Source: Spirosoma aerolatum
GTDB taxonomy: Bacteria; Bacteroidota; Bacteroidia; Cytophagales; Spirosomataceae
NCBI RefSeq assembly: GCF_002056795.1
Contig: NZ_CP020104.1
Span: 755,001 to 819,000, forward strand
DNA: 64,000 nt
Reading direction: 5' to 3'
Below, in pieces: positions 1 to 64,000 of this stretch (positions within the stretch are counted from its first letter, which is position 1; every line of letters begins with the position of its first letter). Position numbers and translations under genes: made by a program. The notes below the pieces were generated by a model. The model made no database searches and was not told the DNA's origin. It was given only the letters and a program-made list of their open reading frames with translations.

Positions 1-985
<985 letters not shown>

Positions 986-1128
986 GCATGTTACTTTGTG
1001 AAGTTCTGAGTGGTGTTTAATGCGTGAGGCTGTGTGGGTAGGTTGATGATTGATATCTCTTTCTGTGGGGTCTTTGAAACAAGGCAATCTAGAATATATA
1101 GGTCAGTGTAAAAGCTGATAAAGAGTCA

Positions 1129-1244
1129 ATAGGTTGGTGCTGTTAAGGCGGGTGAACACCTCTTTCCATCCCGAACAGAGCCGTTAAGCCCCGTACTGCC
1201 GATGGTACTGCTGTCACAAGTGGGAGAGTAGGTAGGTGCCACCT
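1129..1244 (+). rRNA. 5S ribosomal RNA
   Basis: A roughly 116-base 5S rRNA about 140 bases after the 23S gene. The conserved loop (CCATCCCGAACAGAG at about 1167-1181) and the loop E/helix IV part (CCGATGGTACTGC) are present, and the two ends (GGTTGGTGCTG and AGGTAGGTGCCACCTT) form the terminal stem. It is followed by a strong hairpin terminator. No tRNA gene is visible between 23S and 5S or after 5S. Confidence 0.95.
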
Positions 1245-1254
1245 TTGAAATTGC

Positions 1255-1290
1255 AAGGCCTGTCCATCTGGACAGGCCTTCGCTGTTTTT
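1255..1290 (+). terminator. rRNA operon terminator
   Basis: A perfect 11-bp stem (AAGGCCTGTCC / GGACAGGCCTT) with a four-base loop, followed a few bases later by five T. It sits directly after 5S rRNA and ends the rRNA operon. Confidence 0.9.
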
Positions 1291-1328
1291 AAACAATTCG
1301 CCAACGTATTTCACTAAAGTTGGTGCTG

Positions 1329-1790
1329 TTACGCAAACTCGATTTGATGCATTGTAGGCAAAGTTATTTTTGCCAGTAATTGTTCTTCAAGTAGGTTTGC
1401 CCAGGCGTTCATATACGAAACGACGTCATCCCGAACGTTGTGTTTTAAATAACGTTTTTCTGGTGGAAGCTGAGCTAGGATCTGTCGGTCATCCAGGCGC
1501 TCCAAATGCTTTAAATCTTCAAGAGTGAGGCCTGCGCCCAGCATTTCACTAATTAGAAGATCAATAGGCATTTGACTGGTTGAACAATAATCTTCGACCT
1601 GCTCATTCCAGTCACCATACCGTTGCATGGCGTATCTGTGGATTTGATCTTTGGTTAGTTTGGTCAGTTCCTGAGCGAGGTTTCCGCAGTTGCAACCGCC
1701 CATATGGCCCCATTGGTAAGGCGCTCCATTTTTAAGATTGTTCGCTGTTTTGCGAAGTGCATCAATAAGTTCAGGCGTTGGACGAGCCAT
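1329..1790 (-). CDS. conserved hypothetical protein with clustered His/Cys residues
   Basis: A 153-residue soluble protein with no signal peptide or membrane segment. I do not recognise a named family. H29, C33 and C35 in the stretch GHMGGCNCGN and C69 in EDYC could bind a metal, but that is inference from spacing only. The rest is mostly helical and acidic. It lies between the convergent rRNA operon and the leuA terminator, and ATG at 1790 has no upstream alternative. Its base composition and codon use look like its neighbours, so it is probably a real gene. Confidence 0.75.
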   Translation of the reverse strand: MARPTPELIDALRKTANNLKNGAPYQWGHMGGCNCGNLAQELTKLTKDQIHRYAMQRYGDWNEQVEDYCSTSQMPIDLLISEMLGAGLTLEDLKHLERLDDRQILAQLPPEKRYLKHNVRDDVVSYMNAWANLLEEQLLAKITLPTMHQIEFA

Positions 1791-1870
1791 AATAAGACTG
1801 ATTAGTAAGTTAATGGACTAATGTTCTTTGTTGGCGAAACAGCTATTTTTCTCATTTTGTTCTTGCAAAA

Positions 1871-1898
1871 AGGAAGCCCGTTGCGAAACGGGCTTCCT
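1871..1898 (-). terminator. leuA terminator
   Basis: A perfect 12-bp stem (AGGAAGCCCGTT / AACGGGCTTCCT) with a four-base loop, starting three bases past the leuA stop codon. On the minus strand it is followed by five T, the form of an intrinsic terminator. Confidence 0.9.
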
Positions 1899-1900
1899 GA

Positions 1901-3040
1901 TTAGCGAACTAATTCCATAAGGTCTTTATCATTTACTTCTTTGCGAATATCAGCCATATCCAGGAAGCGGGTGTAAATACCATCGAGTGTAGGTTTATCA
2001 TATCGGAAGCCAAGCAATTCAAGCCGATGCTTGAGGGCGTGGCGACCAGAACGAGCGGTCAGTACAATCGATGACTTAGGTACCCCCACATCCTGCGGGT
2101 TCATGATTTCGTAATTCTCAGAATGTTTCAGGAAGCCATCCTGGTGGATGCCTGATGAATGGGCAAACGCATTCCGGCCAACAATGGCTTTATTAGCCTG
2201 AACGGGCATCCGCATCATTTGTGATACAAGGTTACTTACCGGATATAGCCGAGTTGAATCAATATTGGTGTATAAGCCAAGCTCTTTCTTGACCTTTATG
2301 GCCATAACGACTTCTTCGAGCGAGGTATTACCAGCCCGCTCACCAATTCCATTGATGGTGACTTCTACCTGACGAGCACCATTCATAACGCCAGCCAGCG
2401 TATTAGCCGTTGCCAATCCTAAATCGTTATGACAGTGAATGGAAATGGTAGCCTTATGTACGTTAGAAACGTGCTCATAGATATACGCAATCTTCTTTCC
2501 GTACTCGTCAGGCAGGCAATACCCTGTTGTATCGGGTATATTAACGACTGTTGCTCCTGCGCCAATAACAGCCTCGGTCAGTTGGGCAAGGAAAGCTAGG
2601 TCAGCCCGGCCTGCATCTTCGGCGTAAAATTCAACATCTTCCACATAGCTTTTGGCGTGCTTGACAGCGGCTACAGCTTGCTCCAGAATTTTCTCCCGGG
2701 TGCTATTGAATTTATTTCGGATATGAATGTCTGATGAGCCAATACCTGTATGAATTCGGCCTCGTTTCGCCCACTTAAGTGCCTCTCCAGCCGCGTCGAT
2801 ATCACCTTTAACGGCCCGGCTTAATGCACAGATGGTAGGTTCTGTTACGGCTTTTGAAATCTCGACAACTGACCGAAAGTCGCCAGGACTGGAAATCGGG
2901 AAGCCGGCTTCGATAATATCGACACCGAGCCGTTCTAGTTCCTTAGCAACTACGATTTTTTCTTCAGTGGTCAACTGGCAACCTGGCACTTGTTCGCCGT
3001 CGCGCAAGGTGGTGTCGAAAATATAAACTCGTTGGCTCAT
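1901..3040 (-). CDS. leuA: 2-isopropylmalate synthase, short form
   Basis: Condenses 2-oxoisovalerate with acetyl-CoA, the first committed step of leucine synthesis in the cytosol. The 379-residue protein has the DRE-TIM signature DTTLRDGEQ near residue 9, the metal-binding HCHND motif near 200 and [14 protein letters not shown] near 232. It stops after the catalytic barrel and short linker: the roughly 120-residue C-terminal leucine-binding domain of long LeuA proteins is missing, as in many Bacteroidota. Leucine feedback therefore probably does not act on this protein directly. The gene is a transcription unit of its own, with a promoter and attenuator in the 262 bases upstream and a terminator right after the stop. 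A related synthase that keeps the regulatory domain lies at 5309-6829. Confidence 0.95.
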
Positions 3041-3080
3041 AGTCCGATATTGATTGAATTAGTATTGACTCGTTAACGAT

Positions 3081-3117
3081 AAAAAAAGCCCGTTCCTGCG
3101 GAGGAAGGGCTTTTTTT
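3081..3117 (-). terminator. attenuator terminator in the leuA leader
   Basis: On the minus strand an A7-GCCC / GGGC-T7 stem extended by TTCCT/AGGAA with one bulged C, loop CCGC, ending in seven T. It lies between the leuA promoter and the leuA start codon, so it can stop transcription before leuA. Its 5' arm (CCTTCCTCCGC, 3108-3098) can pair instead with GCGGAGAGAAGG at 3140-3129, which would form an antiterminator. Confidence 0.88.
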
Positions 3118-3128
3118 GCAAAATATAT

Positions 3129-3140
3129 CCTTCTCTCCGC
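3129..3140 (-). promoter_or_regulatory. antiterminator arm of the leuA attenuator
   Basis: GCGGAGAGAAGG just after the leader peptide stop codon is complementary to CCTTCCTCCGC of the terminator's 5' arm (11 pairs, one bulged A). Its inner AGAGAA could also pair with TTCTCT in codons 4-5 of the leader peptide. These are the 1:2, 2:3 and 3:4 pairings of a classic amino-acid attenuator. The pairing is read by eye; no folding energies were computed. Confidence 0.75.
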
Positions 3141-3142
3141 TC

Positions 3143-3190
3143 TTAGAAAACGATTAGGTTTTGCAGTCGGTTGGTAGAGAACATAGCCAT
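3143..3190 (-). CDS. leuA leader peptide
   Basis: A 15-codon open frame MAMFSTNRLQNLIVF followed by TAA. It has four branched-chain codons, with Leu-Ile-Val (CTA ATC GTT) in a row at codons 12-14, just before the stop. It lies in the leuA leader, after the promoter and before the antiterminator and terminator. A ribosome held at these codons when charged Leu, Ile or Val tRNA is scarce would free the antiterminator. Placement and content are those of a branched-chain amino acid attenuator peptide; expression has not been shown. Confidence 0.8.
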   Translation of the reverse strand: MAMFSTNRLQNLIVF

Positions 3191-3199
3191 CTGTAGTTT

Positions 3200-3229
3200 G
3201 CGAAATTTCGCTGATTGCGTAAATACGCT
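3200..3229 (-). promoter_or_regulatory. palindromic element shared with the ilvD leader
   Basis: A 30-base element that overlaps the expected leuA transcription start. It begins AGCGT and ends in the perfect palindrome GCGAAATTTCGC. A copy with 25 of 30 bases identical lies at 20965-20994 in front of ilvD, in the same orientation. It may be an operator for a regulator common to both units, or a 5' RNA hairpin. Confidence 0.65.
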
Positions 3230-3230
3230 A

Positions 3231-3260
3231 CAAAAATAGCCCTTTTTAAAATTTTTGCAA
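3231..3260 (-). promoter_or_regulatory. leuA promoter
   Basis: On the minus strand TTG (3260-3258), a 19-base spacer and TATTTTTG (3238-3231). This matches the Bacteroidota promoter pattern of a TTG -33 box and a TAnnTTTG -7 box. Transcription would start near 3224, giving a leader of about 185 bases. The 12-bp inverted repeat 3247-3258/3269-3280 overlaps the -33 region and may form the 3' end of the leuB transcript. Confidence 0.8.
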
Positions 3261-3302
3261 GGCTCTAAGCAAAAATTTTAATGAATCGGTTAAGGCTCGT
3301 TT

Positions 3303-4379
3303 TTAGGCCGTTAACTGTTGCAGAATTTGCTCACCCATAGCATCAGTTCCCAGAATTTTATCCGCTGGCGTGTCGCTATTGGCAATATCCCGTGTGCGAT
3401 AACCTGCTTTCAGCACGGCGTCTACGGCATTAATAATGGCCTGGGCTTCATCTTTCAGGCCAAACGATATATCCAATAATAATGCTGCCGAAAGAATCGA
3501 CGCCAGCGGGTTAGCTATACCTTTACCTGTAATATCGTGAGCTGATCCGTGAATAGGCTCATAAACACCCGTCAGATCGCCAACTGAAGCCGAAGCCAGC
3601 ATACCCATCGAACCAGCTATCTGGCTAGCTTCATCGGTCAATATGTCGCCAAATAAATTGCCTGTTACGACCACATCGAACCGCTTGGGATCTTTGATAA
3701 GTAGCATGGCAGCCGCGTCGATAAACTGGTGTTCAACCGTCACGTCTGGGTATTCAGGAGCAAGGGCTTGTACAACTTCTCGCCATAGACGACTGCTTTC
3801 GAGCACATTGGCTTTATCGACTGAGCACAACTTTTTGCTGCGGGTGCGAGCAGCTTCAAAAGCTTTCCGAACAATGCGCTCTACTTCGTACTTACTGTAG
3901 ATCATCGTGTCGTAGGCTGTGTTTCCATCATCAAGTCGTTCGCGCTTTCCGAAATAAACGTCCCCTGTTAATTCCCGAAAGAACAGAATATCGGCCCCCC
4001 GCAGGATTTCGGGCTTAATGCTTGATGCATCCAGCAGTTCATCAAACAGCTTGATAGGGCGCAGATTGGCATAGAGCCCTAACTCTTTACGCATGTTGAG
4101 CAATCCCTGTTCGGGCCGAACTTTGGCGGATGGATCGTTATCGTATTTAGGATGGCCTACGGCACCAAACAGAACGGCATCAGCGGCCTTCATTTTGGTT
4201 AAGGTTTCGTCGGGTAGCGGAGAGCCGGTGGCTTCAATAGCAACGTGGCCGATCAACGCTTCGTCGTAGGTGAATTCATGCCCGAATTTCTGAGCGATTG
4301 TTTCCAGAACCTGCTTACCAACGGTGGTTACTTCGGCCCCAATGCCATCACCGGGGACTACAAGGATGTGTTTTTTCAT
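3303..4379 (-). CDS. leuB: 3-isopropylmalate dehydrogenase
   Basis: Oxidises and decarboxylates 3-isopropylmalate to 2-oxoisocaproate with NAD+. The 358-residue protein is of normal length and has the family landmarks: GDGIGAEV at the N-terminus, GAVGHPKYD near 73, YANLRPIK near 103, the metal-site segment VVTGNLFGDILTDEAS near 235 and the NAD-site motif PIHGSAHDITGKGIANP near 273. It is the last gene of the leuC-leuD-synthase-methyltransferase-leuB run. A 134-base gap with a heptad-repeat hairpin separates it from the methyltransferase, and leuA follows under its own promoter. Confidence 0.96.
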   Translation of the reverse strand: MKKHILVVPGDGIGAEVTTVGKQVLETIAQKFGHEFTYDEALIGHVAIEATGSPLPDETLTKMKAADAVLFGAVGHPKYDNDPSAKVRPEQGLLNMRKELGLYANLRPIKLFDELLDASSIKPEILRGADILFFRELTGDVYFGKRERLDDGNTAYDTMIYSKYEVERIVRKAFEAARTRSKKLCSVDKANVLESSRLWREVVQALAPEYPDVTVEHQFIDAAAMLLIKDPKRFDVVVTGNLFGDILTDEASQIAGSMGMLASASVGDLTGVYEPIHGSAHDITGKGIANPLASILSAALLLDISFGLKDEAQAIINAVDAVLKAGYRTRDIANSDTPADKILGTDAMGEQILQQLTA

Positions 4380-4380
4380 T

Positions 4381-4451
4381 GATTAAAGAGTGAAAGAGCG
4401 AAGGCGTGAAAGCGCTAGCGGTATATCGGTGCTTTTCACAATACTCTTTTA
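4381..4451. repeat. heptad-type inverted repeat between leuB and the methyltransferase gene
   Basis: Imperfect inverted repeat: TAAAGAGTGAAAG with GTGAAAGCGC on one side, GTGCTTTTCAC with ACTCTTTTA on the other. The left arm is built of GAGTGAA-like heptads, like the repeats at 6839-6918 and 62921-63003. Confidence 0.55.
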
Positions 4452-4513
4452 ACGGGTATAAATTAACTGTGAACGTACTGGTTTGGGGGTTAACTGACTT
4501 TCGAAATGGAATA

Positions 4514-5206
4514 TTAAGGCCGTACAGCCTCGGCAATGACGTTTTTACCAATGATCTGGCCAACGGTTAGTTTGTCAAATAGGCGACTTACGGGAAAAAT
4601 AACACGGTCATAAAGGACAACCGACTCCTTCGTGATGCGGCCATCTTTGCCCAGCCATTTGTAGATCAACGAGATGAAATAACCGGCAAAGTCGTAGTAG
4701 CGGCAATCGGTGACTCGGAAACCGGCCTCTTCGAGAATCTGGCGAACCAGCTTTTTATCGTAACGGCGGTAATGGCCAACGTGCTCGTCCATATTGCTGA
4801 AAATTTCCTGACGAGCCGGTACGAAGACTTTAATTCGGCCGCCCGGTTTAAGTATCGCATACAACTCCTTTACCATTTCGCCATGATGCTCAATGTGTTC
4901 GAGTACATTGATGGTATAAATCAGGTCGTATTTTTTAGGAAGTTGGCGAATATCGGTGTAAACGGGTTGTTTGATCAGCGGCAACAGGTCGGGGTCTATT
5001 TCGGCCGCATCAACACTACCAATCGGAAAACGGTTGGCATATTCGCCATTGCCAGCGCCGAAATCCAGGACAGCTTCGCCGGGACGAATGTCGCGGGCAA
5101 CCCATTTATACAGCCCACTGTTGTAATTGACAGCATGACTCATAATGGCCAGATTATCTGACCCATTGTATTCTACTTTTTCTGCTGTCTGTTTTGCCTG
5201 ACTCAT
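4514..5206 (-). CDS. class I SAM-dependent methyltransferase
   Basis: A 230-residue Rossmann-fold methyltransferase. VLDFGAGNGEYANRF is motif I (SAM binding), AAEIDPD the acidic motif II, DLIYTINVLEHIEH motif IV/V and LKPGGRIKVFVP the post-motif strand. HVGHYRRYDKK towards the C-terminus is common in methyltransferases found among sugar-modifying genes. The substrate is unknown; nothing links it to leucine synthesis except its place between leuB and the leuA-like gene. The longest frame begins with TTG at 5239; ATG at 5206 is a better start. Confidence 0.85.
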   Translation of the reverse strand: MSQAKQTAEKVEYNGSDNLAIMSHAVNYNSGLYKWVARDIRPGEAVLDFGAGNGEYANRFPIGSVDAAEIDPDLLPLIKQPVYTDIRQLPKKYDLIYTINVLEHIEHHGEMVKELYAILKPGGRIKVFVPARQEIFSNMDEHVGHYRRYDKKLVRQILEEAGFRVTDCRYYDFAGYFISLIYKWLGKDGRITKESVVLYDRVIFPVSRLFDKLTVGQIIGKNVIAEAVRP

Positions 5207-5308
5207 AAAAGGTGATAACAGTTTGTGTTCAGTAGCCAAAACACGAATTTATTAAACGAATTTGGCAATAATGTCATTTTGGACGTAGCCCTTATCTGAC
5301 GGTCAGCA

Positions 5309-6829
5309 TTAGTCCAGCGTATTCAGCATTTTTTGCGTGGCTTTAATGGCCGATACCGTTTGGTCGGAATCGAGGCCACGTGTCTTAAATTCACGGTTTT
5401 TAAATTTCCAGGTTATAATGGTTTCGCAGAGGGCATCAGTACGCCCACCCATTGGAATCCGAACGGCATAGTCGGTAAGGGAAGGGAGCGTTAGCTTCTT
5501 TTTGCTGTAAATCTTCTTCAGGGCGTTCATAAACGCATCGTACTGACCATCGCCCTGGGCGTTTTCCTCGAATTGTTCGTCCTCGATCCGCACGCGCAAC
5601 GTTGCCGATGGCTTGAGGTCTTTTGAGTGCGTCAGTACATAGTTGAGGATTTCGACCCGTGAGGCAATGGCGTTGGTGTTCAGTACGTCAGAAATAACAT
5701 ACGGCAAATCTTCACGTGTAACGACCTCTTTCAAATCGCCCAGTTCGATAACCCGCTGGGTTACTTTCTTCAAATCGCTCTCCGACAATTGGATACCTAA
5801 CTCGCGGAGGTTGTTCTCAATGTTTGCTTTCCCCGATGTTTTACCGAGGGCATAGCTTCGTTTGCGGCCGAAACGTTCGGGGAGTAAGGTGTTGAAATAC
5901 AGGTTGTTTTTCTTGTCGCCGTCGGCATGGATACCGGCGGTCTGGGTAAATACGTTATCGCCAACTACAGGCTTATTGTCGGGAATTCGAAGCCCCGAAA
6001 AGGTTTCAACGATCTTGCTAACCTGATACAGCGATTTTTCGACCACACCCGTTCGAACATCGGGCATGAAATCGCGCAGAACGGCAATGGCGCTTGCCAT
6101 GGGAGCGTTTCCGGCTCGTTCACCCAGGCCATTTACGGTCAGGTGCAAGCCATGCGCTCCCGCCCGAATCGCTTCCATCACATTGGCAATGCTAAGGTCG
6201 TAGTCGTTATGGGCGTGAAAATCGAAATGAAGTGCTGGATACCGATTGACGAGTTGGCTGACAAAAGCAAATGTCTCGCCGGGTGTCAACACGCCTAAGG
6301 TGTCGGGAAGCAAAATACGCCGAATGGGCTGTGTTTGCAGGAAATCCAGGTACTGAAGTACATAGTCGGGCGAGTTTCGCATACCATTACTCCAGTCTTC
6401 CAGGTACACATTGACTTCCAGACCCGACTGCCGAGCCTGCTCGATAACTTGCTGAATATCGTTGAAGTGTTCAATAGGCGTTTTCTTAAGCTGGTGGGTA
6501 AGGTGATTCATCGACCCTTTAGTCAGCAGGTTCATCACCCTGGCGCCCGAAGCGCGCATCCAGTCGAGCGAGGCTAGCCCATCAACAAACGTTAGCACTT
6601 CAATCTTATCAAGCAAGCCAGCTCCAGCCGCCCATCGGGTAATCTGCTGAACGGCTTCCAGTTCTCCGGCTGATACCCGTGCTGAGGCTACTTCAACGCG
6701 GTCAACTTTAACCTCTGTCAACAGCGACTGAGCTAAAGCTAATTTTTCGGACGCAGAAAACGACACCCCGCTGGTTTGTTCACCATCGCGCAGTGTCGTG
6801 TCCATGATTTCAATATAACGACGTTTCAT
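5309..6829 (-). CDS. alpha-isopropylmalate/citramalate synthase family protein with regulatory domain
   Basis: A 506-residue member of the LeuA/CimA family. It has the catalytic TIM barrel ([16 protein letters not shown] near residue 9, metal motif HAHND near 205, NGLGERAGNAP near 232) and a C-terminal regulatory domain (about 375-506) that leuA at 1901-3040 lacks. It may be the leucine- or isoleucine-sensitive isopropylmalate synthase, or a citramalate synthase that makes 2-oxobutyrate from pyruvate; sequence alone does not settle this. The ATG at 6829 was chosen because the in-frame extension to 6880 runs into a heptad-repeat hairpin. It lies between leuD and the methyltransferase gene. Confidence 0.88.
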   Translation of the reverse strand: MKRRYIEIMDTTLRDGEQTSGVSFSASEKLALAQSLLTEVKVDRVEVASARVSAGELEAVQQITRWAAGAGLLDKIEVLTFVDGLASLDWMRASGARVMNLLTKGSMNHLTHQLKKTPIEHFNDIQQVIEQARQSGLEVNVYLEDWSNGMRNSPDYVLQYLDFLQTQPIRRILLPDTLGVLTPGETFAFVSQLVNRYPALHFDFHAHNDYDLSIANVMEAIRAGAHGLHLTVNGLGERAGNAPMASAIAVLRDFMPDVRTGVVEKSLYQVSKIVETFSGLRIPDNKPVVGDNVFTQTAGIHADGDKKNNLYFNTLLPERFGRKRSYALGKTSGKANIENNLRELGIQLSESDLKKVTQRVIELGDLKEVVTREDLPYVISDVLNTNAIASRVEILNYVLTHSKDLKPSATLRVRIEDEQFEENAQGDGQYDAFMNALKKIYSKKKLTLPSLTDYAVRIPMGGRTDALCETIITWKFKNREFKTRGLDSDQTVSAIKATQKMLNTLD

Positions 6830-6838
6830 AGTTAATGA

Positions 6839-6918
6839 TTGAATGACTGAATGACTGAATGATTGAATAGGCTGGCGCAAGCTTTTCTAGTCAATCATTC
6901 AATCATTCAGTCATTCAA
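6839..6918. repeat. heptad-repeat hairpin between leuD and the LeuA-like gene
   Basis: Two arms of 31 bases (6839-6869 and 6888-6918) pair with two mismatches. Each arm is about four copies of the heptamer TGAATGA or a close variant. It fills the gap between leuD and the next gene and could shape mRNA ends or stability. The same style of heptad repeat appears at 4381 and 62921. Confidence 0.85.
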
Positions 6919-6920
6919 AA

Positions 6921-7517
6921 CTAAAAAGGTCTCGTTTCGGCGAAGGTTTCGATTTCGGACTTCATCGAAAGCAGGTAGTCGATGTCGTCGTAGCCGTTGG
7001 TGAGATTGTGCTTTTTGTAGCCGTTGATCGCAAAGCTTTCGTTTTCGCCAGTCGATAGCAGCGTGATGGTTTGTTCGGGCAGATTAACTTCCAGCTCGGT
7101 TTTCGGATCGGCTTCGATAGCGGCAAAGATTTTGTCGGCAAATTCGGGGCTGACCGTAACGGGTAATATACCGATGTTCAGGCAGTTGTTTTTGAAAATG
7201 TCGGCAAAGAAGCTCGATACCACACAACGGAAACCGTAGTCGTAAATGGCCCAGGCAGCGTGTTCGCGGCTCGAACCACTACCGAAGTTTTTGCCACCTA
7301 CCAGGATTTTACCGGAATAGGTAGGGTTATTCAGTACAAAATCGGGTTTAGGCGTATCGTCGTTATTGTACCGCCAGTCGCGGAAGAGGTTATCGCCGAA
7401 CCCTTTACGCTCGGTAGCTTTCAGGAAGCGAGCCGGGATGATCTGATCCGTATCAACGTTCTCAATCGGCATTGGAACGGCCGTACTGCGGAGTATAGTG
7501 AATTTGTCGTAAGCCAT
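6921..7517 (-). CDS. leuD: 3-isopropylmalate dehydratase small subunit
   Basis: Small (swivel) subunit of isopropylmalate isomerase; with LeuC it converts 2- to 3-isopropylmalate. The 198-residue protein has [12 protein letters not shown] near residue 19 and the substrate-loop motif [18 protein letters not shown] near 78. The ATG at 7517 (MAYDKFTIL) fits the family; the in-frame extension to 7583 is encoded by the hairpin repeat at 7531-7580 and is not likely to be translated. LeuC and LeuD genes are normally neighbours; here a GxxExxY gene and two hairpins separate them. Confidence 0.95.
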
Positions 7518-7530
7518 TTGTTTTATTTTA

Positions 7531-7580
7531 AACCGCAAAGACGCGAGGATTTTTTTTTGTGTCTTTGCACCTTCGCGGTT
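7531..7580. repeat. hairpin repeat, left copy flanking the GxxExxY gene
   Basis: Imperfect inverted repeat that opens with AACCGCAAAGACGCGAGG and closes with GTCTTTGCACCTTCGCGGTT. The opening 18 bases match 17 of 18 with the start of the hairpin at 7988 in direct orientation, so the two hairpins are copies of one repeat family that frame the gene between them. Confidence 0.85.
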
Positions 7581-7592
7581 CATTTAAAATTT

Positions 7593-7979
7593 TTAGTAGT
7601 TATTCACAAATCGACGGAAGCCATCTTTTAGCATTGGCACATTGAAATTGATAAGGAATCCCAGCTTTTTATTGGCTAGTTTCAAATAGGAAATCATCTG
7701 CGCTTCATGGATAGGTAAAATCGATTCAACTGCTTTTAACTCAAGAATTATTTGGTCTTCAACCAGAATATCTATTCGGTATTCTTTCGATAATTCATAC
7801 CCTTTGAATACTAACGGAATAGGTATTTGACACTCAGCTAAAAGACCTCGTAAAGACAATTCTTTTAACAGACATAGTTCGTAAACCGATTCAAGCAACC
7901 CAGGACCCATAATCTTGTGAACTTCAAGGGAAGCAAAAAATATTTGCCGGGCGATTGCTTCATACTGGTTTTTATCCAT
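7593..7979 (-). CDS. GxxExxY protein, PD-(D/E)XK nuclease-like
   Basis: A 128-residue protein of the GxxExxY family (Pfam PDDEXK_3). The naming motif is seen as GLLESVY near residue 28, after HKIMGPG. The nuclease-like core is RIDILVEDQIILELKAVE (about 69-86), with the D-x(n)-ExK pattern, and HEAQMISYLKL lies downstream. No function is established for the family. It sits between leuC and leuD with homologous hairpins on both sides (7531-7580 and 7982-8074), so it looks like an inserted cassette rather than a leucine gene. The frame is intact. Confidence 0.88.
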   Translation of the reverse strand: MDKNQYEAIARQIFFASLEVHKIMGPGLLESVYELCLLKELSLRGLLAECQIPIPLVFKGYELSKEYRIDILVEDQIILELKAVESILPIHEAQMISYLKLANKKLGFLINFNVPMLKDGFRRFVNNY

Positions 7980-7981
7980 TG

Positions 7982-8074
7982 TTTTTGAACCGCTAAGACG
8001 CGAGGGCGCGAAGATTTGTCGGAGATGCTAACAATAAGTTTCTTTGCGTCTTCGCGTCTTAGCGGTTCAAAAAA
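7982..8074. repeat. hairpin repeat, right copy flanking the GxxExxY gene
   Basis: Arms 7982-8010 and about 8046-8074 share 22 perfect bases from the outer ends (TTTTTGAACCGCTAAGACGC and onwards) and then pair imperfectly. The repeat begins right at the leuC stop codon and could act as a processing or termination hairpin for leuC mRNA. It is homologous to the copy at 7531. Confidence 0.88.
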
Positions 8075-9478
8075 TCAATTTAGAAACTCTCTTGGATCGG
8101 TCACTTTGCCGGTTACGGCTGCAGCGGCAGCTACGAGCGGGCTAGCGAGGAGTGTTCTGGCACCAGGCCCCTGCCGACCTTCGAAGTTGCGGTTGGAGGT
8201 CGAAACGGCGTATTTGCCTGCTGGAATCTTATCTTCATTCATGGCTAAGCAGGCCGAACAACCCGGTTGACGGAGCTGGAAACCAGCGTTGGTCAGGATA
8301 TCCAGGATACCTTCGTCTTTAATCTGCTTTTCAACGATGTGCGAACCAGGCACTAACCAGGCCGTTACGTTATCGGCTTTCTTCCGACCTTTTACGATAG
8401 AAGCAAATGCCCGAAAATCTTCGATTCGGCCGTTGGTACAGCTTCCGAGGAATACGAAATCGATGGGTTTGCCAATCATGGATTCATTTTCGGAGAAGCC
8501 CATGTACTGTAACGACTTTTTGTAGCTGGCAGCGCCGTCTTTAACGGCTTCGGCTACTGGAATCTGATGCGTAACGCCCGTACCTAAGCCTGGATTGGTA
8601 CCGTATGTAATCTGAGGTTCAATAGTAGCGGCATCGAAGGTGAGGTCGATATCGAAGTTGGCACCTTCATCGGTTTTGAGCGATTCCCAGTACGGAACAA
8701 GCTTATCCCAGGCTTCGCCTTTAGGGGCCAATTCGCGGCCATTCAGGTAATCGAGGGTTTTCTGGTCGGGTGCAATCATACCCCCACGAGCCCCCATTTC
8801 AATACTCATGTTGCAGACCGTCATGCGGCCTTCCATGCTCATATTCTCAAATACATCACCGGCGTATTCGACAAAATAGCCCGTAGCGCCACTAGCCGAA
8901 ATTTGCGAGATGATGTACAGGATAACGTCTTTCGGTAATACCCCTTTGCTGAGCGTACCGTTCACGCTGATCCGCATTTTCTTTGGTTTGGGCTGCATGA
9001 TACACTGCGAGGCCAGTACCATTTCAACTTCCGATGTGCCGATACCGAATGCGATGGCTCCGAACGCGCCGTGCGTAGATGTATGCGAGTCGCCACAAAC
9101 GATGGTCATGCCGGGAAGCGTGATGCCATTTTCAGGACCAACCACGTGTACTATACCATTTTTCTCGTGGCCTAATCCCCAGTGCGAAATGCCGTATTTG
9201 GTTGCGTTACGCTCCAGTGCCGCAAGCTGATTGGCCGAAAGTGGGTCGGCAACGGGCAGGTGCTGGTTTAGGGTTGGTGTATTGTGGTCGGCGGTAGCGA
9301 AGGTGCGTCCGGAAAACAGCACCGAAGCGCCCCGGCCTTCGAGACCTAGAAACGCTACGGGGCTGGTAACTTCGTGAATAAAGTGGCGGTCGATAAACAA
9401 TACATCGGGGCCATCTTCGACATGCCGGACAACGTGTGCGTCCCAGACTTTATCGAACAGCGTTTTTGGGGTGCTCAT
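8075..9478 (-). CDS. leuC: 3-isopropylmalate dehydratase large subunit
   Basis: Catalytic subunit of isopropylmalate isomerase, of the aconitase family with a [4Fe-4S] cluster. The 467-residue protein shows [20 protein letters not shown] near 133, the cluster cysteine in [13 protein letters not shown] near 345 and the pair CSAC near 406-409. The ATG at 9478 ([12 protein letters not shown]) matches the usual N-terminus; the 20-residue in-frame extension does not. It starts a run that continues through leuD, the second synthase, the methyltransferase and leuB, broken only by the GxxExxY cassette. Confidence 0.96.
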
Positions 9479-9663
9479 AGCAAAGCGGTCAGTAAATAAA
9501 TTCGTGTACTTCTCTGCTACAAAATTGATAAATACCAATGAATGGTCTATCTCGTTATCCGCTCAATAAGTAGCGTTTTTAGTTCATGATGGGTTGATGG
9601 CTGAAAAAGCTATATCGATCCGGCTCCTTGTCGAAACAAACACGTATAAATTCTACGGCTACG

Positions 9664-10002
9664 TCATTGCCTTTCCCAATAAACGGTTTTACTAAGAATA
9701 CTCTTGTGTGCTACTATTTTCAGCTTATTCCCAACCAGATACAGTTCGCAGTCGGCAGTTATATCTTTTTTGGGGTTGTAAACGGTTCCTTTCCACAGCC
9801 CATCGATAAATTTTATATCTTTTAGAACGACTCGTTTAGCCGGATCAATACCCACAAATCCATTGCTGGTTTTGCTGACGGCAATAAGAGCGCCATCATC
9901 GTCGGTTTTGTAAGTCCCGGCAAAGTTATCGGTTGCTTTTTGGGCGAATAAACTGCCGGTCATGCCAAGCAGCAGACTGAAAATAAAAATAGCTTGTTTC
10001 AT
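9664..10002 (-). CDS. small secreted protein, DUF2147-like
   Basis: A 112-residue protein with a clear Sec signal peptide (MKQAIFIFSLLLGMTGSLFAQ, cleavage after about residue 20). The mature part is short and beta-rich: a GTYKTDDDGALIAVSK start and a later GLWKGTVYNPKKD segment recall the DUF2147 pattern of exported proteins of unknown function. It lies 54 bases after the FAD-oxidase fusion on the same strand. A link between the two is possible but not shown. Confidence 0.75.
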   Translation of the reverse strand: MKQAIFIFSLLLGMTGSLFAQKATDNFAGTYKTDDDGALIAVSKTSNGFVGIDPAKRVVLKDIKFIDGLWKGTVYNPKKDITADCELYLVGNKLKIVAHKSILSKTVYWERQ

Positions 10003-10055
10003 TGAATTACTTTTTAAGAGTTAAATGATACGTTAGGGAGGTTGGAACTGATCGG

Positions 10056-12200
10056 TTATTGTATAGCCGGGCGGCTGTGCCATTCATAGAAAAGGCTGTT
10101 TGGATCGCGTTGAGCCCTGATTTCCTGTAATTTTTTGAGGTGACTATCCGATAAAAACGGGGCTGTCCGTTTGTGTAATCCTTCGTCGGCCAGTTGGATG
10201 CCGGTCGATAGGTGAGCCATTTGCCGCATCATAGTTGCTGCCCAATCGCCGTATTTCGCGGTCTCATCGGCATTCTTCCAGTTGCCGTACAAAGCCAGAT
10301 ACGTATTGTCTTCGTTGGAGTACGCCATATCGGTCGAGAGGCTACCTGGATGCCAGTTGAGCCACAGAAAATGCGATGGCGCTGGCGGCAATGTTCTCGC
10401 AATCTCTTTGATAAACGGCATCAAGTCATCGAGCGGGGCATGTGTCCACATGTTATCCACACCCCAGTAGCAATTTTCGGGATAATGCGTCATGGTCGTT
10501 TTATACAGCATATCGATCCCCGGATTGAAGGCTGGGGTAGCAATAATCGCTTTGCTTTTTATCGGGCTGTTTTTCATAAAGGCCATCGCTTCTTCGTATT
10601 CGTCCTCGGTATCGGCAAAGATGGGGGCAATGGCTTCGATGCCTGGTCCCAGTAGACTGAGCATATTGTTACTCATAATCATCTGAAACTCTACCGCTTT
10701 CGGAATGCCCGGCCCCACTTCATACGCCCAACTGTATACGTCTTCCAGATGCTTCGCTGAAAAATCGTGGGCAATTATGGCCCGGTATTTGGGCAACGGA
10801 TACAGTTTCAGGTGAAAGCAGATGACGATGCCGAAAAAGCCGGGCCCCGATCCGCGTGCTGCCCAGAACAGGTCAGCGTTTTGTTCGGCATTAGCATGAA
10901 TCAGTTCGCCATCGGCCGTAATAATGTCGAGTCCAATTACGCTTTGGCAGGCAATACCCAGTTTGCGGCCGTTCCAGCCGTAGCCGCCCTGTAACAAGTA
11001 GCCGCCAATACAAACTCCTTTACAGTGGCCCGCCGGAAAAAACAGGTTGTGTTTGTACAGTTCCTGCATCAGTACGCTACCGCCCACACCCGGTCCGGCT
11101 TTAGCGGTCATCGTATTGGCGTCGATCGCATATTGGTTGAAGGCCTTCATCAGGATCAGTATACTGTTGTCGCGCAGGTGGTTGGCACTAAAACTATGAC
11201 CGCCCGAACAAACCGTAACTTTTCTGCCCACCGACCGGGCGTATTTTAATGTGGCTACGATATCCTGTACGCTTTTAGGCTCGACAACCAGATCAGGACG
11301 CTTGCCCGGATCGATTTTGTTGAATAACGTTCCCATAACCAGTTGGTCGAAGCCCGGTTCGGAGCGTCGGGTAAGCGTACCAGCTACCTGCAACTCATTG
11401 GGTTCCTGATTGAGTTCGGCGTAGAGTGCCGGAAGAAAAGTCGCCAGGTGCGTCATCTCTTCGGAGCAATGCCGGAGTAAGTCGGGAGCAAAGTTTTTGG
11501 GTAATGACCTGACCTTGCGGATAAAATCCGAAGCCAGGTCGGCCAGTATTCCCGTTTTCCGAACGCTCACATAGTGACCGCCTACCCAGAACCGGGAACG
11601 CATTTCTGAACCGCCCTCTACTGCCCGAATCTGATGGACCAGATAGCCGTAATCGACCGGAAGGCTAGGGTGACCCAGACGAGCACAGATGTAAACGGCT
11701 TGGTCAGGATGATTGATGCTGTCGAATGAAAAGCCGAATTCTGTGGGCGATTTAAACTGGATGAGCGCATCCTGCAACTCATTGCCAATGTACTCCTTGA
11801 TAATCGAATTGCGGCCAATGTAGGCCACGTCATTTTTCCCATCGTCCCAGCGAGCACTCACATGGGCTTTCGGGTGCCAGAGCTTATAGCGGCTGTCCTG
11901 ACAACCATGCCAGCCAAACCACCAATCCCACATTGGCGGAGTTACGTTTGGCATATAGGTGCAGACGGCTACGTGAATACTGCCATCGTCGTATTGGGTA
12001 TACCCATTTTCACAATCGATGTACCCTTCAGTTTCCAGATAGCGAGCGGCTGAAAAGGCTGGTAATTGTTCAGGAGCTAAAGGTGAACGGGTTAAGGCTT
12101 CCTGAGCCGAGGAGGCTAGGGGCACGAAAGTTTCCTCGTAAAATTTAGCGAATGTAGTGGCATAGTCGGACGACTGGTAGCCAAGGTATTCGTTTGCCAT
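10056..12200 (-). CDS. fusion of a DAPG-hydrolase (PhlG-like) domain and a berberine-bridge-type FAD oxidase
   Basis: A 714-residue cytosolic protein with two enzyme parts. Residues 1 to about 270 match the 2,4-diacetylphloroglucinol hydrolase family: MWDWWFGWHG at 90-99, RYKLWHPKAHV at 104-114, EYIGNEL near 136-142, then HCSEEMTHLATFLP at 244-257. H109/H113, E136 and the H244/E248 pair are candidate zinc ligands. Residues about 285-714 are a VAO/PCMH-type FAD oxidase: SGGHS at 332-336, where H335 would link FAD, and AGHCKGVCIGG at 390-400, where C393 fits the second covalent link of the BBE subgroup. A hydrolase that cleaves a C-C bond next to an acyl-phenol and an oxidase of phenols or sugars in one chain suggests breakdown or detoxification of an aromatic ketone. 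The substrate is unknown. Confidence 0.85.
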   Translation of the reverse strand: MANEYLGYQSSDYATTFAKFYEETFVPLASSAQEALTRSPLAPEQLPAFSAARYLETEGYIDCENGYTQYDDGSIHVAVCTYMPNVTPPMWDWWFGWHGCQDSRYKLWHPKAHVSARWDDGKNDVAYIGRNSIIKEYIGNELQDALIQFKSPTEFGFSFDSINHPDQAVYICARLGHPSLPVDYGYLVHQIRAVEGGSEMRSRFWVGGHYVSVRKTGILADLASDFIRKVRSLPKNFAPDLLRHCSEEMTHLATFLPALYAELNQEPNELQVAGTLTRRSEPGFDQLVMGTLFNKIDPGKRPDLVVEPKSVQDIVATLKYARSVGRKVTVCSGGHSFSANHLRDNSILILMKAFNQYAIDANTMTAKAGPGVGGSVLMQELYKHNLFFPAGHCKGVCIGGYLLQGGYGWNGRKLGIACQSVIGLDIITADGELIHANAEQNADLFWAARGSGPGFFGIVICFHLKLYPLPKYRAIIAHDFSAKHLEDVYSWAYEVGPGIPKAVEFQMIMSNNMLSLLGPGIEAIAPIFADTEDEYEEAMAFMKNSPIKSKAIIATPAFNPGIDMLYKTTMTHYPENCYWGVDNMWTHAPLDDLMPFIKEIARTLPPAPSHFLWLNWHPGSLSTDMAYSNEDNTYLALYGNWKNADETAKYGDWAATMMRQMAHLSTGIQLADEGLHKRTAPFLSDSHLKKLQEIRAQRDPNSLFYEWHSRPAIQ

Positions 12201-12226
12201 TGGTTCGAGACGTTAAAATGATGGCT

Positions 12227-12234
12227 CAAACCTA
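12227..12234 (-). promoter_or_regulatory. -7 box of the hydrolase/oxidase fusion gene
   Basis: TAGGTTTG on the minus strand fits the Bacteroidota -7 pattern TAnnTTTG and lies 26 bases before the ATG. There is no TTG at the expected -33 distance, which suits a promoter that depends on an activator; a Crp/Fnr-type site lies just upstream. Confidence 0.55.
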
Positions 12235-12256
12235 CCGGAATGCATCAGGAGCAGCA

Positions 12257-12272
12257 CTTGAATTAATTCAAG
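12257..12272. promoter_or_regulatory. FNR/CRP-type operator
   Basis: The perfect palindrome CTTGAATTAATTCAAG contains TTGA-N6-TCAA, the core spacing of FNR/CRP-family sites. An outer pair AATGCAT/ATGCATT (12239 and 12275) brackets it. Its centre lies about 42-44 bases before the expected start of the fusion gene's transcript, the usual place for a class II activator site. A Crp/Fnr-family gene ends 36 bases away. Confidence 0.65.
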
Positions 12273-12307
12273 AAATGCATTGGCCGTAAAGAAACAGACT
12301 ATTCTGA

Positions 12308-12892
12308 CTAATCTCTATACTTGTGTTTTAACTTGCTCAGCCATTCGGGCGAAATGCCCATAAACTCGGCTATAAAACGAGAGGGCACACGCTGGATAAT
12401 TATGGGGAAGGTGCTGATCAGGTATTGGTAAAGCTGTTCCGACGTGTAGGAAATGATTTTGAGTTTGAAGTCATTTTCCTCCTGCAAGGCGGTTGTGACT
12501 ACCGAATGATAGAACCTAAACAGGTTACTATCAGTATCAATCAGCGATTCCAGCTTATGTTTGTTCAGGGTTAGTACAGTCGAATGAGCGATGGCCCGTA
12601 GCTCACATCGGGTTTTCTCGCCCGAAAAGAAGCTGTCGACGCAGCTCATAAACGGGTGAAAATCGTCCATAAAGAAATTGATCGTTTTTTCGATCTCAAG
12701 ATCTTCATCAATGTAACGGCATACAAAACTCCCCGACATAACGAAATAGATTTGGTCGCATATCTGGCCGGGGCAGATGAGCTGAGTCTGATTTTTTACA
12801 TCCAAAAAAGAAACATGCTGAAAGATAGCCTCCAGCGACTGGAGGGATACGTTCGCTTTGTTTAATTCGTTGACCAGGTAGGGTGGCAGCAT
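12308..12892 (-). CDS. Crp/Fnr family transcriptional regulator
   Basis: A 194-residue regulator with an N-terminal cyclic-nucleotide-type beta-roll (about 20-115; ICPGQICDQIYFVMSGSFVCRY is split by the usual glycines) and a short C-terminal helix-turn-helix (about 150-190; IPSRFIAEFMGISPEWLSKLKH-like order). It lacks Fe-S cysteines of FNR in the N-terminus and belongs to the short Crp-type proteins common in Bacteroidota. It lies between an AraC gene and the DAPG-hydrolase/FAD-oxidase fusion on the same strand. The operator at 12257-12272 makes it the likely regulator of that gene. Confidence 0.85.
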   Translation of the reverse strand: MLPPYLVNELNKANVSLQSLEAIFQHVSFLDVKNQTQLICPGQICDQIYFVMSGSFVCRYIDEDLEIEKTINFFMDDFHPFMSCVDSFFSGEKTRCELRAIAHSTVLTLNKHKLESLIDTDSNLFRFYHSVVTTALQEENDFKLKIISYTSEQLYQYLISTFPIIIQRVPSRFIAEFMGISPEWLSKLKHKYRD

Positions 12893-12926
12893 GAATGCCC
12901 GGTATGAGCCGTTTTAGAATAAGTGG

Positions 12927-13844
12927 CTACATAGCTTGTACCGCTTTTGACGAGAAAGTGAGTGGGGGTAACGTAGCGGGGTTTTGATGCGCTTGCTTTG
13001 GGGTAAAACCGTATTGATTTTTGTAGGCTTTAATAAAATGCGACACACTCTCATAGCCAATTTCCAGGCTTACTTCTGATACATTCTGGGTGGTATTTCG
13101 GAGGAGGAAGTGCGCATGTTCAAGGCGTTTCCTGCGAATCCATAGCCCTGGCGAAGTGCCAAAATGAGCTTCAAAGTCGCGCTTGAACGCCGAGAGACTT
13201 CGACCCGAAAGCCGGGCCAGTTCATTCATCGACAGGGGTTTGAGCAGATAGGTTCCCATCAGGTAGTCCAGGTCAGTTTTTTGGCCCTGATAGATGTGCC
13301 ACAGAATGGATCGTAACAAGCTTTTCGTATCCAGTTCCAGCAGATGCAGCAGTAACTCCTGCGACTTGAGCCGCAGAAATTCATTCAAAAAAGGTGTTTT
13401 TGACCCGAAATATGGTAAAAGTGAGTCGATGAATGTGGTAAAGGCAGGGGAGGAGGAGTAGGCCAGAATCAAGTCGGCAGGTACATTAACCGAAGCGGCT
13501 GGGAATAATGTCAGATGCTGACCGACGAATTCTTTCAGAAGCCGTTCGTTGACAAAAAAAACCAGACTCCGGTAGCTGTTGTCGATGGATTCGTTCATGG
13601 AGTAGCACCCCCGCTGGAAGAACAAGATGTCGCCTTTGCGTACGTGCAACTCCTGCGTAGGTGAGCTGAATTTCTTTTCGCCTTCCAGCACGACAATTAC
13701 AGTAGGCTCTTCAAAAAATACTTCGTTCCGTTCTGGATAGACATCGCTCCGATACGCCACAAAGGTCATTTCCGACCCATCGGGGCGCTGGATGTTCAGG
13801 GACTGAAATTGATTGGGCAGTATGGATGAAGGAACGCGAAGCAT
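12927..13844 (-). CDS. AraC family transcriptional regulator
   Basis: A 305-residue regulator with an N-terminal cupin-like sensing domain (about 20-120; VRKGDILFFQRG near 70) and a C-terminal double helix-turn-helix (about 195-290; MNELARLSGRSLSAFKRDF and VSEVSLEIGYESVSHFIKAY). The longest frame starts with TTG at 13850; ATG at 13844 is preferred. It begins 10 bases after the ilvA stop, so it may be read from the ilv transcript. It shares the GRSLSAFKRDF subfamily signature with the AraC protein at 54317-55123. The target is unknown; the fusion enzyme downstream is a candidate. Confidence 0.88.
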   Translation of the reverse strand: MLRVPSSILPNQFQSLNIQRPDGSEMTFVAYRSDVYPERNEVFFEEPTVIVVLEGEKKFSSPTQELHVRKGDILFFQRGCYSMNESIDNSYRSLVFFVNERLLKEFVGQHLTLFPAASVNVPADLILAYSSSPAFTTFIDSLLPYFGSKTPFLNEFLRLKSQELLLHLLELDTKSLLRSILWHIYQGQKTDLDYLMGTYLLKPLSMNELARLSGRSLSAFKRDFEAHFGTSPGLWIRRKRLEHAHFLLRNTTQNVSEVSLEIGYESVSHFIKAYKNQYGFTPKQAHQNPATLPPLTFSSKAVQAM

Positions 13845-13854
13845 AGGCAAGGAA

Positions 13855-15114
13855 CTACACTAAAAACTGAAACAAATCGGGCTGGTCGTTGAGGTATTCG
13901 TACACAATATTTTGGGCCTCCATCCGCTGAATAAGTGGCTCAAAATCCTCGCGATGTTTCAATTCGATACCTACCACGGCTGGGCCGGTTTCCCGGTTGG
14001 TTTTCTTGGTGTACTCAAACCGGGTAATATCATCCTCAGGGCCAAGTACGTTGAGGAAGTCGCGGAAGGCACCCGAACGTTGGGGAAACCGAATGATAAA
14101 GTAATGTTTTAGCCCTTCGTATAGTAACGACCGTTCTTTGATCTCTTCAGTACGGGTAATATCATTGTTTCCACCACTAACCAGACAAACTACGTTTTTG
14201 CCCCGAATCTCGTCTTTGATCATGTCTAGGGCAGCAATCGTCAGCGCACCAGCAGGTTCGGCAACAATGGCGTCTTCATCATACAGTTTCATGATGGTCG
14301 TACACACTTTCCCTTCTGGAATCAGCAGAACGCGGTCCAAATTTTTGCGACAGACTTCGAACGTTATGTCGCCAGGACGTTTAACGGCGGCCCCGTCCAC
14401 AAATTTGTCGATCTTGTCGAGGGCGATCACATGCCCTTCTTCAATCGACACTTTCATCGAGGGCGATCCAAGCGGTTCCACACCGATCAGCTTTGTTTTC
14501 GGGCTTAATTGCTTGAATACGGTCGATACTCCGGCTGCCAAACCGCCCCCGCCGATAGCCATCAGCAGGTAATCGATCTTAACATTAGAGTCTTTGAAGA
14601 TTTCGAGCCCAACGGTTCCCTGCCCTTCCATCACCAGCACATCGTCGAACGGGTGCACAAAGGTACTGTCGTGGGTTTTGACAAATTCCATAGCGGCATA
14701 GAACGCGTCATCGTAGGTATCGCCTACTAAAACCACTTCCACGAACTCCTTGCCAAACAGTTTCACCTGCTTGATTTTCTGGTTAGGCGTTGTGGTTGGC
14801 ATGAAGATGGTGCCACGAACCGCCATTTTACGGCAGGCATAGGCAAGGCCCTGCGCATGATTACCCGCACTGGCGCATACAACACCTTTATCAAGTGCTT
14901 CGGCTGGCAAACTCGCCATCTTGTTGTACGCACCCCGAATTTTATAGGAGCGAACGACCTGCAAATCTTCGCGTTTGAGGTAGATGCTGGCACCGTACCG
15001 GTCGGAGAGGTTAATATTTTCCTGTAAAGGCGTATGAACAGCTACGCCCTGTAGCCGTTTGGCTGCCAGGTAAATATTGTCAAGATCGGGAGTTAACCCG
15101 TCATTGATGGTCAT
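13855..15114 (-). CDS. ilvA: threonine ammonia-lyase (threonine dehydratase)
   Basis: PLP enzyme that turns threonine into 2-oxobutyrate for isoleucine. The 419-residue protein has the PLP-lysine motif SYKIRGAYNKM near residue 55, SAGNHAQGLAYA near 82, the phosphate loop GGGGLAAG near 186 and one C-terminal ACT-like regulatory domain (about 325-419). This short one-domain form is common in Bacteroidota. Two in-frame ATG codons (15135 and 15114) fall inside GGTCATT repeats that reach into the gene start; 15114 is chosen because the next residues fit the family. The gene upstream should be ilvC, but a decayed four-helix-bundle gene lies between. Confidence 0.93.
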   Translation of the reverse strand: MTINDGLTPDLDNIYLAAKRLQGVAVHTPLQENINLSDRYGASIYLKREDLQVVRSYKIRGAYNKMASLPAEALDKGVVCASAGNHAQGLAYACRKMAVRGTIFMPTTTPNQKIKQVKLFGKEFVEVVLVGDTYDDAFYAAMEFVKTHDSTFVHPFDDVLVMEGQGTVGLEIFKDSNVKIDYLLMAIGGGGLAAGVSTVFKQLSPKTKLIGVEPLGSPSMKVSIEEGHVIALDKIDKFVDGAAVKRPGDITFEVCRKNLDRVLLIPEGKVCTTIMKLYDEDAIVAEPAGALTIAALDMIKDEIRGKNVVCLVSGGNNDITRTEEIKERSLLYEGLKHYFIIRFPQRSGAFRDFLNVLGPEDDITRFEYTKKTNRETGPAVVGIELKHREDFEPLIQRMEAQNIVYEYLNDQPDLFQFLV

Positions 15115-15143
15115 TAAATGGTCATTCGTGGTCATTCGTTGAT
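15101..15143. repeat. GGTCATT-type repeat at the ilvA start
   Basis: Four close copies of a TCATT-containing unit (TCATTGATGG, TCATTAAATGG, TCATTCGTGG, TCATTCGTTG). They run over the ilvA start codons and form one border of the decayed four-helix-bundle gene. Related units lie on its other side at 15584-15677. Confidence 0.75.
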
Positions 15144-15189
15144 GAAAAGATTGTTTCCCAGTCGATTTCTGGCAAATTCACCTGGTAAG

Positions 15190-15576
15190 CTAGTTCAGGT
15201 TCGCCTGCCTTGTTGTCAACGGAAATGTGTTTTGGCCAAGTGTCCGAATATAAGTATTGAGCTTTATGCCTAGCGTATTTATGTCTTTCTCGATATAGAG
15301 ATAGACCTCTGCTGGGATTAGACCACTCGTTTAGCTTTGTCGATCCATGTTCTGGTTTCAAGTGGAGAGCCACGAGCTATATAGCAGAAATGTATATTTC
15401 CTTTATATCGATAACGTCCAAAACCCTCACTAATGTTCGCGGCTACTGAATCGACTGAGCGTACTAACTGCTTACCTACCGTATCTTTTGCGAAAAAATC
15501 CCAGCTAATAACAGCCTGCCAGATCTTCTCCCCATTGCATAGCTAGTTGATAGATGTGTAAATCATTTATTCCCAT
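15190..15576 (-). pseudogene. decayed four-helix-bundle protein (23S rRNA intervening-sequence protein family)
   Basis: Reading the minus strand in three pieces gives a full protein of the four-helix-bundle/IVP family. It starts MGINDLHIYQLAMQ at 15576, shifts frame near 15530, and continues GEKIWQAVISWDFF, then QLVRSVDSVAANISEGFGRY and YIARGSPLETRTWIDKAKR. It shifts again near 15320 into LIPAEVYLYIEKDINTLGIK and stops at 15190. The signature S-x-x-ANIxEGxGR is intact. Two frameshifts mean no full product. It is bordered by GGTCATT repeats, and it separates ilvC from ilvA. The function of the family is unknown. Confidence 0.85.
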
Positions 15577-15583
15577 AAAAAAA

Positions 15584-15677
15584 TAGTCATTAAATGGTCA
15601 TTAGTCGTCATTAGTAAGCATTCTTCGTAAAGAAACGAAAACAACCTCAAATGACAATTAATGACCATCCATGACTA
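15584..15677. repeat. GGTCATT-type hairpin between ilvC and the four-helix-bundle pseudogene
   Basis: Imperfect arms of about 30 bases: 15584-15614 opens TAGTCATTAAATGGTCATTA, and 15648-15677 is its near reverse complement. The unit is the same as at 15101-15143, so related repeats frame the pseudogene on both sides. Confidence 0.75.
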
Positions 15678-15702
15678 CTTAATCACTGGTAGTGACCAGC
15701 TT

Positions 15703-16746
15703 CTAGCTCCGTTCTGGCCGTAGTGAACGCACGGCGGCACCAGCCTGCCACATTTCCGATTCACGCAGTTCGGCCAGTTCTACTTCGAGTTTTTCGCGGT
15801 AGTCGGGCTGCGAATTGCGGGTGATGCTGATTTCGGCCTGCTCCTGCGATTTTACCGAGTTGTATAGTTGTTCGAAAACGGGTTTGGTCGCGTCGCGGAA
15901 AGGTTTCCACCAGTCGAGGGCACCGCGCTGGGCTGTGGTCGAGCAGTTGGCGTACATCCAGTCCATACCGTTTTCGGCTACCAGCGGCATCAGTGATTGG
16001 GTCAGTTCTTCTACGGTTTCGTTGAAGGCTTCGGAAGGGCTGTGTCCGTTGGCCCGTAATACTTCATACTGAGCGGCAAAAATACCCTGGATAGCGCCCA
16101 TCAGTGTACCACGTTCGCCGGTTAGGTCGGAGGTTACTTCTTTGTAGAAATCGGTTTCGAACAGATAGCCTGATCCAACGCCGATACCCATAGCGATGGC
16201 TTTGGTACGAGCATTTCCCGATGCATCCTGATAGACAGCAAACGACGAGTTCAGTCCTTTCCCTTCGACAAACAGACGACGTAGCGAGGTGCCCGATCCT
16301 TTCGGAGCAACCAGGAATACATCAACGTCGGCAGGTGGAATGATGCCGGTTTTCTCTTTATAAGTTACGCCGAAGCCGTGCGAGAAATACAGTGATTTGC
16401 CAGGAACCAGGTATTTTTTTACGGTTGGCCAGAGTTCGATCTGAGCAGCATCGGAAAGCAGGAAGCAGATGATGGTGCCTTTTTCGAGGGCTTCTTCGAT
16501 TTCAAACAGTGTTTCGCCCGGAACCCAGCCATCCGCTACGGCTTTGTCGTAGGTTTTGCCTTTCCGCTGACCAACAATTACATTGAAACCATTGTCGCGC
16601 ATGTTGAGCGACTGACCTGGGCCTTGTACGCCATAGCCAATCACGGCGATCACTTCATTTGCCAGCACCTCGCGGGCTTTTTCCAGCGGGAACTCTTCGC
16701 GAGTCACTACTTGCTCCTCAACTCCTCCGAAATTAATCGTTGCCAT
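15703..16746 (-). CDS. ilvC: ketol-acid reductoisomerase
   Basis: Converts acetolactate or acetohydroxybutyrate to dihydroxy acids with NADPH. The 347-residue protein has the Rossmann fingerprint GYGVQGPGQS near 38, SHGFGVTY near 125, then an all-helical domain with the metal-site motif DLTGERGTLMG near 213 and SPSEAFNETVEELTQS near 243. The segments GALDWWKPF and NSQPDYREKLEVEL near the C-terminus look more like the fungal mitochondrial enzyme (Ilv5) than the common bacterial class I form, as far as I recall those sequences. It lies 75 bases after ilvN. Confidence 0.95.
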   Translation of the reverse strand: MATINFGGVEEQVVTREEFPLEKAREVLANEVIAVIGYGVQGPGQSLNMRDNGFNVIVGQRKGKTYDKAVADGWVPGETLFEIEEALEKGTIICFLLSDAAQIELWPTVKKYLVPGKSLYFSHGFGVTYKEKTGIIPPADVDVFLVAPKGSGTSLRRLFVEGKGLNSSFAVYQDASGNARTKAIAMGIGVGSGYLFETDFYKEVTSDLTGERGTLMGAIQGIFAAQYEVLRANGHSPSEAFNETVEELTQSLMPLVAENGMDWMYANCSTTAQRGALDWWKPFRDATKPVFEQLYNSVKSQEQAEISITRNSQPDYREKLEVELAELRESEMWQAGAAVRSLRPERS

Positions 16747-16821
16747 TGTTTAATTGGTTTTGTACTCTGATTTGGGGGTTACTACTTGGTTAGTGTCATG
16801 CCTGAGCCGGAATGACTGTGT

Positions 16822-17355
16822 TTACATATAATACGCCCAGTCGGCTTCGGGAAGGTACTCAACGAGCCCTTTCTCGGTTTTGCCGACGGCTACGCGACCT
16901 GAGCGAACAAACTCCAGAATCTCGTGTCGTTTGATGTAATTGAAAAAGTCGAAAATCTCGGTATCGTTTCCTGTTTTTTCAATCACTACATAATCCAGGC
17001 CCCAGTAAACGACCCAGGCTTTATACTGCTGGTTGATGGTTTCAACGTCAAGGGGTTTGCTGCCCAAACCTGTTGACACTTTAAACAGCGCAATTTCATT
17101 GTACACGATCTCATCGTTGAGATAACCGAAAACGGCCAGTACTTCAACGATTTTACGAATCTGCCGGACGAGTTTTTCAACCTCTTCGCGAGATTCATGC
17201 TTAATAACTATTGTAAAACGCGATACGCCTTTCCGCTCCGTTTCCGACACGGTCAGGCTTTCAATGTTGATGCGTCGACGGGTAAAAATGATCGTGATGC
17301 GATTTAGCAGCCCGATGGTGTTTTCCGTAAATATGCAGATGGTGTATGTTGTCAT
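16822..17355 (-). CDS. ilvN: acetolactate synthase small (regulatory) subunit
   Basis: Regulatory subunit that gives valine feedback to IlvB. The 177-residue protein begins with an ACT domain (TICIFTENTIGLLNRITIIF, then RRINIESLTVSETERKGVSRF) and has the small-subunit C-terminal domain after about residue 85. It lies between ilvB and ilvC. A long perfect hairpin fills the gap to ilvB. Confidence 0.93.
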   Translation of the reverse strand: MTTYTICIFTENTIGLLNRITIIFTRRRINIESLTVSETERKGVSRFTIVIKHESREEVEKLVRQIRKIVEVLAVFGYLNDEIVYNEIALFKVSTGLGSKPLDVETINQQYKAWVVYWGLDYVVIEKTGNDTEIFDFFNYIKRHEILEFVRSGRVAVGKTEKGLVEYLPEADWAYYM

Positions 17356-17360
17356 CGTTT

Positions 17361-17424
17361 GTGGTGTCGGGTTCTCAAACCCGACACGGTTTTAAGTGTG
17401 TCGGGTTTGAGAACCCGACACCAC
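17361..17424. repeat. perfect cross-shaped hairpin between ilvB and ilvN
   Basis: Two perfect 27-base arms (17361-17387 and 17398-17424) with a 10-base loop. Each arm is itself nearly palindromic, since GTGTCGGGTT pairs with AAACCCGACAC inside it. It starts one base after the ilvB stop and ends six bases before the ilvN start. It could hold back ilvN translation or protect the ilvB mRNA end. Confidence 0.9.
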
Positions 17425-17425
17425 G

Positions 17426-19171
17426 TTATTTCAATCTGATTTGCGCGACACTGGCACCTGCGGGCACCATTGGGAATACGTTCTCTTCTTTTTCGACGAT
17501 AACTTCCAGCAGATAAGGGCCATCGGAATTCAATAAGGTATCGAGCGAGTCGGATAAACTTTCCCGTTCGTTACAGGTGTGGCCAGCCATTCCGAACCCT
17601 TTGGCAATGGTTACAAAATCAGGATTTTGTAACTCGACAAACGAATACCGGCGCTCGTGAAACAACTGCTGCCACTGACGGACCATACCCAGGAAGTTGT
17701 TGTTCAGGATGATGGCTTTTACGGGCTGCTTGTTCTGGACGATGGTGCCTAGTTCCTGCAGCGTCATTTGGAAACAGCCATCACCGATGATCGCTACCAC
17801 CTGGCGATCAGGAGCACCGACTTGCGCTCCGAAGGCGGCCGGTAGGGCAAAACCCATGGTCCCCATACCACCCGATGTGACTAGGCTGTTGGGTCGACGG
17901 AATTGATAATAGCGGGAAGCCATCATCTGATGTTGCCCTACATCGGTGACCAGAATTGACTCACCCTTCGTTTTTTTGGAGAGCAGGTCAATCACTTCCG
18001 CCATTTTGATTTTACCCGTCTGGCTCGTCAGTTCAGGTACGGTTATGGTTTCATTCTCAATAGCATCATACTTCCTGAACTCGTTTCGCCAGACGGTATG
18101 GTCATTTGGATTGACCAGCGGAATCAGCGCTTTCAGGGCCTCTTTAGCATCACCAACAACCGGGGCATCGGCTCGAATAATTTTGTCGATTTCGGCCGGA
18201 TCGATTTCGATATGAACAACCTTCGCCTGCTTGATGTACTTGCTGGCATCGCCCGTTACGCGGTCGTCGAAACGCATGCCGATAGCAATAATCACATCGG
18301 CCTGATCGGTCATCACATTGGGGCCGTAGTTGCCATGCATACCCAGCCAGCCTACATACAGTGGGTGATCGGTGGAAATGGTTGACTGACCAAGCAGCGT
18401 AGTCGCTACTGGAATGCCTGTTTTTTCAACAAATTCCCGAAGCTCATCTTCGGCTTTGGCAATCTGAACACCGTGGCCGACCAGAATATAAGGCTTCTTT
18501 GCACTGTTGATTAGTTTGGCAGCCGCTTCGAGTTGTTCGTGCTTGGGCACACGACGAGGCTTATAACTAATGATACTCTGGCAACGCTCATACGCAAAGG
18601 GCTTCGTCATCAACTCCAGTTGTGCACTTTTGGTAATGTCGATCAGGACAGGACCGGGGCGACCAGATTGGGCGATATAGAATGCCTTTGACATAACTTC
18701 GGGAACTTCATCTGCATTGGTAATCTGATAGTTCCATTTGGTTATGGGCATCGTTACCCCCATTACGTCGGCCTCCTGAAAGGCATCGGTGCCCAGCAGC
18801 TTTTTGGCTACCTGACCAACAATGCAAACCATCGGGGTTGAGTCGATCAGGGCGTCGGCAATGGCCGTAACCAGGTTGGTAGCTCCGGGGCCAGAAGTTA
18901 CCAGACAGACCCCCGCCCGACCCGTTACGCGGGCATAACCTTCGGCAGCATGACCAGCCCCCTGCTCATGACGAACCAGAATATGATTGATACGCTCCTG
19001 AAAATCGTATAAGGCATCATAAACGGGCATGATGGCTCCGCCAGGATAACCGAAAATGGTGTCGACACCCTCTGCCACAAGTGCCTGCATGAGGGCATGC
19101 GAACCGTTGATGTAGGTAGGAGCCGGGGCGGTTTCAATGGCTTCCGGCATAACGTTGGCGATAGCTTCCAT
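17426..19171 (-). CDS. ilvB: acetolactate synthase large (catalytic) subunit
   Basis: Thiamine-diphosphate enzyme that joins two pyruvates, or pyruvate and 2-oxobutyrate. The 581-residue protein is of normal length: catalytic Glu in VRHEQGAGHAAEGYAR near 68, middle FAD-binding domain near 210-360, and the ThDP motif GDGCFQMTLQELGT to LNNNFLGMVRQW near 455-490. It lies between ilvD (80 bases upstream) and ilvN. Confidence 0.96.
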   Translation of the reverse strand: MEAIANVMPEAIETAPAPTYINGSHALMQALVAEGVDTIFGYPGGAIMPVYDALYDFQERINHILVRHEQGAGHAAEGYARVTGRAGVCLVTSGPGATNLVTAIADALIDSTPMVCIVGQVAKKLLGTDAFQEADVMGVTMPITKWNYQITNADEVPEVMSKAFYIAQSGRPGPVLIDITKSAQLELMTKPFAYERCQSIISYKPRRVPKHEQLEAAAKLINSAKKPYILVGHGVQIAKAEDELREFVEKTGIPVATTLLGQSTISTDHPLYVGWLGMHGNYGPNVMTDQADVIIAIGMRFDDRVTGDASKYIKQAKVVHIEIDPAEIDKIIRADAPVVGDAKEALKALIPLVNPNDHTVWRNEFRKYDAIENETITVPELTSQTGKIKMAEVIDLLSKKTKGESILVTDVGQHQMMASRYYQFRRPNSLVTSGGMGTMGFALPAAFGAQVGAPDRQVVAIIGDGCFQMTLQELGTIVQNKQPVKAIILNNNFLGMVRQWQQLFHERRYSFVELQNPDFVTIAKGFGMAGHTCNERESLSDSLDTLLNSDGPYLLEVIVEKEENVFPMVPAGASVAQIRLK

Positions 19172-19251
19172 GATGCTTGTAGCGGTTTTTAAGGTCGTAT
19201 TCAGTTTGTTGTGTTGATTCGTTTTACCATTTACTGAGGGAACGATGTTAG

Positions 19252-20952
19252 CTACGCTTCATCGGTTACGCAACCCTCACTGGCTGATTTTACGTTTCGA
19301 ATGTATTTGCCCAGGACGCCTTTGGTGAATCGTGGAGCGGGTTGTTGCCATTCACTCTTCCGATACGCCATTTCTTCATCCGAGATCTGCAGAATGATTT
19401 CGCGTGTGGTAGCATCGATGGTAATACGATCACCATCTTTAACAAGGGCAATCGGGCCACCTTCGTAGGCTTCGGGCGTTACGTGACCGACAACGAACCC
19501 GTGTGTGCCACCTGAGAAGCGCCCATCAGTAATCAGGGCTACTTTATCGCCAAGACCAGCTCCCATAATGGCCGAGGTAGGTTTCAGCATTTCGCTCATG
19601 CCAGGGCCACCTTTAGGGCCTGCATTCCGAATCACCAGCACTTGTCCGGGTAGAATTTCGCCTTTCGACAGCGCTTCAATGACTTCGCCCTCGTGTTCGC
19701 AAACTTTCGCTATTCCGTCAAATTTCAGCCCTTCCTTACCCGTGATCTTCGCGACTGCGCCCGTTGGCGAGAGGTTGCCGCGTAAAATCTGAATATGTCC
19801 GGTTGGCTTAATGGGCTGACTTAGCGGGAATACAATCTTTTGCGTTTCGAAATTCAGATCAGCGGCTTCTTCCAGGTTTTCTGCTACCGTTTTTCCGGTT
19901 ACAGTCAGGCAATCGCCGTGGATATAGCCGTTCTGATATAAGTATTTCATGACGGCTGGAACACCCCCAATAGCGAGCATGTCTTCCATATAATACTTGC
20001 CACTTGGCTTCAGATCGGCAATTAAAGGGGTCCGGTCGCTAATCGCCTGAATTTCGTCGAGGGTAAGTTCAATATCGGCTGCCCGCGCAATAGCCAGGTA
20101 ATGCAGAACGGCATTGGTAGAACCGCCCAGGGCCATTACAATCGTTAGAGCGTTTTCGAGCGATTTGCGGGTAATGATCTCTTTCGGTGTGATGTTCCGT
20201 TCGAGTAACAGCCGCATAGCAGCACCGATTTTCTTACACTCTTCCTGTTTGCCTTCGTGAGTAGCTGGATAGGTGCTACTAAATGGCAGACTTAGGCCCA
20301 TCGCTTCGATGCTGCTTGCCATGGTATTGGCGGTGTACATACCGCCACAGGCACCGGCACCCGGAATCGAGTTTTTGATAACGCCTTCGTAATCTTCGTC
20401 GGAAATGTTGCCTGCGTATTTTTTACCTAGTGCTTCGAAGGCCGACACAATATCCAGTTTCTGACCTTTATAATGGCCCGAGCGAATGGTACCACCGTAA
20501 ACCATAATACCAGGCCGATCAAGTCGGGCCATGGCCATGACGGCACCCGGCATATTTTTGTCGCAACCTACTACCGTTACCACACCGTCGTACCACTGAG
20601 CCGCTACTACCGATTCAATGGAATCGGCAATGAGGTCGCGGCTGGGTAGCGAGTACCGCATACCGTCGTTGCCGTTGGTCATTCCATCCGATACACCGAT
20701 TGTATTGAAAATAAGTCCAACGAGTCCATTCGCCTGGATTCCCTGCTTAACATATACCGAGAGTCCGTTTAGGTGCATATTGCAGGTGTTGCCTTCGTAG
20801 CCCGTGCTGGCAATGCCAATCTGAGGCTTCTGCATGTCGTCTTCCGTAAGGCCTACACCATAGAGCATGGCTTTGGCGGCTGGGTTACTAATTTCCTGTG
20901 TAAGGGTACGACTAAAGCGATTCAGTTCAGTAGGAGTTGATTCGGTAAGCAT
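19252..20952 (-). CDS. ilvD: dihydroxy-acid dehydratase
   Basis: Fe-S enzyme that dehydrates the dihydroxy acids of valine and isoleucine synthesis. The 566-residue protein has the three cluster cysteines in TCNMH near 57, GCDKNMPG near 124 and [12 protein letters not shown] near 196, and the C-terminal [15 protein letters not shown] motif near 475. It is the first gene of the ilvDBNC-A run. Its short leader holds the 30-base element shared with leuA. Confidence 0.96.
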
Positions 20953-20964
20953 ATTTTACAATTA

Positions 20965-20994
20965 GCGAAATTTCGCTGCTGGTGTAATAACGCT
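20965..20994 (-). promoter_or_regulatory. palindromic element in the ilvD leader
   Basis: Second copy of the 30-base element in front of leuA (25 of 30 identical), with the same perfect 12-base palindrome GCGAAATTTCGC. It ends 12 bases before the ilvD start codon. The promoter itself is less clear here: a TTG near 21028 and a T-rich -7 region match only loosely. Confidence 0.65.
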
Positions 20995-21041
20995 GTAAAG
21001 AAAAATTATGTTTTTCGAAAAGGCAAGAAAAAAATGATTAT

Positions 21042-21073
21042 TTGTCGGTTAAAATACGTGAGTATTACTTTTG
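21042..21073 (+). promoter_or_regulatory. murQ promoter
   Basis: TTG at 21042-21044, 21 bases, then TACTTTTG at 21066-21073, an exact TAnnTTTG. The murQ ATG follows four bases later, so the transcript would begin at or next to the start codon (leaderless or nearly so). Confidence 0.7.
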
Positions 21074-21077
21074 AGGT

Positions 21078-21878
21078 ATGACAACAGAAAGCACATCCTA
21101 TTACGACCATCTGGAGCAGATGTCGGTTCACGACTTGCTCGTTACAATAAACAAGGAAGATCAAACGGTTCCGCTGGCCGTGGAGAAGGCTATTCCGCAG
21201 ATTGAAGCACTAGTAGACGAAACGGCTAAACGCATGAAAGAAGGCGGACGGCTCTTTTATATCGGAGCGGGCACCAGTGGCCGACTGGGTATTGTCGATG
21301 CGTCGGAGTGTCCACCAACCTATGGTGTTCCACACGATTTAGTTATTGGCCTAATTGCCGGAGGGGATGGAGCCATTCGGAAAGCCGTAGAATTTGCTGA
21401 AGATGATCCTGAGCAAGCCTGGAAAGACATGGCTCCCTATCATCCTGATTCGCTGGATACTGTTATCGGGATTGCGGCTTCAGGTAGAACCCCCTATGTA
21501 ATTGGTGGCCTGGAGGAGGCCCGGAAAGCTGGTTTGCTAACTGGTTGTATAGTCTGTAATGAAGGCTCAGCAGTGGCAAAAGCAGCCGAATATCCGGTTG
21601 AAGTAGTGGTAGGCCCCGAGTTTGTGACGGGCAGCACACGTATGAAAGCGGGAACAGCCCAGAAATTGGTCCTGAACATGCTTTCGACGTCGGTTATGAT
21701 TCGTCTGGGCCGGGTAAAAGGCAACAAAATGGTTGATATGCAATTGTCGAATATTAAGTTGCAGGACCGGGCCGCTCGTATGGTCATGGACGAGTTGGGC
21801 GTTGATCGTCAGAAAGCAGAAGCGCTTTTGGCACAATTTGGCAACGTCCGGGGAGCAATCGAAGGATATAAGCCGTAA
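21078..21878 (+). CDS. murQ: N-acetylmuramic acid 6-phosphate etherase
   Basis: Splits the lactyl ether of MurNAc-6-phosphate to GlcNAc-6-phosphate and lactate in cell-wall recycling. The 266-residue SIS-fold protein has YIGAGTSGRLGIVDASECPP near 55 and VTGSTRMKAGTAQK near 182, both family signatures. It is about 30 residues shorter than the E. coli enzyme, mostly at the C-terminus. It is divergent from ilvD and convergent with the GntR-type regulator, with a perfect hairpin between the two ends. Confidence 0.94.
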   Translation: MTTESTSYYDHLEQMSVHDLLVTINKEDQTVPLAVEKAIPQIEALVDETAKRMKEGGRLFYIGAGTSGRLGIVDASECPPTYGVPHDLVIGLIAGGDGAIRKAVEFAEDDPEQAWKDMAPYHPDSLDTVIGIAASGRTPYVIGGLEEARKAGLLTGCIVCNEGSAVAKAAEYPVEVVVGPEFVTGSTRMKAGTAQKLVLNMLSTSVMIRLGRVKGNKMVDMQLSNIKLQDRAARMVMDELGVDRQKAEALLAQFGNVRGAIEGYKP

Positions 21879-21941
21879 ATAAGTTAATAAGCAATAGGCA
21901 TTAATTAAGTGCTGAATCTGTTTGAACTTTTCAAATTTCGT

Positions 21942-22006
21942 CAAAACTGGGTGCCTTTTTTGTCATGCTGACGAAGGAAGCATGACAAAAAAGGCACCCA
22001 GTTTTG
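21942..22006. repeat. perfect hairpin between murQ and the GntR-type gene
   Basis: Arms 21942-21969 and 21979-22006 are 28 bases each and perfectly complementary. The loop side carries TTTTTGTCATGCTGACGAAG, related to the hairpin at 61250-61338 (TTTTTGTCATCCCGACGCAG). The convergent genes and the T/A-rich stem suit a two-way terminator made from a repeat-family member. Confidence 0.88.
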
Positions 22007-22024
22007 GCTCCATCCGTAAATGTT

Positions 22025-23068
22025 CTATAGTGACTTTCGTACGATTAGGCGGAAGGGATTTTCAATATGTTCCTGACTGCCATTCAGAATCAGTTGGGCG
22101 GCCGTTCGTCCCATCTGCGCAAAATCGGTTGAAATCACCGTAATCCCTTCCAGCAGAAATTCTTTTAGGGGTGTGTCATTATAGGAAAGTATTCCTACTT
22201 CCTGCCCGATGCCATAGGCCGTCTGCTTTATTTTCTTGATCAGTTCGACCAAATCCTCCTCCATTAAATTGATATAGGCCTGCTGGGATAGGATAGGTTC
22301 CTGCCGAATGTCATGAATAACCCTGGTTTGAAACCCATACTCATAACAGAATTTATAGAAACCGTTCAGTATCGCTTTGGGGTGATAGGTGTAGGAAGGC
22401 ACAAGAATACTGATGGTCCTGTATTTCCTTAGCAGAGGCAACGCTTCAATCAGCGCCTGATAGAGATCCTTTTCGAAGTTCTGAAATACAGCCGCATAGT
22501 TGCCGGTTATGCCGTCGAGCAGTTTGTCGAGAATCACCAGTTTATGCTTAGGTAAGCTATTGATCAGCTCAGCGGCCTTCTCTTCCCCGTCGAAAAAGTG
22601 GCCGATGATTACATAATGCGTATGATTATGAGCCTGACGCTGAATTAAGTCCCGGAATAAGCGAAAATCGTTGTTATAAATAAAGAAGTCAATCGCTACA
22701 GTATCGCCCAGCATCTCGACAAAGGAGTCGTAGATGATTTTTTTATGGGCGCTTAACTTATTGAATAACAGGAATATTTTTAGGTTATTTCCCGTTGGTG
22801 TATAGTTAATGTAAAAGCCCTTGCCTTTTACACCGCCAATAATCTCTTTCTCTTTCAGTAATTCATACGCTCGCTCAATGGTGCCCTTCGACACGTCGAA
22901 AGAAGCACATAACTCGTGAATCGACGGTAGTTTGTCGCCCGGTAGAATATCCCGATTTTCAATACCTTCTACGATTGAGTTATAAATCTGCTGGTATTTG
23001 GGGGTATTCGAGTAGTCATTGATTTTTATGTGATCGATCATCTCTGATGTCAAATGTCCAGACAGCAT
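22025..23068 (-). CDS. GntR family transcriptional regulator with sugar-binding domain
   Basis: A 347-residue regulator. Residues about 15-90 are a GntR winged helix (YQQIYNSIVEGIENRDILPG, then LPSIHELCASFDVSKGTIERAYELL). Residues about 95-347 resemble a LacI/periplasmic-binding-protein effector domain (VGILSYNDTPLKEFLLEGITVISTDFAQMG). GTG at 23071 precedes the ATG at 23068; ATG at 23041 is also possible. It is divergent from the SusC/SusD operon, and a palindrome lies between them, so it probably controls that locus in response to a sugar. Confidence 0.87.
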   Translation of the reverse strand: MLSGHLTSEMIDHIKINDYSNTPKYQQIYNSIVEGIENRDILPGDKLPSIHELCASFDVSKGTIERAYELLKEKEIIGGVKGKGFYINYTPTGNNLKIFLLFNKLSAHKKIIYDSFVEMLGDTVAIDFFIYNNDFRLFRDLIQRQAHNHTHYVIIGHFFDGEEKAAELINSLPKHKLVILDKLLDGITGNYAAVFQNFEKDLYQALIEALPLLRKYRTISILVPSYTYHPKAILNGFYKFCYEYGFQTRVIHDIRQEPILSQQAYINLMEEDLVELIKKIKQTAYGIGQEVGILSYNDTPLKEFLLEGITVISTDFAQMGRTAAQLILNGSQEHIENPFRLIVRKSL

Positions 23069-23077
23069 CACTTGTAA

Positions 23078-23110
23078 ACTTACTTTTAGGGATGTACAGT
23101 AAAAGTAAGT
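23078..23110. promoter_or_regulatory. candidate operator for the GntR-type regulator
   Basis: Perfect 11-base arms ACTTACTTTTA (23078-23088) and TAAAAGTAAGT (23100-23110), 11 bases apart, ten bases upstream of the regulator's ATG and about 180 bases before susC. The symmetry and place fit autoregulation and control of the divergent operon. Confidence 0.55.
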
Positions 23111-23287
23111 GTTTACTAAAAAGCAGTAATACCGCCCGATATATTGAAAATTCTTAAAATCTTAATCAAATAATGACAAAACTGGGTAGGTATAGGAAAG
23201 TTACCCCTCCATGTTTATCAATATTTGAGTATTCGCTTATGTTTTTTCTATATCTATTTCTGGTAACCCTATTCGATCTAAACCTCC

Positions 23288-26200
23288 ATGAAAAAAATTT
23301 ATCAACTAGCTACGCTGGGCTTGATAGCGGGAATGGTCCCCGGCTTCGCTCAGACGGTGCAGCAAACTGAGTCGAAACGAAGTGATTTGATGGCAGGACA
23401 GTTGCTGGCGCTGCACGTTCCCAGACCGGACCTATCCTATGAAATCGCTCCAACAGCGGATATAACCATTTCGGGGAAGGTGACCGATGAGAAAGGTGAT
23501 TTGTTGGCAGGCGTTAGTGTAATTGTAAAAGGGACCACCCAGGGAACAACAACTGATGGCACAGGTAGCTTTCGGATTGCCGTGCCTGATACCCGCGCTA
23601 CACTGGTGTTTAGCTTTGTAGGCTATGCCAAAAAGGAAGTGCTTGTTGGGAGCCAGACATCTCTGACTGTGGCCCTGACGCCCGACGATCAGACTCTCAA
23701 TGAAGTTGTAGTGGTGGGTTATGGTAGTCAGTTGAAGAAGGAAGTTACGGGCGCTGTTCAGACCATCAGCTCTCAGGAAATTAAAGACTTACCTGTTTCG
23801 CAGATCGGGCAGAAGTTACAAGGCCGACTGGCCGGTGTTCAGATCAATCAGGCAACGGGTAAGCCCGGACAGGGAATCAGCATTCGGATTCGGGGGCAGG
23901 TTTCGGTGTCGGCAGGTAGCGATCCCTTGTATGTTATTGACGGATTCCCGATAACGGGGAATATCGCGCAGTTGAACCCCGACGAAATCGAAGACCTTTC
24001 GATTTTGAAAGATGCAGCTTCGACGTCCCTGTATGGATCACGGGCGGCCAATGGCGTTGTGCTTATTACCACGAAAAAAGGTAAACCTGGCCAGACAAAT
24101 ATCAGCTTCACCGCCTACACAGGTTTACAGAAAGTTCCTGTAAAAGGTCGGGTAAAAATGCTGAATGCTGTACAGTTTGCCCAGTTTAAGAAAGAATTCT
24201 ACGAAGATCAGTTGCTGCCTGTACCCGACATTTTCCAGAATCCATCGCAGTATGAAGGGAAAAACAACGACTGGTATGATGCCTTACTCCGTGTAGCACC
24301 CCTTCAAAGCTATAACCTGAGCATTTCGCACAATACCGAAAAATCGAATACATCGCTGGTTGCCGGTATTTTCAATCAGGATGGTGTAGTACTCAATAAC
24401 AAATACAAGCGGTACTCCCTGCGGATGAACTCAAACTATAACCTCTCCAATAAGGTTGCGATCGGGTTCAATGTAGCGCCTTCGTATGTGTTTGATAATA
24501 CACCCCGTACCGACGGTGATCGGGGCACCGGGATTTTGTTTAACGCCCTGCATACCTGGCCAATCATGCCGATTTATGATGCGAATGGGGAGCTCACGAA
24601 GTACAATACATTGCCGAGCAGCACGGGTAACATCTTTAACTATCCGAACTGGGTACGGGCCGCTAACGAACTGGTAAACGAAACGAAGAACACCAACCTG
24701 TTAGGAAACGCCTATATTCAGTTTCGGCCGATTACGGGGCTGACGTTGAAATCCACGATGAATATAGAATATACGAATTCTAAATTCTTCTTCTTTAACC
24801 CATCGACGGCCACAAGTGCGATCAACGTGCCGATTCCGACCACGGCAGTGTCTATTCGTCAGGGGCTGGAAAGCATGTCCTGGCTCAACGAGAACCTAGC
24901 CACATACGCAAAGAGCTTTAACGATCATAACTTTGAACTGCTGGCTGGTTTCACGAATCAGAAGTTCCGGTCGGAGTTTACACAGGTACAGGCCAATACC
25001 TATGCCGATGACCGGCTGCCAACTATTCAGGGCGCATTGAACATTGACCGGACAAATTCGCAAAACGGTGCCAACCAATGGTCATTAACGTCGTACCTGT
25101 CTCGGCTGACCTATAACTATAAAGGTAAATACCTGTTTACGGCGGCTATTCGTGCGGACGGGTCGTCTCGGTTCGGTTTGAACAACCGCTGGGGTACATT
25201 CCCGTCGGCTTCGGTAGGCTGGGTTGTGTCGGATGAAGATTTCCTAAAAACCGTACCACAGGTTTCATTTGCCAAGCTGCGGGCTAGTTATGGAGTGATT
25301 GGTAACAACAACATTGGTAACTACACCCAATATGCATTGGTAAACAACACGACTAATGCCGTGTTTGGTAGCACCGTAGCAACGGGGGCAGTGGTTACGT
25401 CGCTGGCTAACCCAAACCTGGGTTGGGAAACGACGAAGCAGTTTGACATGGGGCTTGACCTGGGTCTGTTCAACGACCGTATCCAGTTTATCTATGATTT
25501 CTATACCAAACGGACCACTAATCTGTTGTATGCTGTGCAGGTGCCACAGGAATCGGGTTTCACTAACTTCAACGATAACATTGGCGAAATTAAATTCTGG
25601 GGTCACGAATTCTCGCTGACGACCAAAAACACGATGGGTAAACTGAAGTGGACCACCAACGCCAACATTTCGTTCAACCGCAATCAGGTTGTATCGCTGG
25701 CGCCAGGTATCGACCGGGTGTATGGAACATTCCACATTACGCAGGTAGGTCAGCCATTTGGCCAGTTCTACGGCCTGGTTAAACAGGGATATTATACGAG
25801 TGCAGAAGACCTCAAAAATTCGCCGATTATCCCAGGACGTTCGGCAATCGGAACGATCAAAATGAAAGATGTGAACGGTGATGGCGTTATTACCTATGGT
25901 GGCGATGCCGACGACCGGACCATCATCGGTAGCCCATTCCCCAAGTTCACCTACGGGATTACTAACGATCTGAAATACGGCAACTTCGATTTCTCGATCA
26001 CGGGTTCTGGCTCTTATGGAAATCAGTTGTGGGTTCGTCACCTATATAGCACGGCCAATCTGGACGGCGTATTCAACATGGTTGAAGGCGTAAAAGACCG
26101 TTTCCGCGTACAGAATACTATTGTCAACGGGGCGGCTGTGGCTACTAATGTGATCACACAGGGCGCGGGCCAGTTCGGAGCCACCAACAATGGTGGTAAC

Positions 26201-26503
26201 TACACCGGTATCGAGCGTGACTGGAACAGCACGCAGTTCCTGGCCGATGCGTCGTTTTTCACGATCAAAAACATAACGCTGGGCTACAACATTGGTGCTG
26301 TGAACAAACTGTTTAAATCGGCCCGGGTATATGCATCCTGTCAGCAAGTGTACATCTTCACGAAGTACTGGGGCGGACCGAATCCGGAAACGAGCGGAAA
26401 TGGTGCCGGAAATGGCGATGGCGGAAACCTGAGTCAGGGTGTTGATTTTTCGAACTATCCCGTTCCTCGTACCTACACAGCCGGGGTAACGCTGAATTTC
26501 TAA
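23288..26503 (+). CDS. SusC/RagA-type TonB-dependent outer membrane transporter
   Basis: A 1071-residue TonB-dependent receptor that would bring a glycan or glycoside across the outer membrane together with the SusD protein downstream. It has a signal peptide (to about residue 21), a CarboxypepD_reg-like beta-sandwich (about 57-135; ISGKVTDEKGDLLAGVSVIV), the SusC motif LNEVVVVGYGSQ near 137, a plug domain (about 145-255) and a long beta-barrel that ends in aromatic TLNF. No anti-sigma-interacting STN domain is seen. The start ATG at 23288 is followed directly by the signal peptide. Confidence 0.95.
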   Translation: MKKIYQLATLGLIAGMVPGFAQTVQQTESKRSDLMAGQLLALHVPRPDLSYEIAPTADITISGKVTDEKGDLLAGVSVIVKGTTQGTTTDGTGSFRIAVPDTRATLVFSFVGYAKKEVLVGSQTSLTVALTPDDQTLNEVVVVGYGSQLKKEVTGAVQTISSQEIKDLPVSQIGQKLQGRLAGVQINQATGKPGQGISIRIRGQVSVSAGSDPLYVIDGFPITGNIAQLNPDEIEDLSILKDAASTSLYGSRAANGVVLITTKKGKPGQTNISFTAYTGLQKVPVKGRVKMLNAVQFAQFKKEFYEDQLLPVPDIFQNPSQYEGKNNDWYDALLRVAPLQSYNLSISHNTEKSNTSLVAGIFNQDGVVLNNKYKRYSLRMNSNYNLSNKVAIGFNVAPSYVFDNTPRTDGDRGTGILFNALHTWPIMPIYDANGELTKYNTLPSSTGNIFNYPNWVRAANELVNETKNTNLLGNAYIQFRPITGLTLKSTMNIEYTNSKFFFFNPSTATSAINVPIPTTAVSIRQGLESMSWLNENLATYAKSFNDHNFELLAGFTNQKFRSEFTQVQANTYADDRLPTIQGALNIDRTNSQNGANQWSLTSYLSRLTYNYKGKYLFTAAIRADGSSRFGLNNRWGTFPSASVGWVVSDEDFLKTVPQVSFAKLRASYGVIGNNNIGNYTQYALVNNTTNAVFGSTVATGAVVTSLANPNLGWETTKQFDMGLDLGLFNDRIQFIYDFYTKRTTNLLYAVQVPQESGFTNFNDNIGEIKFWGHEFSLTTKNTMGKLKWTTNANISFNRNQVVSLAPGIDRVYGTFHITQVGQPFGQFYGLVKQGYYTSAEDLKNSPIIPGRSAIGTIKMKDVNGDGVITYGGDADDRTIIGSPFPKFTYGITNDLKYGNFDFSITGSGSYGNQLWVRHLYSTANLDGVFNMVEGVKDRFRVQNTIVNGAAVATNVITQGAGQFGATNNGGNYTGIERDWNSTQFLADASFFTIKNITLGYNIGAVNKLFKSARVYASCQQVYIFTKYWGGPNPETSGNGAGNGDGGNLSQGVDFSNYPVPRTYTAGVTLNF

Positions 26504-26569
26504 AAACACTACTCACTACATCGCTGGAGAATAAACAGTCCGCGACTAATCCTAAAAACCTTGTTTCCA

Positions 26570-28096
26570 ATGAAAATAAAATATATCGCCGTCGCGCTAT
26601 TGACCCTGGCATCGATTGGCTGCAAAGATGACTTTCTGACCGCAGTACCCGAAACAGCCCTAAGCTCTGCTACATTCTTCAAGACAGAAGCTGATTTTGT
26701 ACAGGCTGTAAATGGCGCATACGTGCCTTTTCGGCAGATGTACAACGAACGGGCCTGGGTGCTGGAGGAAATGCACTCTGACAATACCTATTATGCACGT
26801 AACACGCTGTATGGCGCCGTAGACGCAACCGAAAACGTGGCCGACTTTGCCATTCCTGTCGGAACGGGCGATGGGGGGGCCAAGGTGACCGCCAATGATA
26901 ACGTGCTGGTACAGTATCGACTGAATTACGTGGTCATTTCCCGGGCAAACCAAATCCTGAGTCTGATCGATGGAATTACGTTTAGTAGCGATGCTGTCAA
27001 AAACAATCTGAAAGGCCAGGCTCAGTTTCTACGGGCGTTTGCCTATTTCGATCTGGTGCGTTTATTCGGGAAAGTCCCTCTGCACTTAACTCCCGTTACG
27101 GGTCGCCAGGATGCACCAGCCGAACTGGCTACAACCGATCAGCTCTATGCACAGATTGAAAAAGATGCGACCGATGCGAGTAAAAACCTGCTAAACAAAA
27201 AAAGCCAGGAACCTGGCCGGGTTACATCGGGAGCGGCCAAAACGTTGCTGGCTAATTTGTACCTGACACAGAAAAAGTGGTCGCAGGTTGAAACGCTCAT
27301 GAAAGACGTAGTAACCAACGACGGGTATAGCCTGATGCCTGATTATAATGATGCGTTTTCCTATACCAACACGAACAAGAATAACCCTGAGTCGGTATTT
27401 GAAATCCAGTATATGGAAGGGTCGGCAGGCTACAACGGCAACCAGATCTATCGATTCCTGCCTTCGCCGATAACGGCTGCTGAAATTGCACCCATCACCG
27501 GAACATCGAACCCACAGCCAACCTCGCAGGAAAGCAATAATATTCCTACGCCTGATCTGATCGCGGCTTACGAACCGGGCGACAAACGGAAAGATATTTC
27601 GATCGGAACCGTCACGTTGAGCACCAGCCTGCGCGCGAATAAAGTGTATCCGTACATCAAAAAATACGCTCGCACCCATGCATTGCATAACAACACGGGG
27701 CAGAACTGGCCGGTTTATCGCTATGCTGAAGTGTTGCTGTTCCTGGCCGAAGCGCTTAACGAGCAGGGTAAGACGGCCGATGCCGCTATCTATCTGAACC
27801 AGGTACGGGCGCGTGCGGGGCTGGCTGCTACCAAAGCCTCATCGCAGGCCGATATGCGGGAAGCTATTTTCAAAGAAAGACGCGTTGAGCTGGCCTTCGA
27901 AAACAAGCGCTGGTTCGATTTGACACGGACAGGCCGCGTGAAAGAAATTATTACGGCCTATGGTGCTCGCGTGAAAGCCAATCCGGCCGATTATTACTTC
28001 CCAGCCGGAGCCGTTCCGCCACCCAACGCCTTTACGAATCTTGACGATTATTATCCGCTGCCAGCGGTTGAATCGGCATTGACACCTTATTTCTAA
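26570..28096 (+). CDS. SusD/RagB-type surface glycan-binding lipoprotein
   Basis: A 508-residue lipoprotein with a lipobox ending ASIGC at about residue 19. The SusD-like N-terminal domain (DDFLTAVPETALSSATFF) and the C-terminal RagB/SusD domain (RYAEVLLFLAEALNEQGK, then FKERRVELAFENKRWFDLTR) are clear. It forms the lid of the SusC transporter 66 bases upstream. A TTG codon at 26561 would add three residues; ATG at 26570 is the natural start. Confidence 0.94.
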   Translation: MKIKYIAVALLTLASIGCKDDFLTAVPETALSSATFFKTEADFVQAVNGAYVPFRQMYNERAWVLEEMHSDNTYYARNTLYGAVDATENVADFAIPVGTGDGGAKVTANDNVLVQYRLNYVVISRANQILSLIDGITFSSDAVKNNLKGQAQFLRAFAYFDLVRLFGKVPLHLTPVTGRQDAPAELATTDQLYAQIEKDATDASKNLLNKKSQEPGRVTSGAAKTLLANLYLTQKKWSQVETLMKDVVTNDGYSLMPDYNDAFSYTNTNKNNPESVFEIQYMEGSAGYNGNQIYRFLPSPITAAEIAPITGTSNPQPTSQESNNIPTPDLIAAYEPGDKRKDISIGTVTLSTSLRANKVYPYIKKYARTHALHNNTGQNWPVYRYAEVLLFLAEALNEQGKTADAAIYLNQVRARAGLAATKASSQADMREAIFKERRVELAFENKRWFDLTRTGRVKEIITAYGARVKANPADYYFPAGAVPPPNAFTNLDDYYPLPAVESALTPYF

Positions 28097-28380
28097 CATA
28101 GCCGACTCCTCCTGCTTCCAGTCGGGAGTGGGAGGAGTGGTGAATTTCTCCTTAAGAATAGTAGCCCATTTGGGCAGATTTCAAGCATTAATATAGGTTG
28201 GTAATGGAGTATATAGAAGCAGATTCGTATCGGCTCTGCTTCTTTTTCATGTATTTATTCATCCATTAGGGGCGGTAAAACCTCAACGGCCTGTGCTTTT
28301 GTAAGCCTGGGACGCATCAGTGATCCGCAAAATAACAGCCACACAATTGACGTATTGACACTTAATTACTCAATATAATT

Positions 28381-31083
28381 ATGTTTTTGACGTACAGACC
28401 TGTCCAATTAGCCATGGTGGTTGCTGCGATTGTCCTGCTTGGGACATCCTGGATTACCATGCAGGAAGCAGCCACTACAACGGTCGATCCACAGAACCCT
28501 AAAATCGATAAGCTGAAACTATTGCCCGGTTTCAAAGCCGAACATTTATACAGCCCTTCTGAGAATAAGATGGGATCGTGGGTCGCCATGACGTTCGACG
28601 ACAAAGGTCGGATGATTACCTCCGATCAATACGGCTCCTTGTATCGATTGGAGTTGCCGCCGATTGGTTCAGGCTCGTCGCAACCCAAAATCGAGAAACT
28701 TAAAGTGGGTAATGTTCAGCCGGGCGATACTACCATCGGTATGGGTTATGCACAGGGCTTACTCTATGCGTTCAACAGCCTTTATGTCATGGTAAATAAC
28801 CGGGAGAACAAAAACTTCGGAAAAGGAAGTGGTTTGTACCGGCTTCAGGATACCAATGGCGACGACCAGTTCGAAACCGTAACCTTGCTGAAAGCACTGA
28901 AAGGCGAAGGCGAACACGGCCCGCACAGTATAAAGCTGTCGCCTGATAAAAAATCACTGTATGTGATTGCGGGGAACCATACCGATGTTCCTCAAATGGA
29001 TGCCTATCGTTTGCCCTCTAACTGGAAAGAAGATAACCTGTTTCCGCAGATAAAAGACCCGCGTGGCCATGCCAACGACCGGATGGCACCCGGTGGCTGG
29101 ATTGCTAATGTTGATCCGGAAGGAAAGCGGTGGGAATTAATGGCGGCTGGCTTCAGAAATGCCTTTGACATTGCGTTCAACGAAGCAGGTGATATGTTTG
29201 CCTATGATTCAGATATGGAATGGGATTTTGGCCTTCCCTGGTATCGTCCTACTCGTATTTGCCACGTTACCAGCGGGGCTGAGTTTGGCTGGCGTACGGG
29301 AAATGGCAAGTGGTTGCCCAGCAACCCTGACAACCTGCCGCCTGTATTGAACATTGGACAGGGGTCGCCTACGAACCTGGTTTATGGTGATAATGCTCGG
29401 TTCCCACAACGGTATCGTCAGTCATTGTTTGCCTTCGACTGGAGTTTCGGGATTATTTATTCGATTTACCTGAAGCCGAAAGGGGCAACTTACGAAGCCG
29501 AACGGGAAGAGTTTATCTCGGGCTCGCCACTGCCGCTCACAGACGGTATGTTCGGACCAGATGGGGCGTTGTATTTCCTGACGGGTGGACGTCGTTTAGA
29601 GTCGGACCTTTACCGGATTACCTATACCGGAACGGAATCGGTAGCCCCTGTGGCGAAGGCCCCCGTTCTGACAAAAGAGCATCAGCTTCGGACTCAACTG
29701 GAGCAGTACCATCATGGTGCCAATCCAGCGGCTATTGCTGCGGCCTGGCCTAATCTGAACAGCCCCGACCGATTTGTGCGGTATGCGGCCCGTATTGCGG
29801 TTGAACACCAGCCTGTGGCTCAGTGGCAGGATAAAGTATTTACGGAAACCGATCCACAGCGACTGATACAGTCAGCGGTTGCATTGGCCAGACAGGGCGA
29901 CGCTTCGCAAAAAAGTAAGCTCCTTAACGCGTTGCTAAAGATCAACTATGGTCAACTATCCGAAGCTCAGCAGTTTGATTTATGCCGTGCCTTTGAATTA
30001 ATATGCCTGCGCATGGGTATGCCCGAAGGGGCCGATAAAGATCGTGTTATTGCGTACCTGAATCCGCATTATCCTGCCAAAACGGCCCTGATGAACCGGG
30101 GGCTTAGCCGGGTACTTATTTCTCTCGATGCCCCAGGTGTAGTGAACAAAACGCTGGCTTTGATGGACATTAAGGACGAACCTGGTAGCCACGATCTTGG
30201 ACTCGAAACCGCTACAGCCTCTTCCGATCTGATCCTGCGAAACCCACAGTATGGCCTGGATATTGCCAAAATGCTGGAGAAAGTTCCACCGCTCCAACAG
30301 ACCTTCTATGCTGTTATGCTAAGTCGAGCCGATGCCGGTTGGACACCAGAGTTACGGAATAAGTACTTTACCTGGTTTGCCAATGGGTTCAAATTCCAGG
30401 GTGGCCGGAGTTATATCGGCTTTATCGACAGAGCTCGTAAACTGGCACTGGCTCATGTGCCGAAAGATCAGTTTGACAAATACAACAAGCTATCGGGTGC
30501 CGATTTGTTGACCACGTCGGGTAACGACATTGTCAGCGACTATTCGCCCAAAGGCCCCGGAAGGCAGTGGAAACTAGATAATGCACTGGCAGCAGTTGAT
30601 ACAGGCCTTGTGGCTTCGCTCGACTTCGATAGAGGCCGGAAAATCTACTCCGCTGTTTTGTGTAGCCGTTGTCACTCGATGGGTGGTCAGGGAGGGGATA
30701 TTGGCCCCGATCTGACTCAATTAGGGACCCGCTTCTCGAACAAGGATATTCTAGAAGCCATCATCAACCCCGACAAGGCTATTTCAGACCAATATGCATC
30801 AACCATTTTCACGCTGAAAAACGGGCAGTCGGTCTTGGGTCGGCTTGTGAGTGAGGATAAGGTGAACTATTCGATTTCGCAGAATCCATTTGCCCCAGAT
30901 TTCCTTCGGAAAGTACCCAAAAAGGATGTCGTATCGAAGAAGAATTCGACCGTTTCAATTATGTTGCCTGGTCTAATCAACAGTCTGAACCCGGGCGAGT
31001 TAACCGATCTGATCGCCTATCTGAAGTCGGGCGGGAAGCAGGACAGTGATGTATACAAAGCGGGCGGCTCGAAGGGCAAATAA
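28381..31083 (+). CDS. periplasmic dehydrogenase with C-terminal cytochrome c domain
   Basis: A 900-residue exported protein (hydrophobic N-terminus to about residue 28). Residues about 45-420 form a sugar-dehydrogenase/PQQ-type beta-propeller (GFKAEHLYSPSENKMGSWVAM, then HGPHSIKLSPDKKSLYVIAGNHTD). A helical HEAT-like middle part follows (about 430-730), then a cytochrome c domain with heme motif CSRCH at 761-765 and GPDLTQLGTRF. This layout is that of the large heme-binding dehydrogenases common in Planctomycetes and Bacteroidota. It could oxidise a sugar hydroxyl and pass electrons to the respiratory chain. It follows the SusC/SusD pair and precedes a DUF1080 gene. PQQ use is inferred from the fold only. 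Confidence 0.85.
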   Translation: MFLTYRPVQLAMVVAAIVLLGTSWITMQEAATTTVDPQNPKIDKLKLLPGFKAEHLYSPSENKMGSWVAMTFDDKGRMITSDQYGSLYRLELPPIGSGSSQPKIEKLKVGNVQPGDTTIGMGYAQGLLYAFNSLYVMVNNRENKNFGKGSGLYRLQDTNGDDQFETVTLLKALKGEGEHGPHSIKLSPDKKSLYVIAGNHTDVPQMDAYRLPSNWKEDNLFPQIKDPRGHANDRMAPGGWIANVDPEGKRWELMAAGFRNAFDIAFNEAGDMFAYDSDMEWDFGLPWYRPTRICHVTSGAEFGWRTGNGKWLPSNPDNLPPVLNIGQGSPTNLVYGDNARFPQRYRQSLFAFDWSFGIIYSIYLKPKGATYEAEREEFISGSPLPLTDGMFGPDGALYFLTGGRRLESDLYRITYTGTESVAPVAKAPVLTKEHQLRTQLEQYHHGANPAAIAAAWPNLNSPDRFVRYAARIAVEHQPVAQWQDKVFTETDPQRLIQSAVALARQGDASQKSKLLNALLKINYGQLSEAQQFDLCRAFELICLRMGMPEGADKDRVIAYLNPHYPAKTALMNRGLSRVLISLDAPGVVNKTLALMDIKDEPGSHDLGLETATASSDLILRNPQYGLDIAKMLEKVPPLQQTFYAVMLSRADAGWTPELRNKYFTWFANGFKFQGGRSYIGFIDRARKLALAHVPKDQFDKYNKLSGADLLTTSGNDIVSDYSPKGPGRQWKLDNALAAVDTGLVASLDFDRGRKIYSAVLCSRCHSMGGQGGDIGPDLTQLGTRFSNKDILEAIINPDKAISDQYASTIFTLKNGQSVLGRLVSEDKVNYSISQNPFAPDFLRKVPKKDVVSKKNSTVSIMLPGLINSLNPGELTDLIAYLKSGGKQDSDVYKAGGSKGK

Positions 31084-31090
31084 CAATAGG

Positions 31091-31121
31091 CAGACAGGAA
31101 GGCGACTCGTCTTCCTGTCTG
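31091..31121 (+). repeat. hairpin after the dehydrogenase gene
   Basis: Perfect 11-base arms CAGACAGGAAG and CTTCCTGTCTG with a nine-base loop, eight bases after the stop codon. No T-run follows, so it is more likely an mRNA-stability or attenuating hairpin than a full terminator. Confidence 0.6.
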
Positions 31122-31151
31122 AAATCTCAGGACTATAACCTTGAATTTGAT

Positions 31152-31925
31152 ATGGTAAGAAAAAGAAATCTCAGCGCTATCCTGCTTTTTGTAGCAGTCT
31201 TCGGGATTGCCAGCACCAATACATCCTGCCTGGCGCAGAAAAAGAAAGATGGCTTTGTCTCCATCTTCGATGGAAAGAGCCTGAAAGGCTGGGATGGCGA
31301 CCCAAACTACTGGCGGGTTGAAGATGGTTGTCTGACCGGAGAAATAACACCCGATAAAACGCTGAAAACAAATTCGTTCATCATCTGGCAAGGTGGCGAG
31401 CCTGCCGATTTTGAACTGAAAGGGGAATTCAAAATTACTGAAGCCGGGAACTCAGGTATCAATTACCGCAGTGATCGATTGCCTGATATTCCGTTTGCCC
31501 TGAAAGGCTATCAGGCCGATATCGACGGGAAAATACGGTATACCGGCCAAAACTATGAGGAGCGGAAACGGACCACTCTGGCTTATCGTGGACAGAAGAC
31601 GACCATTGCTCCCTATACGGGAGAAAATACGCCGGAAGCGATTCGGGCCAATGTAAAAGGTAATGCCTGGACGGGTATGACGGTTACGGGTTCGTTGGGA
31701 AGCTCCGATTCACTCAAAACATTTATCAAAAGCGAAGATTGGAATACATTCCATTTAGTGATCAAAGGCAATCGTTTACAACACTATATCAATGATGTGC
31801 TGATGAGTGAAGTAATAGACGATGATACCGTTAACCGCAAAACCAAAGGATTGCTGGGGGTTCAGGTACACGTAGGGCCGCCTATGAAAGTCCAATACCG
31901 GAATCTGATGATCAAACAGTTATAA
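31152..31925 (+). CDS. DUF1080 (3-keto-disaccharide hydrolase family) lipoprotein or periplasmic protein
   Basis: A 257-residue exported protein with a signal sequence (lipobox-like TNTSC near residue 26). The DUF1080 concanavalin-like fold is shown by FVSIFDGKSLKGWDGDPNYWRVEDGCLTGE-type order (FDGKSLKGW near 38, WRVEDGCLTGE near 52), DFELKGEFKITEAGNSGINYRS near 85 and GNRLQHYINDVLMSEVIDDD near 205. Members of this family cleave 3-keto-glycosides. It lies between the heme-dehydrogenase and a cupin, isomerase and Gfo/Idh set, which fits that role. Confidence 0.88.
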   Translation: MVRKRNLSAILLFVAVFGIASTNTSCLAQKKKDGFVSIFDGKSLKGWDGDPNYWRVEDGCLTGEITPDKTLKTNSFIIWQGGEPADFELKGEFKITEAGNSGINYRSDRLPDIPFALKGYQADIDGKIRYTGQNYEERKRTTLAYRGQKTTIAPYTGENTPEAIRANVKGNAWTGMTVTGSLGSSDSLKTFIKSEDWNTFHLVIKGNRLQHYINDVLMSEVIDDDTVNRKTKGLLGVQVHVGPPMKVQYRNLMIKQL

Positions 31926-31937
31926 GTGTATAGAAAT

Positions 31938-31990
31938 GGGTAGGGATGGCTAGCCGTTTTGGATAGGTCATGTAGAGATAATCCCTACCC
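31938..31990. repeat. inverted repeat before the cupin gene
   Basis: Perfect 10-base arms GGGTAGGGAT (31938-31947) and ATCCCTACCC (31981-31990). It lies in the gap between the DUF1080 and cupin genes, 34 bases before the cupin start. Confidence 0.6.
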
Positions 31991-32024
31991 GGTTATGTAT
32001 AATAAAACAATTGCTTATTTATTA

Positions 32025-33260
32025 ATGGAAACAACCTCAGCAGTTAGTGTAGCAAAAAAAGCATTGGAACAAGGCAAGGGCGTTCTGCGACTAACCCCTA
32101 CCTGGGTACCCCGATCCTTCTGCGTACCTGGTCGACGTATCAAACTCCACCCCGACGATTACTATGTGCTGGGCGGTGAGCGGGGAGGTATTGATGAACG
32201 CTGGTTCTCCTCCACAACTCCCGCCAAAAATGGCCCCCTGACCGGCGAAAATGAAGGGTTGAGCCACATCGTTTTCACTGATGAAGATGGAACGGAAGTT
32301 CAGTTTTTGCTCAAAGACGCCGTCGATGAACTAAAAGGAGAACTGATCGGTGATCGGCTCTGGAATCAGTACCAAAGCTGGCCAATGTACTCCAAATTCT
32401 TCGACAACATGGGTCCCCTGCCGCATCACCTTCACCACAACGATGAGCAGGCTGCCTTAATCGGTCAGTTGGGCAAACCCGAAGCGTATTATTTCCCTCC
32501 CCAAGTGAACAACCACGGGGGCGATTTCCCCTACACCTTCATTGGTATCGCTCCCGGTACCACCAAAGAGCAGATCAAAGAATGTTTGAAGAACTTCACT
32601 AAGGGCGATAACAAGATCACCAATTATTCGTCGGCTTACCGGCTCGAACCCGGTACGGGATGGGATGTGCCACCTGGCTTGTTGCATGCGCCGGGTAGCC
32701 TGTGTACCTATGAGCCTCAGAAAGCCTCCGATGTGTTCGCTATGTATCAGTCGCTGGTCAACGAAGCCATCATACCCGAAGAGTTGCTCTGGAATGGTAC
32801 GCCGAAAGACCGGATTGGTGATTACGACCAGCTCATGGAAGCCATCGACTGGGAACTGAATACCGACCCACAAATGATGGCGAACCGCTTCATGCGTCCA
32901 AAGCCTGTCCGTGATGAAGAAGAAATGGCTGCTGAAGGCTACCGTGAAGTATGGGTTTGTTATAAAAATGAAGCGTTCAGCGCTAAAGAACTCACTGTAT
33001 TTCCTGGCCAGACAGTCACCATCAAGGACAGTGCGGCCTACGGGCTGATTATGATGCAGGGGCATGGGAAGCTGGGCGTATGGGACATTGAAACCCCAAC
33101 CATGATCCGATATGGCCAACTGACAAACGACGAATTCTTTGTGAGTGAACAGGCGGCTATGGAAGGAGTGACTATTGTCAACCCGTCCTCAACTGATCCC
33201 ATTGTGATGCTTAAACACTTTGGCCCGGCCAATCCCGATTTAGATCTAAGCGCAGTATAA
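32025..33260 (+). CDS. cupin-fold / phosphomannose-isomerase-like protein
   Basis: A 411-residue cytosolic protein. The metal-binding cupin motif is HHLHHNDEQ near residue 128 with a matching GTGWDVPPGLLHAPGS near 208, so a His/Glu metal site as in class I mannose-6-phosphate isomerases is likely. A second cupin half lies near 315-390 (VFPGQTVTIKDSAAYG). The substrate may be a keto-sugar released by the DUF1080 enzyme; this is inference from context. ATG at 32025 is preferred over the 22-residue extension, which lies in the inverted-repeat leader. Confidence 0.78.
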   Translation: METTSAVSVAKKALEQGKGVLRLTPTWVPRSFCVPGRRIKLHPDDYYVLGGERGGIDERWFSSTTPAKNGPLTGENEGLSHIVFTDEDGTEVQFLLKDAVDELKGELIGDRLWNQYQSWPMYSKFFDNMGPLPHHLHHNDEQAALIGQLGKPEAYYFPPQVNNHGGDFPYTFIGIAPGTTKEQIKECLKNFTKGDNKITNYSSAYRLEPGTGWDVPPGLLHAPGSLCTYEPQKASDVFAMYQSLVNEAIIPEELLWNGTPKDRIGDYDQLMEAIDWELNTDPQMMANRFMRPKPVRDEEEMAAEGYREVWVCYKNEAFSAKELTVFPGQTVTIKDSAAYGLIMMQGHGKLGVWDIETPTMIRYGQLTNDEFFVSEQAAMEGVTIVNPSSTDPIVMLKHFGPANPDLDLSAV

Positions 33261-33362
33261 AAAAATAACACAGAGATCCACAAAGAAGATGGAGAGACAC
33301 GGAGTTTTCTGAATTCTCTGTGAATCTTTGTAGGTTTTCGACGAATCTCTGTGTTATTTTTT
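33260..33362. repeat. hairpin of the ACACAGAGAT family
   Basis: Outer arms 33260-33277 and 33345-33362 are 18 perfect bases (AAAAAATAACACAGAGAT and its complement). The inner part contains further CACAGAG/CTCTGTG-like pieces. The left arm begins at the stop codon of the cupin gene, and the repeat ends 30 bases before the next start. Confidence 0.85.
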
Positions 33363-33392
33363 TGCCTAAAACCTTAAATCAGTTCTCTTTCC

Positions 33393-34424
33393 ATGAACCA
33401 GAATAACTATCCTAAGCTCCACAACGCTATGTGGCCCGGTGTAGTCGGCAAAGGCCCCGACTCCGAGCCTGTCATCGACTTCGATACCATGCTCCAGTTG
33501 ACGGCCAATGCCGAAGTCGACGGGGTTAAATTCGATGGGGTCGACCTGGCCTTATTTGAGCACATTGATGTCAACCTATCCGACGATGATATCAAGCGGC
33601 TGGCCGATAAAGTGGGCGGCTATAACCTTAAGATTGGCTCGCTGGTGGCTCCCATCTGGGGAGGGCCAGCCATGGGTAGTCCGGAACAACGGGCCCAGTT
33701 TGTCGAAATGGTGCGCAAGTCCTGCCATATCGGTCAGCGCTTAACAGAACTGGGTGTTCGACCCAGTGGTGTCGTGCGCATCGACTCCGCTAGTTCGCCC
33801 CACGACTGGGCAGTGGACCCGGTGGGCAACAGCAAACTCATTGTGTCGACTTTCCAGCAGGCTTGTGATGTGGCAGCTGATTATGGTGAGAAACTGGCGG
33901 CCGAAGGAGAAATCTGCTGGGGCGGTATGCACAGCTGGAAAACTATGGTCGATACACTCGTAGCGGTGAACCGGCCAAACATGGGTTTCCAGGCCGACAT
34001 GGCTCATACGCTGCTCTATACCCTGGGATACAATAGTCCTGAAGACCGTATTCTGCCCCCAGATTTTGACTGGAGCGACCGGGAAGCGCTGTCCGAAGCT
34101 TTGAAGAAGGTGACAGCCGCGCTGCGCCCATGGACAATCGACTTTCACGTCGCTCAGAACGATGGAACGGTGTTTGGCTCGGGTTCGCATGATAAAACGG
34201 GTCGTCATTGCCAGGCGCTCGACCCCAACGGCAAACTCGATATTGTGCATGATGCTGGTTACTGGCTGCGCAACGAAAATGGCGAGTTGACCAAAGCTTT
34301 CCGACATATTTGCTGGGACGGCTGTATGTTTCCTAACGATGTGATGCTCAAACAACAAACCTGGAATGATGTGCTGGCGACGATGATCAAAGTACGTCAG
34401 GCTCACGGCTGGTACGAAGCATAA
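33393..34424 (+). CDS. sugar phosphate isomerase/epimerase-like TIM-barrel protein
   Basis: A 343-residue TIM-barrel protein of the xylose-isomerase-like superfamily. Candidate metal ligands lie in GEICWGGMHSW, FQADMAHTLLYTLG, TIDFHVAQND and HDKTGRHC, in the order expected for this fold. There is no signal peptide. It is cytosolic and could isomerise or hydrate a keto-sugar intermediate. It follows the cupin gene and precedes the Gfo/Idh/MocA gene on the same strand. Confidence 0.85.
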   Translation: MNQNNYPKLHNAMWPGVVGKGPDSEPVIDFDTMLQLTANAEVDGVKFDGVDLALFEHIDVNLSDDDIKRLADKVGGYNLKIGSLVAPIWGGPAMGSPEQRAQFVEMVRKSCHIGQRLTELGVRPSGVVRIDSASSPHDWAVDPVGNSKLIVSTFQQACDVAADYGEKLAAEGEICWGGMHSWKTMVDTLVAVNRPNMGFQADMAHTLLYTLGYNSPEDRILPPDFDWSDREALSEALKKVTAALRPWTIDFHVAQNDGTVFGSGSHDKTGRHCQALDPNGKLDIVHDAGYWLRNENGELTKAFRHICWDGCMFPNDVMLKQQTWNDVLATMIKVRQAHGWYEA

Positions 34425-34437
34425 ACCTTCCGGTCAG

Positions 34438-34459
34438 GAGACGCCCCCCTTGGCGTCTC
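34438..34459. repeat. small hairpin GAGACGCC/GGCGTCTC
   Basis: Eight-base arms GAGACGCC and GGCGTCTC with a six-base loop, 14 bases after the isomerase stop and 23 bases before the oxidoreductase start. It looks like a member of a small intergenic repeat family. Confidence 0.6.
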
Positions 34460-34482
34460 TACCTAAAAACCTTTAAACATTT

Positions 34483-35646
34483 ATGTCAACCAAAAAAGAA
34501 TTACGCATTGGCTTGATTGGCACTGGCTTTATGGGCCGTACCCATTCCAATGGCTATAGCCAGGTCAGCCACTTTTTCCCTGAGTTAGCGTACAAGCCTG
34601 TTTTAAAAGCCGTTTGCTCCCGTAACGCCGAAAAAGTCCAGGCATTTGCCGATCAATGGGGCTACGAATCCATTGAAACCGACTGGAAAGCGCTCATTGC
34701 CCGCGACGATATCGATGCCGTGGATATCTGTACTCCCAACGATTCCCATGCCGAAATTGCGTTGGCAGCGGCAGCGGCTGGAAAGATGGTACTCTGCGAA
34801 AAGCCACTGGCCCGTACGGTAGCTGAAGCCCAGCAGATGGTTGATGCCATTGAGCAGGCCGGGGTTGCCAACACGGTATGGTATAATTACCGTCGATTGC
34901 CTGCCGTTACTCTGGCCAAACAACTGGTGGATTCAGGCAAGCTGGGTAAGATTTTCCATTACCGGGCCAATTTCCTGCAAGACTGGACCATCAGTGCCGA
35001 TGTGCCTCAGGGAGGTGCAGGTACCTGGCGGATGGACGTGGAGGCTGCGGGCTCGGGCGTAACCGGCGATCTACTGGCGCACTGCATTGATACGGCAATG
35101 TGGCTCAATGGAGCCATCACCGATGTGTCGGCCGTGACCGAGACGTTTGTTAAGGAGCGGATGCACGCCCTAACCGGGAAAGTGCAGCCCGTGGGGATCG
35201 ATGATGCCTGTATTTTCCATTGCCATTTTGCCAATGGCTCGCTGGGCTTATTCGAATCGACGCGGTACGCTCGTGGTCATAAGGCGTTATACACCTTTGA
35301 AATCAATGGCGAACATGCCTCCATTCGATGGGATTTGCACGATCTGAACCGGCTGGAGTATTTCGACCATGGCGATGAAGGAATTGTGCGAGGCTGGCGC
35401 TCCATTCATGTAACGGATGGCGATCAACCGTACATGAACAAGTGGTGGGTACCCGGTTTAGGGATTGGTTATGAGCACAGCTTCATCCATCAGGTAGCCG
35501 ATTTTCTGAAGAGCCTTGAAACCGGCGAGCCCTGCCATCCTACCTTCCTGGATGCGCTGGAAACCCAGAAAGTCTGCGAAGCAGTGCTGGAATCAGCTTC
35601 TTCCAGAAGTTGGAAAGACACAGGCGTTGAGTCATTTGCCGGATAG
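34483..35646 (+). CDS. Gfo/Idh/MocA family oxidoreductase
   Basis: A 387-residue NAD(P)-dependent dehydrogenase. The Rossmann fingerprint [17 protein letters not shown] is at residues 8-24, the catalytic EKP in LCEKPLART near 105 and the substrate domain with [16 protein letters not shown] near 197. There is no signal peptide, so it is cytosolic. In this context it probably reduces or oxidises a sugar at C3. A strong terminator follows, so it ends the SusC/SusD-led operon. Confidence 0.92.
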
Positions 35647-35673
35647 TGTACAGCCGATTTTACTACCAATTTT

Positions 35674-35713
35674 AAAAGGTGGCTTAGCTCGAATTCGGGT
35701 TAAGCCACCTTTT
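35674..35713 (+). terminator. terminator after the Gfo/Idh/MocA gene
   Basis: Stem AAAGGTGGCTTA / TAAGCCACCTTT (12 bp) with a 14-base loop, the 3' arm ending in four T. It closes the plus-strand sugar operon and may also serve the convergent nitrilase gene. Confidence 0.8.
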
Positions 35714-35774
35714 GTGATTAGGAATACGGTATCCGGAGGTATGCCCTTCTTTAGCTCAAGCGTCTGATCTGTAG

Positions 35775-36731
35775 TTAGTTTGCATCAGGATTTAACCAGA
35801 CTACTTTTTGTTCCGGTGTGTGCTCCTGTCCCAGGATAGCTTTATATAAATCAGGGCGACGGGCTTTGCGGTAGCGATAGCCGCCTGCCTGCTGTAATTT
35901 TTCGGGTGTACAATTGGCTACCACCACATCGTTGCCTAACTCACGGCATTCGGCAATAACGTCGCCAAAAGGGTCGATAATCATCGAACAGCCATTTTTT
36001 AGCTGGTCGTCGTCCATACCGATGGGGTTGGAGAAGACCACATAAATACCATTGTCGTAGGCACGGGCGGGAAGCCACTTCATGAGCCAGGCCCGCCCTT
36101 TCATGCCGTCGAATTCAAGTCGGAGCGAGGTTGGGTCATTGGCCCGGTTTGCCCAGAGAGCTGGGTCGGCAAAACCTGCACCCGGTCGGGTAGACGGAGT
36201 TAACATCGTTACGTGAGGCATGAAAATAATGTCGGCTCCGAGCAAAGCCGTCGCTCGTACATTTTCGACAATGTTGTTATCGTAACAGATCAGAATACCG
36301 CATTTCCAACCGAGCAAATCAAAGACAACGTACGAATCGCCGGGCAGGACATGAGGGTTGATAAACGGATGCAGCTTTCGGTATTTAGCAACCAGGCCAT
36401 TCTTATCGACACAGACGTAGGCTTTAAACAGCTGATCCTGCTGATCTTTTTCAAATAGACCTGCCAGAATAACAATATCGTTTGCCTTCGCAATCTGGGT
36501 AAGTGCCTGAATGCTCTCCCCATCGGGAATGTACTCAGCTAAGTCGAGCATCTGCTCGCGCGATAGGTGTCGGGCAAAGGTATAGCCAGTAATTGAACAT
36601 TCGTGGAAGGCAATGACCTGAGCGCCCTGCTGAGCCGCCTTTGCCGATAGGTTACTGATGACCTGTAAATTATACGCTTTATCGCCACTGGCATTCTCGA
36701 ATTGAGCTGTTGCGATCTTCAGGTTTTGCAT
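35775..36731 (-). CDS. nitrilase-superfamily carbon-nitrogen hydrolase
   Basis: A 318-residue amidohydrolase of the nitrilase fold. The catalytic triad is visible: Glu in AFHECSITGY near 44, Lys in KYRKLHPF near 115 and Cys in GILICYDNN near 150. It cleaves C-N bonds in an amide, N-carbamoyl compound or nitrile; the substrate cannot be told from the sequence. It is a single gene, convergent with the sugar operon. Confidence 0.9.
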   Translation of the reverse strand: MQNLKIATAQFENASGDKAYNLQVISNLSAKAAQQGAQVIAFHECSITGYTFARHLSREQMLDLAEYIPDGESIQALTQIAKANDIVILAGLFEKDQQDQLFKAYVCVDKNGLVAKYRKLHPFINPHVLPGDSYVVFDLLGWKCGILICYDNNIVENVRATALLGADIIFMPHVTMLTPSTRPGAGFADPALWANRANDPTSLRLEFDGMKGRAWLMKWLPARAYDNGIYVVFSNPIGMDDDQLKNGCSMIIDPFGDVIAECRELGNDVVVANCTPEKLQQAGGYRYRKARRPDLYKAILGQEHTPEQKVVWLNPDAN

Positions 36732-37127
36732 GGCTTTTCTGTGGTAAAGAGCACTAAAGGTAGTTGGAATTTAGTACTCAATAGATTAAAAAACTATCCT
36801 ATGAAAAGCACAAAGTGGAATCAGCCGGATCGACTGAGTTGATCTGTTTTTGTTACGCTATACTTTGAATCGACCAGTGCGCTACCTTACCAGTCTATGA
36901 TGCCTGCTAGCCCGAAACCATAAAGAGGCAATCAGAGCGGCTACAGAAAAAAGGTGATTGGCTTCGTTATTCCGTAAGATCCAGCTAGTATGCGAGTCGT
37001 TGAGTCTACTGAAAATCTCGCCACTCTTTCCCTAATCCTGAACGTCATAGAAGCTGTTTGAGACAGGCTCTTACAACCTGCCTCAAACAGCTTCTATGAC
37101 GAGTCCAGCTATAACCCAATCGAGTTA
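36732..37127. other. 396-base gene-free interval
   Basis: No convincing gene. A minus-strand frame near 36895-37035 reads as a short coding-like piece with no start codon and is too weak to call. The right end holds the hairpin at 37043-37101. Confidence 0.6.
37043..37101. repeat. long hairpin downstream of the DUF892 gene
   Basis: Arms 37043-37067 and 37077-37101 pair at 24 of 25 positions (CGTCATAGAAGCTGTTTGAG in both). It begins 27 bases after the stop of the DUF892 gene on the minus strand and may serve as its 3' end. Confidence 0.85.
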
Positions 37128-37616
37128 CTACGCCTTCACCGCTTTTTGATTGGCCTTCGTCGTCGCTATTTCCGTTAGCTTTTCGTCGGTTTGCTTTTCT
37201 TCCTCCAGTGTTTGTTGGAGCAGATCAGCAATCTTGTCCTGACCTGCCTGTTGTGCCAGCGTTCGGGCGGTGCCGTAAGAAGCGATTTCGTAATGCTCCA
37301 CTTTCTGAGCAGCCCCGATAAGAGCCGCATCGGTGATCTCGTCACCGTCCAATTGGTCCAGCAAATCCTGCGCTTCTTCAATAAGTCCCTGCATAGCCAT
37401 ACAGGTTTCTCCATCGGGATCAATATCCAACTGTTTGGCCACCTGCTCAAGGCGCTGAACATGTTTTTCGGTTTGACGCTGGTGCTGTTCGAACGCCTGA
37501 CGTAGCTGGCTACTTTGTGCCTTGCTAATCAGTTGAGGCAGTGCTTCAAGAATCTGGTTTTCGGCGGAGTACAAATCCTGAATGGTGTGCTCCATTAAAT
37601 CCTGCATGTTTTTCAT
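37128..37616 (-). CDS. DUF892 (YciE/YciF) ferritin-like protein
   Basis: A 162-residue all-helical protein of the YciE/YciF family (LMEHTIQDLYSAENQILEALP near the N-terminus, then HQRQTEKHVQRLEQV and KVEHYEIASYGTARTLA). The repeated E-x(n)-E-x2-H patterns are those of a di-iron four-helix bundle. Family members are linked to stress response; ferroxidase activity is inferred. ATG at 37616 or 37607 may be used. Confidence 0.9.
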   Translation of the reverse strand: MKNMQDLMEHTIQDLYSAENQILEALPQLISKAQSSQLRQAFEQHQRQTEKHVQRLEQVAKQLDIDPDGETCMAMQGLIEEAQDLLDQLDGDEITDAALIGAAQKVEHYEIASYGTARTLAQQAGQDKIADLLQQTLEEEKQTDEKLTEIATTKANQKAVKA

Positions 37617-37728
37617 GACGTATTCGTTTTTTAGGACTTAACTCGGCAGAACGAAAAAAAGATAATGTGTTCAGGTGAAACAGGTCAGGAAGTAAGGCTA
37701 CGGTTCAGGGAACTGAACCCGGATACGC

Positions 37729-38334
37729 TCAAAGTCCTACCAGGTAGTCTGTCAACAGTTTCCACTGAAATTTCTGATAGAACAACCAGCCTGTTTCAGC
37801 AATAACTGTATTGATAGCCGCGCGATTGCCCGCTTCGGGTTGTCGATTGTTGATCCCTTCCTGGCGGCCAATTTCTGACGCTCTAATCGTTTTGCCCGTT
37901 AGCTCAACCCGGAACGTACTCTGCGCTTCCTTATGGAAAAAATGTTCGATCTGCTCTGTCGATTCATGAGGGTCGTGGCTGGGGTTTACGGTAAACTCTA
38001 CTCGGTTTTCAGTGCTGATAAAATCACGGACATGTACCCAGTTCTCGGGCATAGGGCCTGGCAACGCTACCCGGATATAGTCCCCGACTTGCGGCTGGTC
38101 GTTTAGCTTAGGCTGGCCGTTGGTATCGTGAAGCTGAAAATCGGCAGTGAGGCTGGACAGACCCGACCATCCATTTATGTTTAATAATTTACTGACTGAC
38201 AGTTTAAACGCTTCCTGCGCTTCGGCTTCGCTGGCGAATATGCGCTCACTGGAATAGCTAACATCTTTAGTTGCATCGCCCTGTAGCGCCTGCACTTCAT
38301 GTTCGATTCGATCGATAATAGGCTTCCGTTCCAT
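37729..38334 (-). CDS. hypothetical protein
   Basis: A 201-residue soluble protein with no signal peptide and no family I can name. The middle (about 80-150) is beta-rich, with VGDYIRVALPGPMPENWVHV and FTVNPSHDPHESTEQIEHFF. The last part is helical. It lies upstream of the DUF892 gene on the same strand, so the two might be co-transcribed stress genes. Coding character is convincing. Confidence 0.7.
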   Translation of the reverse strand: MERKPIIDRIEHEVQALQGDATKDVSYSSERIFASEAEAQEAFKLSVSKLLNINGWSGLSSLTADFQLHDTNGQPKLNDQPQVGDYIRVALPGPMPENWVHVRDFISTENRVEFTVNPSHDPHESTEQIEHFFHKEAQSTFRVELTGKTIRASEIGRQEGINNRQPEAGNRAAINTVIAETGWLFYQKFQWKLLTDYLVGL

Positions 38335-38490
38335 AGTGACTGAGTCGTAAACAGGTTATGACCGTCAATAAAACGTGTAAACCCTTTATCTGTTTGGCTG
38401 CCAGTTTAATAGTTCCAAAATGTGTACAATTTGATAGGGTATGGTCGCGGGGTACTAAATTGGCAGTAACCTCGCTAAGGCGCATTGATG

Positions 38491-38498
38491 TATATTTG
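38491..38498 (+). promoter_or_regulatory. -7 box before hemJ
   Basis: TATATTTG matches TAnnTTTG exactly and lies 18 bases before the ATG at 38517. No TTG box is seen at the right distance. Confidence 0.45.
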
Positions 38499-38516
38499 CC
38501 GCAACAATAGTTGGCC

Positions 38517-39044
38517 ATGACGTTCTTTTATAGCAAAGCGCTTCACATCATCTTTGTGGTAACCTGGTTTGCCGGGTTATTTTATATGCCCAGATTGTTC
38601 ATTTATGCCACCGAATCGGAACAACTGGACGAACCGGGCCGTAGCGCTGTACAAAAACAATTGCTGCTGATGCAGAATCGGCTCTGGTTTATTATTACCT
38701 GGCCATCGGCAATTATCACGCTGATTATGGGCCTCACGACCTGGTACAACTATGGGTCGACGCCCGATTGGCTGATCTATAAACTGGTGCTGGTGGCAGG
38801 CCTATACGTCTATCACATACTGTGTCATGTTCTGTATCGACAGCAGCAGCGTGGCGTATTTCGCTATACATCCACACAACTTCGCGTCTGGAACGAAGTA
38901 TCGACCCTGTTTCTTTTCGCCATCGTGTTTCTGGTGGTCCTGAAAGACGCCCTGAATATGCTGTGGGGGTTGTTAGGGATTTTCGGCCTCATGATCGCTC
39001 TGATGATGGGTATCCGCGTGTACAAGCGGCTGCGGAAAGAGTAA
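38517..39044 (+). CDS. hemJ: protoporphyrinogen IX oxidase, HemJ-type membrane protein
   Basis: A 175-residue membrane protein with four or five transmembrane helices. The motif ALHIIFVVTWFAGLFYMPRL near residues 8-27 and KLVLVAGLYVYHILCHVLYR near 88-107 carry the histidines and the Arg/Lys typical of HemJ (UPF0093), which oxidises protoporphyrinogen IX in haem synthesis. A TTG at 38511 would add two residues; ATG at 38517 is preferred. It is divergent from the 201-residue hypothetical gene and convergent with the phosphatase-fold gene. Confidence 0.85.
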   Translation: MTFFYSKALHIIFVVTWFAGLFYMPRLFIYATESEQLDEPGRSAVQKQLLLMQNRLWFIITWPSAIITLIMGLTTWYNYGSTPDWLIYKLVLVAGLYVYHILCHVLYRQQQRGVFRYTSTQLRVWNEVSTLFLFAIVFLVVLKDALNMLWGLLGIFGLMIALMMGIRVYKRLRKE

Positions 39045-39111
39045 TGTGTAGGCTTTAAGATATGACGGTAGCGGCCGCCCGTTTCCACGGGACATATATC
39101 TAATTGGTGTA

Positions 39112-40260
39112 TTATTTCTGCTGAGCCAGTAACTCGTTGGGGGCATGCAGGGACTTCTTCAAGACATACTGCGCCAGTACAGGAAAATGGTCGGAAAACG
39201 AAATGCCCGATAAGGTTTGACAGGTTTTAATGGCCCAGTCGCTGCTGACGAACTGCTGGTCGATTCGGACACAGTACGGATGGCGGTTTAGCGTAAAGCC
39301 AAGCCCCTGTCCGGCTTCTTCGAATGCGTTTTTGAAGTTTTGCCGAAGCTTGCCGTACGAATACCCGATGGGCGTTTCATTGAAGTCGCCACAAATAATA
39401 ACGGGGTATCGGCTACCCGCTACGTACGATTCTACTTCCAAGAACTGTTCGTTCCGGTGCTCAAAGCCTTCTTTCAATTTCTGGAAGGTATCAATCAACG
39501 ATGTAGCAAACTGGATGAGGTGCCCCGATTTCAGCGCATCGACCGCCTGATTGGTTCGTACCCCCATCGACCATAAATGGACGTTGACAACCCGGATGGT
39601 GTCGGCACCGTAGGCAATATCGGCACACAGAAACCCATTGATGTCGGGACCGTTCGACCGATCCCAGATATGACCATACTGATTAACGATCGGATACTGA
39701 GAAAACAACGCTAAACCTATTTCACGATCTTTATCGAAGCAGGTAAGCTTTTCCATTTTTGCCGTGTATTGCCGTTCGATCTGACTATTGGGCGAATATT
39801 CCTGAAAACACGCAATATCGGCTTTTAGGGAAGAGAGATCGACGCCATTCTGGAACGTTTCACTGTTGAAACTCAGTACATTTAAGGTACGGGCCTGGCT
39901 CATATCGGTATCGCCACTGTCGGTGCCCAGCAATCGTTTGACCACAACAAACGAGAACAATACCCAGATTATCCCAGCCATTGCTACGGCGGTTTGTTGC
40001 TTTCGAAACAGGTAGATGCAGGCCATAAAACCACCCAGAATAGCGAGCGGCAGGCTCATCATGACAAAGCCCCCCAGCCAATGATTGACGACCGGGTAGT
40101 AGCAGAAGGCCATGCTGAAAAACAAATAACCGAGTGCTGTATAGGCAATCGGAAACTGGCGGTATGTATGCACTAAATAAGTTGCCAGCTTGCCCAGCGT
40201 TTTCAAGTAAGGTTGTATACTCGTCAAAAGAGATCGTATCAGGTTGTGAAAAGTTGCCAT
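39112..40260 (-). CDS. membrane-anchored endonuclease/exonuclease/phosphatase-fold protein
   Basis: A 382-residue protein with three hydrophobic N-terminal helices (about 36-56, 60-84 and 90-110) and a C-terminal EEP domain (about 125-370). Fold motifs seen are LNVLSFNSE, CFQEYSP (metal Glu), VVNVHLWS, IICGDFNETP and SFSDHFPV (catalytic His). The active site is intact. It may cleave a lipid or nucleotide phosphodiester at the membrane; the substrate is unknown. The coiled-coil gene 44 bases upstream is probably in the same operon. Confidence 0.87.
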   Translation of the reverse strand: MATFHNLIRSLLTSIQPYLKTLGKLATYLVHTYRQFPIAYTALGYLFFSMAFCYYPVVNHWLGGFVMMSLPLAILGGFMACIYLFRKQQTAVAMAGIIWVLFSFVVVKRLLGTDSGDTDMSQARTLNVLSFNSETFQNGVDLSSLKADIACFQEYSPNSQIERQYTAKMEKLTCFDKDREIGLALFSQYPIVNQYGHIWDRSNGPDINGFLCADIAYGADTIRVVNVHLWSMGVRTNQAVDALKSGHLIQFATSLIDTFQKLKEGFEHRNEQFLEVESYVAGSRYPVIICGDFNETPIGYSYGKLRQNFKNAFEEAGQGLGFTLNRHPYCVRIDQQFVSSDWAIKTCQTLSGISFSDHFPVLAQYVLKKSLHAPNELLAQQK

Positions 40261-40304
40261 AGATTAACCGTTGAGTTAGCTATAAGAGCCTCTAAACAGG
40301 CCAA

Positions 40305-41249
40305 TTATTTGACATCGAAACGGCCACTGCCAATGCGGAAGCCTTCGGCATATAACTCCACCGTATAAGGGCCTGGTTTATAAGGCGCGTCTCTCCGAAA
40401 CAGAATGTCGACCTGCTGGTCGCTGTTTTCAAACAGTACCGTTTGGCGGGTGCTGTAACCGATTTCGTGGCCCTCTGCCCATATAACCCCACCATTGTCA
40501 CCAACAACGGCCCCGTTGACGTCCAGAATCCGGGCGTATATGTCTTTGTTGTTCTTTACAGCTACTGGGTTCGACGGCATAATGAAGGTGATCTTCAGTC
40601 GGTCGATACGCGACGCTTTGTACATACCGCCCCGACGCTCTTTGCCGTTGGCTGCCACAGCGGCCACTTCTACGTTGACCGCCTTCATGGCTGATGCCAG
40701 CGATACTTTGTTTTTTAATTCGGCATTCTGGAGGGAATAATCGTCAACTGTTTGGGTCAGGGCAGCTTTTTCGTGCTTTAACCCTTCATTTTCGGTAAGG
40801 ATCGTTTGCTTTTCTTCTTCAAGTACTCGCGCCCGATTGAGCAAGGTGCCATTTTCGGTTTTTAGCTGGCGGAGGTTAACGTCATTCTGAGCTAGGAAGG
40901 CTTTATAGTCGTTGATTTTCAGGTTGTATTGCTGAATGGAGAACGAAAGGTCGTACTTCAGTTTTTTCTTATCGCTTTCCAGTTGCCGCTTAATTCGCTC
41001 CAGTTCACTCACGCTACCACCTAACTTGCGGACTTCGATGATCTTATTATCCAGTACCGACGAAATGGAATCGAGCTTTTGTTGGGTAGAGGCAAATTGC
41101 TCCACCTTGGCCGTCAGCAGTTTCTGAACCTCCAGCGTTTCGTTGCGAGAGCCCACAAATAAATAGGCCAGCAGCGCCATTACGCCCACCAGTGCCCCAA
41201 TGGTCATGTTCAGAACGCCCTGTTTATGATTTGCTGTTTGGATTTCCAT
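40305..41249 (-). CDS. membrane-anchored coiled-coil protein
   Basis: A 314-residue protein with a short cytosolic start, one transmembrane helix (about 17-34), a long coiled coil (about 38-190, full of heptads such as LEEEKQTILTENEGLKHEKAAL with no helix breakers) and a beta-rich C-terminal domain (about 205-314, with GKERRGGMYKASRIDRLKITF). I do not recognise a named family. By topology the coiled coil and end domain would lie outside the cytoplasm. It lies between the sensor kinase and the EEP-fold gene. Confidence 0.8.
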   Translation of the reverse strand: MEIQTANHKQGVLNMTIGALVGVMALLAYLFVGSRNETLEVQKLLTAKVEQFASTQQKLDSISSVLDNKIIEVRKLGGSVSELERIKRQLESDKKKLKYDLSFSIQQYNLKINDYKAFLAQNDVNLRQLKTENGTLLNRARVLEEEKQTILTENEGLKHEKAALTQTVDDYSLQNAELKNKVSLASAMKAVNVEVAAVAANGKERRGGMYKASRIDRLKITFIMPSNPVAVKNNKDIYARILDVNGAVVGDNGGVIWAEGHEIGYSTRQTVLFENSDQQVDILFRRDAPYKPGPYTVELYAEGFRIGSGRFDVK

Positions 41250-41257
41250 AGGTACTT

Positions 41258-41306
41258 GTTGCTTTGTAGCCCCCTCGTCCTCAGAGATAGGGAGCTACAA
41301 AGCAAC
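41258..41306. repeat. hairpin between the sensor kinase and coiled-coil genes
   Basis: Perfect 13-base arms GTTGCTTTGTAGC (41258-41270) and GCTACAAAGCAAC (41294-41306). It lies downstream of the kinase stop and may separate the two transcripts. There is no T-run. Confidence 0.7.
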
Positions 41307-41349
41307 GATACCGAACTTAATCAGGACTTAATCTGAGTTTAAAATTACC

Positions 41350-42732
41350 TTAAAATGGAGCGATACTGGGGAGGGTAAGGATAAAAGTAGTGCCCGCCTG
41401 CGTCGATTTAACAGAAATGGTGCCCTTATGAATCTCGACAACCTGGGCCACAACGGCCAGACCAACCCCGTGCCCTTTGCTCGATGGGGCCGTGGCATTA
41501 CTGCGAAAGAAGGGTTGGAAAATGTAGGGGAGATCGGTTTCCGGTATTTGAGGGCCTTCGTTAAAAACAATGATGATGATTGTGGTCGTCTTCGCCTGGA
41601 AGGTTACCTGTGCCGTTTTGTCGGGCGAAAATTTGCAGGCGTTATCCAGCAGATTCATCAGCAGTACTTTGAGTGCGGCACGATTTCCCTGTGTTATCAG
41701 CGCTTCTTCCTCATCCGGGAAGTCGGAAAAAGTAAGCTGGATGTGGTAGTTCTCGTGCCAGCTTTGCAACTGAGTTTTTGATTCCCAGAGCAGTTCATCC
41801 ATACGAACGGGTTCTACAGCCATGGTATCGGCCCGCATGGAGGTATTGGCTAGTTCCAGTAAGGTATTGGTCAGTTGGGCCAGATGGCGGGTATCCTCCT
41901 GAAGCGACTGAAGTGTCCGTTCATAGGCATCGGGATTTCGCTTCTGGATTAAGGCAACGTCAATCTGCGAATTGATTTTGGTGAGCGGGTTTTTTAACTC
42001 GTGCGACACATTGGCGATGAACATCTTCTGTTTGTTGATGGCTTGCTCAATGCGGTCGAGTAGCTGATTGAAGGTCGCTACCAATACGCCTATTTCGTCG
42101 GAGCGGTTAGGGTGTTCCACCCGTTTCGATACATCGGCCGGAAAAATCGTATTCACCTGCTGCACAATGCCCGACATGGGAGCCAGCGCCCGGTCGGCAA
42201 AAAACCAGCCCGAAATTCCCAGAAGCAGGAGAGCTGCCAGAACCATCACAATCAGAATCTTTTTCAGATCGTCCAGCGCTTCGTGCCCCGTCTGATCAAT
42301 ACCACTGACAATCACCCAATCACTGCTGTTGGCTTTGGCCAGGTGAATGGCTACTACCTGATATTCGTGCTGGCGCAGGTAAAGCGTTTGGGCGGTCGAG
42401 TCGAGTTGCGGAATAAACTGCTCGTGAAATCGGGTGTTGGCCGGATTGTTGGAAAAAAGTACTTGTTTGGTTTTAGCGTTATAGATCGAAATGTTTTCGT
42501 TGAGTAGTGGCTCTTTATTCCCCGCATCAATCACGCGGAGTACCGTGCTATCCGTTTGCTGTAAGTCGAACAGGAGGGTAGTGGTGGTGATAGCCCGATC
42601 CTGAAGTCGTCGGAAAAAGCGTTTTTCGAGGTAGAGTTTGCTGAAAAAATAAACCCCGAGCGAAAACAACAGCAGAATGACCGTTACCAGTAGCGCAAAT
42701 TGAACCGTAAGTCGGGTGCGAATATTGGTCAT
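41350..42732 (-). CDS. sensor histidine kinase (EnvZ/QseC type)
   Basis: A 460-residue kinase: transmembrane helices near 8-30 and 166-188 flank a periplasmic sensor part, then HAMP (about 185-240), HisKA with phospho-His in FIANVSHELKNPLTKI near 247, and HATPase with NLLDNACKFS near 363 and the GHGVGLAVV G-box near 415. The ATG at 42732 overlaps the response regulator stop (TGATG), so translation is coupled. Confidence 0.93.
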   Translation of the reverse strand: MTNIRTRLTVQFALLVTVILLLFSLGVYFFSKLYLEKRFFRRLQDRAITTTTLLFDLQQTDSTVLRVIDAGNKEPLLNENISIYNAKTKQVLFSNNPANTRFHEQFIPQLDSTAQTLYLRQHEYQVVAIHLAKANSSDWVIVSGIDQTGHEALDDLKKILIVMVLAALLLLGISGWFFADRALAPMSGIVQQVNTIFPADVSKRVEHPNRSDEIGVLVATFNQLLDRIEQAINKQKMFIANVSHELKNPLTKINSQIDVALIQKRNPDAYERTLQSLQEDTRHLAQLTNTLLELANTSMRADTMAVEPVRMDELLWESKTQLQSWHENYHIQLTFSDFPDEEEALITQGNRAALKVLLMNLLDNACKFSPDKTAQVTFQAKTTTIIIIVFNEGPQIPETDLPYIFQPFFRSNATAPSSKGHGVGLAVVAQVVEIHKGTISVKSTQAGTTFILTLPSIAPF

Positions 42733-43412
42733 CACGACACGAGCTTTACAACATATCCCATACCGATCTGTGTGTGCAACAATTTGGGATTGAAGTCTTT
42801 ATCGATCTTTTTGCGGAGAAAATTTATATATACTTCAATGACGTTGGTACCCGTATCGAAGGTCAGATCCCAAAGCCGCTCGGCCAGTTCCACCTTAGAA
42901 ATCACCCGTCCCTGATGGCGCAGGAAATATTCGAGTAACTGAAACTCCTTGGCCGTCAGCGAGATCTCACGGCCTGCACGGGTTACCGTTTTGGTATCGG
43001 TATTCAGCTCAAGATCGGCAATTTTCAATACATTGCTGGGCTGAATGGAATGATGCGTTCGACGGGTAAGCGCCCGAACCCGCGCCATAAGTTCTCCAAA
43101 TACAAACGGTTTGACCAGGTAATCATCGGCTCCTGCGTCAAGTCCCACAATTTTATCGTCGGTTGTTCCCAGCGCGGTCAGCATCAGAATCGGGGTGGCC
43201 ACGTTGGCTTCCCGTAGCTTTCGGCAAAGCTCCAGACCATTCATGCCGGGCAGAATAATATCGGAAATGATAAGTGCATAAGGCGACCGGGTAGCCAGTT
43301 GAAAGCCCAGGATACCGTCGTAGGCTACATCGACTTCCCACTGGTGCTCTTCGAGTCCCTGTCTAATACTCTGAACCGTTTTGACTTCATCCTCAATCAG
43401 CAGAATTTTCAT
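42732..43412 (-). CDS. OmpR-family response regulator
   Basis: A 226-residue regulator. The receiver domain has the acidic pair in IEDEV, phospho-Asp in LIISDIILPGMNG near 51 and Lys in DDYLVKPF near 102. The C-terminal winged helix (about 130-226) ends with TNVIEVYINFLRKKIDK. It pairs with the kinase that overlaps it. ATG at 43412 (MKILLIEDE) is the natural start; the longer frame to 43478 is not needed. A C-terminal Val-Ser end follows the usual GYVVK strand. Confidence 0.94.
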   Translation of the reverse strand: MKILLIEDEVKTVQSIRQGLEEHQWEVDVAYDGILGFQLATRSPYALIISDIILPGMNGLELCRKLREANVATPILMLTALGTTDDKIVGLDAGADDYLVKPFVFGELMARVRALTRRTHHSIQPSNVLKIADLELNTDTKTVTRAGREISLTAKEFQLLEYFLRHQGRVISKVELAERLWDLTFDTGTNVIEVYINFLRKKIDKDFNPKLLHTQIGMGYVVKLVS

Positions 43413-43798
43413 AGGTCCGGCTCTTACGACCCTCGAATTTATAGAAATAACGTATTGGATAGTCGATTTGAGTAACAAACCTCTCTTGTACGGTATCTGA
43501 ATAACCTATAAACGTTGTAGGGTGCAATTGCATATTACTTAAGTTCAAGTAATGAGTTTTGACTCGGGCGAGTGCGGGACTTACGGATGATGAGCAGCCG
43601 TTCATCCGTCAAACAATTCTAAATCTACCTTTTTTCTTGGCTATCTACCAAAAGGCGTTTAATTTCAACAGCCGTATTGCCTAGAGTTCAGGAGCGGTTG
43701 AATTCAACCAACGTTTAGGAAAGTGGCTTGCAACGCTTGGTTGGTTATAGGGCTCTTTCCGTTGATAACACAACATCTATTATACTTCAACGTCGTCT
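43413..43798. other. gene-free divergent intergenic region
   Basis: 386 bases between the response regulator and the tandem kinase genes, with no credible gene. It contains the perfect palindrome GGTTGAATTCAACC (43696-43709) and an ATTACTT/AAGTAAT inverted repeat near 43533-43552. Both are possible operator sites for the divergent genes. Confidence 0.6.
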
Positions 43799-44848
43799 GT
43801 GAACGTCTTTACTGACAAAAAATTACGACTTATTGGCCCATTCGTCCTGTTTCTGGTGGGTACGCTGTTCTTTCGGCTCGATTGGTATCTTGAGCGATCG
43901 ACGGATACGCTGGTTCGTTCGGACCTGATCGCTTTGTCGGCTGGTTATATCTGCTGGCATGTGGCCAGGTGGATCGTAATGCGCTTGCAGAAACGGTATC
44001 CTGGCCTGGATAATACCCGGCGCAGGCTGATTTGGATGGCGGTTTTGCTACCTGTACTGGTCAATTTTGCCTGGTTGATTCGTCAGCTTGCCCATATGGC
44101 TTTCAATAATCTGCAATACCTAACCCAAACGCTGTCAAACTATACGTATTCGATTGGTATTCAGTTATTTTACCACTTCGTTTACTTTATTATTTACGAA
44201 GGAGGCTATGTATTACGCGAGTGGCAGCAAGCCTACGAACACAACGAACGACTGAAGAAAGCGAAACTAAGGCATCAGCTCGATACCCTGAAAAGTCAGA
44301 TCAATCCGCATTTTTTGTTCAATAGTCTTAATTCACTGTCGATGCTGATTTACGAGAGCCCGCGTCAGGCCGAAACCTTTGTGGATGAGTTGAGTAGCGT
44401 ATATCGGTATTTACTGCGGGCGAACGATCAGGAACTTACCTCATTAAACCGGGAACTACAATTTATCCGGTCGTATTTTCAGTTGCTAAAAACGCGCTAC
44501 GGAGCTGGCGTTGAGCTGACTATATCGGTCGATGATGAAGTGCTTGAGCATAAGTTACCCCCGTTGACCCTGCAACTGCTGGTAGAAAATGCGGTTAAGC
44601 ATAATGTTATTTTGCCAGCCCGACCGCTGGTTATTGCGATTCAGACGCAGGGTAATACGCTGATTGTGCAGAACAATCTGCAACGGAAAACGACCTCCGT
44701 ATTGTCCAATAAAGTAGGTTTAGCGCACATAGCGGCCAAATATCGGTTGCTGGGGCAGCGTGCTATTTCGATACAGGAAGATAATGGCCTGTTTGTAATC
44801 ACTCTCCCACTGGTAGTGGGTCAATCGGAACCGGAAACAACGCTATGA
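43799..44848 (+). CDS. LytS-type sensor histidine kinase, first of a tandem pair
   Basis: A 349-residue membrane kinase with four predicted transmembrane helices (about 12-28, 42-60, 80-103, 118-140), then a His_kinase domain with phospho-His in QINPHFLFNSLNSLSML near 174, and an ATP-binding N-box LLVENAVKHNVI near 260. The start is GTG at 43799, since the frame is closed just upstream. The stop overlaps the start of the second kinase by four bases (ATGA). Such kinases usually signal to a LytTR-domain regulator; none lies nearby. Confidence 0.88.
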   Translation: MNVFTDKKLRLIGPFVLFLVGTLFFRLDWYLERSTDTLVRSDLIALSAGYICWHVARWIVMRLQKRYPGLDNTRRRLIWMAVLLPVLVNFAWLIRQLAHMAFNNLQYLTQTLSNYTYSIGIQLFYHFVYFIIYEGGYVLREWQQAYEHNERLKKAKLRHQLDTLKSQINPHFLFNSLNSLSMLIYESPRQAETFVDELSSVYRYLLRANDQELTSLNRELQFIRSYFQLLKTRYGAGVELTISVDDEVLEHKLPPLTLQLLVENAVKHNVILPARPLVIAIQTQGNTLIVQNNLQRKTTSVLSNKVGLAHIAAKYRLLGQRAISIQEDNGLFVITLPLVVGQSEPETTL

Positions 44849-45894
44849 AATCCTTAAATGATCGTTGGCTTCGGTGGTTCGGTCCGATAGGACTTTATGC
44901 GTTCGTGAGCCTGTTTTTTCGATTCGATCTGTACGCTACCAGTACATGGCGGGCGTTGCTGGTCAATGTGACCATTGCTGTAACGGCTGGTATTGTTTGC
45001 TGGCAGCTTGCCCGGTGGGTAGTTTTAACCATTCAGCACCGTTATCCCGGCCTGGACAACACCCGTCAGCGATTGCTGTGGTTGCTGGCTGTATTGCCGG
45101 TTCTGGTTGGTTTTGCCTGGCTATTTCGCCACCTCTTGCGCTTTCTGATCGAAGGTACATTCAATTATTACACCACCGCCATTGAGTTGAGCCGTAATAT
45201 CGGTATTCAGATTTTTTACCATTTCATTTATTTCGCCATCTATGAGGGCTGGTATATTTTGCAGCAATGGCAGCGCGAAACGGTACAAACCAGTACGCTG
45301 GAAAAAGTGTCGTTGCAAAGCCAGTTGGCGTCGTTACAGCATCAGGTTAACCCGCATTTTCTGTTCAATAGCTTAAACTCACTTTCGTCGCTGATTGGCG
45401 ATGACCCGGTGCAGGCCGATACGTTTCTGGGCGAGCTAACGGCTGTTTTTCGGTATCTGTTACAGGCTAGCGAGCAGCAACTGGTTCCGTTGAGCGACGA
45501 GATTGCGTTTATCCGCTCGTATTTTCATCTGCTCCAAACGCGTTATCAGGATGGATTAGTACTGGATTTGTCGGCTGATCTGGTAGAGAAGCACGGCCTC
45601 ATTCCACCGTTAGCCCTGCAGGTTCTAATTGAAAATGCCGTACGGTATAATGTCATCTTACCTGATAACCCCCTACATATACGTATATACACGACCCTCG
45701 ACCAGCGCCTGCACGTTGCCAACACACTCCAGCGCAAAAACCTCCGGGTCGAAACGGCTGGGGCAGGGTTGAGTAATCTGGCAACACGCTACGAACTCCT
45801 CAACGAAGGGAGCTTGCTGATTGAAGAAACACCCGGTTGGTTCGTCGTGAGCTTACCCTTGGTTAGTGAGGGGCGACTGGCTGAAGTGGGATAG
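44845..45894 (+). CDS. LytS-type sensor histidine kinase, second of a tandem pair
   Basis: A 349-residue paralogue of the preceding kinase with the same layout: four membrane helices, phospho-His in QVNPHFLFNSLNSLSSLI near 174, and N-box VLIENAVRYNVI near 260. The two proteins have equal length and are clearly related across the whole chain, pointing to a local duplication. They are translationally coupled and may form a heterodimer. Confidence 0.88.
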   Translation: MKSLNDRWLRWFGPIGLYAFVSLFFRFDLYATSTWRALLVNVTIAVTAGIVCWQLARWVVLTIQHRYPGLDNTRQRLLWLLAVLPVLVGFAWLFRHLLRFLIEGTFNYYTTAIELSRNIGIQIFYHFIYFAIYEGWYILQQWQRETVQTSTLEKVSLQSQLASLQHQVNPHFLFNSLNSLSSLIGDDPVQADTFLGELTAVFRYLLQASEQQLVPLSDEIAFIRSYFHLLQTRYQDGLVLDLSADLVEKHGLIPPLALQVLIENAVRYNVILPDNPLHIRIYTTLDQRLHVANTLQRKNLRVETAGAGLSNLATRYELLNEGSLLIEETPGWFVVSLPLVSEGRLAEVG

Positions 45895-45953
45895 CTGATA
45901 AAACGTCTAACGCTGTCGATAGTTTACAGTCAAAAGGTAGGTTTTCTGGCGAA

Positions 45954-46529
45954 TTAGCGAGTAAGTTCCTGGCTGATTGTAAACAGGTTGCGGTCGAGCA
46001 AGTAAGGGAAGTTCTGCTGAATCATGGCAGTTGTCTGATTTTGTTCAGCTAGTGATTTTAGCAGCAGATCTCTGGTGGAATGCATCGAAACTGTTCGAAT
46101 TTCGGAATTGCCGATCTGCTTCCGGGTGAAATCACATCGATAATAGGTATTTCGGGTTGTTCCGGTAATTGTATCGCGAGTCGATAGCTTGAGAATACCA
46201 TTGGAAACGCTAAACGTACCTTTTTCTAATTTCACCAGAACTGTTGTCGAATTCACGAATGAATCCTTTGAGCGTTTAAGATACGTGCTATCCGATTGAA
46301 AGGTGAATGAGGATGCTTCCATATACTTAAACCAGGCTAGTTGGTCTGCTTTCGGTAAAGGACCGCCTGATTCAAACACAAAACCGTTGGTAGTCCAGCT
46401 ACCAATTAGATCATAATAGGCTAAGGGGCGAAATACCTCGGCCTCTTTACAGCTCGATAGCCCTAAAATAATAATTGCCTGTAGCAAACGTGCGTTAAAT
46501 CGGTTCGGAGTTAGGGATGCGTTTTTCAT
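45954..46529 (-). CDS. hypothetical lipoprotein
   Basis: A 191-residue protein with a signal peptide and lipobox LSSC near residue 27. The mature part is beta-rich and begins YYDLIGSWTTNGFVFESG, which resembles lipocalin-like proteins of Bacteroidota (DLIGSW then SFTFQSDSTYLK). No firm family assignment. It stands alone between divergent and convergent neighbours. Confidence 0.72.
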   Translation of the reverse strand: MKNASLTPNRFNARLLQAIIILGLSSCKEAEVFRPLAYYDLIGSWTTNGFVFESGGPLPKADQLAWFKYMEASSFTFQSDSTYLKRSKDSFVNSTTVLVKLEKGTFSVSNGILKLSTRDTITGTTRNTYYRCDFTRKQIGNSEIRTVSMHSTRDLLLKSLAEQNQTTAMIQQNFPYLLDRNLFTISQELTR

Positions 46530-46683
46530 AATGGAGTGTGTTTAATGATTCAAGATACGCCAAATTGTTAAATGATAGCATGCTGTTTAATGGATTTATG
46601 GGCACTTGTAATCCTGTATTCGAGCAAATTACAACCAAAAATGTATTATTTAGTATCATATTGTAAACAAAACATGTTTCGTT

Positions 46684-47295
46684 ATGAAAGCATACCTATT
46701 TACGAGCCTGTTTCTTCTTACCTGCTGTTCGCCTACATGGGCGCAAACGGACAAAGGGCGCTGGCAGATCGGTAGCCAGATTGGTAATCTCAGATATCAG
46801 AATGAGGGCCAGTACGCTCAAAAGAGCTTTTCGGGAACTATTATGCCAACGGTGGGCCATTTTGTGGCTACCAATCTGCTAATCGGAACGGGGATACCCG
46901 TTAGCTATTCGACTAGCTACCTTAAATCGCCCGATTTTAAGAGCTACCAATTAAGTTATGGACTGTCACCGTTTATTAATTACTATTTTGGTAAAGGGCC
47001 TTTGAAGCCTTACCTGGGTGCTGCTTATGGTTATAATCGTACGGTTAATTATTACCGATCATTTCTGAATGGTGAATCGAAAGCAACGGGCTATTCCACG
47101 GCTATCGCTCCGCATGCTGGGGTGGCCTACTTTATTAGCCGGAATATTGGTCTGAATACCGAACTGAACTACACGATTCAGCATGTTGAAGCAGGTTTTC
47201 TGGATAATATTCCGGCTAATCAACAGAGTTTTCCAGCCATCGATACAAAGTTCTTTTCACTGAATTTTGGCTTTCAGCTCTATTTCGGACGATAG
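46684..47295 (+). CDS. outer membrane beta-barrel protein
   Basis: A 203-residue protein with a signal peptide ending TWAQ near residue 21 and alternating beta-strands (WQIGSQIGNLRY, IMPTVGHFVATNLLIGTG, FINYYFGKGPLKPYLGAAYG, APHAGVAYFISRNIGLNTEL). It ends NFGFQLYFGR, a beta-barrel closing strand. The fold is that of a small eight-stranded barrel. Function unknown. Confidence 0.82.
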   Translation: MKAYLFTSLFLLTCCSPTWAQTDKGRWQIGSQIGNLRYQNEGQYAQKSFSGTIMPTVGHFVATNLLIGTGIPVSYSTSYLKSPDFKSYQLSYGLSPFINYYFGKGPLKPYLGAAYGYNRTVNYYRSFLNGESKATGYSTAIAPHAGVAYFISRNIGLNTELNYTIQHVEAGFLDNIPANQQSFPAIDTKFFSLNFGFQLYFGR

Positions 47296-47325
47296 GTGCC
47301 CCTGTTCTATTCCAGTCGACCCAAT

Positions 47326-47359
47326 CTTCGCTGATGTACCTTAGCGTACATCAGCGAAG
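47326..47359. repeat. hairpin between convergent barrel-protein genes
   Basis: Perfect 14-base arms CTTCGCTGATGTAC (47326-47339) and GTACATCAGCGAAG (47346-47359) with a six-base loop. It includes the stop codon of the minus-strand gene and probably ends both transcripts. Confidence 0.75.
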
Positions 47360-47929
47360 TTGGTAATTAATACCAATACTCACCTGCCACCGGTTAAAAT
47401 CGTCGGGAGTTAAGAGAAAATAAGAATTAGTGGGCGTGCTTTTCAACCCACTTCGACCAACCATCGCTTCAACAGACCACCGCTTCGCTACCCGGTAATG
47501 GGCGCCCAGACCCACTTCGGTTTGCCAGGCACGAGACTCGGTAGCTGGTGCGTCGGACTTCATCCGTAGCGTACTCTGGCCGTGGTAGGTGCCCAAATGA
47601 ACGAATGTAGCGAGCCGTTTCCCCCGTAGAAAATAGTAACGCGTCGATACCCCCCCGCTCCATAATCTATAATCGGGTTTATCGACGGATTGAGGGTAGA
47701 TGTTACTAGATACATAACGGCCTTCAATAGCCAGCGACCAGCCATTGGTAATAAAATACTGGATATGGGGCGATGTAAAGGTTGTGGTTGGATAGGTTCC
47801 CCGGTAGCCCTGCCCGACACTGACTCCGGCATTGAAATGCCCTTTGCCGAGTATGTCCTGTTGCTTGAGAGATTGCGCATGGCCAAGTAGAGGCAGTGCC
47901 AAACAGAGTAGAACTAAATACCGTTTCAT
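47351..47929 (-). CDS. outer membrane beta-barrel-like protein
   Basis: A 192-residue secreted protein with signal peptide MKRYLVLLCLALPLLGHAQ. The mature part has alternating strands (GHFNAGVSVGQGYRG, HIQYFITNGWSLAIEGRYV, TRYYFLRGKRLATFVHLG, QTEVGLGAHYRVAKRWSVE) and ends IGINYQLR, typical of a small barrel. The longer frame begins with TTG at 47935; ATG at 47929 is chosen. Function unknown. Confidence 0.78.
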   Translation of the reverse strand: MKRYLVLLCLALPLLGHAQSLKQQDILGKGHFNAGVSVGQGYRGTYPTTTFTSPHIQYFITNGWSLAIEGRYVSSNIYPQSVDKPDYRLWSGGVSTRYYFLRGKRLATFVHLGTYHGQSTLRMKSDAPATESRAWQTEVGLGAHYRVAKRWSVEAMVGRSGLKSTPTNSYFLLTPDDFNRWQVSIGINYQLR

Positions 47930-48321
47930 AATCAATGAAGTTTATCTGCCACAAGGGATACGTTTAAGTCTGCTGGCGTTGTAAAGAGTAAGGGCATTTA
48001 AGTGTTTTTAACATCCCTGCCGAAAAGCAGCTCTTCCTGCCGACTTCCTAAACTAACACAGACTGTTAGCCTTCAATGCTGTGATGCGGGTGTAAACTGC
48101 GCTGGCCAGTTAAAGTCGCGGGTTTACACCCGCATCACAATAGTCTTAATTTACTTCTCCTATAAATAAATAGTAATAGGCACGATTATTCATTTGGCAT
48201 AATTCTGGCTAGAACCTGATTGACCAAATGGTTACTATTTGTAGTCTATATTTATTAAATAGTATTCAATTAAGCTATCTATTAGCCTATATTATGTACT
48301 GATTCATAAAGTATTTCGTCT
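47930..48321. other. gene-free divergent region with hairpin
   Basis: 392 bases with no credible gene. It holds the hairpin at 48080-48139 and an A/T-rich stretch (48160-48320) that should contain the promoter of the large surface protein; no exact TAnnTTTG box stands out. Confidence 0.6.
48080..48139. repeat. intergenic hairpin TGTGATGCGGGTGTAAAC
   Basis: Perfect 18-base arms (48080-48097 and 48122-48139) with a 24-base loop. It lies between divergent genes and so is not a terminator, which suggests a mobile or dispersed repeat unit. Confidence 0.8.
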
Positions 48322-51300
48322 ATGCTCAACTTTACGATAAAACACATTCATTTTAGTGTTTCCCTTTGTGTTGTATTGGTAACAATTACATTGCCATTAG
48401 TTGGACAGACTATTACGGGGACAGTTTTCCGGGATTTTAATAGCAATGGTCTGTATGAAGCTATTTCTGATCCGACTTCGTATACCTATGGAGAGCCGGG
48501 CGTAGGGGGTGTAACGGTTACCGCTTACGACCCATCGGGAGCAGCCATCGCAACGACAGTTAGTAGTACGGTAACGACTACTGTAGGTAACTATACGCTG
48601 GCTGTGGGGAATTCAGGAGCTTATCGGGTTGAGTTCACGAATCTACAGTCGGGCGATTACGAAGCATCCCGAGGGGGTAACAGCGCAACGTCGGTCCAGT
48701 TTGTGAATGGGGGAGCAACGAACGTAAATCTGGGCGTAAATTATCCGGCCGAGTATTGTCAATCGGTTTCGCCCCTGCTCATAACAACCTGTTTTATTGC
48801 GGCCGATCCTACCGCAGGAGCCCCATCCGTTACACAGAGAGTAGCTTTGGTAGGAACGCCCTATACGGTTGAGGACGATACCAAGGCTATGACCTATTTG
48901 GCAACAATCGGTGAAGTGGGGTCAACCTGGGGAGTTGCTTACAATAAATCGACCGGACAGATTTATTCATCTTCGTTTACCAAACGACATGTGGGCTTCT
49001 CGGCCAATGGCCCGAATGCGATTTATGTAACCTCTCCCACATCGGCCACCAGTGGCAATACAACGGAGTTTTTCAACTTTACGACCATTGGCGGCACTGC
49101 CGTGTCATCTACTACCGAAACGCATGGCAACGATTTGCCAACGACAACGGCCAGTCTGGCCAGCCATGACAGTATTGGCTTCGATGCGGTCGGAAAAACG
49201 AGTTTGGGCGGTATTGATCTTTCAGATGATGATAAAACACTTTACGTGGTCAATCTGAAAAACCGGACGTTGTATTCGATTGACGTAGCAACGAAAACGG
49301 CCACGGGGGTACCCATTCCGAATCCGGGCTGCACGACAAGCAGTACGACAACGGAAAGCAGCTATCGACCATTTGCCGTCAAATTTTACCGAGGTAAGGT
49401 TTATGTAGGAGTGGTTTGTACACGTGAAGATCTGGGTACGACAACTGTTCCCTATGGGCCTACCGATGGCTTAAGTGCCACAGTTTATGCGCTTGATCCA
49501 GCCGTTCCGGCTTCATTTACAACCGTATTGTCGTTTCCGTTAACCTACCAGAAAGGTGCTTCCGGGGCCGATGTGCTTCCTGATTCTCCAACGAATCAGG
49601 CGCGGAGTGAATTCTGGCGGCCCTGGACTTCAATTTATCAGGCTGATCGAAACGAAGGCGTTGTAAGCTTTCCACAAGCCTGGTTGACGGATATTGAATT
49701 TGAACCCACAACGGGCGATATGTTGATTGGCCTTCGGGACCGATTTGGCGATCAGACGGGCTATAAAAATTACAAGCCCGGTAGCAATACGGATCTGATC
49801 AGCGGGATTGCTCCCGGCGAAATCCTGCGTGCCCGCAAATGCAGTCCGACGGATATCCTGTGGACCCTGGAAAATGATGGGAGTTTGTGTAGTGACATAA
49901 CGTCGACGTCGGTAACCCAAACAACTACGGCAGGCCCAGGAACAGGTAAGTATTATTGGGGTGATCGGGTGCAGAATGGCGCTAACCACGGCCTGAGTTC
50001 GCAGGGGAGTATGGCGCAACTGGGGGGAAGTGCCAAAGTCGCTATGACTGCCATCGACCCCACCGAAATTTTTAATACAGGTGGCATCAAGCGATTGATC
50101 AACGCAACGGGCGCTAAAGACGGCAATCCAACAGGCATCGACCCAAATCCGGCAGCAGGCGTCATTTTGTATGAAGAAGATGCCTTTGGCTATGGGAAGG
50201 CAAATGGGTTGGGTGATCTGGAACTAGCCTGCCAGCCCGCGCCAATCGAAATTGGCAACCGGGTCTGGTACGATAAAAACGACAACGGAATCCAGGACCC
50301 CGGCGAACCGCCACTGGCTGGGGTCGAAGTGACTTTACGCGGTGCAGGGCTTTCGTCGCCGGTCAGTGTTACGACCAATTCGGCCGGTGAGTATTATTTC
50401 TCCAGTGCTGCCGGAACGCCCGCTCCTGGATTTGTGTACAGTTTGACCGGACTTACGGCCGGAGGATCCTATTCGTTAGCGTTCCCGGCCAGCTTCAGCA
50501 CGGTTATGCTCAGCAGCCGACAAAACATGGCTACGGGACCCAATGCAGATAACATTGATTCAGACCCTAATTCGGCGGGTATCCTAGCGTTCGTGCTGGG
50601 GCAGGCTGGGCAGAATAACTTTTCGTTCGATGCGGCCTATGCGACCTGCGCCCTGGCTTTAACCGGAATGCCATCGTCCTGTGATGGAACAACAAATCGG
50701 TACATGGTGTCGGGTACAGTTAGCTTTTCAAACGTTTCGACCGGAACGCTTACGGTAACGGATGGCGCGGTCAGTACAACAATTACCGTACCTGCCGGAA
50801 CAACATCGGTGGCCTATTCGCTAAGTGGCTTAACAACAGGTAGTGGGTCGCACACAATTACGGCCAGCTATTCGAGTACCGATTGTTCGCCCGCCAGTAG
50901 TACCTACACAGCCCCAACGACCTGTGCTTTGCTCGATCTGGAAAAGCGGGTGGATAAATCGAAGGCCGACCCTGCTGAAATCCTCACGTATACGCTGGTA
51001 CTGACCAATACGGGCAGCTTACCAACCACGAATATAACTGTGCACGATTCGGCTACCATTGGACTTACCTATGTACCCAATTCGGTATCGGCACCCGCCG
51101 GGACGACTTTTACACAGGGAATGCCAATCAGTATCTGGACAATAGCTGCCCTTAGTCCGAGCGAAAGCCTGAGTCTGACAATCCAGGCCAAAGCTGATAG
51201 TACGGGTATTTTATACAATACGGCCAGTATTCCCGGTGATACAGCCCGAATTTGTACGTCTATTCCGGTGCATATGTGTGCTGGAGACGATTATGCGTTT

Positions 51301-51861
51301 ATTCTGACGGCACCCGCAGGTCATACATCGTATCAGTGGTATAAAGACGGTCAGGTTATTCCGAATGCGACAACCGATACGCTGGAGGTGACCGGACCGG
51401 GTAGTTATAGCCTGGCAGTGGATGCTGGAGGAGGCTCAGGGCAATGCCCGAATTTCAGCTGTTGCCCATTTATTGTCGTCGAAGACTCGCTACCTACGTT
51501 TGTCGCAACGGCTACTCCTGCCAGTTGTATTGGTAATGTCGCCCAGAACAATGGACAGATTGTGCTGAGTGGGTTCCAGGCTGGACTAACGTATCAATAC
51601 TCGCTGGGCGCAACGTTCAATGCGGCTGCCTCCTTGTCAGGCGCACCCCAGGTGATTCCGGCCAATGGTGTTATTGCAACTACGCTGGTAAATCCGGCTT
51701 CTGATCAGGTCTATACCGTCCGCGTCTACAATGCGTCGGGTTGTTACACGGATGTGCAGGTAATTCTGTTGAGAACAACCTGCGGCTGCCCGGCCGACAT
51801 CTGCGTGCCCTATGTACTCACGCAAAACAAACGGCCAGTCCGTATTGGTGACCCCAGATAA
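48322..51861 (+). CDS. large secreted SdrD_B/DUF11 surface protein
   Basis: A 1179-residue exported protein (signal peptide ends near VGQ, residue 29). It begins with an SdrD_B/Cna-B domain (about 30-140; TGTVFRDFNSNGLYEA). Next is a long region (about 145-640) with strand and loop patterns of a beta-propeller (LYVVNLKNRTLYSIDVATK). A second SdrD_B domain follows (about 648-770; GNRVWYDKNDNGIQDPGEPP), then a DUF11 domain (about 870-970; LTYTLVLTNTGSLPTTNITV) and Cys-rich Ig-like modules. The chain ends without a type IX secretion sorting domain that I can recognise. It probably is a surface adhesin or structural protein. Confidence 0.85.
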   Translation: MLNFTIKHIHFSVSLCVVLVTITLPLVGQTITGTVFRDFNSNGLYEAISDPTSYTYGEPGVGGVTVTAYDPSGAAIATTVSSTVTTTVGNYTLAVGNSGAYRVEFTNLQSGDYEASRGGNSATSVQFVNGGATNVNLGVNYPAEYCQSVSPLLITTCFIAADPTAGAPSVTQRVALVGTPYTVEDDTKAMTYLATIGEVGSTWGVAYNKSTGQIYSSSFTKRHVGFSANGPNAIYVTSPTSATSGNTTEFFNFTTIGGTAVSSTTETHGNDLPTTTASLASHDSIGFDAVGKTSLGGIDLSDDDKTLYVVNLKNRTLYSIDVATKTATGVPIPNPGCTTSSTTTESSYRPFAVKFYRGKVYVGVVCTREDLGTTTVPYGPTDGLSATVYALDPAVPASFTTVLSFPLTYQKGASGADVLPDSPTNQARSEFWRPWTSIYQADRNEGVVSFPQAWLTDIEFEPTTGDMLIGLRDRFGDQTGYKNYKPGSNTDLISGIAPGEILRARKCSPTDILWTLENDGSLCSDITSTSVTQTTTAGPGTGKYYWGDRVQNGANHGLSSQGSMAQLGGSAKVAMTAIDPTEIFNTGGIKRLINATGAKDGNPTGIDPNPAAGVILYEEDAFGYGKANGLGDLELACQPAPIEIGNRVWYDKNDNGIQDPGEPPLAGVEVTLRGAGLSSPVSVTTNSAGEYYFSSAAGTPAPGFVYSLTGLTAGGSYSLAFPASFSTVMLSSRQNMATGPNADNIDSDPNSAGILAFVLGQAGQNNFSFDAAYATCALALTGMPSSCDGTTNRYMVSGTVSFSNVSTGTLTVTDGAVSTTITVPAGTTSVAYSLSGLTTGSGSHTITASYSSTDCSPASSTYTAPTTCALLDLEKRVDKSKADPAEILTYTLVLTNTGSLPTTNITVHDSATIGLTYVPNSVSAPAGTTFTQGMPISIWTIAALSPSESLSLTIQAKADSTGILYNTASIPGDTARICTSIPVHMCAGDDYAFILTAPAGHTSYQWYKDGQVIPNATTDTLEVTGPGSYSLAVDAGGGSGQCPNFSCCPFIVVEDSLPTFVATATPASCIGNVAQNNGQIVLSGFQAGLTYQYSLGATFNAAASLSGAPQVIPANGVIATTLVNPASDQVYTVRVYNASGCYTDVQVILLRTTCGCPADICVPYVLTQNKRPVRIGDPR

Positions 51862-51882
51862 TATAGAGCAGTTAGAAAAAAA

Positions 51883-51930
51883 GAAAGGAGTAAAGAGAAT
51901 TGAGATAGACTCGTTTCCCCTACTCCTTTC
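51883..51930. terminator. hairpin between convergent genes
   Basis: Ten-base arms GAAAGGAGTA (51883-51892) and TACTCCTTTC (51921-51930). It lies between the surface protein and aldehyde dehydrogenase stop codons and may end one or both transcripts. There is no long T-run. Confidence 0.45.
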
Positions 51931-51954
51931 ACCCGCTACTCCCTTCCTCTTTAC

Positions 51955-53481
51955 TTAAAAGAATCCTAATTTATTTTTGCTATACGAAATCAGCAGGTTT
52001 TTGGTCTGGCGATAGTGGTTGAGCATCATGTGGTGATTCTCGCGGCCAAAGCCCGACTTCTTATACCCGCCGAACGGTGCGTGAGCCGGATACTGGTGGT
52101 AGCAGTTGACCCACACACGTCCTGCCTGAATCTGGCGGGGAATCTGGTACAACTCATGCGCATCCCGCGACCAGAAACCGGCGCCCAGTCCGTATAGCGT
52201 ATCGTTGGCAATCGAGAGTGCCTCATTCGCATCTTTGAAGGTCGTTACCGATACCACAGGGCCAAAAATTTCTTCCTGGAAAATACGCATCTTGTTATTG
52301 CCTTTGAAGATGGTTGGCTTGATATAGTAGCCCGATTCCAGTCCATTGCCGACTAGACCGGCGGGACCGCCACCCGTCAGTACTTCGGCACCTTCCTGCT
52401 TGCCGATGTCGATGTACGAGAGGATTTTCTCGAACTGATCGTTGCTGGCCTGGGCACCCATCATGGTTTCAGGATCAAGCGGGTGGCCGAGTTTGATGGC
52501 TTCGGTCCGCTGGATAACTCGCTCAATAAATCGGTCATATACTCTTTCGTGAACCAGCATCCGTGAAGGGCAGGTACATACTTCGCCCTGATTCAAGGCA
52601 AACATCACTGCCCCTTCGATACATTTATCGAAGAACTCATCATCAGCGTCGGCCACCGATTCCATGAAAATGTTGGGCGATTTACCACCCAGTTCCATCG
52701 TGACCGGAATCAGGTTTTCCGAAGCATACTGCATAATCAGTCGGCCGGTAGTGGTTTCACCTGTAAAGGCAACTTTCGCTACCCGCTTGCTTTGCGCCAG
52801 AGGCTTACCCGCTTCCGGACCGAACCCGTTGACGATATTGACGACGCCCGGCGGAATCAGCCCTTCAATCAGCTCCATCAGCACCAGAATGGACGTTGGG
52901 GTTTGCTCGGCGGGTTTCATCACCACGCAACAGCCAGCCGCCAGCGCCGGAGCTAGTTTCCAGGTCGCCATCAGTAAGGGGAAATTCCAGGGGATAATCT
53001 GACCGACTACACCGATAGGCTCTTTGATAATCATCGAAACCGTGTCGGCATCCAGTTCGGCTACAGAGCCTTCCTCGGCCCGGATCACCCCCGCGAAATA
53101 CCGAAAGTGATCGACGCAGAGGGGCAGGTCGGCTGCCAGAGTTTCGCGAACCGCTTTGCCATTTTCAACGGTTTCAACACGAGCCAGAAATTCCAGATTC
53201 TGTTCGATCTTATCGGCAATCTTCAACAACATATTGCTACGTTCGGTGGCCGATGTTCGTGCCCAGGATGGGAATGCTTTATGAGCTGCATCCAGAGCCA
53301 GTTCAATATCGGCTGCTTTTGAACGTGGAACGCGAGCAATCAGGCTGTCGTCAACAGGAGACGTGTTGTTAAAATATTCACCATCAACAGGGGCTACCCA
53401 TTTGCCGCCAATATAGTTTTCGTATTGTGTTTTAAATACGGGCCGGGGTAAGGTTTTGCTGGGCGCTTCTTGTACTTCCAT
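51955..53481 (-). CDS. NAD(P)-dependent aldehyde dehydrogenase
   Basis: A 508-residue aldehyde dehydrogenase. Catalytic Glu is in [14 protein letters not shown] near 266 and catalytic Cys in [14 protein letters not shown] near 305; the NAD-site Asn/Lys lie in [18 protein letters not shown] and VMKPAEQTP. It oxidises aldehydes to acids; the overall look ([23 protein letters not shown]) is that of the acetaldehyde/ExaC-AldB group. It is a single gene convergent with the surface-protein gene. Confidence 0.93.
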
Positions 53482-53638
53482 AAGTCGTAGAAAAGTTATA
53501 AATAGGATTTGTTACAAAGTTTGAGAGAATTATTCTATTAGGAGTTGAGCAATTGTATCGTCAAACTGAACAATCCTATCAATTTTTCGCGGAGTCGTAT
53601 AAGGTAAGGTATCGTCCGAAGAATTAGCCCAATAGCAC

Positions 53639-53646
53639 TACTTTTG
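53639..53646 (+). promoter_or_regulatory. -7 box of the acetyltransferase gene
   Basis: TACTTTTG, an exact TAnnTTTG. It overlaps a TTG codon that would otherwise open the reading frame, so translation must begin further downstream. Confidence 0.5.
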
Positions 53647-53721
53647 CTTTTATCGCAAATGGACCGGCATCATAAAAATCCGTGGTCTATCAAGGTCAGA
53701 AACGACTTATTATTTATTCGT

Positions 53722-54183
53722 ATGCAGATTACCGTTGCCCGAACACCCGAGCAGTACTTGGCTGCTATGGCACTTTTTAAGGAATACGCCCAGGGACTTG
53801 GCATTGATCTTCAGTTTCAGAATTTCGATAAAGAGCTGCAAATTCTTCCAACTATGTATGGCCCACCCAAAGGAGAGCTATGGCTTCTGGAGGACGCCAA
53901 TAGGAGGGTGGGTTGTGCTGCGCTCCGACAATTGGACGAGAAAACCTGTGAGCTGAAACGAATGTATATCCAGCCGGGCTACCGGGGACAGGGATGGGCC
54001 GATGCGTTGATGGAAACAGCGCTGGCAACTGCCCGAAATCTGGCCTATGAATGGATGAAACTGGACAGCCTGCGACGGTTAACTCCTGCACTAAAGCTGT
54101 ACCTACGGTATGGTTTCACGGAAATAGCCCCGTACAACTACAACCCGGAGGCCGATGTTGTGTATTTCGAAAAACATCTCTGA
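53722..54183 (+). CDS. GNAT family N-acetyltransferase
   Basis: A 153-residue GNAT enzyme. It begins MQITVARTPEQYLAAMALF and has the acetyl-CoA loop MYIQPGYRGQGWADALMETA near 87-106 (Q/R-x-x-G-x-G/A) and a final LYLRYGFTEIAPY strand. The substrate is unknown. The frame is open back to 53644, but that TTG lies in the promoter; ATG at 53659 is possible and ATG at 53722 fits family alignments best. Confidence 0.87.
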   Translation: MQITVARTPEQYLAAMALFKEYAQGLGIDLQFQNFDKELQILPTMYGPPKGELWLLEDANRRVGCAALRQLDEKTCELKRMYIQPGYRGQGWADALMETALATARNLAYEWMKLDSLRRLTPALKLYLRYGFTEIAPYNYNPEADVVYFEKHL

Positions 54184-54237
54184 GGCAATTGGTAATGTTG
54201 TGGTCACGGTGGGGCCATTACTAATAACCAACCCAGC

Positions 54238-54287
54238 GAGGTTTCTCAAAACCGAATTAGGCGAACCATTTAGTTTTGAGAAGCCTC
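54238..54287. repeat. hairpin between the GNAT and AraC genes
   Basis: Arms 54238-54252 (GAGGTTTCTCAAAAC) and 54273-54287 (GTTTTGAGAAGCCTC) pair at 14 of 15 positions. It lies between convergent genes and may terminate both. It resembles the ilvB-ilvN hairpin in style (TTCTCAAA core). Confidence 0.7.
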
Positions 54288-54316
54288 ACGAGATCACACT
54301 TAATCAGCAAGTTGCT

Positions 54317-55123
54317 TTAAGGGCTAGCCAGTTGCCTGCGCTCTGCGAGTTGGGTAGGCGCTACACCGAACCGCTTTTTGAAGGCAAAGGAAAAGTGCGA
54401 AAGATCTTCGAAGCCCAGGTCTAGGTAAATATCAGATGGTTTCTGCGCCTGTTTCTCGATCAGGAAATACGCTTCCTGAAGTCGTTTATGTACTAGCCAG
54501 CGACTGGGGGTTTCGTGGAAAATCTTGTCAAAATCCCGTTTGAAAGCCGACAGGCTCCGGCCTGTTAAATAAGCAAACCGCTCCACGCTGACATTGAATC
54601 GAAAATTGCGATTCATATAGGCCTCCAGATCTATTTTCTGCGGGCTACTGAAATCAAACAGAATCGTCGCCAGCTCGGGATTGGACTGTAACAGAATAAG
54701 CAGTAATTCCTCTCGTTTGAGGTCGGCAAACATCGGGTTGATTTTTCCTTCGTTCGTATAATAGGGATTCAGCGATTGTAGGAAATTCGGTATCAACTCA
54801 TTTTGCTGAATAAGAAAATACGCATCATGGCCATTGTAATTCGTAAACGATAGGGGATGTTTGGCCTGATATGCCTTCAGAAACACTTCATCAAATACGA
54901 CAACTACTTTCTCGAACTGGTTATCAGCTTTGCGCTTGGTATATTTCACCAGATGATTTTTGCGAACGAGGCAACATTCGCCCGGTTGCAGATGATGGTG
55001 ATTACTTCCGTCGTAATAGTCGATGGTGCCTTTGATGAGATACAGAAAGAAATGCTCCGAAACAAACTGCTCCGGTGAAATCTGCGGACCAAGGTAGCAG
55101 GACGTAATGGCTGATACGTTCAT
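54317..55123 (-). CDS. AraC family transcriptional regulator
   Basis: A 268-residue regulator with an N-terminal cupin-like sensor domain (LQPGECCLVRKNHLVKYTKR near 45-64) and two helix-turn-helix units at the C-terminus (VERFAYLTGRSLSAFKRDF and PSDIYLDLGFEDLSHFSFAF). It is 23 bases downstream of the reductase-like gene on the same strand, so the two probably form an operon and the regulator may act on it. Confidence 0.88.
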   Translation of the reverse strand: MNVSAITSCYLGPQISPEQFVSEHFFLYLIKGTIDYYDGSNHHHLQPGECCLVRKNHLVKYTKRKADNQFEKVVVVFDEVFLKAYQAKHPLSFTNYNGHDAYFLIQQNELIPNFLQSLNPYYTNEGKINPMFADLKREELLLILLQSNPELATILFDFSSPQKIDLEAYMNRNFRFNVSVERFAYLTGRSLSAFKRDFDKIFHETPSRWLVHKRLQEAYFLIEKQAQKPSDIYLDLGFEDLSHFSFAFKKRFGVAPTQLAERRQLASP

Positions 55124-55146
55124 ACAGTCAAGTTAGACGGAAAAAA

Positions 55147-56187
55147 TTACAAATGGCCAAACTGCATCAAACTGTCGGCTGTTGCCAGCAGGGCTTCCTC
55201 ATTGGTTCGGGGTTGCCAGCCAAGCCACGTCTTTGCTTTTTCGTTGCTGGCGGTTCGGTAACGACTTATTAGCGGCACTAGATTTTTAGCCGTTGGGCTG
55301 AATAGGGCAGCTATACGGACGATCCAGTCGGGAAGGCGTTTGGTAGAAATATGTTTGAGTTTGTGGCCTAGTCGATCGTTCATGAACTGGGCAATTTCGG
55401 GTAGCGTCATGGTTTCTCCAGCAATCGCCAGAAACCGCTGACCTTTGGCAGCAGGATTGATCATGGCGCGTATATGCAGGTCGGCTACATCCCGCACATC
55501 TACAAGGCTAAGCGTCATGTTTGGAACGCGTTTCATAGAACCATCCAGCACACGCTTCAGCAATCCAAATCCGCTCGACAGGTCTGGGCCAAGTGATGGA
55601 CCGAAAATACCCACCGGATTAACAACCGATAGTTCCAATTTACCGCCTTCGTTTTCCATAAACGTCCAGGCAGCACGTTCGGCCAGCACTTTCGATTTGT
55701 TATAGGCCGATAGACCGGGTTCATTTGGGTCGGTCCAGCTTTCTTCGGTAATCACTTTGGAGGTGTCGGTGTGGCTGTAGCCGATTGCGCCAAAGTTGGA
55801 TGTCATCACGACCCGCTTCACACCTGCATTGCGAGCTGCCCGAAGCACCCGTAGCGTACCTTCTACTGCCGGACGAATCATCTCATTTTCGTCTTTGGGG
55901 ATGCTCAAACTAATTGGTGAAGCGACGTGAAGAACATAGTCACAACCCGCAACCGCTTCGTCCCAGTTCCTATCCTGAGTCAGATCGGCTTCGACAAATG
56001 TAAGCTGGCTGAAATTAGTGATACCACCGTTTCTGAGCATACCCATTACGTCTTCTTTTCGTTTTAGTGAACGGACCGTCGTTTTTACGCGGTATCCTTT
56101 CTGGAGTAATTGCAGCATACAATGAATGCCAACAAAGCCAGTACCACCCGTTACCAGTACCATTTCCTGTTTATCTATTTTTGCCAT
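55147..56187 (-). CDS. NAD-dependent epimerase/dihydroflavonol-reductase-like enzyme
   Basis: A 346-residue extended short-chain dehydrogenase. The NAD(P) motif VTGGTGFVGIHCMLQLL is at 12-28, DADLT-like VEADLTQD near 65, and the active site has TSNFGAIGY near 130 and YNKSK near 162. It belongs to the dihydroflavonol 4-reductase/aldehyde-reductase type group and probably reduces a carbonyl; the substrate is unknown. It is divergent from an AraC-type gene. Confidence 0.88.
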   Translation of the reverse strand: MAKIDKQEMVLVTGGTGFVGIHCMLQLLQKGYRVKTTVRSLKRKEDVMGMLRNGGITNFSQLTFVEADLTQDRNWDEAVAGCDYVLHVASPISLSIPKDENEMIRPAVEGTLRVLRAARNAGVKRVVMTSNFGAIGYSHTDTSKVITEESWTDPNEPGLSAYNKSKVLAERAAWTFMENEGGKLELSVVNPVGIFGPSLGPDLSSGFGLLKRVLDGSMKRVPNMTLSLVDVRDVADLHIRAMINPAAKGQRFLAIAGETMTLPEIAQFMNDRLGHKLKHISTKRLPDWIVRIAALFSPTAKNLVPLISRYRTASNEKAKTWLGWQPRTNEEALLATADSLMQFGHL

Positions 56188-56465
56188 GAGTGCTATTAGT
56201 TAACAGCACAAAGTTCCGCAGAGTGCAAGCGGCTCGCTTTGCTGAAACGTCCAAACTTCTTTTGCTGAAACGTCCAGAGTTGGATTGACGTACAGGAAAA
56301 AGAACCCAGGTAAATGGCTAAATTGCATTAATGCCTATAAAAAATAGGGTAAAACCAATGGGGTTGTCAACAAAAAAGCTATACTTTGTGTTGCCTAACA
56401 CGTTGTCGGCGAATAGAATAGTTATATATGTGCATTGGATACGTTAGGTATTCCCGATCATTTTC

Positions 56466-57398
56466 ATGAAAAACGTACAGGCTCCATCGCTGGATATTTC
56501 CCGTCATTTGCAGGCCCGTCGTCTGGAACAGGAGGTCGAAAACCGAACCGCCTACACCATCGATACGGCCGAACTGAATATTTATGAGACGCATCATGTG
56601 GCCGAAAAAGTTGAACTGACATTTAATAGTCCGGTTCTGGCCAGCATGATTCGGGGAAAAAAAGTGATGCATTTGCCGGGTACACCTTCCTTTGATTTCC
56701 TGCCTGGTGAGTCGGTTATTGTGCCGGGTCTGGAAACAATGCGGATTGATTTTCCTGAAGCCGAAACCGACAACCCGACCCAGTGCCTGGCGCTGGCGAT
56801 CGACTCCGACAAAATACGCCAGGTGACGAATCTGCTCAACGAGCGCGTTCCGCTGATCGATAGTCCACAGGGCTGGCAGTTTGGCCATACGAATTTCTTC
56901 CTGACCAACGATGAGCCGATTCATCAGCTCATTGCCCGACTGATTTATATTTTCACCGAAAACAACAAGGCGAAAGACGTATTTGCCAACCTGGTCTTAC
57001 AGGAGCTGGTGGTCCGGCTGATGCAGACGCAGGCGCGTACGCTGCTGTTGAGCCCGGATACGTTGCAAATCAATACCAACCGACTGGCGCATGTAGCCCA
57101 GTATATTGCCAGAAACCTGCATCGAAATCTTCATATTAAGGAACTGGCCGATGAAGCCTGCATGAGTGAGCCTAACTTTTACCGGACTTTCAAGCAAACA
57201 TTCGGCCTGACACCGATTGATTATATCAATCAACAGCGTATTGCCTTGGCTTCCCGATTGCTACGGACAACGGATCGTTGCCTGGCCGATATTAGTCTGG
57301 CATGCGGGTTCAACAACATGACGTATTTTATGCGATTATTTCGCCGGGAAACGGGCCTGTCACCAGCCCAGTATCGCAAACAAATGCTAGCGTGCTGA
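56466..57398 (+). CDS. AraC family transcriptional regulator with AraC_N domain
   Basis: A 310-residue regulator. The N-terminal part (about 35-180) matches the AraC_N type (VELTFNSPVLASMIRGKKVM near 47, FDFLPGESVIVPGLETMRI near 75). The C-terminus has two helix-turn-helix units (LHIKELADEACMSEPNFYRTF and LADISLACGFNNMTYFMRLF). It is divergent from the reductase/AraC pair, with about 280 bases between them, and may control it. Confidence 0.88.
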   Translation: MKNVQAPSLDISRHLQARRLEQEVENRTAYTIDTAELNIYETHHVAEKVELTFNSPVLASMIRGKKVMHLPGTPSFDFLPGESVIVPGLETMRIDFPEAETDNPTQCLALAIDSDKIRQVTNLLNERVPLIDSPQGWQFGHTNFFLTNDEPIHQLIARLIYIFTENNKAKDVFANLVLQELVVRLMQTQARTLLLSPDTLQINTNRLAHVAQYIARNLHRNLHIKELADEACMSEPNFYRTFKQTFGLTPIDYINQQRIALASRLLRTTDRCLADISLACGFNNMTYFMRLFRRETGLSPAQYRKQMLAC

Positions 57399-57478
57399 AC
57401 CAACGGATTGTGGTATATTCGGCCGCCTAGCCGACTGATTAGGCCTATCCTGTTCCGGTCTTCATTGGCTTCCTGCTT

Positions 57479-58501
57479 ATGCCTGTCATATCCAGAAAAA
57501 AACTTATTTACCCCATTCGCAAGCCACTTCAATCGTATTTGCTCCAGTACGACCGCGAGCTGACGCTGCCCACTCAATACGAAGATTTGTTGCGCTACAA
57601 CAGCTCGATTACGCTGTTCGACAAACGTGAACGCGATACGCTCTGGGAAACGGTTTTCTTTGCGGGTGCAGAAGCTGATGAAATGCAGCTCTCCCTGAAG
57701 GCAATCTACGCACTGTTGAAAGCCGATGGCGATTTGTCGATCACCCGGCACCTGACCATCGACCGGGTCGATCTGTGCCTGTACGGCAACACAAAACCAT
57801 TTCGCGTTCGGATTCGGAATCTGGTTAACGATAACTTCGATTACTTTTATATCAAACGGGCCGATGCGTCGCGTATTTATGGCCTTGAGTTAGAGCATAT
57901 TCTGTCTCCCAATCGGATCAGTTACATAACCAGCGGACAAACGCTGGTAGAAGAACATATTGCGGGTATTCCGGGCGATATGTTTTTCGATAACCAGCTC
58001 CACGACCCCGCCCTGAATCCGATTCGGCTGTGTAAAGAGTTCGTCAAGTTCAACGAACGATGTTTTGTCCGACTGTTGGGCGACATGCATTCCAGCAATT
58101 TTGTGGTCGATATAACCCCCGATTTTGATGAGGTTTACTACCGCATCCGGGCCATCGACTTCGATCAGCAATCGTACGAAGGACGTAAATCGGTATACAT
58201 GCCCCAATATTACAAACAGAATCAACCGATCATTGAGCTTGGATTACGCTACATGACCCCCGAAAGTGTCCGGCAATATCAGATAGAAGAACGGGCGTTG
58301 ATTGCCAGTCGGATACGAGCCGAAACCGTCCGACTTCATGACCTGATGGAAGTGATGCGGCAGGATGAGATTGCGCCAGAAAGCAATGTTCTTAGCCTCC
58401 GCCAATCCTTAGCGGATCACTATCATCACGCTGATTTTCTCCGCTGCCAGACGATGGGTGATTTGGTTTCACAAAGCATGGCGATGATTTCGCTTCACTA
58501 A
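57479..58501 (+). CDS. uncharacterised protein with kinase-fold (PKL) motifs
   Basis: A 340-residue cytosolic protein with no family name I can give. It shows motifs of the protein-kinase-like/aminoglycoside-phosphotransferase fold in the right order. There is a lysine in FDYFYIKRAD near 124 followed by ELEHIL near 137, a hinge TLVEEHIAGIPGD near 157, a catalytic-loop-like LGDMHSSNFVV at about 200 (D and N placed as in GDxHxxN), and a metal-binding IRAIDFDQQ near 223. This points to a small-molecule or protein kinase, but activity is inferred. It ends convergent with the 826-residue gene. Confidence 0.75.
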   Translation: MPVISRKKLIYPIRKPLQSYLLQYDRELTLPTQYEDLLRYNSSITLFDKRERDTLWETVFFAGAEADEMQLSLKAIYALLKADGDLSITRHLTIDRVDLCLYGNTKPFRVRIRNLVNDNFDYFYIKRADASRIYGLELEHILSPNRISYITSGQTLVEEHIAGIPGDMFFDNQLHDPALNPIRLCKEFVKFNERCFVRLLGDMHSSNFVVDITPDFDEVYYRIRAIDFDQQSYEGRKSVYMPQYYKQNQPIIELGLRYMTPESVRQYQIEERALIASRIRAETVRLHDLMEVMRQDEIAPESNVLSLRQSLADHYHHADFLRCQTMGDLVSQSMAMISLH

Positions 58502-58521
58502 TCGATCCTGTAGAAATCAAC

Positions 58522-58555
58522 AAAAAAGCCCCGGTATTGAGAAATACCAGGGCTT
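58522..58555 (-). terminator. terminator of the second SusC/SusD operon
   Basis: On the minus strand AAGCCC-x-GGTATT pairs with AATACC-x-GGGCTT (one mismatch pair) with a short loop, then six T. It lies about 110 bases after the stop of the 826-residue gene and shows the minus-strand orientation of an intrinsic terminator. Confidence 0.8.
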
Positions 58556-58663
58556 GAGAAGCGACGAACAACCTAAAAACGCTGCTATTGTCGTTTTATT
58601 GTGTGCTCTGAAACAGAATTGAGCTTATTTTCCACATTTTTTTCTGCTGCGGCTAATAGACCG

Positions 58664-61144
58664 CTAATTGTAATCCAATAACGCTGAAGCCTCACAAGCT
58701 TTGTCGGTTTTGAAGCGTATCCAGCGGGCCTGAAAGTCTTTCGGAAACTCGTAGCTAATCGGTTTATCGGGCGAAACGGTGATTGTTTTATAGCTCATCC
58801 AGATACCATTGCCTGTTGGGTCGGCTTCGATGGTGAACGTAACTGGCGATGTCGCCTTGTGCGAAAGTTGCAAAGACCGCTGATCGTAGAAGCCAATCAG
58901 ATATGGATCAGAGGCTTCATTGGCAGTGACTTTGGTATTTTTCCAGGGGCCACCGTGACCGATTGGTTTCCCCAATTTCCACAGATCGTCGATAGCGCCC
59001 GCCCAAATAGCAGCCTTTTTATCGTCCGATACCACAATGTGCTCATTTTTACCCACCGATGAACGATCAATTCCGGTCAGAATAAGTAGACCCCGGTACG
59101 ATGCGTAGTCATTGATGCGCAGGTTATGCGACGAAATGGGTCGAATTTTGGCGTAACCGTCGGCATTTTCGGCGGGAAGTTCATAAAACGTGCCGTGGCA
59201 GTTGAACAGGTCGCGTTCGGTCGCTACTTCCCGGCAAATGCGCAGGGTTGCCTGATTGGTCAGGTCGGTATACGCACTGTTGCCTAAAGGGAGCCGCCAA
59301 CGACGGCCTTTGTCATCAACGACTAATACGCTGGCTTCGTCGATGGTTACGGCTTTTTGAGGAATCGCGAATTTAGTGTTGATAAACGACTGCATATCCG
59401 GGTCATCTTTCCGAACCAGCTGCATAGCCGCATTCAGTTCGTAATACCCGATATTGCTGGGTTGGCCGTTTGTGTAAGAACGAGCTGCCAGACCGAGTGC
59501 CCGCCGATTCTTGCCCAGTCCATACAGTAATCCACCCGTAGTTGTGGCTGAGTTGATGTTCGTTAATCCGGTAAATATCGGGCTGATAGCTGCGTTGCGG
59601 GTGTCGCTGGCGGCATAGAAAAACTGGGCCGACAGTGTCGCGTTTTTATCGGATTTCAGCCGAATCCATTCGCCGGGTGTATTGGCGGCAAAAGCCAGGT
59701 GGGCTGCATTGTTGGCGCCGACGGTGGTTGTTTGCAGCGGAGTCCAACTGCCATTACCGGCTTTATCGACCTCAAAGGTGATCGTTAACGCAGCGTTACT
59801 TTTGTTCTGTAACCACACCGACCGATTGCCCCAACCCGCAAATAGAAACGGTTCAGAGGGGGCGTTCGCGTTAACGGCTTCGTTTTGCCAGACGGCTCCT
59901 TCGGCGGTATTGGGGCCAAGTTGGTCAGGCAAATTCAATGGCGTAAACCACAGATTTGAATTCGACTGGCCCGGTCCTTCGATATTGCCTTTGGCTTTTC
60001 GCTTATTCAAAAACTCTTTTTGAGCCGAATCGTCGCAGCCAAACACCAATCGATTGTTCCAGCGAGCGAAATCTCCAATCACTTTCAGGTAGGCCGACCG
60101 GGGACGAATGCCGACCGCATTCGACGCAGTGAATGAACCCGGAAACCGCCAGAACATACCGTGCATGGTCATCAGATAGTCGGGTTGCTGATTGGTGCCG
60201 ATGTCCCGGATGCGCGGCCATTCGGTATTCCAGCCGTGGGCACCGTCGTAACTATGACTGGCTTTGGGGAGTCGGTAAAAGTGCCAGCCCGTTGTCTTCT
60301 CCCGAACGCCCAGTAGGACTGATTTATGATCCCAGCCCGTGGCCCAGATGGGGTCAGTTTCCGGGTTTTTATTGCCATAAATACCACCGGGGCCAGTTAC
60401 TTCCACAAACTGATTTCGCCGTACAACCGTCCAGTCTTTACCGTTCCATTCCGAAAGCGATCCGGCTGGAATATCGAATTGAACCAATGCCTGGGGACCC
60501 GGTTCACCGTTGTTGGAGTAGACCATAACCCCCTGGCCCGAATAAACGCCTTTACCATGAGCACCCGGTAGTAGGTTCGAATGATGATTGTTCGACTCGT
60601 CGGATACCTTCGGGTTTTTGACGTTGTTGTCTTCATAGAGCATGGTAGGCGTTAAGGTATTCACGTCGACTTCGTAAAACCCTTCCTCCATGGTGCCGTA
60701 ATAGATTTTTCCTTTCGGGTCGGTCAGATGGCGAGCGTTTCCGGTGTGGCGTCCCTGCATAATTTTGTAGGGAATTGTCCGTACGTGTGCTTTGCTATCG
60801 ATGGCATAAGGACCAATGAACAACTGGTTACTTTCGGGATGAATCATGCGGTTGGCGGGTGTACCACCAATGCTTTCGGGTCGCACAATCTGTTTTAAGT
60901 CCGACGTTATTTCGTATAGTTTGTCCGACGAGCCAAACGGTAGGTGAGGACCATAGGTAACGACCCAGAGTTTACCGGCCCAGGGCACCACAGCACCCGT
61001 GCCACATTCGCCTTCGTTGTTGTACATGGCCAGGTGCGGATAAATGCCGCTGTAAGAAGGCAATGGTTTCGATTGCGCGAAGGATACCTGGCTTTGCATA
61101 AAGAACAAGCCGACGAAATAGGCAGAAAGAATATATTTTTTCAT
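58664..61144 (-). CDS. large secreted protein with an internal duplication, second SusC/SusD locus
   Basis: An 826-residue exported protein (signal peptide MKKYILSAYFVGLFFMQSQV, then SFAQ). The N-terminal part looks like a beta-propeller with repeated GG/YG turns (WVVTYGPHLPFGSSDKLYEI, KIYYGTMEEGFYEVDVNTLT). Two related blocks near 428-510 and 743-826 share the order EPFLFAGWGNRSVWLQNK / DPYLIGFYDQRSLQLSHK, then TFEVDKAGNGSW / TIEADPTGNGIW. They may be carbohydrate-binding or discoidin-like modules. No family is assigned. It follows the SusD gene on the same strand. Confidence 0.78.
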   Translation of the reverse strand: MKKYILSAYFVGLFFMQSQVSFAQSKPLPSYSGIYPHLAMYNNEGECGTGAVVPWAGKLWVVTYGPHLPFGSSDKLYEITSDLKQIVRPESIGGTPANRMIHPESNQLFIGPYAIDSKAHVRTIPYKIMQGRHTGNARHLTDPKGKIYYGTMEEGFYEVDVNTLTPTMLYEDNNVKNPKVSDESNNHHSNLLPGAHGKGVYSGQGVMVYSNNGEPGPQALVQFDIPAGSLSEWNGKDWTVVRRNQFVEVTGPGGIYGNKNPETDPIWATGWDHKSVLLGVREKTTGWHFYRLPKASHSYDGAHGWNTEWPRIRDIGTNQQPDYLMTMHGMFWRFPGSFTASNAVGIRPRSAYLKVIGDFARWNNRLVFGCDDSAQKEFLNKRKAKGNIEGPGQSNSNLWFTPLNLPDQLGPNTAEGAVWQNEAVNANAPSEPFLFAGWGNRSVWLQNKSNAALTITFEVDKAGNGSWTPLQTTTVGANNAAHLAFAANTPGEWIRLKSDKNATLSAQFFYAASDTRNAAISPIFTGLTNINSATTTGGLLYGLGKNRRALGLAARSYTNGQPSNIGYYELNAAMQLVRKDDPDMQSFINTKFAIPQKAVTIDEASVLVVDDKGRRWRLPLGNSAYTDLTNQATLRICREVATERDLFNCHGTFYELPAENADGYAKIRPISSHNLRINDYASYRGLLILTGIDRSSVGKNEHIVVSDDKKAAIWAGAIDDLWKLGKPIGHGGPWKNTKVTANEASDPYLIGFYDQRSLQLSHKATSPVTFTIEADPTGNGIWMSYKTITVSPDKPISYEFPKDFQARWIRFKTDKACEASALLDYN

Positions 61145-61249
61145 TGCATTAATGGTTCTTCTGACAGGATGAACAGGCTTAAACGTTTACGAATTGAGCG
61201 TTTTTGTCATGCTGTTTTTTATCTTTCCTCAATTGAGAAGTAAGAGATG

Positions 61250-61338
61250 TTTTTGTCATCCCGACGCAGGAGGGATCTTTGGCAACTAACTATTAATGAG
61301 CTTATCCGAAGATCCCTCCTGCGTCGGGATGACAAAAA
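61250..61338. repeat. perfect 30-bp hairpin, dispersed repeat family
   Basis: Arms 61250-61279 and 61309-61338 are perfect 30-base complements (TTTTTGTCATCCCGACGCAG and onwards). The unit is related to the hairpin at 21942-22006, and half a unit (TTTTTGTCATGCTG) lies at 61201. It lies between the SusD gene and the 826-residue gene. Confidence 0.9.
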
Positions 61339-61410
61339 GCTTTTGAAGTAAAAGCTTAAACAGGTTCCTTTTTCATTTTGAGTGGTCCGGCTGTAAATCC
61401 TGTCAAAAAA

Positions 61411-62895
61411 TTATTCCCAGCCGGGACTTTGCGTAAGTTTTGGATTAGCCTGGATTTCTTCCAGCGGAATAGGATAGTAGCGGTGTTTCGCCTGTGGGGT
61501 ACGCGTTGGGTATACATCATTGACCGCTTTAGGAATCACCGTCAGGAAGGTATTGGTGCGCGTTAGGTCGAACCAACGGTCGGCTTCGGCAAACAGCTCC
61601 CATGAACGTTCCTGAAGCACCGCATCGATAAACGCATCTTTGCTCAGCCCCGGCGTCAGATCATTCAGTCCGGCCCGTTTACGAATGGTGTTGATATAAC
61701 TATAAGCAAGCGCAGTCGGACCATTTTGACGAGCTTCGGCTTCAGCGGCAATCAGGTACACATCGGCCAGACGAATGATCGGAAAGTTGCAGTTATTCGC
61801 TTCGCCAATCGAATTCGGATCGCGGTATTTGCGGATCAGCACCCCTTTGGGTGTGATGGGCGTAACATCTTTCTGGCGGACAATCGCGCCCGACACATCG
61901 CGGTAAGTCGTGTCGAGCAACTGACGACGTTTGTCTTTGGGGTCGAAGGAGTTAAAGAAGGCCTGATAGGCAAACCAGGAGCCGTAGGAGACTTTGGCGT
62001 AATCGGGGCCGCTGCTGTTTTTAGGGCCAGCAATACCCATCACTGTTAGCCAGCGGCTGGGGGTTACGCGGTCGGCTTCCACAGCCCACATATTCTCAAT
62101 ACGGGCGGCATCTTCTTTGTCGACATCGAACACGTCCAGCACGTTTGGCATGAGCGAATACTTGCCCGAACTGATGGTGGCCTGCGCCAGTTGCAACGCC
62201 TTCGCCCAGTCTTCGTTATACAACGCTACTTTGGCATACAGCCCCTGAATGGCTTCTTTCGATGGGCGACCTTTTACTAGATTAGTCGAATAGGAGGGAA
62301 GCCCGGCAATGGCCTGATCCAGATCGGCGTAAATCTGCTTGTAAATGTCTGCCTTTGGACTTTTCGGAACGAGGGCTTCGGCTTCGCTGGTGCTGGCTTT
62401 GGTTTTGATCGGTACTTCGTTGAAGGTTTTGGCCAGTGTCCAGTGATACAATCCGCGCAGGGCATAGGCCTCGGCTACAATTTCGGTTCGGCGCTGGGCA
62501 TCCATCTGAATATTAGGGACTTTTTCGATGACCCAGTTGGCATTTTCGATCCCTTTATAGCTGAACCGCCAGACGCCCTGCGGCCCTTCCGTTTCATGAC
62601 GCCCCGAATTACGCTGAGCGGTAAAATAAGGATCGTAGGTAAACAGCGTAATGGTATTTCGCCCAACCACTGCACGTGGGTAAGCCTGGTCGGCGGCAAA
62701 ATCCGAAACGGCCACCAGCGGAAAACCGTAGAGATTGATGAGCGAGCCCGCAGCCGACGCGATACCAGCTTCGGCATCCGACGCGGTCTTATAAAAGTTT
62801 GTCGTAAAAATGGACGAATACACCGACTCATCCAGTTTGCTGCACGAAACCGTCAGGCCCGACAACGCCATCAGCAGCAGGAGTGTTTTTTTCAT
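61411..62895 (-). CDS. SusD/RagB-type surface glycan-binding lipoprotein
   Basis: A 494-residue lipoprotein with lipobox ending TVSC near residue 18. The SusD-like N-terminal domain (LDESVYSSIFTTNFYKTASD) and C-terminal RagB/SusD domain (RLADVYLIAAEAEARQNG, then LQERSWELFAEADRWFDLTR) are clear. It pairs with the SusC protein upstream on the same strand. A heptad-repeat hairpin lies between the two genes. Confidence 0.93.
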   Translation of the reverse strand: MKKTLLLLMALSGLTVSCSKLDESVYSSIFTTNFYKTASDAEAGIASAAGSLINLYGFPLVAVSDFAADQAYPRAVVGRNTITLFTYDPYFTAQRNSGRHETEGPQGVWRFSYKGIENANWVIEKVPNIQMDAQRRTEIVAEAYALRGLYHWTLAKTFNEVPIKTKASTSEAEALVPKSPKADIYKQIYADLDQAIAGLPSYSTNLVKGRPSKEAIQGLYAKVALYNEDWAKALQLAQATISSGKYSLMPNVLDVFDVDKEDAARIENMWAVEADRVTPSRWLTVMGIAGPKNSSGPDYAKVSYGSWFAYQAFFNSFDPKDKRRQLLDTTYRDVSGAIVRQKDVTPITPKGVLIRKYRDPNSIGEANNCNFPIIRLADVYLIAAEAEARQNGPTALAYSYINTIRKRAGLNDLTPGLSKDAFIDAVLQERSWELFAEADRWFDLTRTNTFLTVIPKAVNDVYPTRTPQAKHRYYPIPLEEIQANPKLTQSPGWE

Positions 62896-62920
62896 GGGAG
62901 ATAAAAGAGTGAAAGAGTGA

Positions 62921-63003
62921 AAGAGCGAAAAGGTGAATGAGTGATAGAAGTAGTGTGAAAGCGTCAGCCATTCGCTCGTTCACTCATTCACTCTTTCGCT
63001 CTT
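62921..63003. repeat. heptad-repeat hairpin between SusC and SusD genes
   Basis: Arms 62921-62944 (AAGAGCGAAAAGGTGAATGA and onwards) and 62980-63003 pair at 23 of 24 positions. They are built of GAGTGAA-like heptads that continue to the left (62903-62920). The right arm runs into the SusC stop codon. Same style as 6839-6918. Confidence 0.8.
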
Positions 63004-64000
63004 TAAAAAGTGACCTGTAGTCCACCCAGATACGACCGGGCAATGGGGTATGTACCGTTATCGATAAACTGCGTAGTGGCATTTCCGAAGTTGTTGACCT
63101 CGGGATCGAAACCGCTGTATTTGGTGATCGTAAGCGCATTATTCGCGCTGACATACACCCGTATCTGGCTGATGCCTTTGATCTTGGGAAGGGTATACCC
63201 TAATGAGATATTCTTCAGCCGTACAAACGACGCGTCCTCTACGTACCGATCCGACAGGGGTAGCCGACCGCCCTGAAAACCACTGGCGTATTCGTTACTC
63301 GGATTCGTGGGCGACCAGCGATTGACGAGCCCCGCCAGTACATTTTGCTGGCCAAGTGCCGTTTCGAAGGTATAGCGGAACAGGTTCATAAGCTTGTTAC
63401 CCTGCACACCCTGCACGAACAGATTCAGATCGAAACCGCGATAACGAAGCGACGACGAGAATCCAAAAATATACTTCGGCTGAGCATTGCCAACAATGGC
63501 CTGATCGGCAGCTGTGATGGTACCATCACCATTGAGGTCTTTGAGTTTATGCCCGCCCACGCGCCCGTCGTAACCCGATAAAATCGTTTCGCCAGTCTGG
63601 CTGATGCCGTCGAATATATACGTTCGGTAAAGCCCCATCGGATAACCGACTTTGAGCAGAGCAAAGGCCGAGCGAGGTAACTCGTCGATAACTCCGTCGA
63701 GGGCCAGTACCTCGTTTTTGTTGAAGGTAATATTGGCCGACGCATCCCATTGAAGCCCCCGGCTACCTCCAGGGAGAATTCGCCCGTTGACGGCCAGTTC
63801 CAGACCCTTGTTCTGGATCGAGCCAAAATTTCCTGTCAATGCCGTATAGCCCGACGACATCGGTAATACTTTCTGGAACAGTAGGTTGTCGGTGCGTTTG
63901 TTGTAGTAGTCGGCCACCAGTGAGAGACGGTTGCGGAACAGGCTGATGTCTACCCCAATATCGACCTGCGTAGAGCGCTCCCACTTCAGATCCGGGTTCG
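63003..64000 (-). CDS. SusC/RagA-type TonB-dependent transporter, C-terminal part
   Basis: The frame is open to the window end, so only the last 332 codons are seen; the N-terminus lies beyond base 64000. The visible part is beta-barrel of a SusC-type receptor (LKWERSTQVDIGVDISLF, VADYYNKRTDNLLFQKVLP, FGFSSSLRYRGFDLNLFVQG) and ends GGLQVTF with the terminal Phe of outer membrane barrels. It pairs with the SusD gene downstream. Confidence 0.93.
   Translation of the reverse strand, partial: NPDLKWERSTQVDIGVDISLFRNRLSLVADYYNKRTDNLLFQKVLPMSSGYTALTGNFGSIQNKGLELAVNGRILPGGSRGLQWDASANITFNKNEVLALDGVIDELPRSAFALLKVGYPMGLYRTYIFDGISQTGETILSGYDGRVGGHKLKDLNGDGTITAADQAIVGNAQPKYIFGFSSSLRYRGFDLNLFVQGVQGNKLMNLFRYTFETALGQQNVLAGLVNRWSPTNPSNEYASGFQGGRLPLSDRYVEDASFVRLKNISLGYTLPKIKGISQIRVYVSANNALTITKYSGFDPEVNNFGNATTQFIDNGTYPIARSYLGGLQVTF

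Follow-up and report, generated by a model that had tools for sequence, protein, structure and literature searches.

A predicted leucine-responsive transcription attenuator and a conserved double palindrome upstream of leuA in Spirosoma and related Bacteroidota

The window analysed here, a stretch of 64,000 nucleotides of the Spirosoma aerolatum genome, carries leuA on the minus strand with leuB as its upstream neighbour (Table 1). In agreement with a sequence-only reading of this DNA, the leuA product of 379 aa does not have the leucine-sensing LeuA_dimer domain (PF08502). A citramalate-synthase-like HMGL-type paralog encoded in the same cluster (5309-6880) keeps this domain. Inspection of the sequence upstream of leuA found the promoter, a 15-codon leader, an arm behind its stop codon and a T7 terminator at the positions given in that reading. 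The region contains one more conserved feature, absent from the sequence-only reading, namely the double palindrome GCGTATTTACGC-AATCA-GCGAAATTTCGC (N5 spacer), located directly 3′ of the -7 box (3228-3200, minus strand). The -7 consensus of Bacteroidota-type promoters is TAnnTTTG, and the consensus of 56 distinct leuA upstream regions has TAtTTTTG at a constant distance 5′ of the palindromes. A scan for sigma-70 promoters and terminators listed neither the leuA promoter nor the leuA terminator. The leader RNA is predicted to fold at -41.5 kcal/mol with the terminator formed, and it is more stable than dinucleotide shuffles (z -2.37).

Table 1. Features of the leuA upstream region and related elements in the window
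Feature	Position	Strand	Basis
Bacteroidota-type promoter: TTG (3260-3258), 19 nt, TATTTTTG (3238-3231)	3231..3260	-	sequence and leuA-upstream consensus
Palindrome 1, GCGTATTTACGC, around the expected transcription start	3217..3228	-	sequence; fixed register at leuA and ilvD
Palindrome 2, GCGAAATTTCGC; with palindrome 1 a candidate operator, centres 17 bp apart	3200..3211	-	sequence, conservation
Leader ORF, MAMFSTNRLQNLIVF plus stop, 15 codons; ATG at 3190, stop 3145-3143	3143..3190	-	sequence, conservation
Arm 2 (antiterminator strand), GCGGAGAGAAGG, purine-rich, starts 2 nt past the stop codon	3129..3140	-	pairing with terminator
Intrinsic terminator: hairpin 3116-3082, T7 tract 3087-3081; -17.6 kcal/mol	3081..3116	-	folding; stem covaries in genus
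leuA, 2-isopropylmalate synthase, 379 aa, without LeuA_dimer (PF08502); start 3040	1901..3040	-	
leuB, upstream neighbour of leuA; ends about 190 nt before the hairpin	3303-4379	-	
Second double-palindrome copy, directly before ilvD (19252-20952), without attenuator	20964..20993	-	pattern search

We compared the leuA upstream regions of 33 Spirosoma and 37 other family members, the latter hand-picked out of 180 matches (at least 76% identity), each read to about 320-330 nt. A residue-blind rule (an ATG ORF located 3′ of the conserved element, with its stop 15-45 nt before a terminator) retrieved a leader and a terminator in 30 of the 33 Spirosoma sequences and in 21 of the 37 from the wider family, the latter count being lowered from 22 by removal of a false match (L053). 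The stops lie 21-34 nt before the terminator. Shuffling the sequence before the same terminators gave an ORF in 191 of the 1020 trials, and these ORFs contained 11% leucine. Among 28 distinct Spirosoma peptides leucine makes up 101 of 401 codons (25%; 9.1 and 8.4% in the other two frames), and among 22 family peptides (L053 included) 93 of 346 (27%; other frames 10.1 and 3.5%). The last leucine codon is located 1-7 codons 5′ of the stop, exactly four in 26 of 52 leaders. Spirosoma leaders share an RLQKLNVF-like core, and other family members have runs such as LILLLL or LLLL; MKPIAQNLILLLLTTS and MANYLINRQNLLLLFTYS are examples of leucine-rich leaders among relatives. Two points stand against this picture. 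The leader of the window itself has just two leucines, at codons 9 (CTG) and 12 (CTA), among the 14 codons following Met, and one Spirosoma upstream region (L024) has no ATG. The other two Spirosoma sequences missed by the rule, L016 and L020, show a leader and a hairpin by eye. As for the family misses, likewise judged by eye, L053-L057 and L060 have the palindromes and no leader, L077 has neither, and L059 and L075 fail the rule, yet leader-like sequence is visible.

The most natural signal for such leaders, judging from their composition, is leucine: isoleucine and valine account for about 5% each in Spirosoma and, among the other family members, for 8% and 2%. An alternative is that the leader responds to translation in general or to isoleucine and valine as well, as a general or multivalent attenuator. 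The peptide in the window indeed ends with LIVF, and Ile/Val/Leu-rich sequences are found both in the ilvD leaders of relatives and in the leader candidates of genera with long LeuA. However, the Leu-Ile-Val run, which the sequence-only reading had pointed out, is present in only 5 of 28 aligned Spirosoma sequences (alignment A1), and asparagine is commoner where isoleucine stands. We therefore discarded the run as a conserved sensor, and with isoleucine and valine so rare in Spirosoma leaders we regard the broader specificity as quite unlikely. As a separate observation, CGACTGCA (Arg-Leu-Gln; 3162-3169 in the window) is found in 21 of the 28 Spirosoma sequences aligned in A1; CGACT occurs shortly 5′ of GGAAGTG in 17 of 70 other leuA upstream regions, all from Prevotella or Prevotellaceae (e.g. 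L181, L198, L179). No pairing accounts for the likeness between CGACTGCA and the Prevotella-type CGACT, which may be a coincidence.

The arm and the 5′ half of the terminator in the window can form a duplex of 11 bp at -19.4 kcal/mol, so the proposed pairing is real; when the arm region was shuffled by mononucleotides, 1 of 200 versions did equally well (0.005). The window is one of 42 cases, among 48 distinct ones, in which the pairing is better than 95% of shuffles. Out of 2256 comparisons, 1631 favoured the own partner over a swapped one (Wilcoxon p 5e-6; neither this swapped-partner test nor the binomial test takes relatedness into account), the mean energies being -15.3 for own, -12.8 for swapped and -7.8 kcal/mol for shuffled partners. 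Co-variation of the Leu-Ile-Val codons, antiterminator and terminator had also been suggested as a check, and within Spirosoma it was borne out for the terminator stem (paired cells 90.6% vs 86.7%, reached by 0 of 500 shuffles; covariation score reached by 1 of 500) but not for the arm. The arm/terminator pairing is conserved in the genus without covariation, with a score of 0.155 vs 0.154 (228 of 500 shuffles as high) and 81.7% of cells paired vs 81.6% in shuffles (261 of 500). Relative to the end of the stop codon, the start of the arm ranges from 6 nt upstream to 4 nt downstream (51 leaders; an earlier start lay outside the search). Because of this position, a ribosome resting at the stop codon should cover at least the first part of the arm.

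Peptide-coded attenuators usually, though not universally, have in addition a protector (1:2) pairing between leader and arm. The sequence-only reading had proposed one between AGAGAA of the arm and leader codons 4-5 (TTCTCT), completing a full set of alternative pairings. The terminator and the antiterminator of that set are supported, but the third pairing is not. The TTCTCT/AGAGAA duplex does exist, yet 44.5% of shuffled leaders match it, so that we do not consider it a selected feature. A protector pairing passes 0.05 in no more than 4 of the 48 distinct cases, and the window is not one of them; its leader plus arm folds like dinucleotide shuffles (z -0.04). On average, leader plus arm folds slightly better than shuffles (mean z -0.89, n=50), with L046 reaching -2.66; hence, some relatives may have a protector.

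Taken together, the leuA 5′ region has its own promoter and a short leader ORF, leucine enrichment, an intrinsic terminator and an antiterminator exclusive with it, and no supported protector pairing. The comparison among relatives supports well the original proposal of a peptide-coded attenuator, and the region very probably represents a ribosome-mediated attenuator of transcription that responds to leucine. With an ample supply of charged leucine tRNA, the ribosome would reach the leader stop and cover the adjoining arm, the terminator would form and transcription would end near 3081. Under leucine shortage, a ribosome stalled at leucine codon 9 or 12 would have its front edge, given the ribosome footprint, near the stop codon; the arm would then be free to pair with the terminator 5′ half, and leuA would be transcribed. 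The stalling, the response to leucine, the transcript ends and the ribosome geometry are all inferred. The hairpin might instead be merely the terminator of leuB, accompanied by a small ORF arisen by chance. leuB lies on the same strand and ends at 3303, about 190 nt 5′ of the hairpin, as would befit such a role. However, the stretch separating leuB from the hairpin holds a conserved promoter and 5′ element, the ORF is conserved at 25% leucine, and the terminator has a complementary arm. Moreover, in the seven relatives with no more than about 100 nt between the end of leuB and leuA (L041-L045, L047, L050), element, ORF and hairpin are jointly missing, as judged by eye. We thus consider a leuB terminator extremely improbable.

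An Rfam search up to E 5 produced eight matches, all below threshold, with no Leu_leader, T-box or riboswitch among them; the best two were Thr_leader, one on each strand, at 27.3 and 25.8 bits vs a threshold of 55. The enterobacterial leu attenuator (leuL; Rfam Leu_leader) comprises a leader peptide, a terminator and an alternative antiterminator under the control of leucine, and the Spirosoma region resembles it in all three elements. Unlike in leuL, there is no match to Leu_leader up to E 5, no supported protector and an arm placed directly at the stop, and the leucine codons are scattered in Spirosoma, whereas those of leuL are in tandem. The Spirosoma region is most likely a known type of leucine attenuator, found in a phylum that is poorly charted. 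Across a Bacteroidota family such a layout is described here at leuA and, for some relatives, also at ilvD, with further candidates in genera encoding long LeuA. Leader-peptide attenuation has been suspected in the same phylum, according to passages reporting 'strong clues' that leader peptides precede amino-acid operons in Flavobacterium psychrophilum (PMC9723704) and, for Bacteroides thetaiotaomicron (PMC7366714), long 5′ UTRs with small ORFs 'reminiscent of leader peptides'. The main texts of both papers mention neither leuA nor ilv, and the relevant passages name no amino acid. In the parts of PMC2965389, PMC9723704, PMC7366714, PMC4833913 and PMC5794164 drawn on here, neither a leuA or ilv attenuator nor the double palindrome is described for Bacteroidota.

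The sequence-only reading further proposed that control by leucine had moved from the enzyme to the RNA. We surveyed 79 usable leuA loci, 54 encoding long (at least 480 aa) and 25 short LeuA, with one truncated case (L218) excluded; upstream regions were read to 320 nt with a loose rule that takes the ILV-richest ORF. PF08502, missing from LeuA of the window, is present in the three long LeuAs tested (L171, L198, L209). An Ile/Leu/Val-rich leader candidate with a terminator was found in 29 of the 54 long-LeuA loci, about 16 being expected by chance according to shuffles of the sequence upstream of the real terminators, and on the opposite strand the rule was matched twice. An arm better than 95% of shuffles accompanies 19 of these 29 candidates. 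Given the chance level of about 16 in 54, single leader calls in long-LeuA genera are not secure. The shuffles strengthen the calls in the window's family. Leader candidates precede 6 of the 25 short LeuAs (5 of the 9 from the window's family). In Pedobacter, Parapedobacter and Sphingobacterium, 15 of 16 short-LeuA loci have no leader within 320 nt and one is a weak case; for these 16 loci, 0.55 chance matches were expected, one was seen, and none on the opposite strand. Leaders are thus not tied to domain loss, loss of LeuA_dimer was dropped as the rule behind the attenuator, and a shift of control from LeuA to its RNA has no support as a rule.

The double palindrome is not restricted to leuA. 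With up to 3 mismatches it occurs at two places in the 8-Mb genome, one preceding leuA and the other preceding ilvD, which belongs to an ilvD-ilvB-ilvN-ilvC group; its reversed control yields no places in the same genome at up to 3 mismatches. The 13-mer AGCGAAATTTCGC is present in 36 of 36 Spirosoma genomes and also in the 18 Spirosoma ilvD upstream regions examined, and two more of its places (G026:C649 and G028:C149) resemble the ilvD copy. Eight further exact 13-mer places in Spirosoma were rejected as targets, since all are within reading frames and probably due to chance (L264 and L265 were judged by eye via a serB-like frame seen also in L253). Allowing up to 2 mismatches, the palindrome core is found in 60 of 70 leuA and 33 of 40 ilvD upstream regions, a somewhat different way of counting giving 34 for ilvD. 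In Spirosoma the ilvD copy comes without an attenuator. Among wider relatives, 7 of 40 ilvD upstream regions have by rule an Ile/Val/Leu-rich leader in the same layout (e.g. MFANIIVVVVVILCTQTV and MQLAVLIVVLLVSTC); one rule match (L146) was dropped because it looks like chance, and an additional leader, in L256, reads MKISGFVNIILVLVILCCEV.

Outside these two genes, the palindromic 12-mer was found in 26 of 37 family genomes searched. The first 26 places examined comprise 7 at leuA, 8 at ilvD and 11 elsewhere; four of the 11 precede nameable genes, and seven, plus L257, are in coding frames or without assignment. In other genera, exact copies precede XRE/IrrE-like regulator, TonB-receptor-like, GAPDH-like and pckA-like genes, and in two genomes a copy is located upstream of a POT-like peptide transporter gene. 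These names are a reading of the sequences, except that the regulator was assigned by its Pfam domains (HTH_3 and Peptidase_M78). Among 30 regulator homologs examined (of 43 matches), AGCGAAnnTTCGCT lies within 300 bp upstream in seven, from six genera (L239/L267, L268-L270, L272, L276, L293), and none of 300 shuffles does as well. At six of these seven loci TAnnTTTG follows 36-40 nt downstream of AGCGAAnnTTCGCT, and at the GAPDH-like and pckA-like genes it follows 23 nt downstream of the 12-mer; the chance of finding it in the next 60 nt is 2-13% (eight loci computed). No TAnnTTTG was detected behind the box at the TonB-like gene, at either of the two transporter genes or at L276, L245 and L251.

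The palindrome thus recurs before functionally linked genes, leuA and ilvD, at promoter positions. An RNA element at the 5′ end of the transcript (a stabiliser or a ligand-binding RNA) could account for the location of the double palindrome directly after the -7 box at both genes, and a 4-bp hairpin of palindrome 2 is possible in 56 of 56 distinct leuA and 24 of 28 distinct ilvD instances. Palindrome 1, however, can form its 4-bp hairpin in only 33 of 56 and 6 of 28, leaving 23 and 22 in which it is impossible (in a fixed register, so that shifted copies count as broken). Furthermore, at six regulator loci and at the pckA-like and GAPDH-like genes AGCGAAnnTTCGCT or the 12-mer lies upstream of TAnnTTTG and would, if these are promoters, be outside the transcript. 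We consider an RNA element unlikely. Half-sites that are kept around a varying centre, together with a box outside the RNA where TAnnTTTG is present, fit a dimeric DNA-binding protein. The double palindrome is probably a DNA operator shared by leuA and ilvD and overlapping the transcription start. A protein would then bind to the palindromes, and a box over the expected start site of both genes would be the place of a repressor. The shared palindrome offers a concrete handle on branched-chain amino acid control in these bacteria.

A literature search of mostly open-access scope found no described regulator for the shared palindrome. Long XRE/IrrE-like regulators (HTH_3 plus Peptidase_M78) carry a like palindrome before their own genes in six genera of the family, and the HTH motif SYLNEIEKGKKYPK is present in all seven regulators with the site but, among 23 without it, only in L282. 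In contrast to the site-bearing regulators, the single homolog in the window genome (L294, about 50% identical) has neither the site nor SYLNEIEKGKKYPK, so the box-binding protein could not be named through it. It is tempting, if rather speculative, to view the double palindrome as the operator of a yet undescribed global amino-acid regulator of this family, plausibly XRE/IrrE-like and autoregulated, which would repress leuA and ilvD at the start site, with the leaders adding leucine- or ILV-specific control. If so, the system would be a Bacteroidota counterpart of CodY plus attenuator, and in relatives the regulator's targets may extend to the pckA-like, GAPDH-like and peptide-transporter genes. 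The ilv-leu operon of Staphylococcus aureus, as portrayed in the pertinent passages of PMC5794164, combines CodY with a leucine-rich attenuator peptide. From what those passages convey, both systems place a leucine-responsive attenuator before branched-chain synthesis genes together with a DNA-binding regulator, which is putative here. They differ in phylum, in the GCG-N6-CGC double palindrome with its putative protein and in the separation of leuA and ilvD into distinct units, each of which has its own leader in some relatives. At two loci of the family without a leader (L054 and L056), a diverged double palindrome, GTGAAATTTCGC-N5-GCGGTATTTCAC, lies with equal spacing just 5′ of leuA. Leader and palindromes are both missing at L041-L045, L047 and L050, where leuB is close to leuA.
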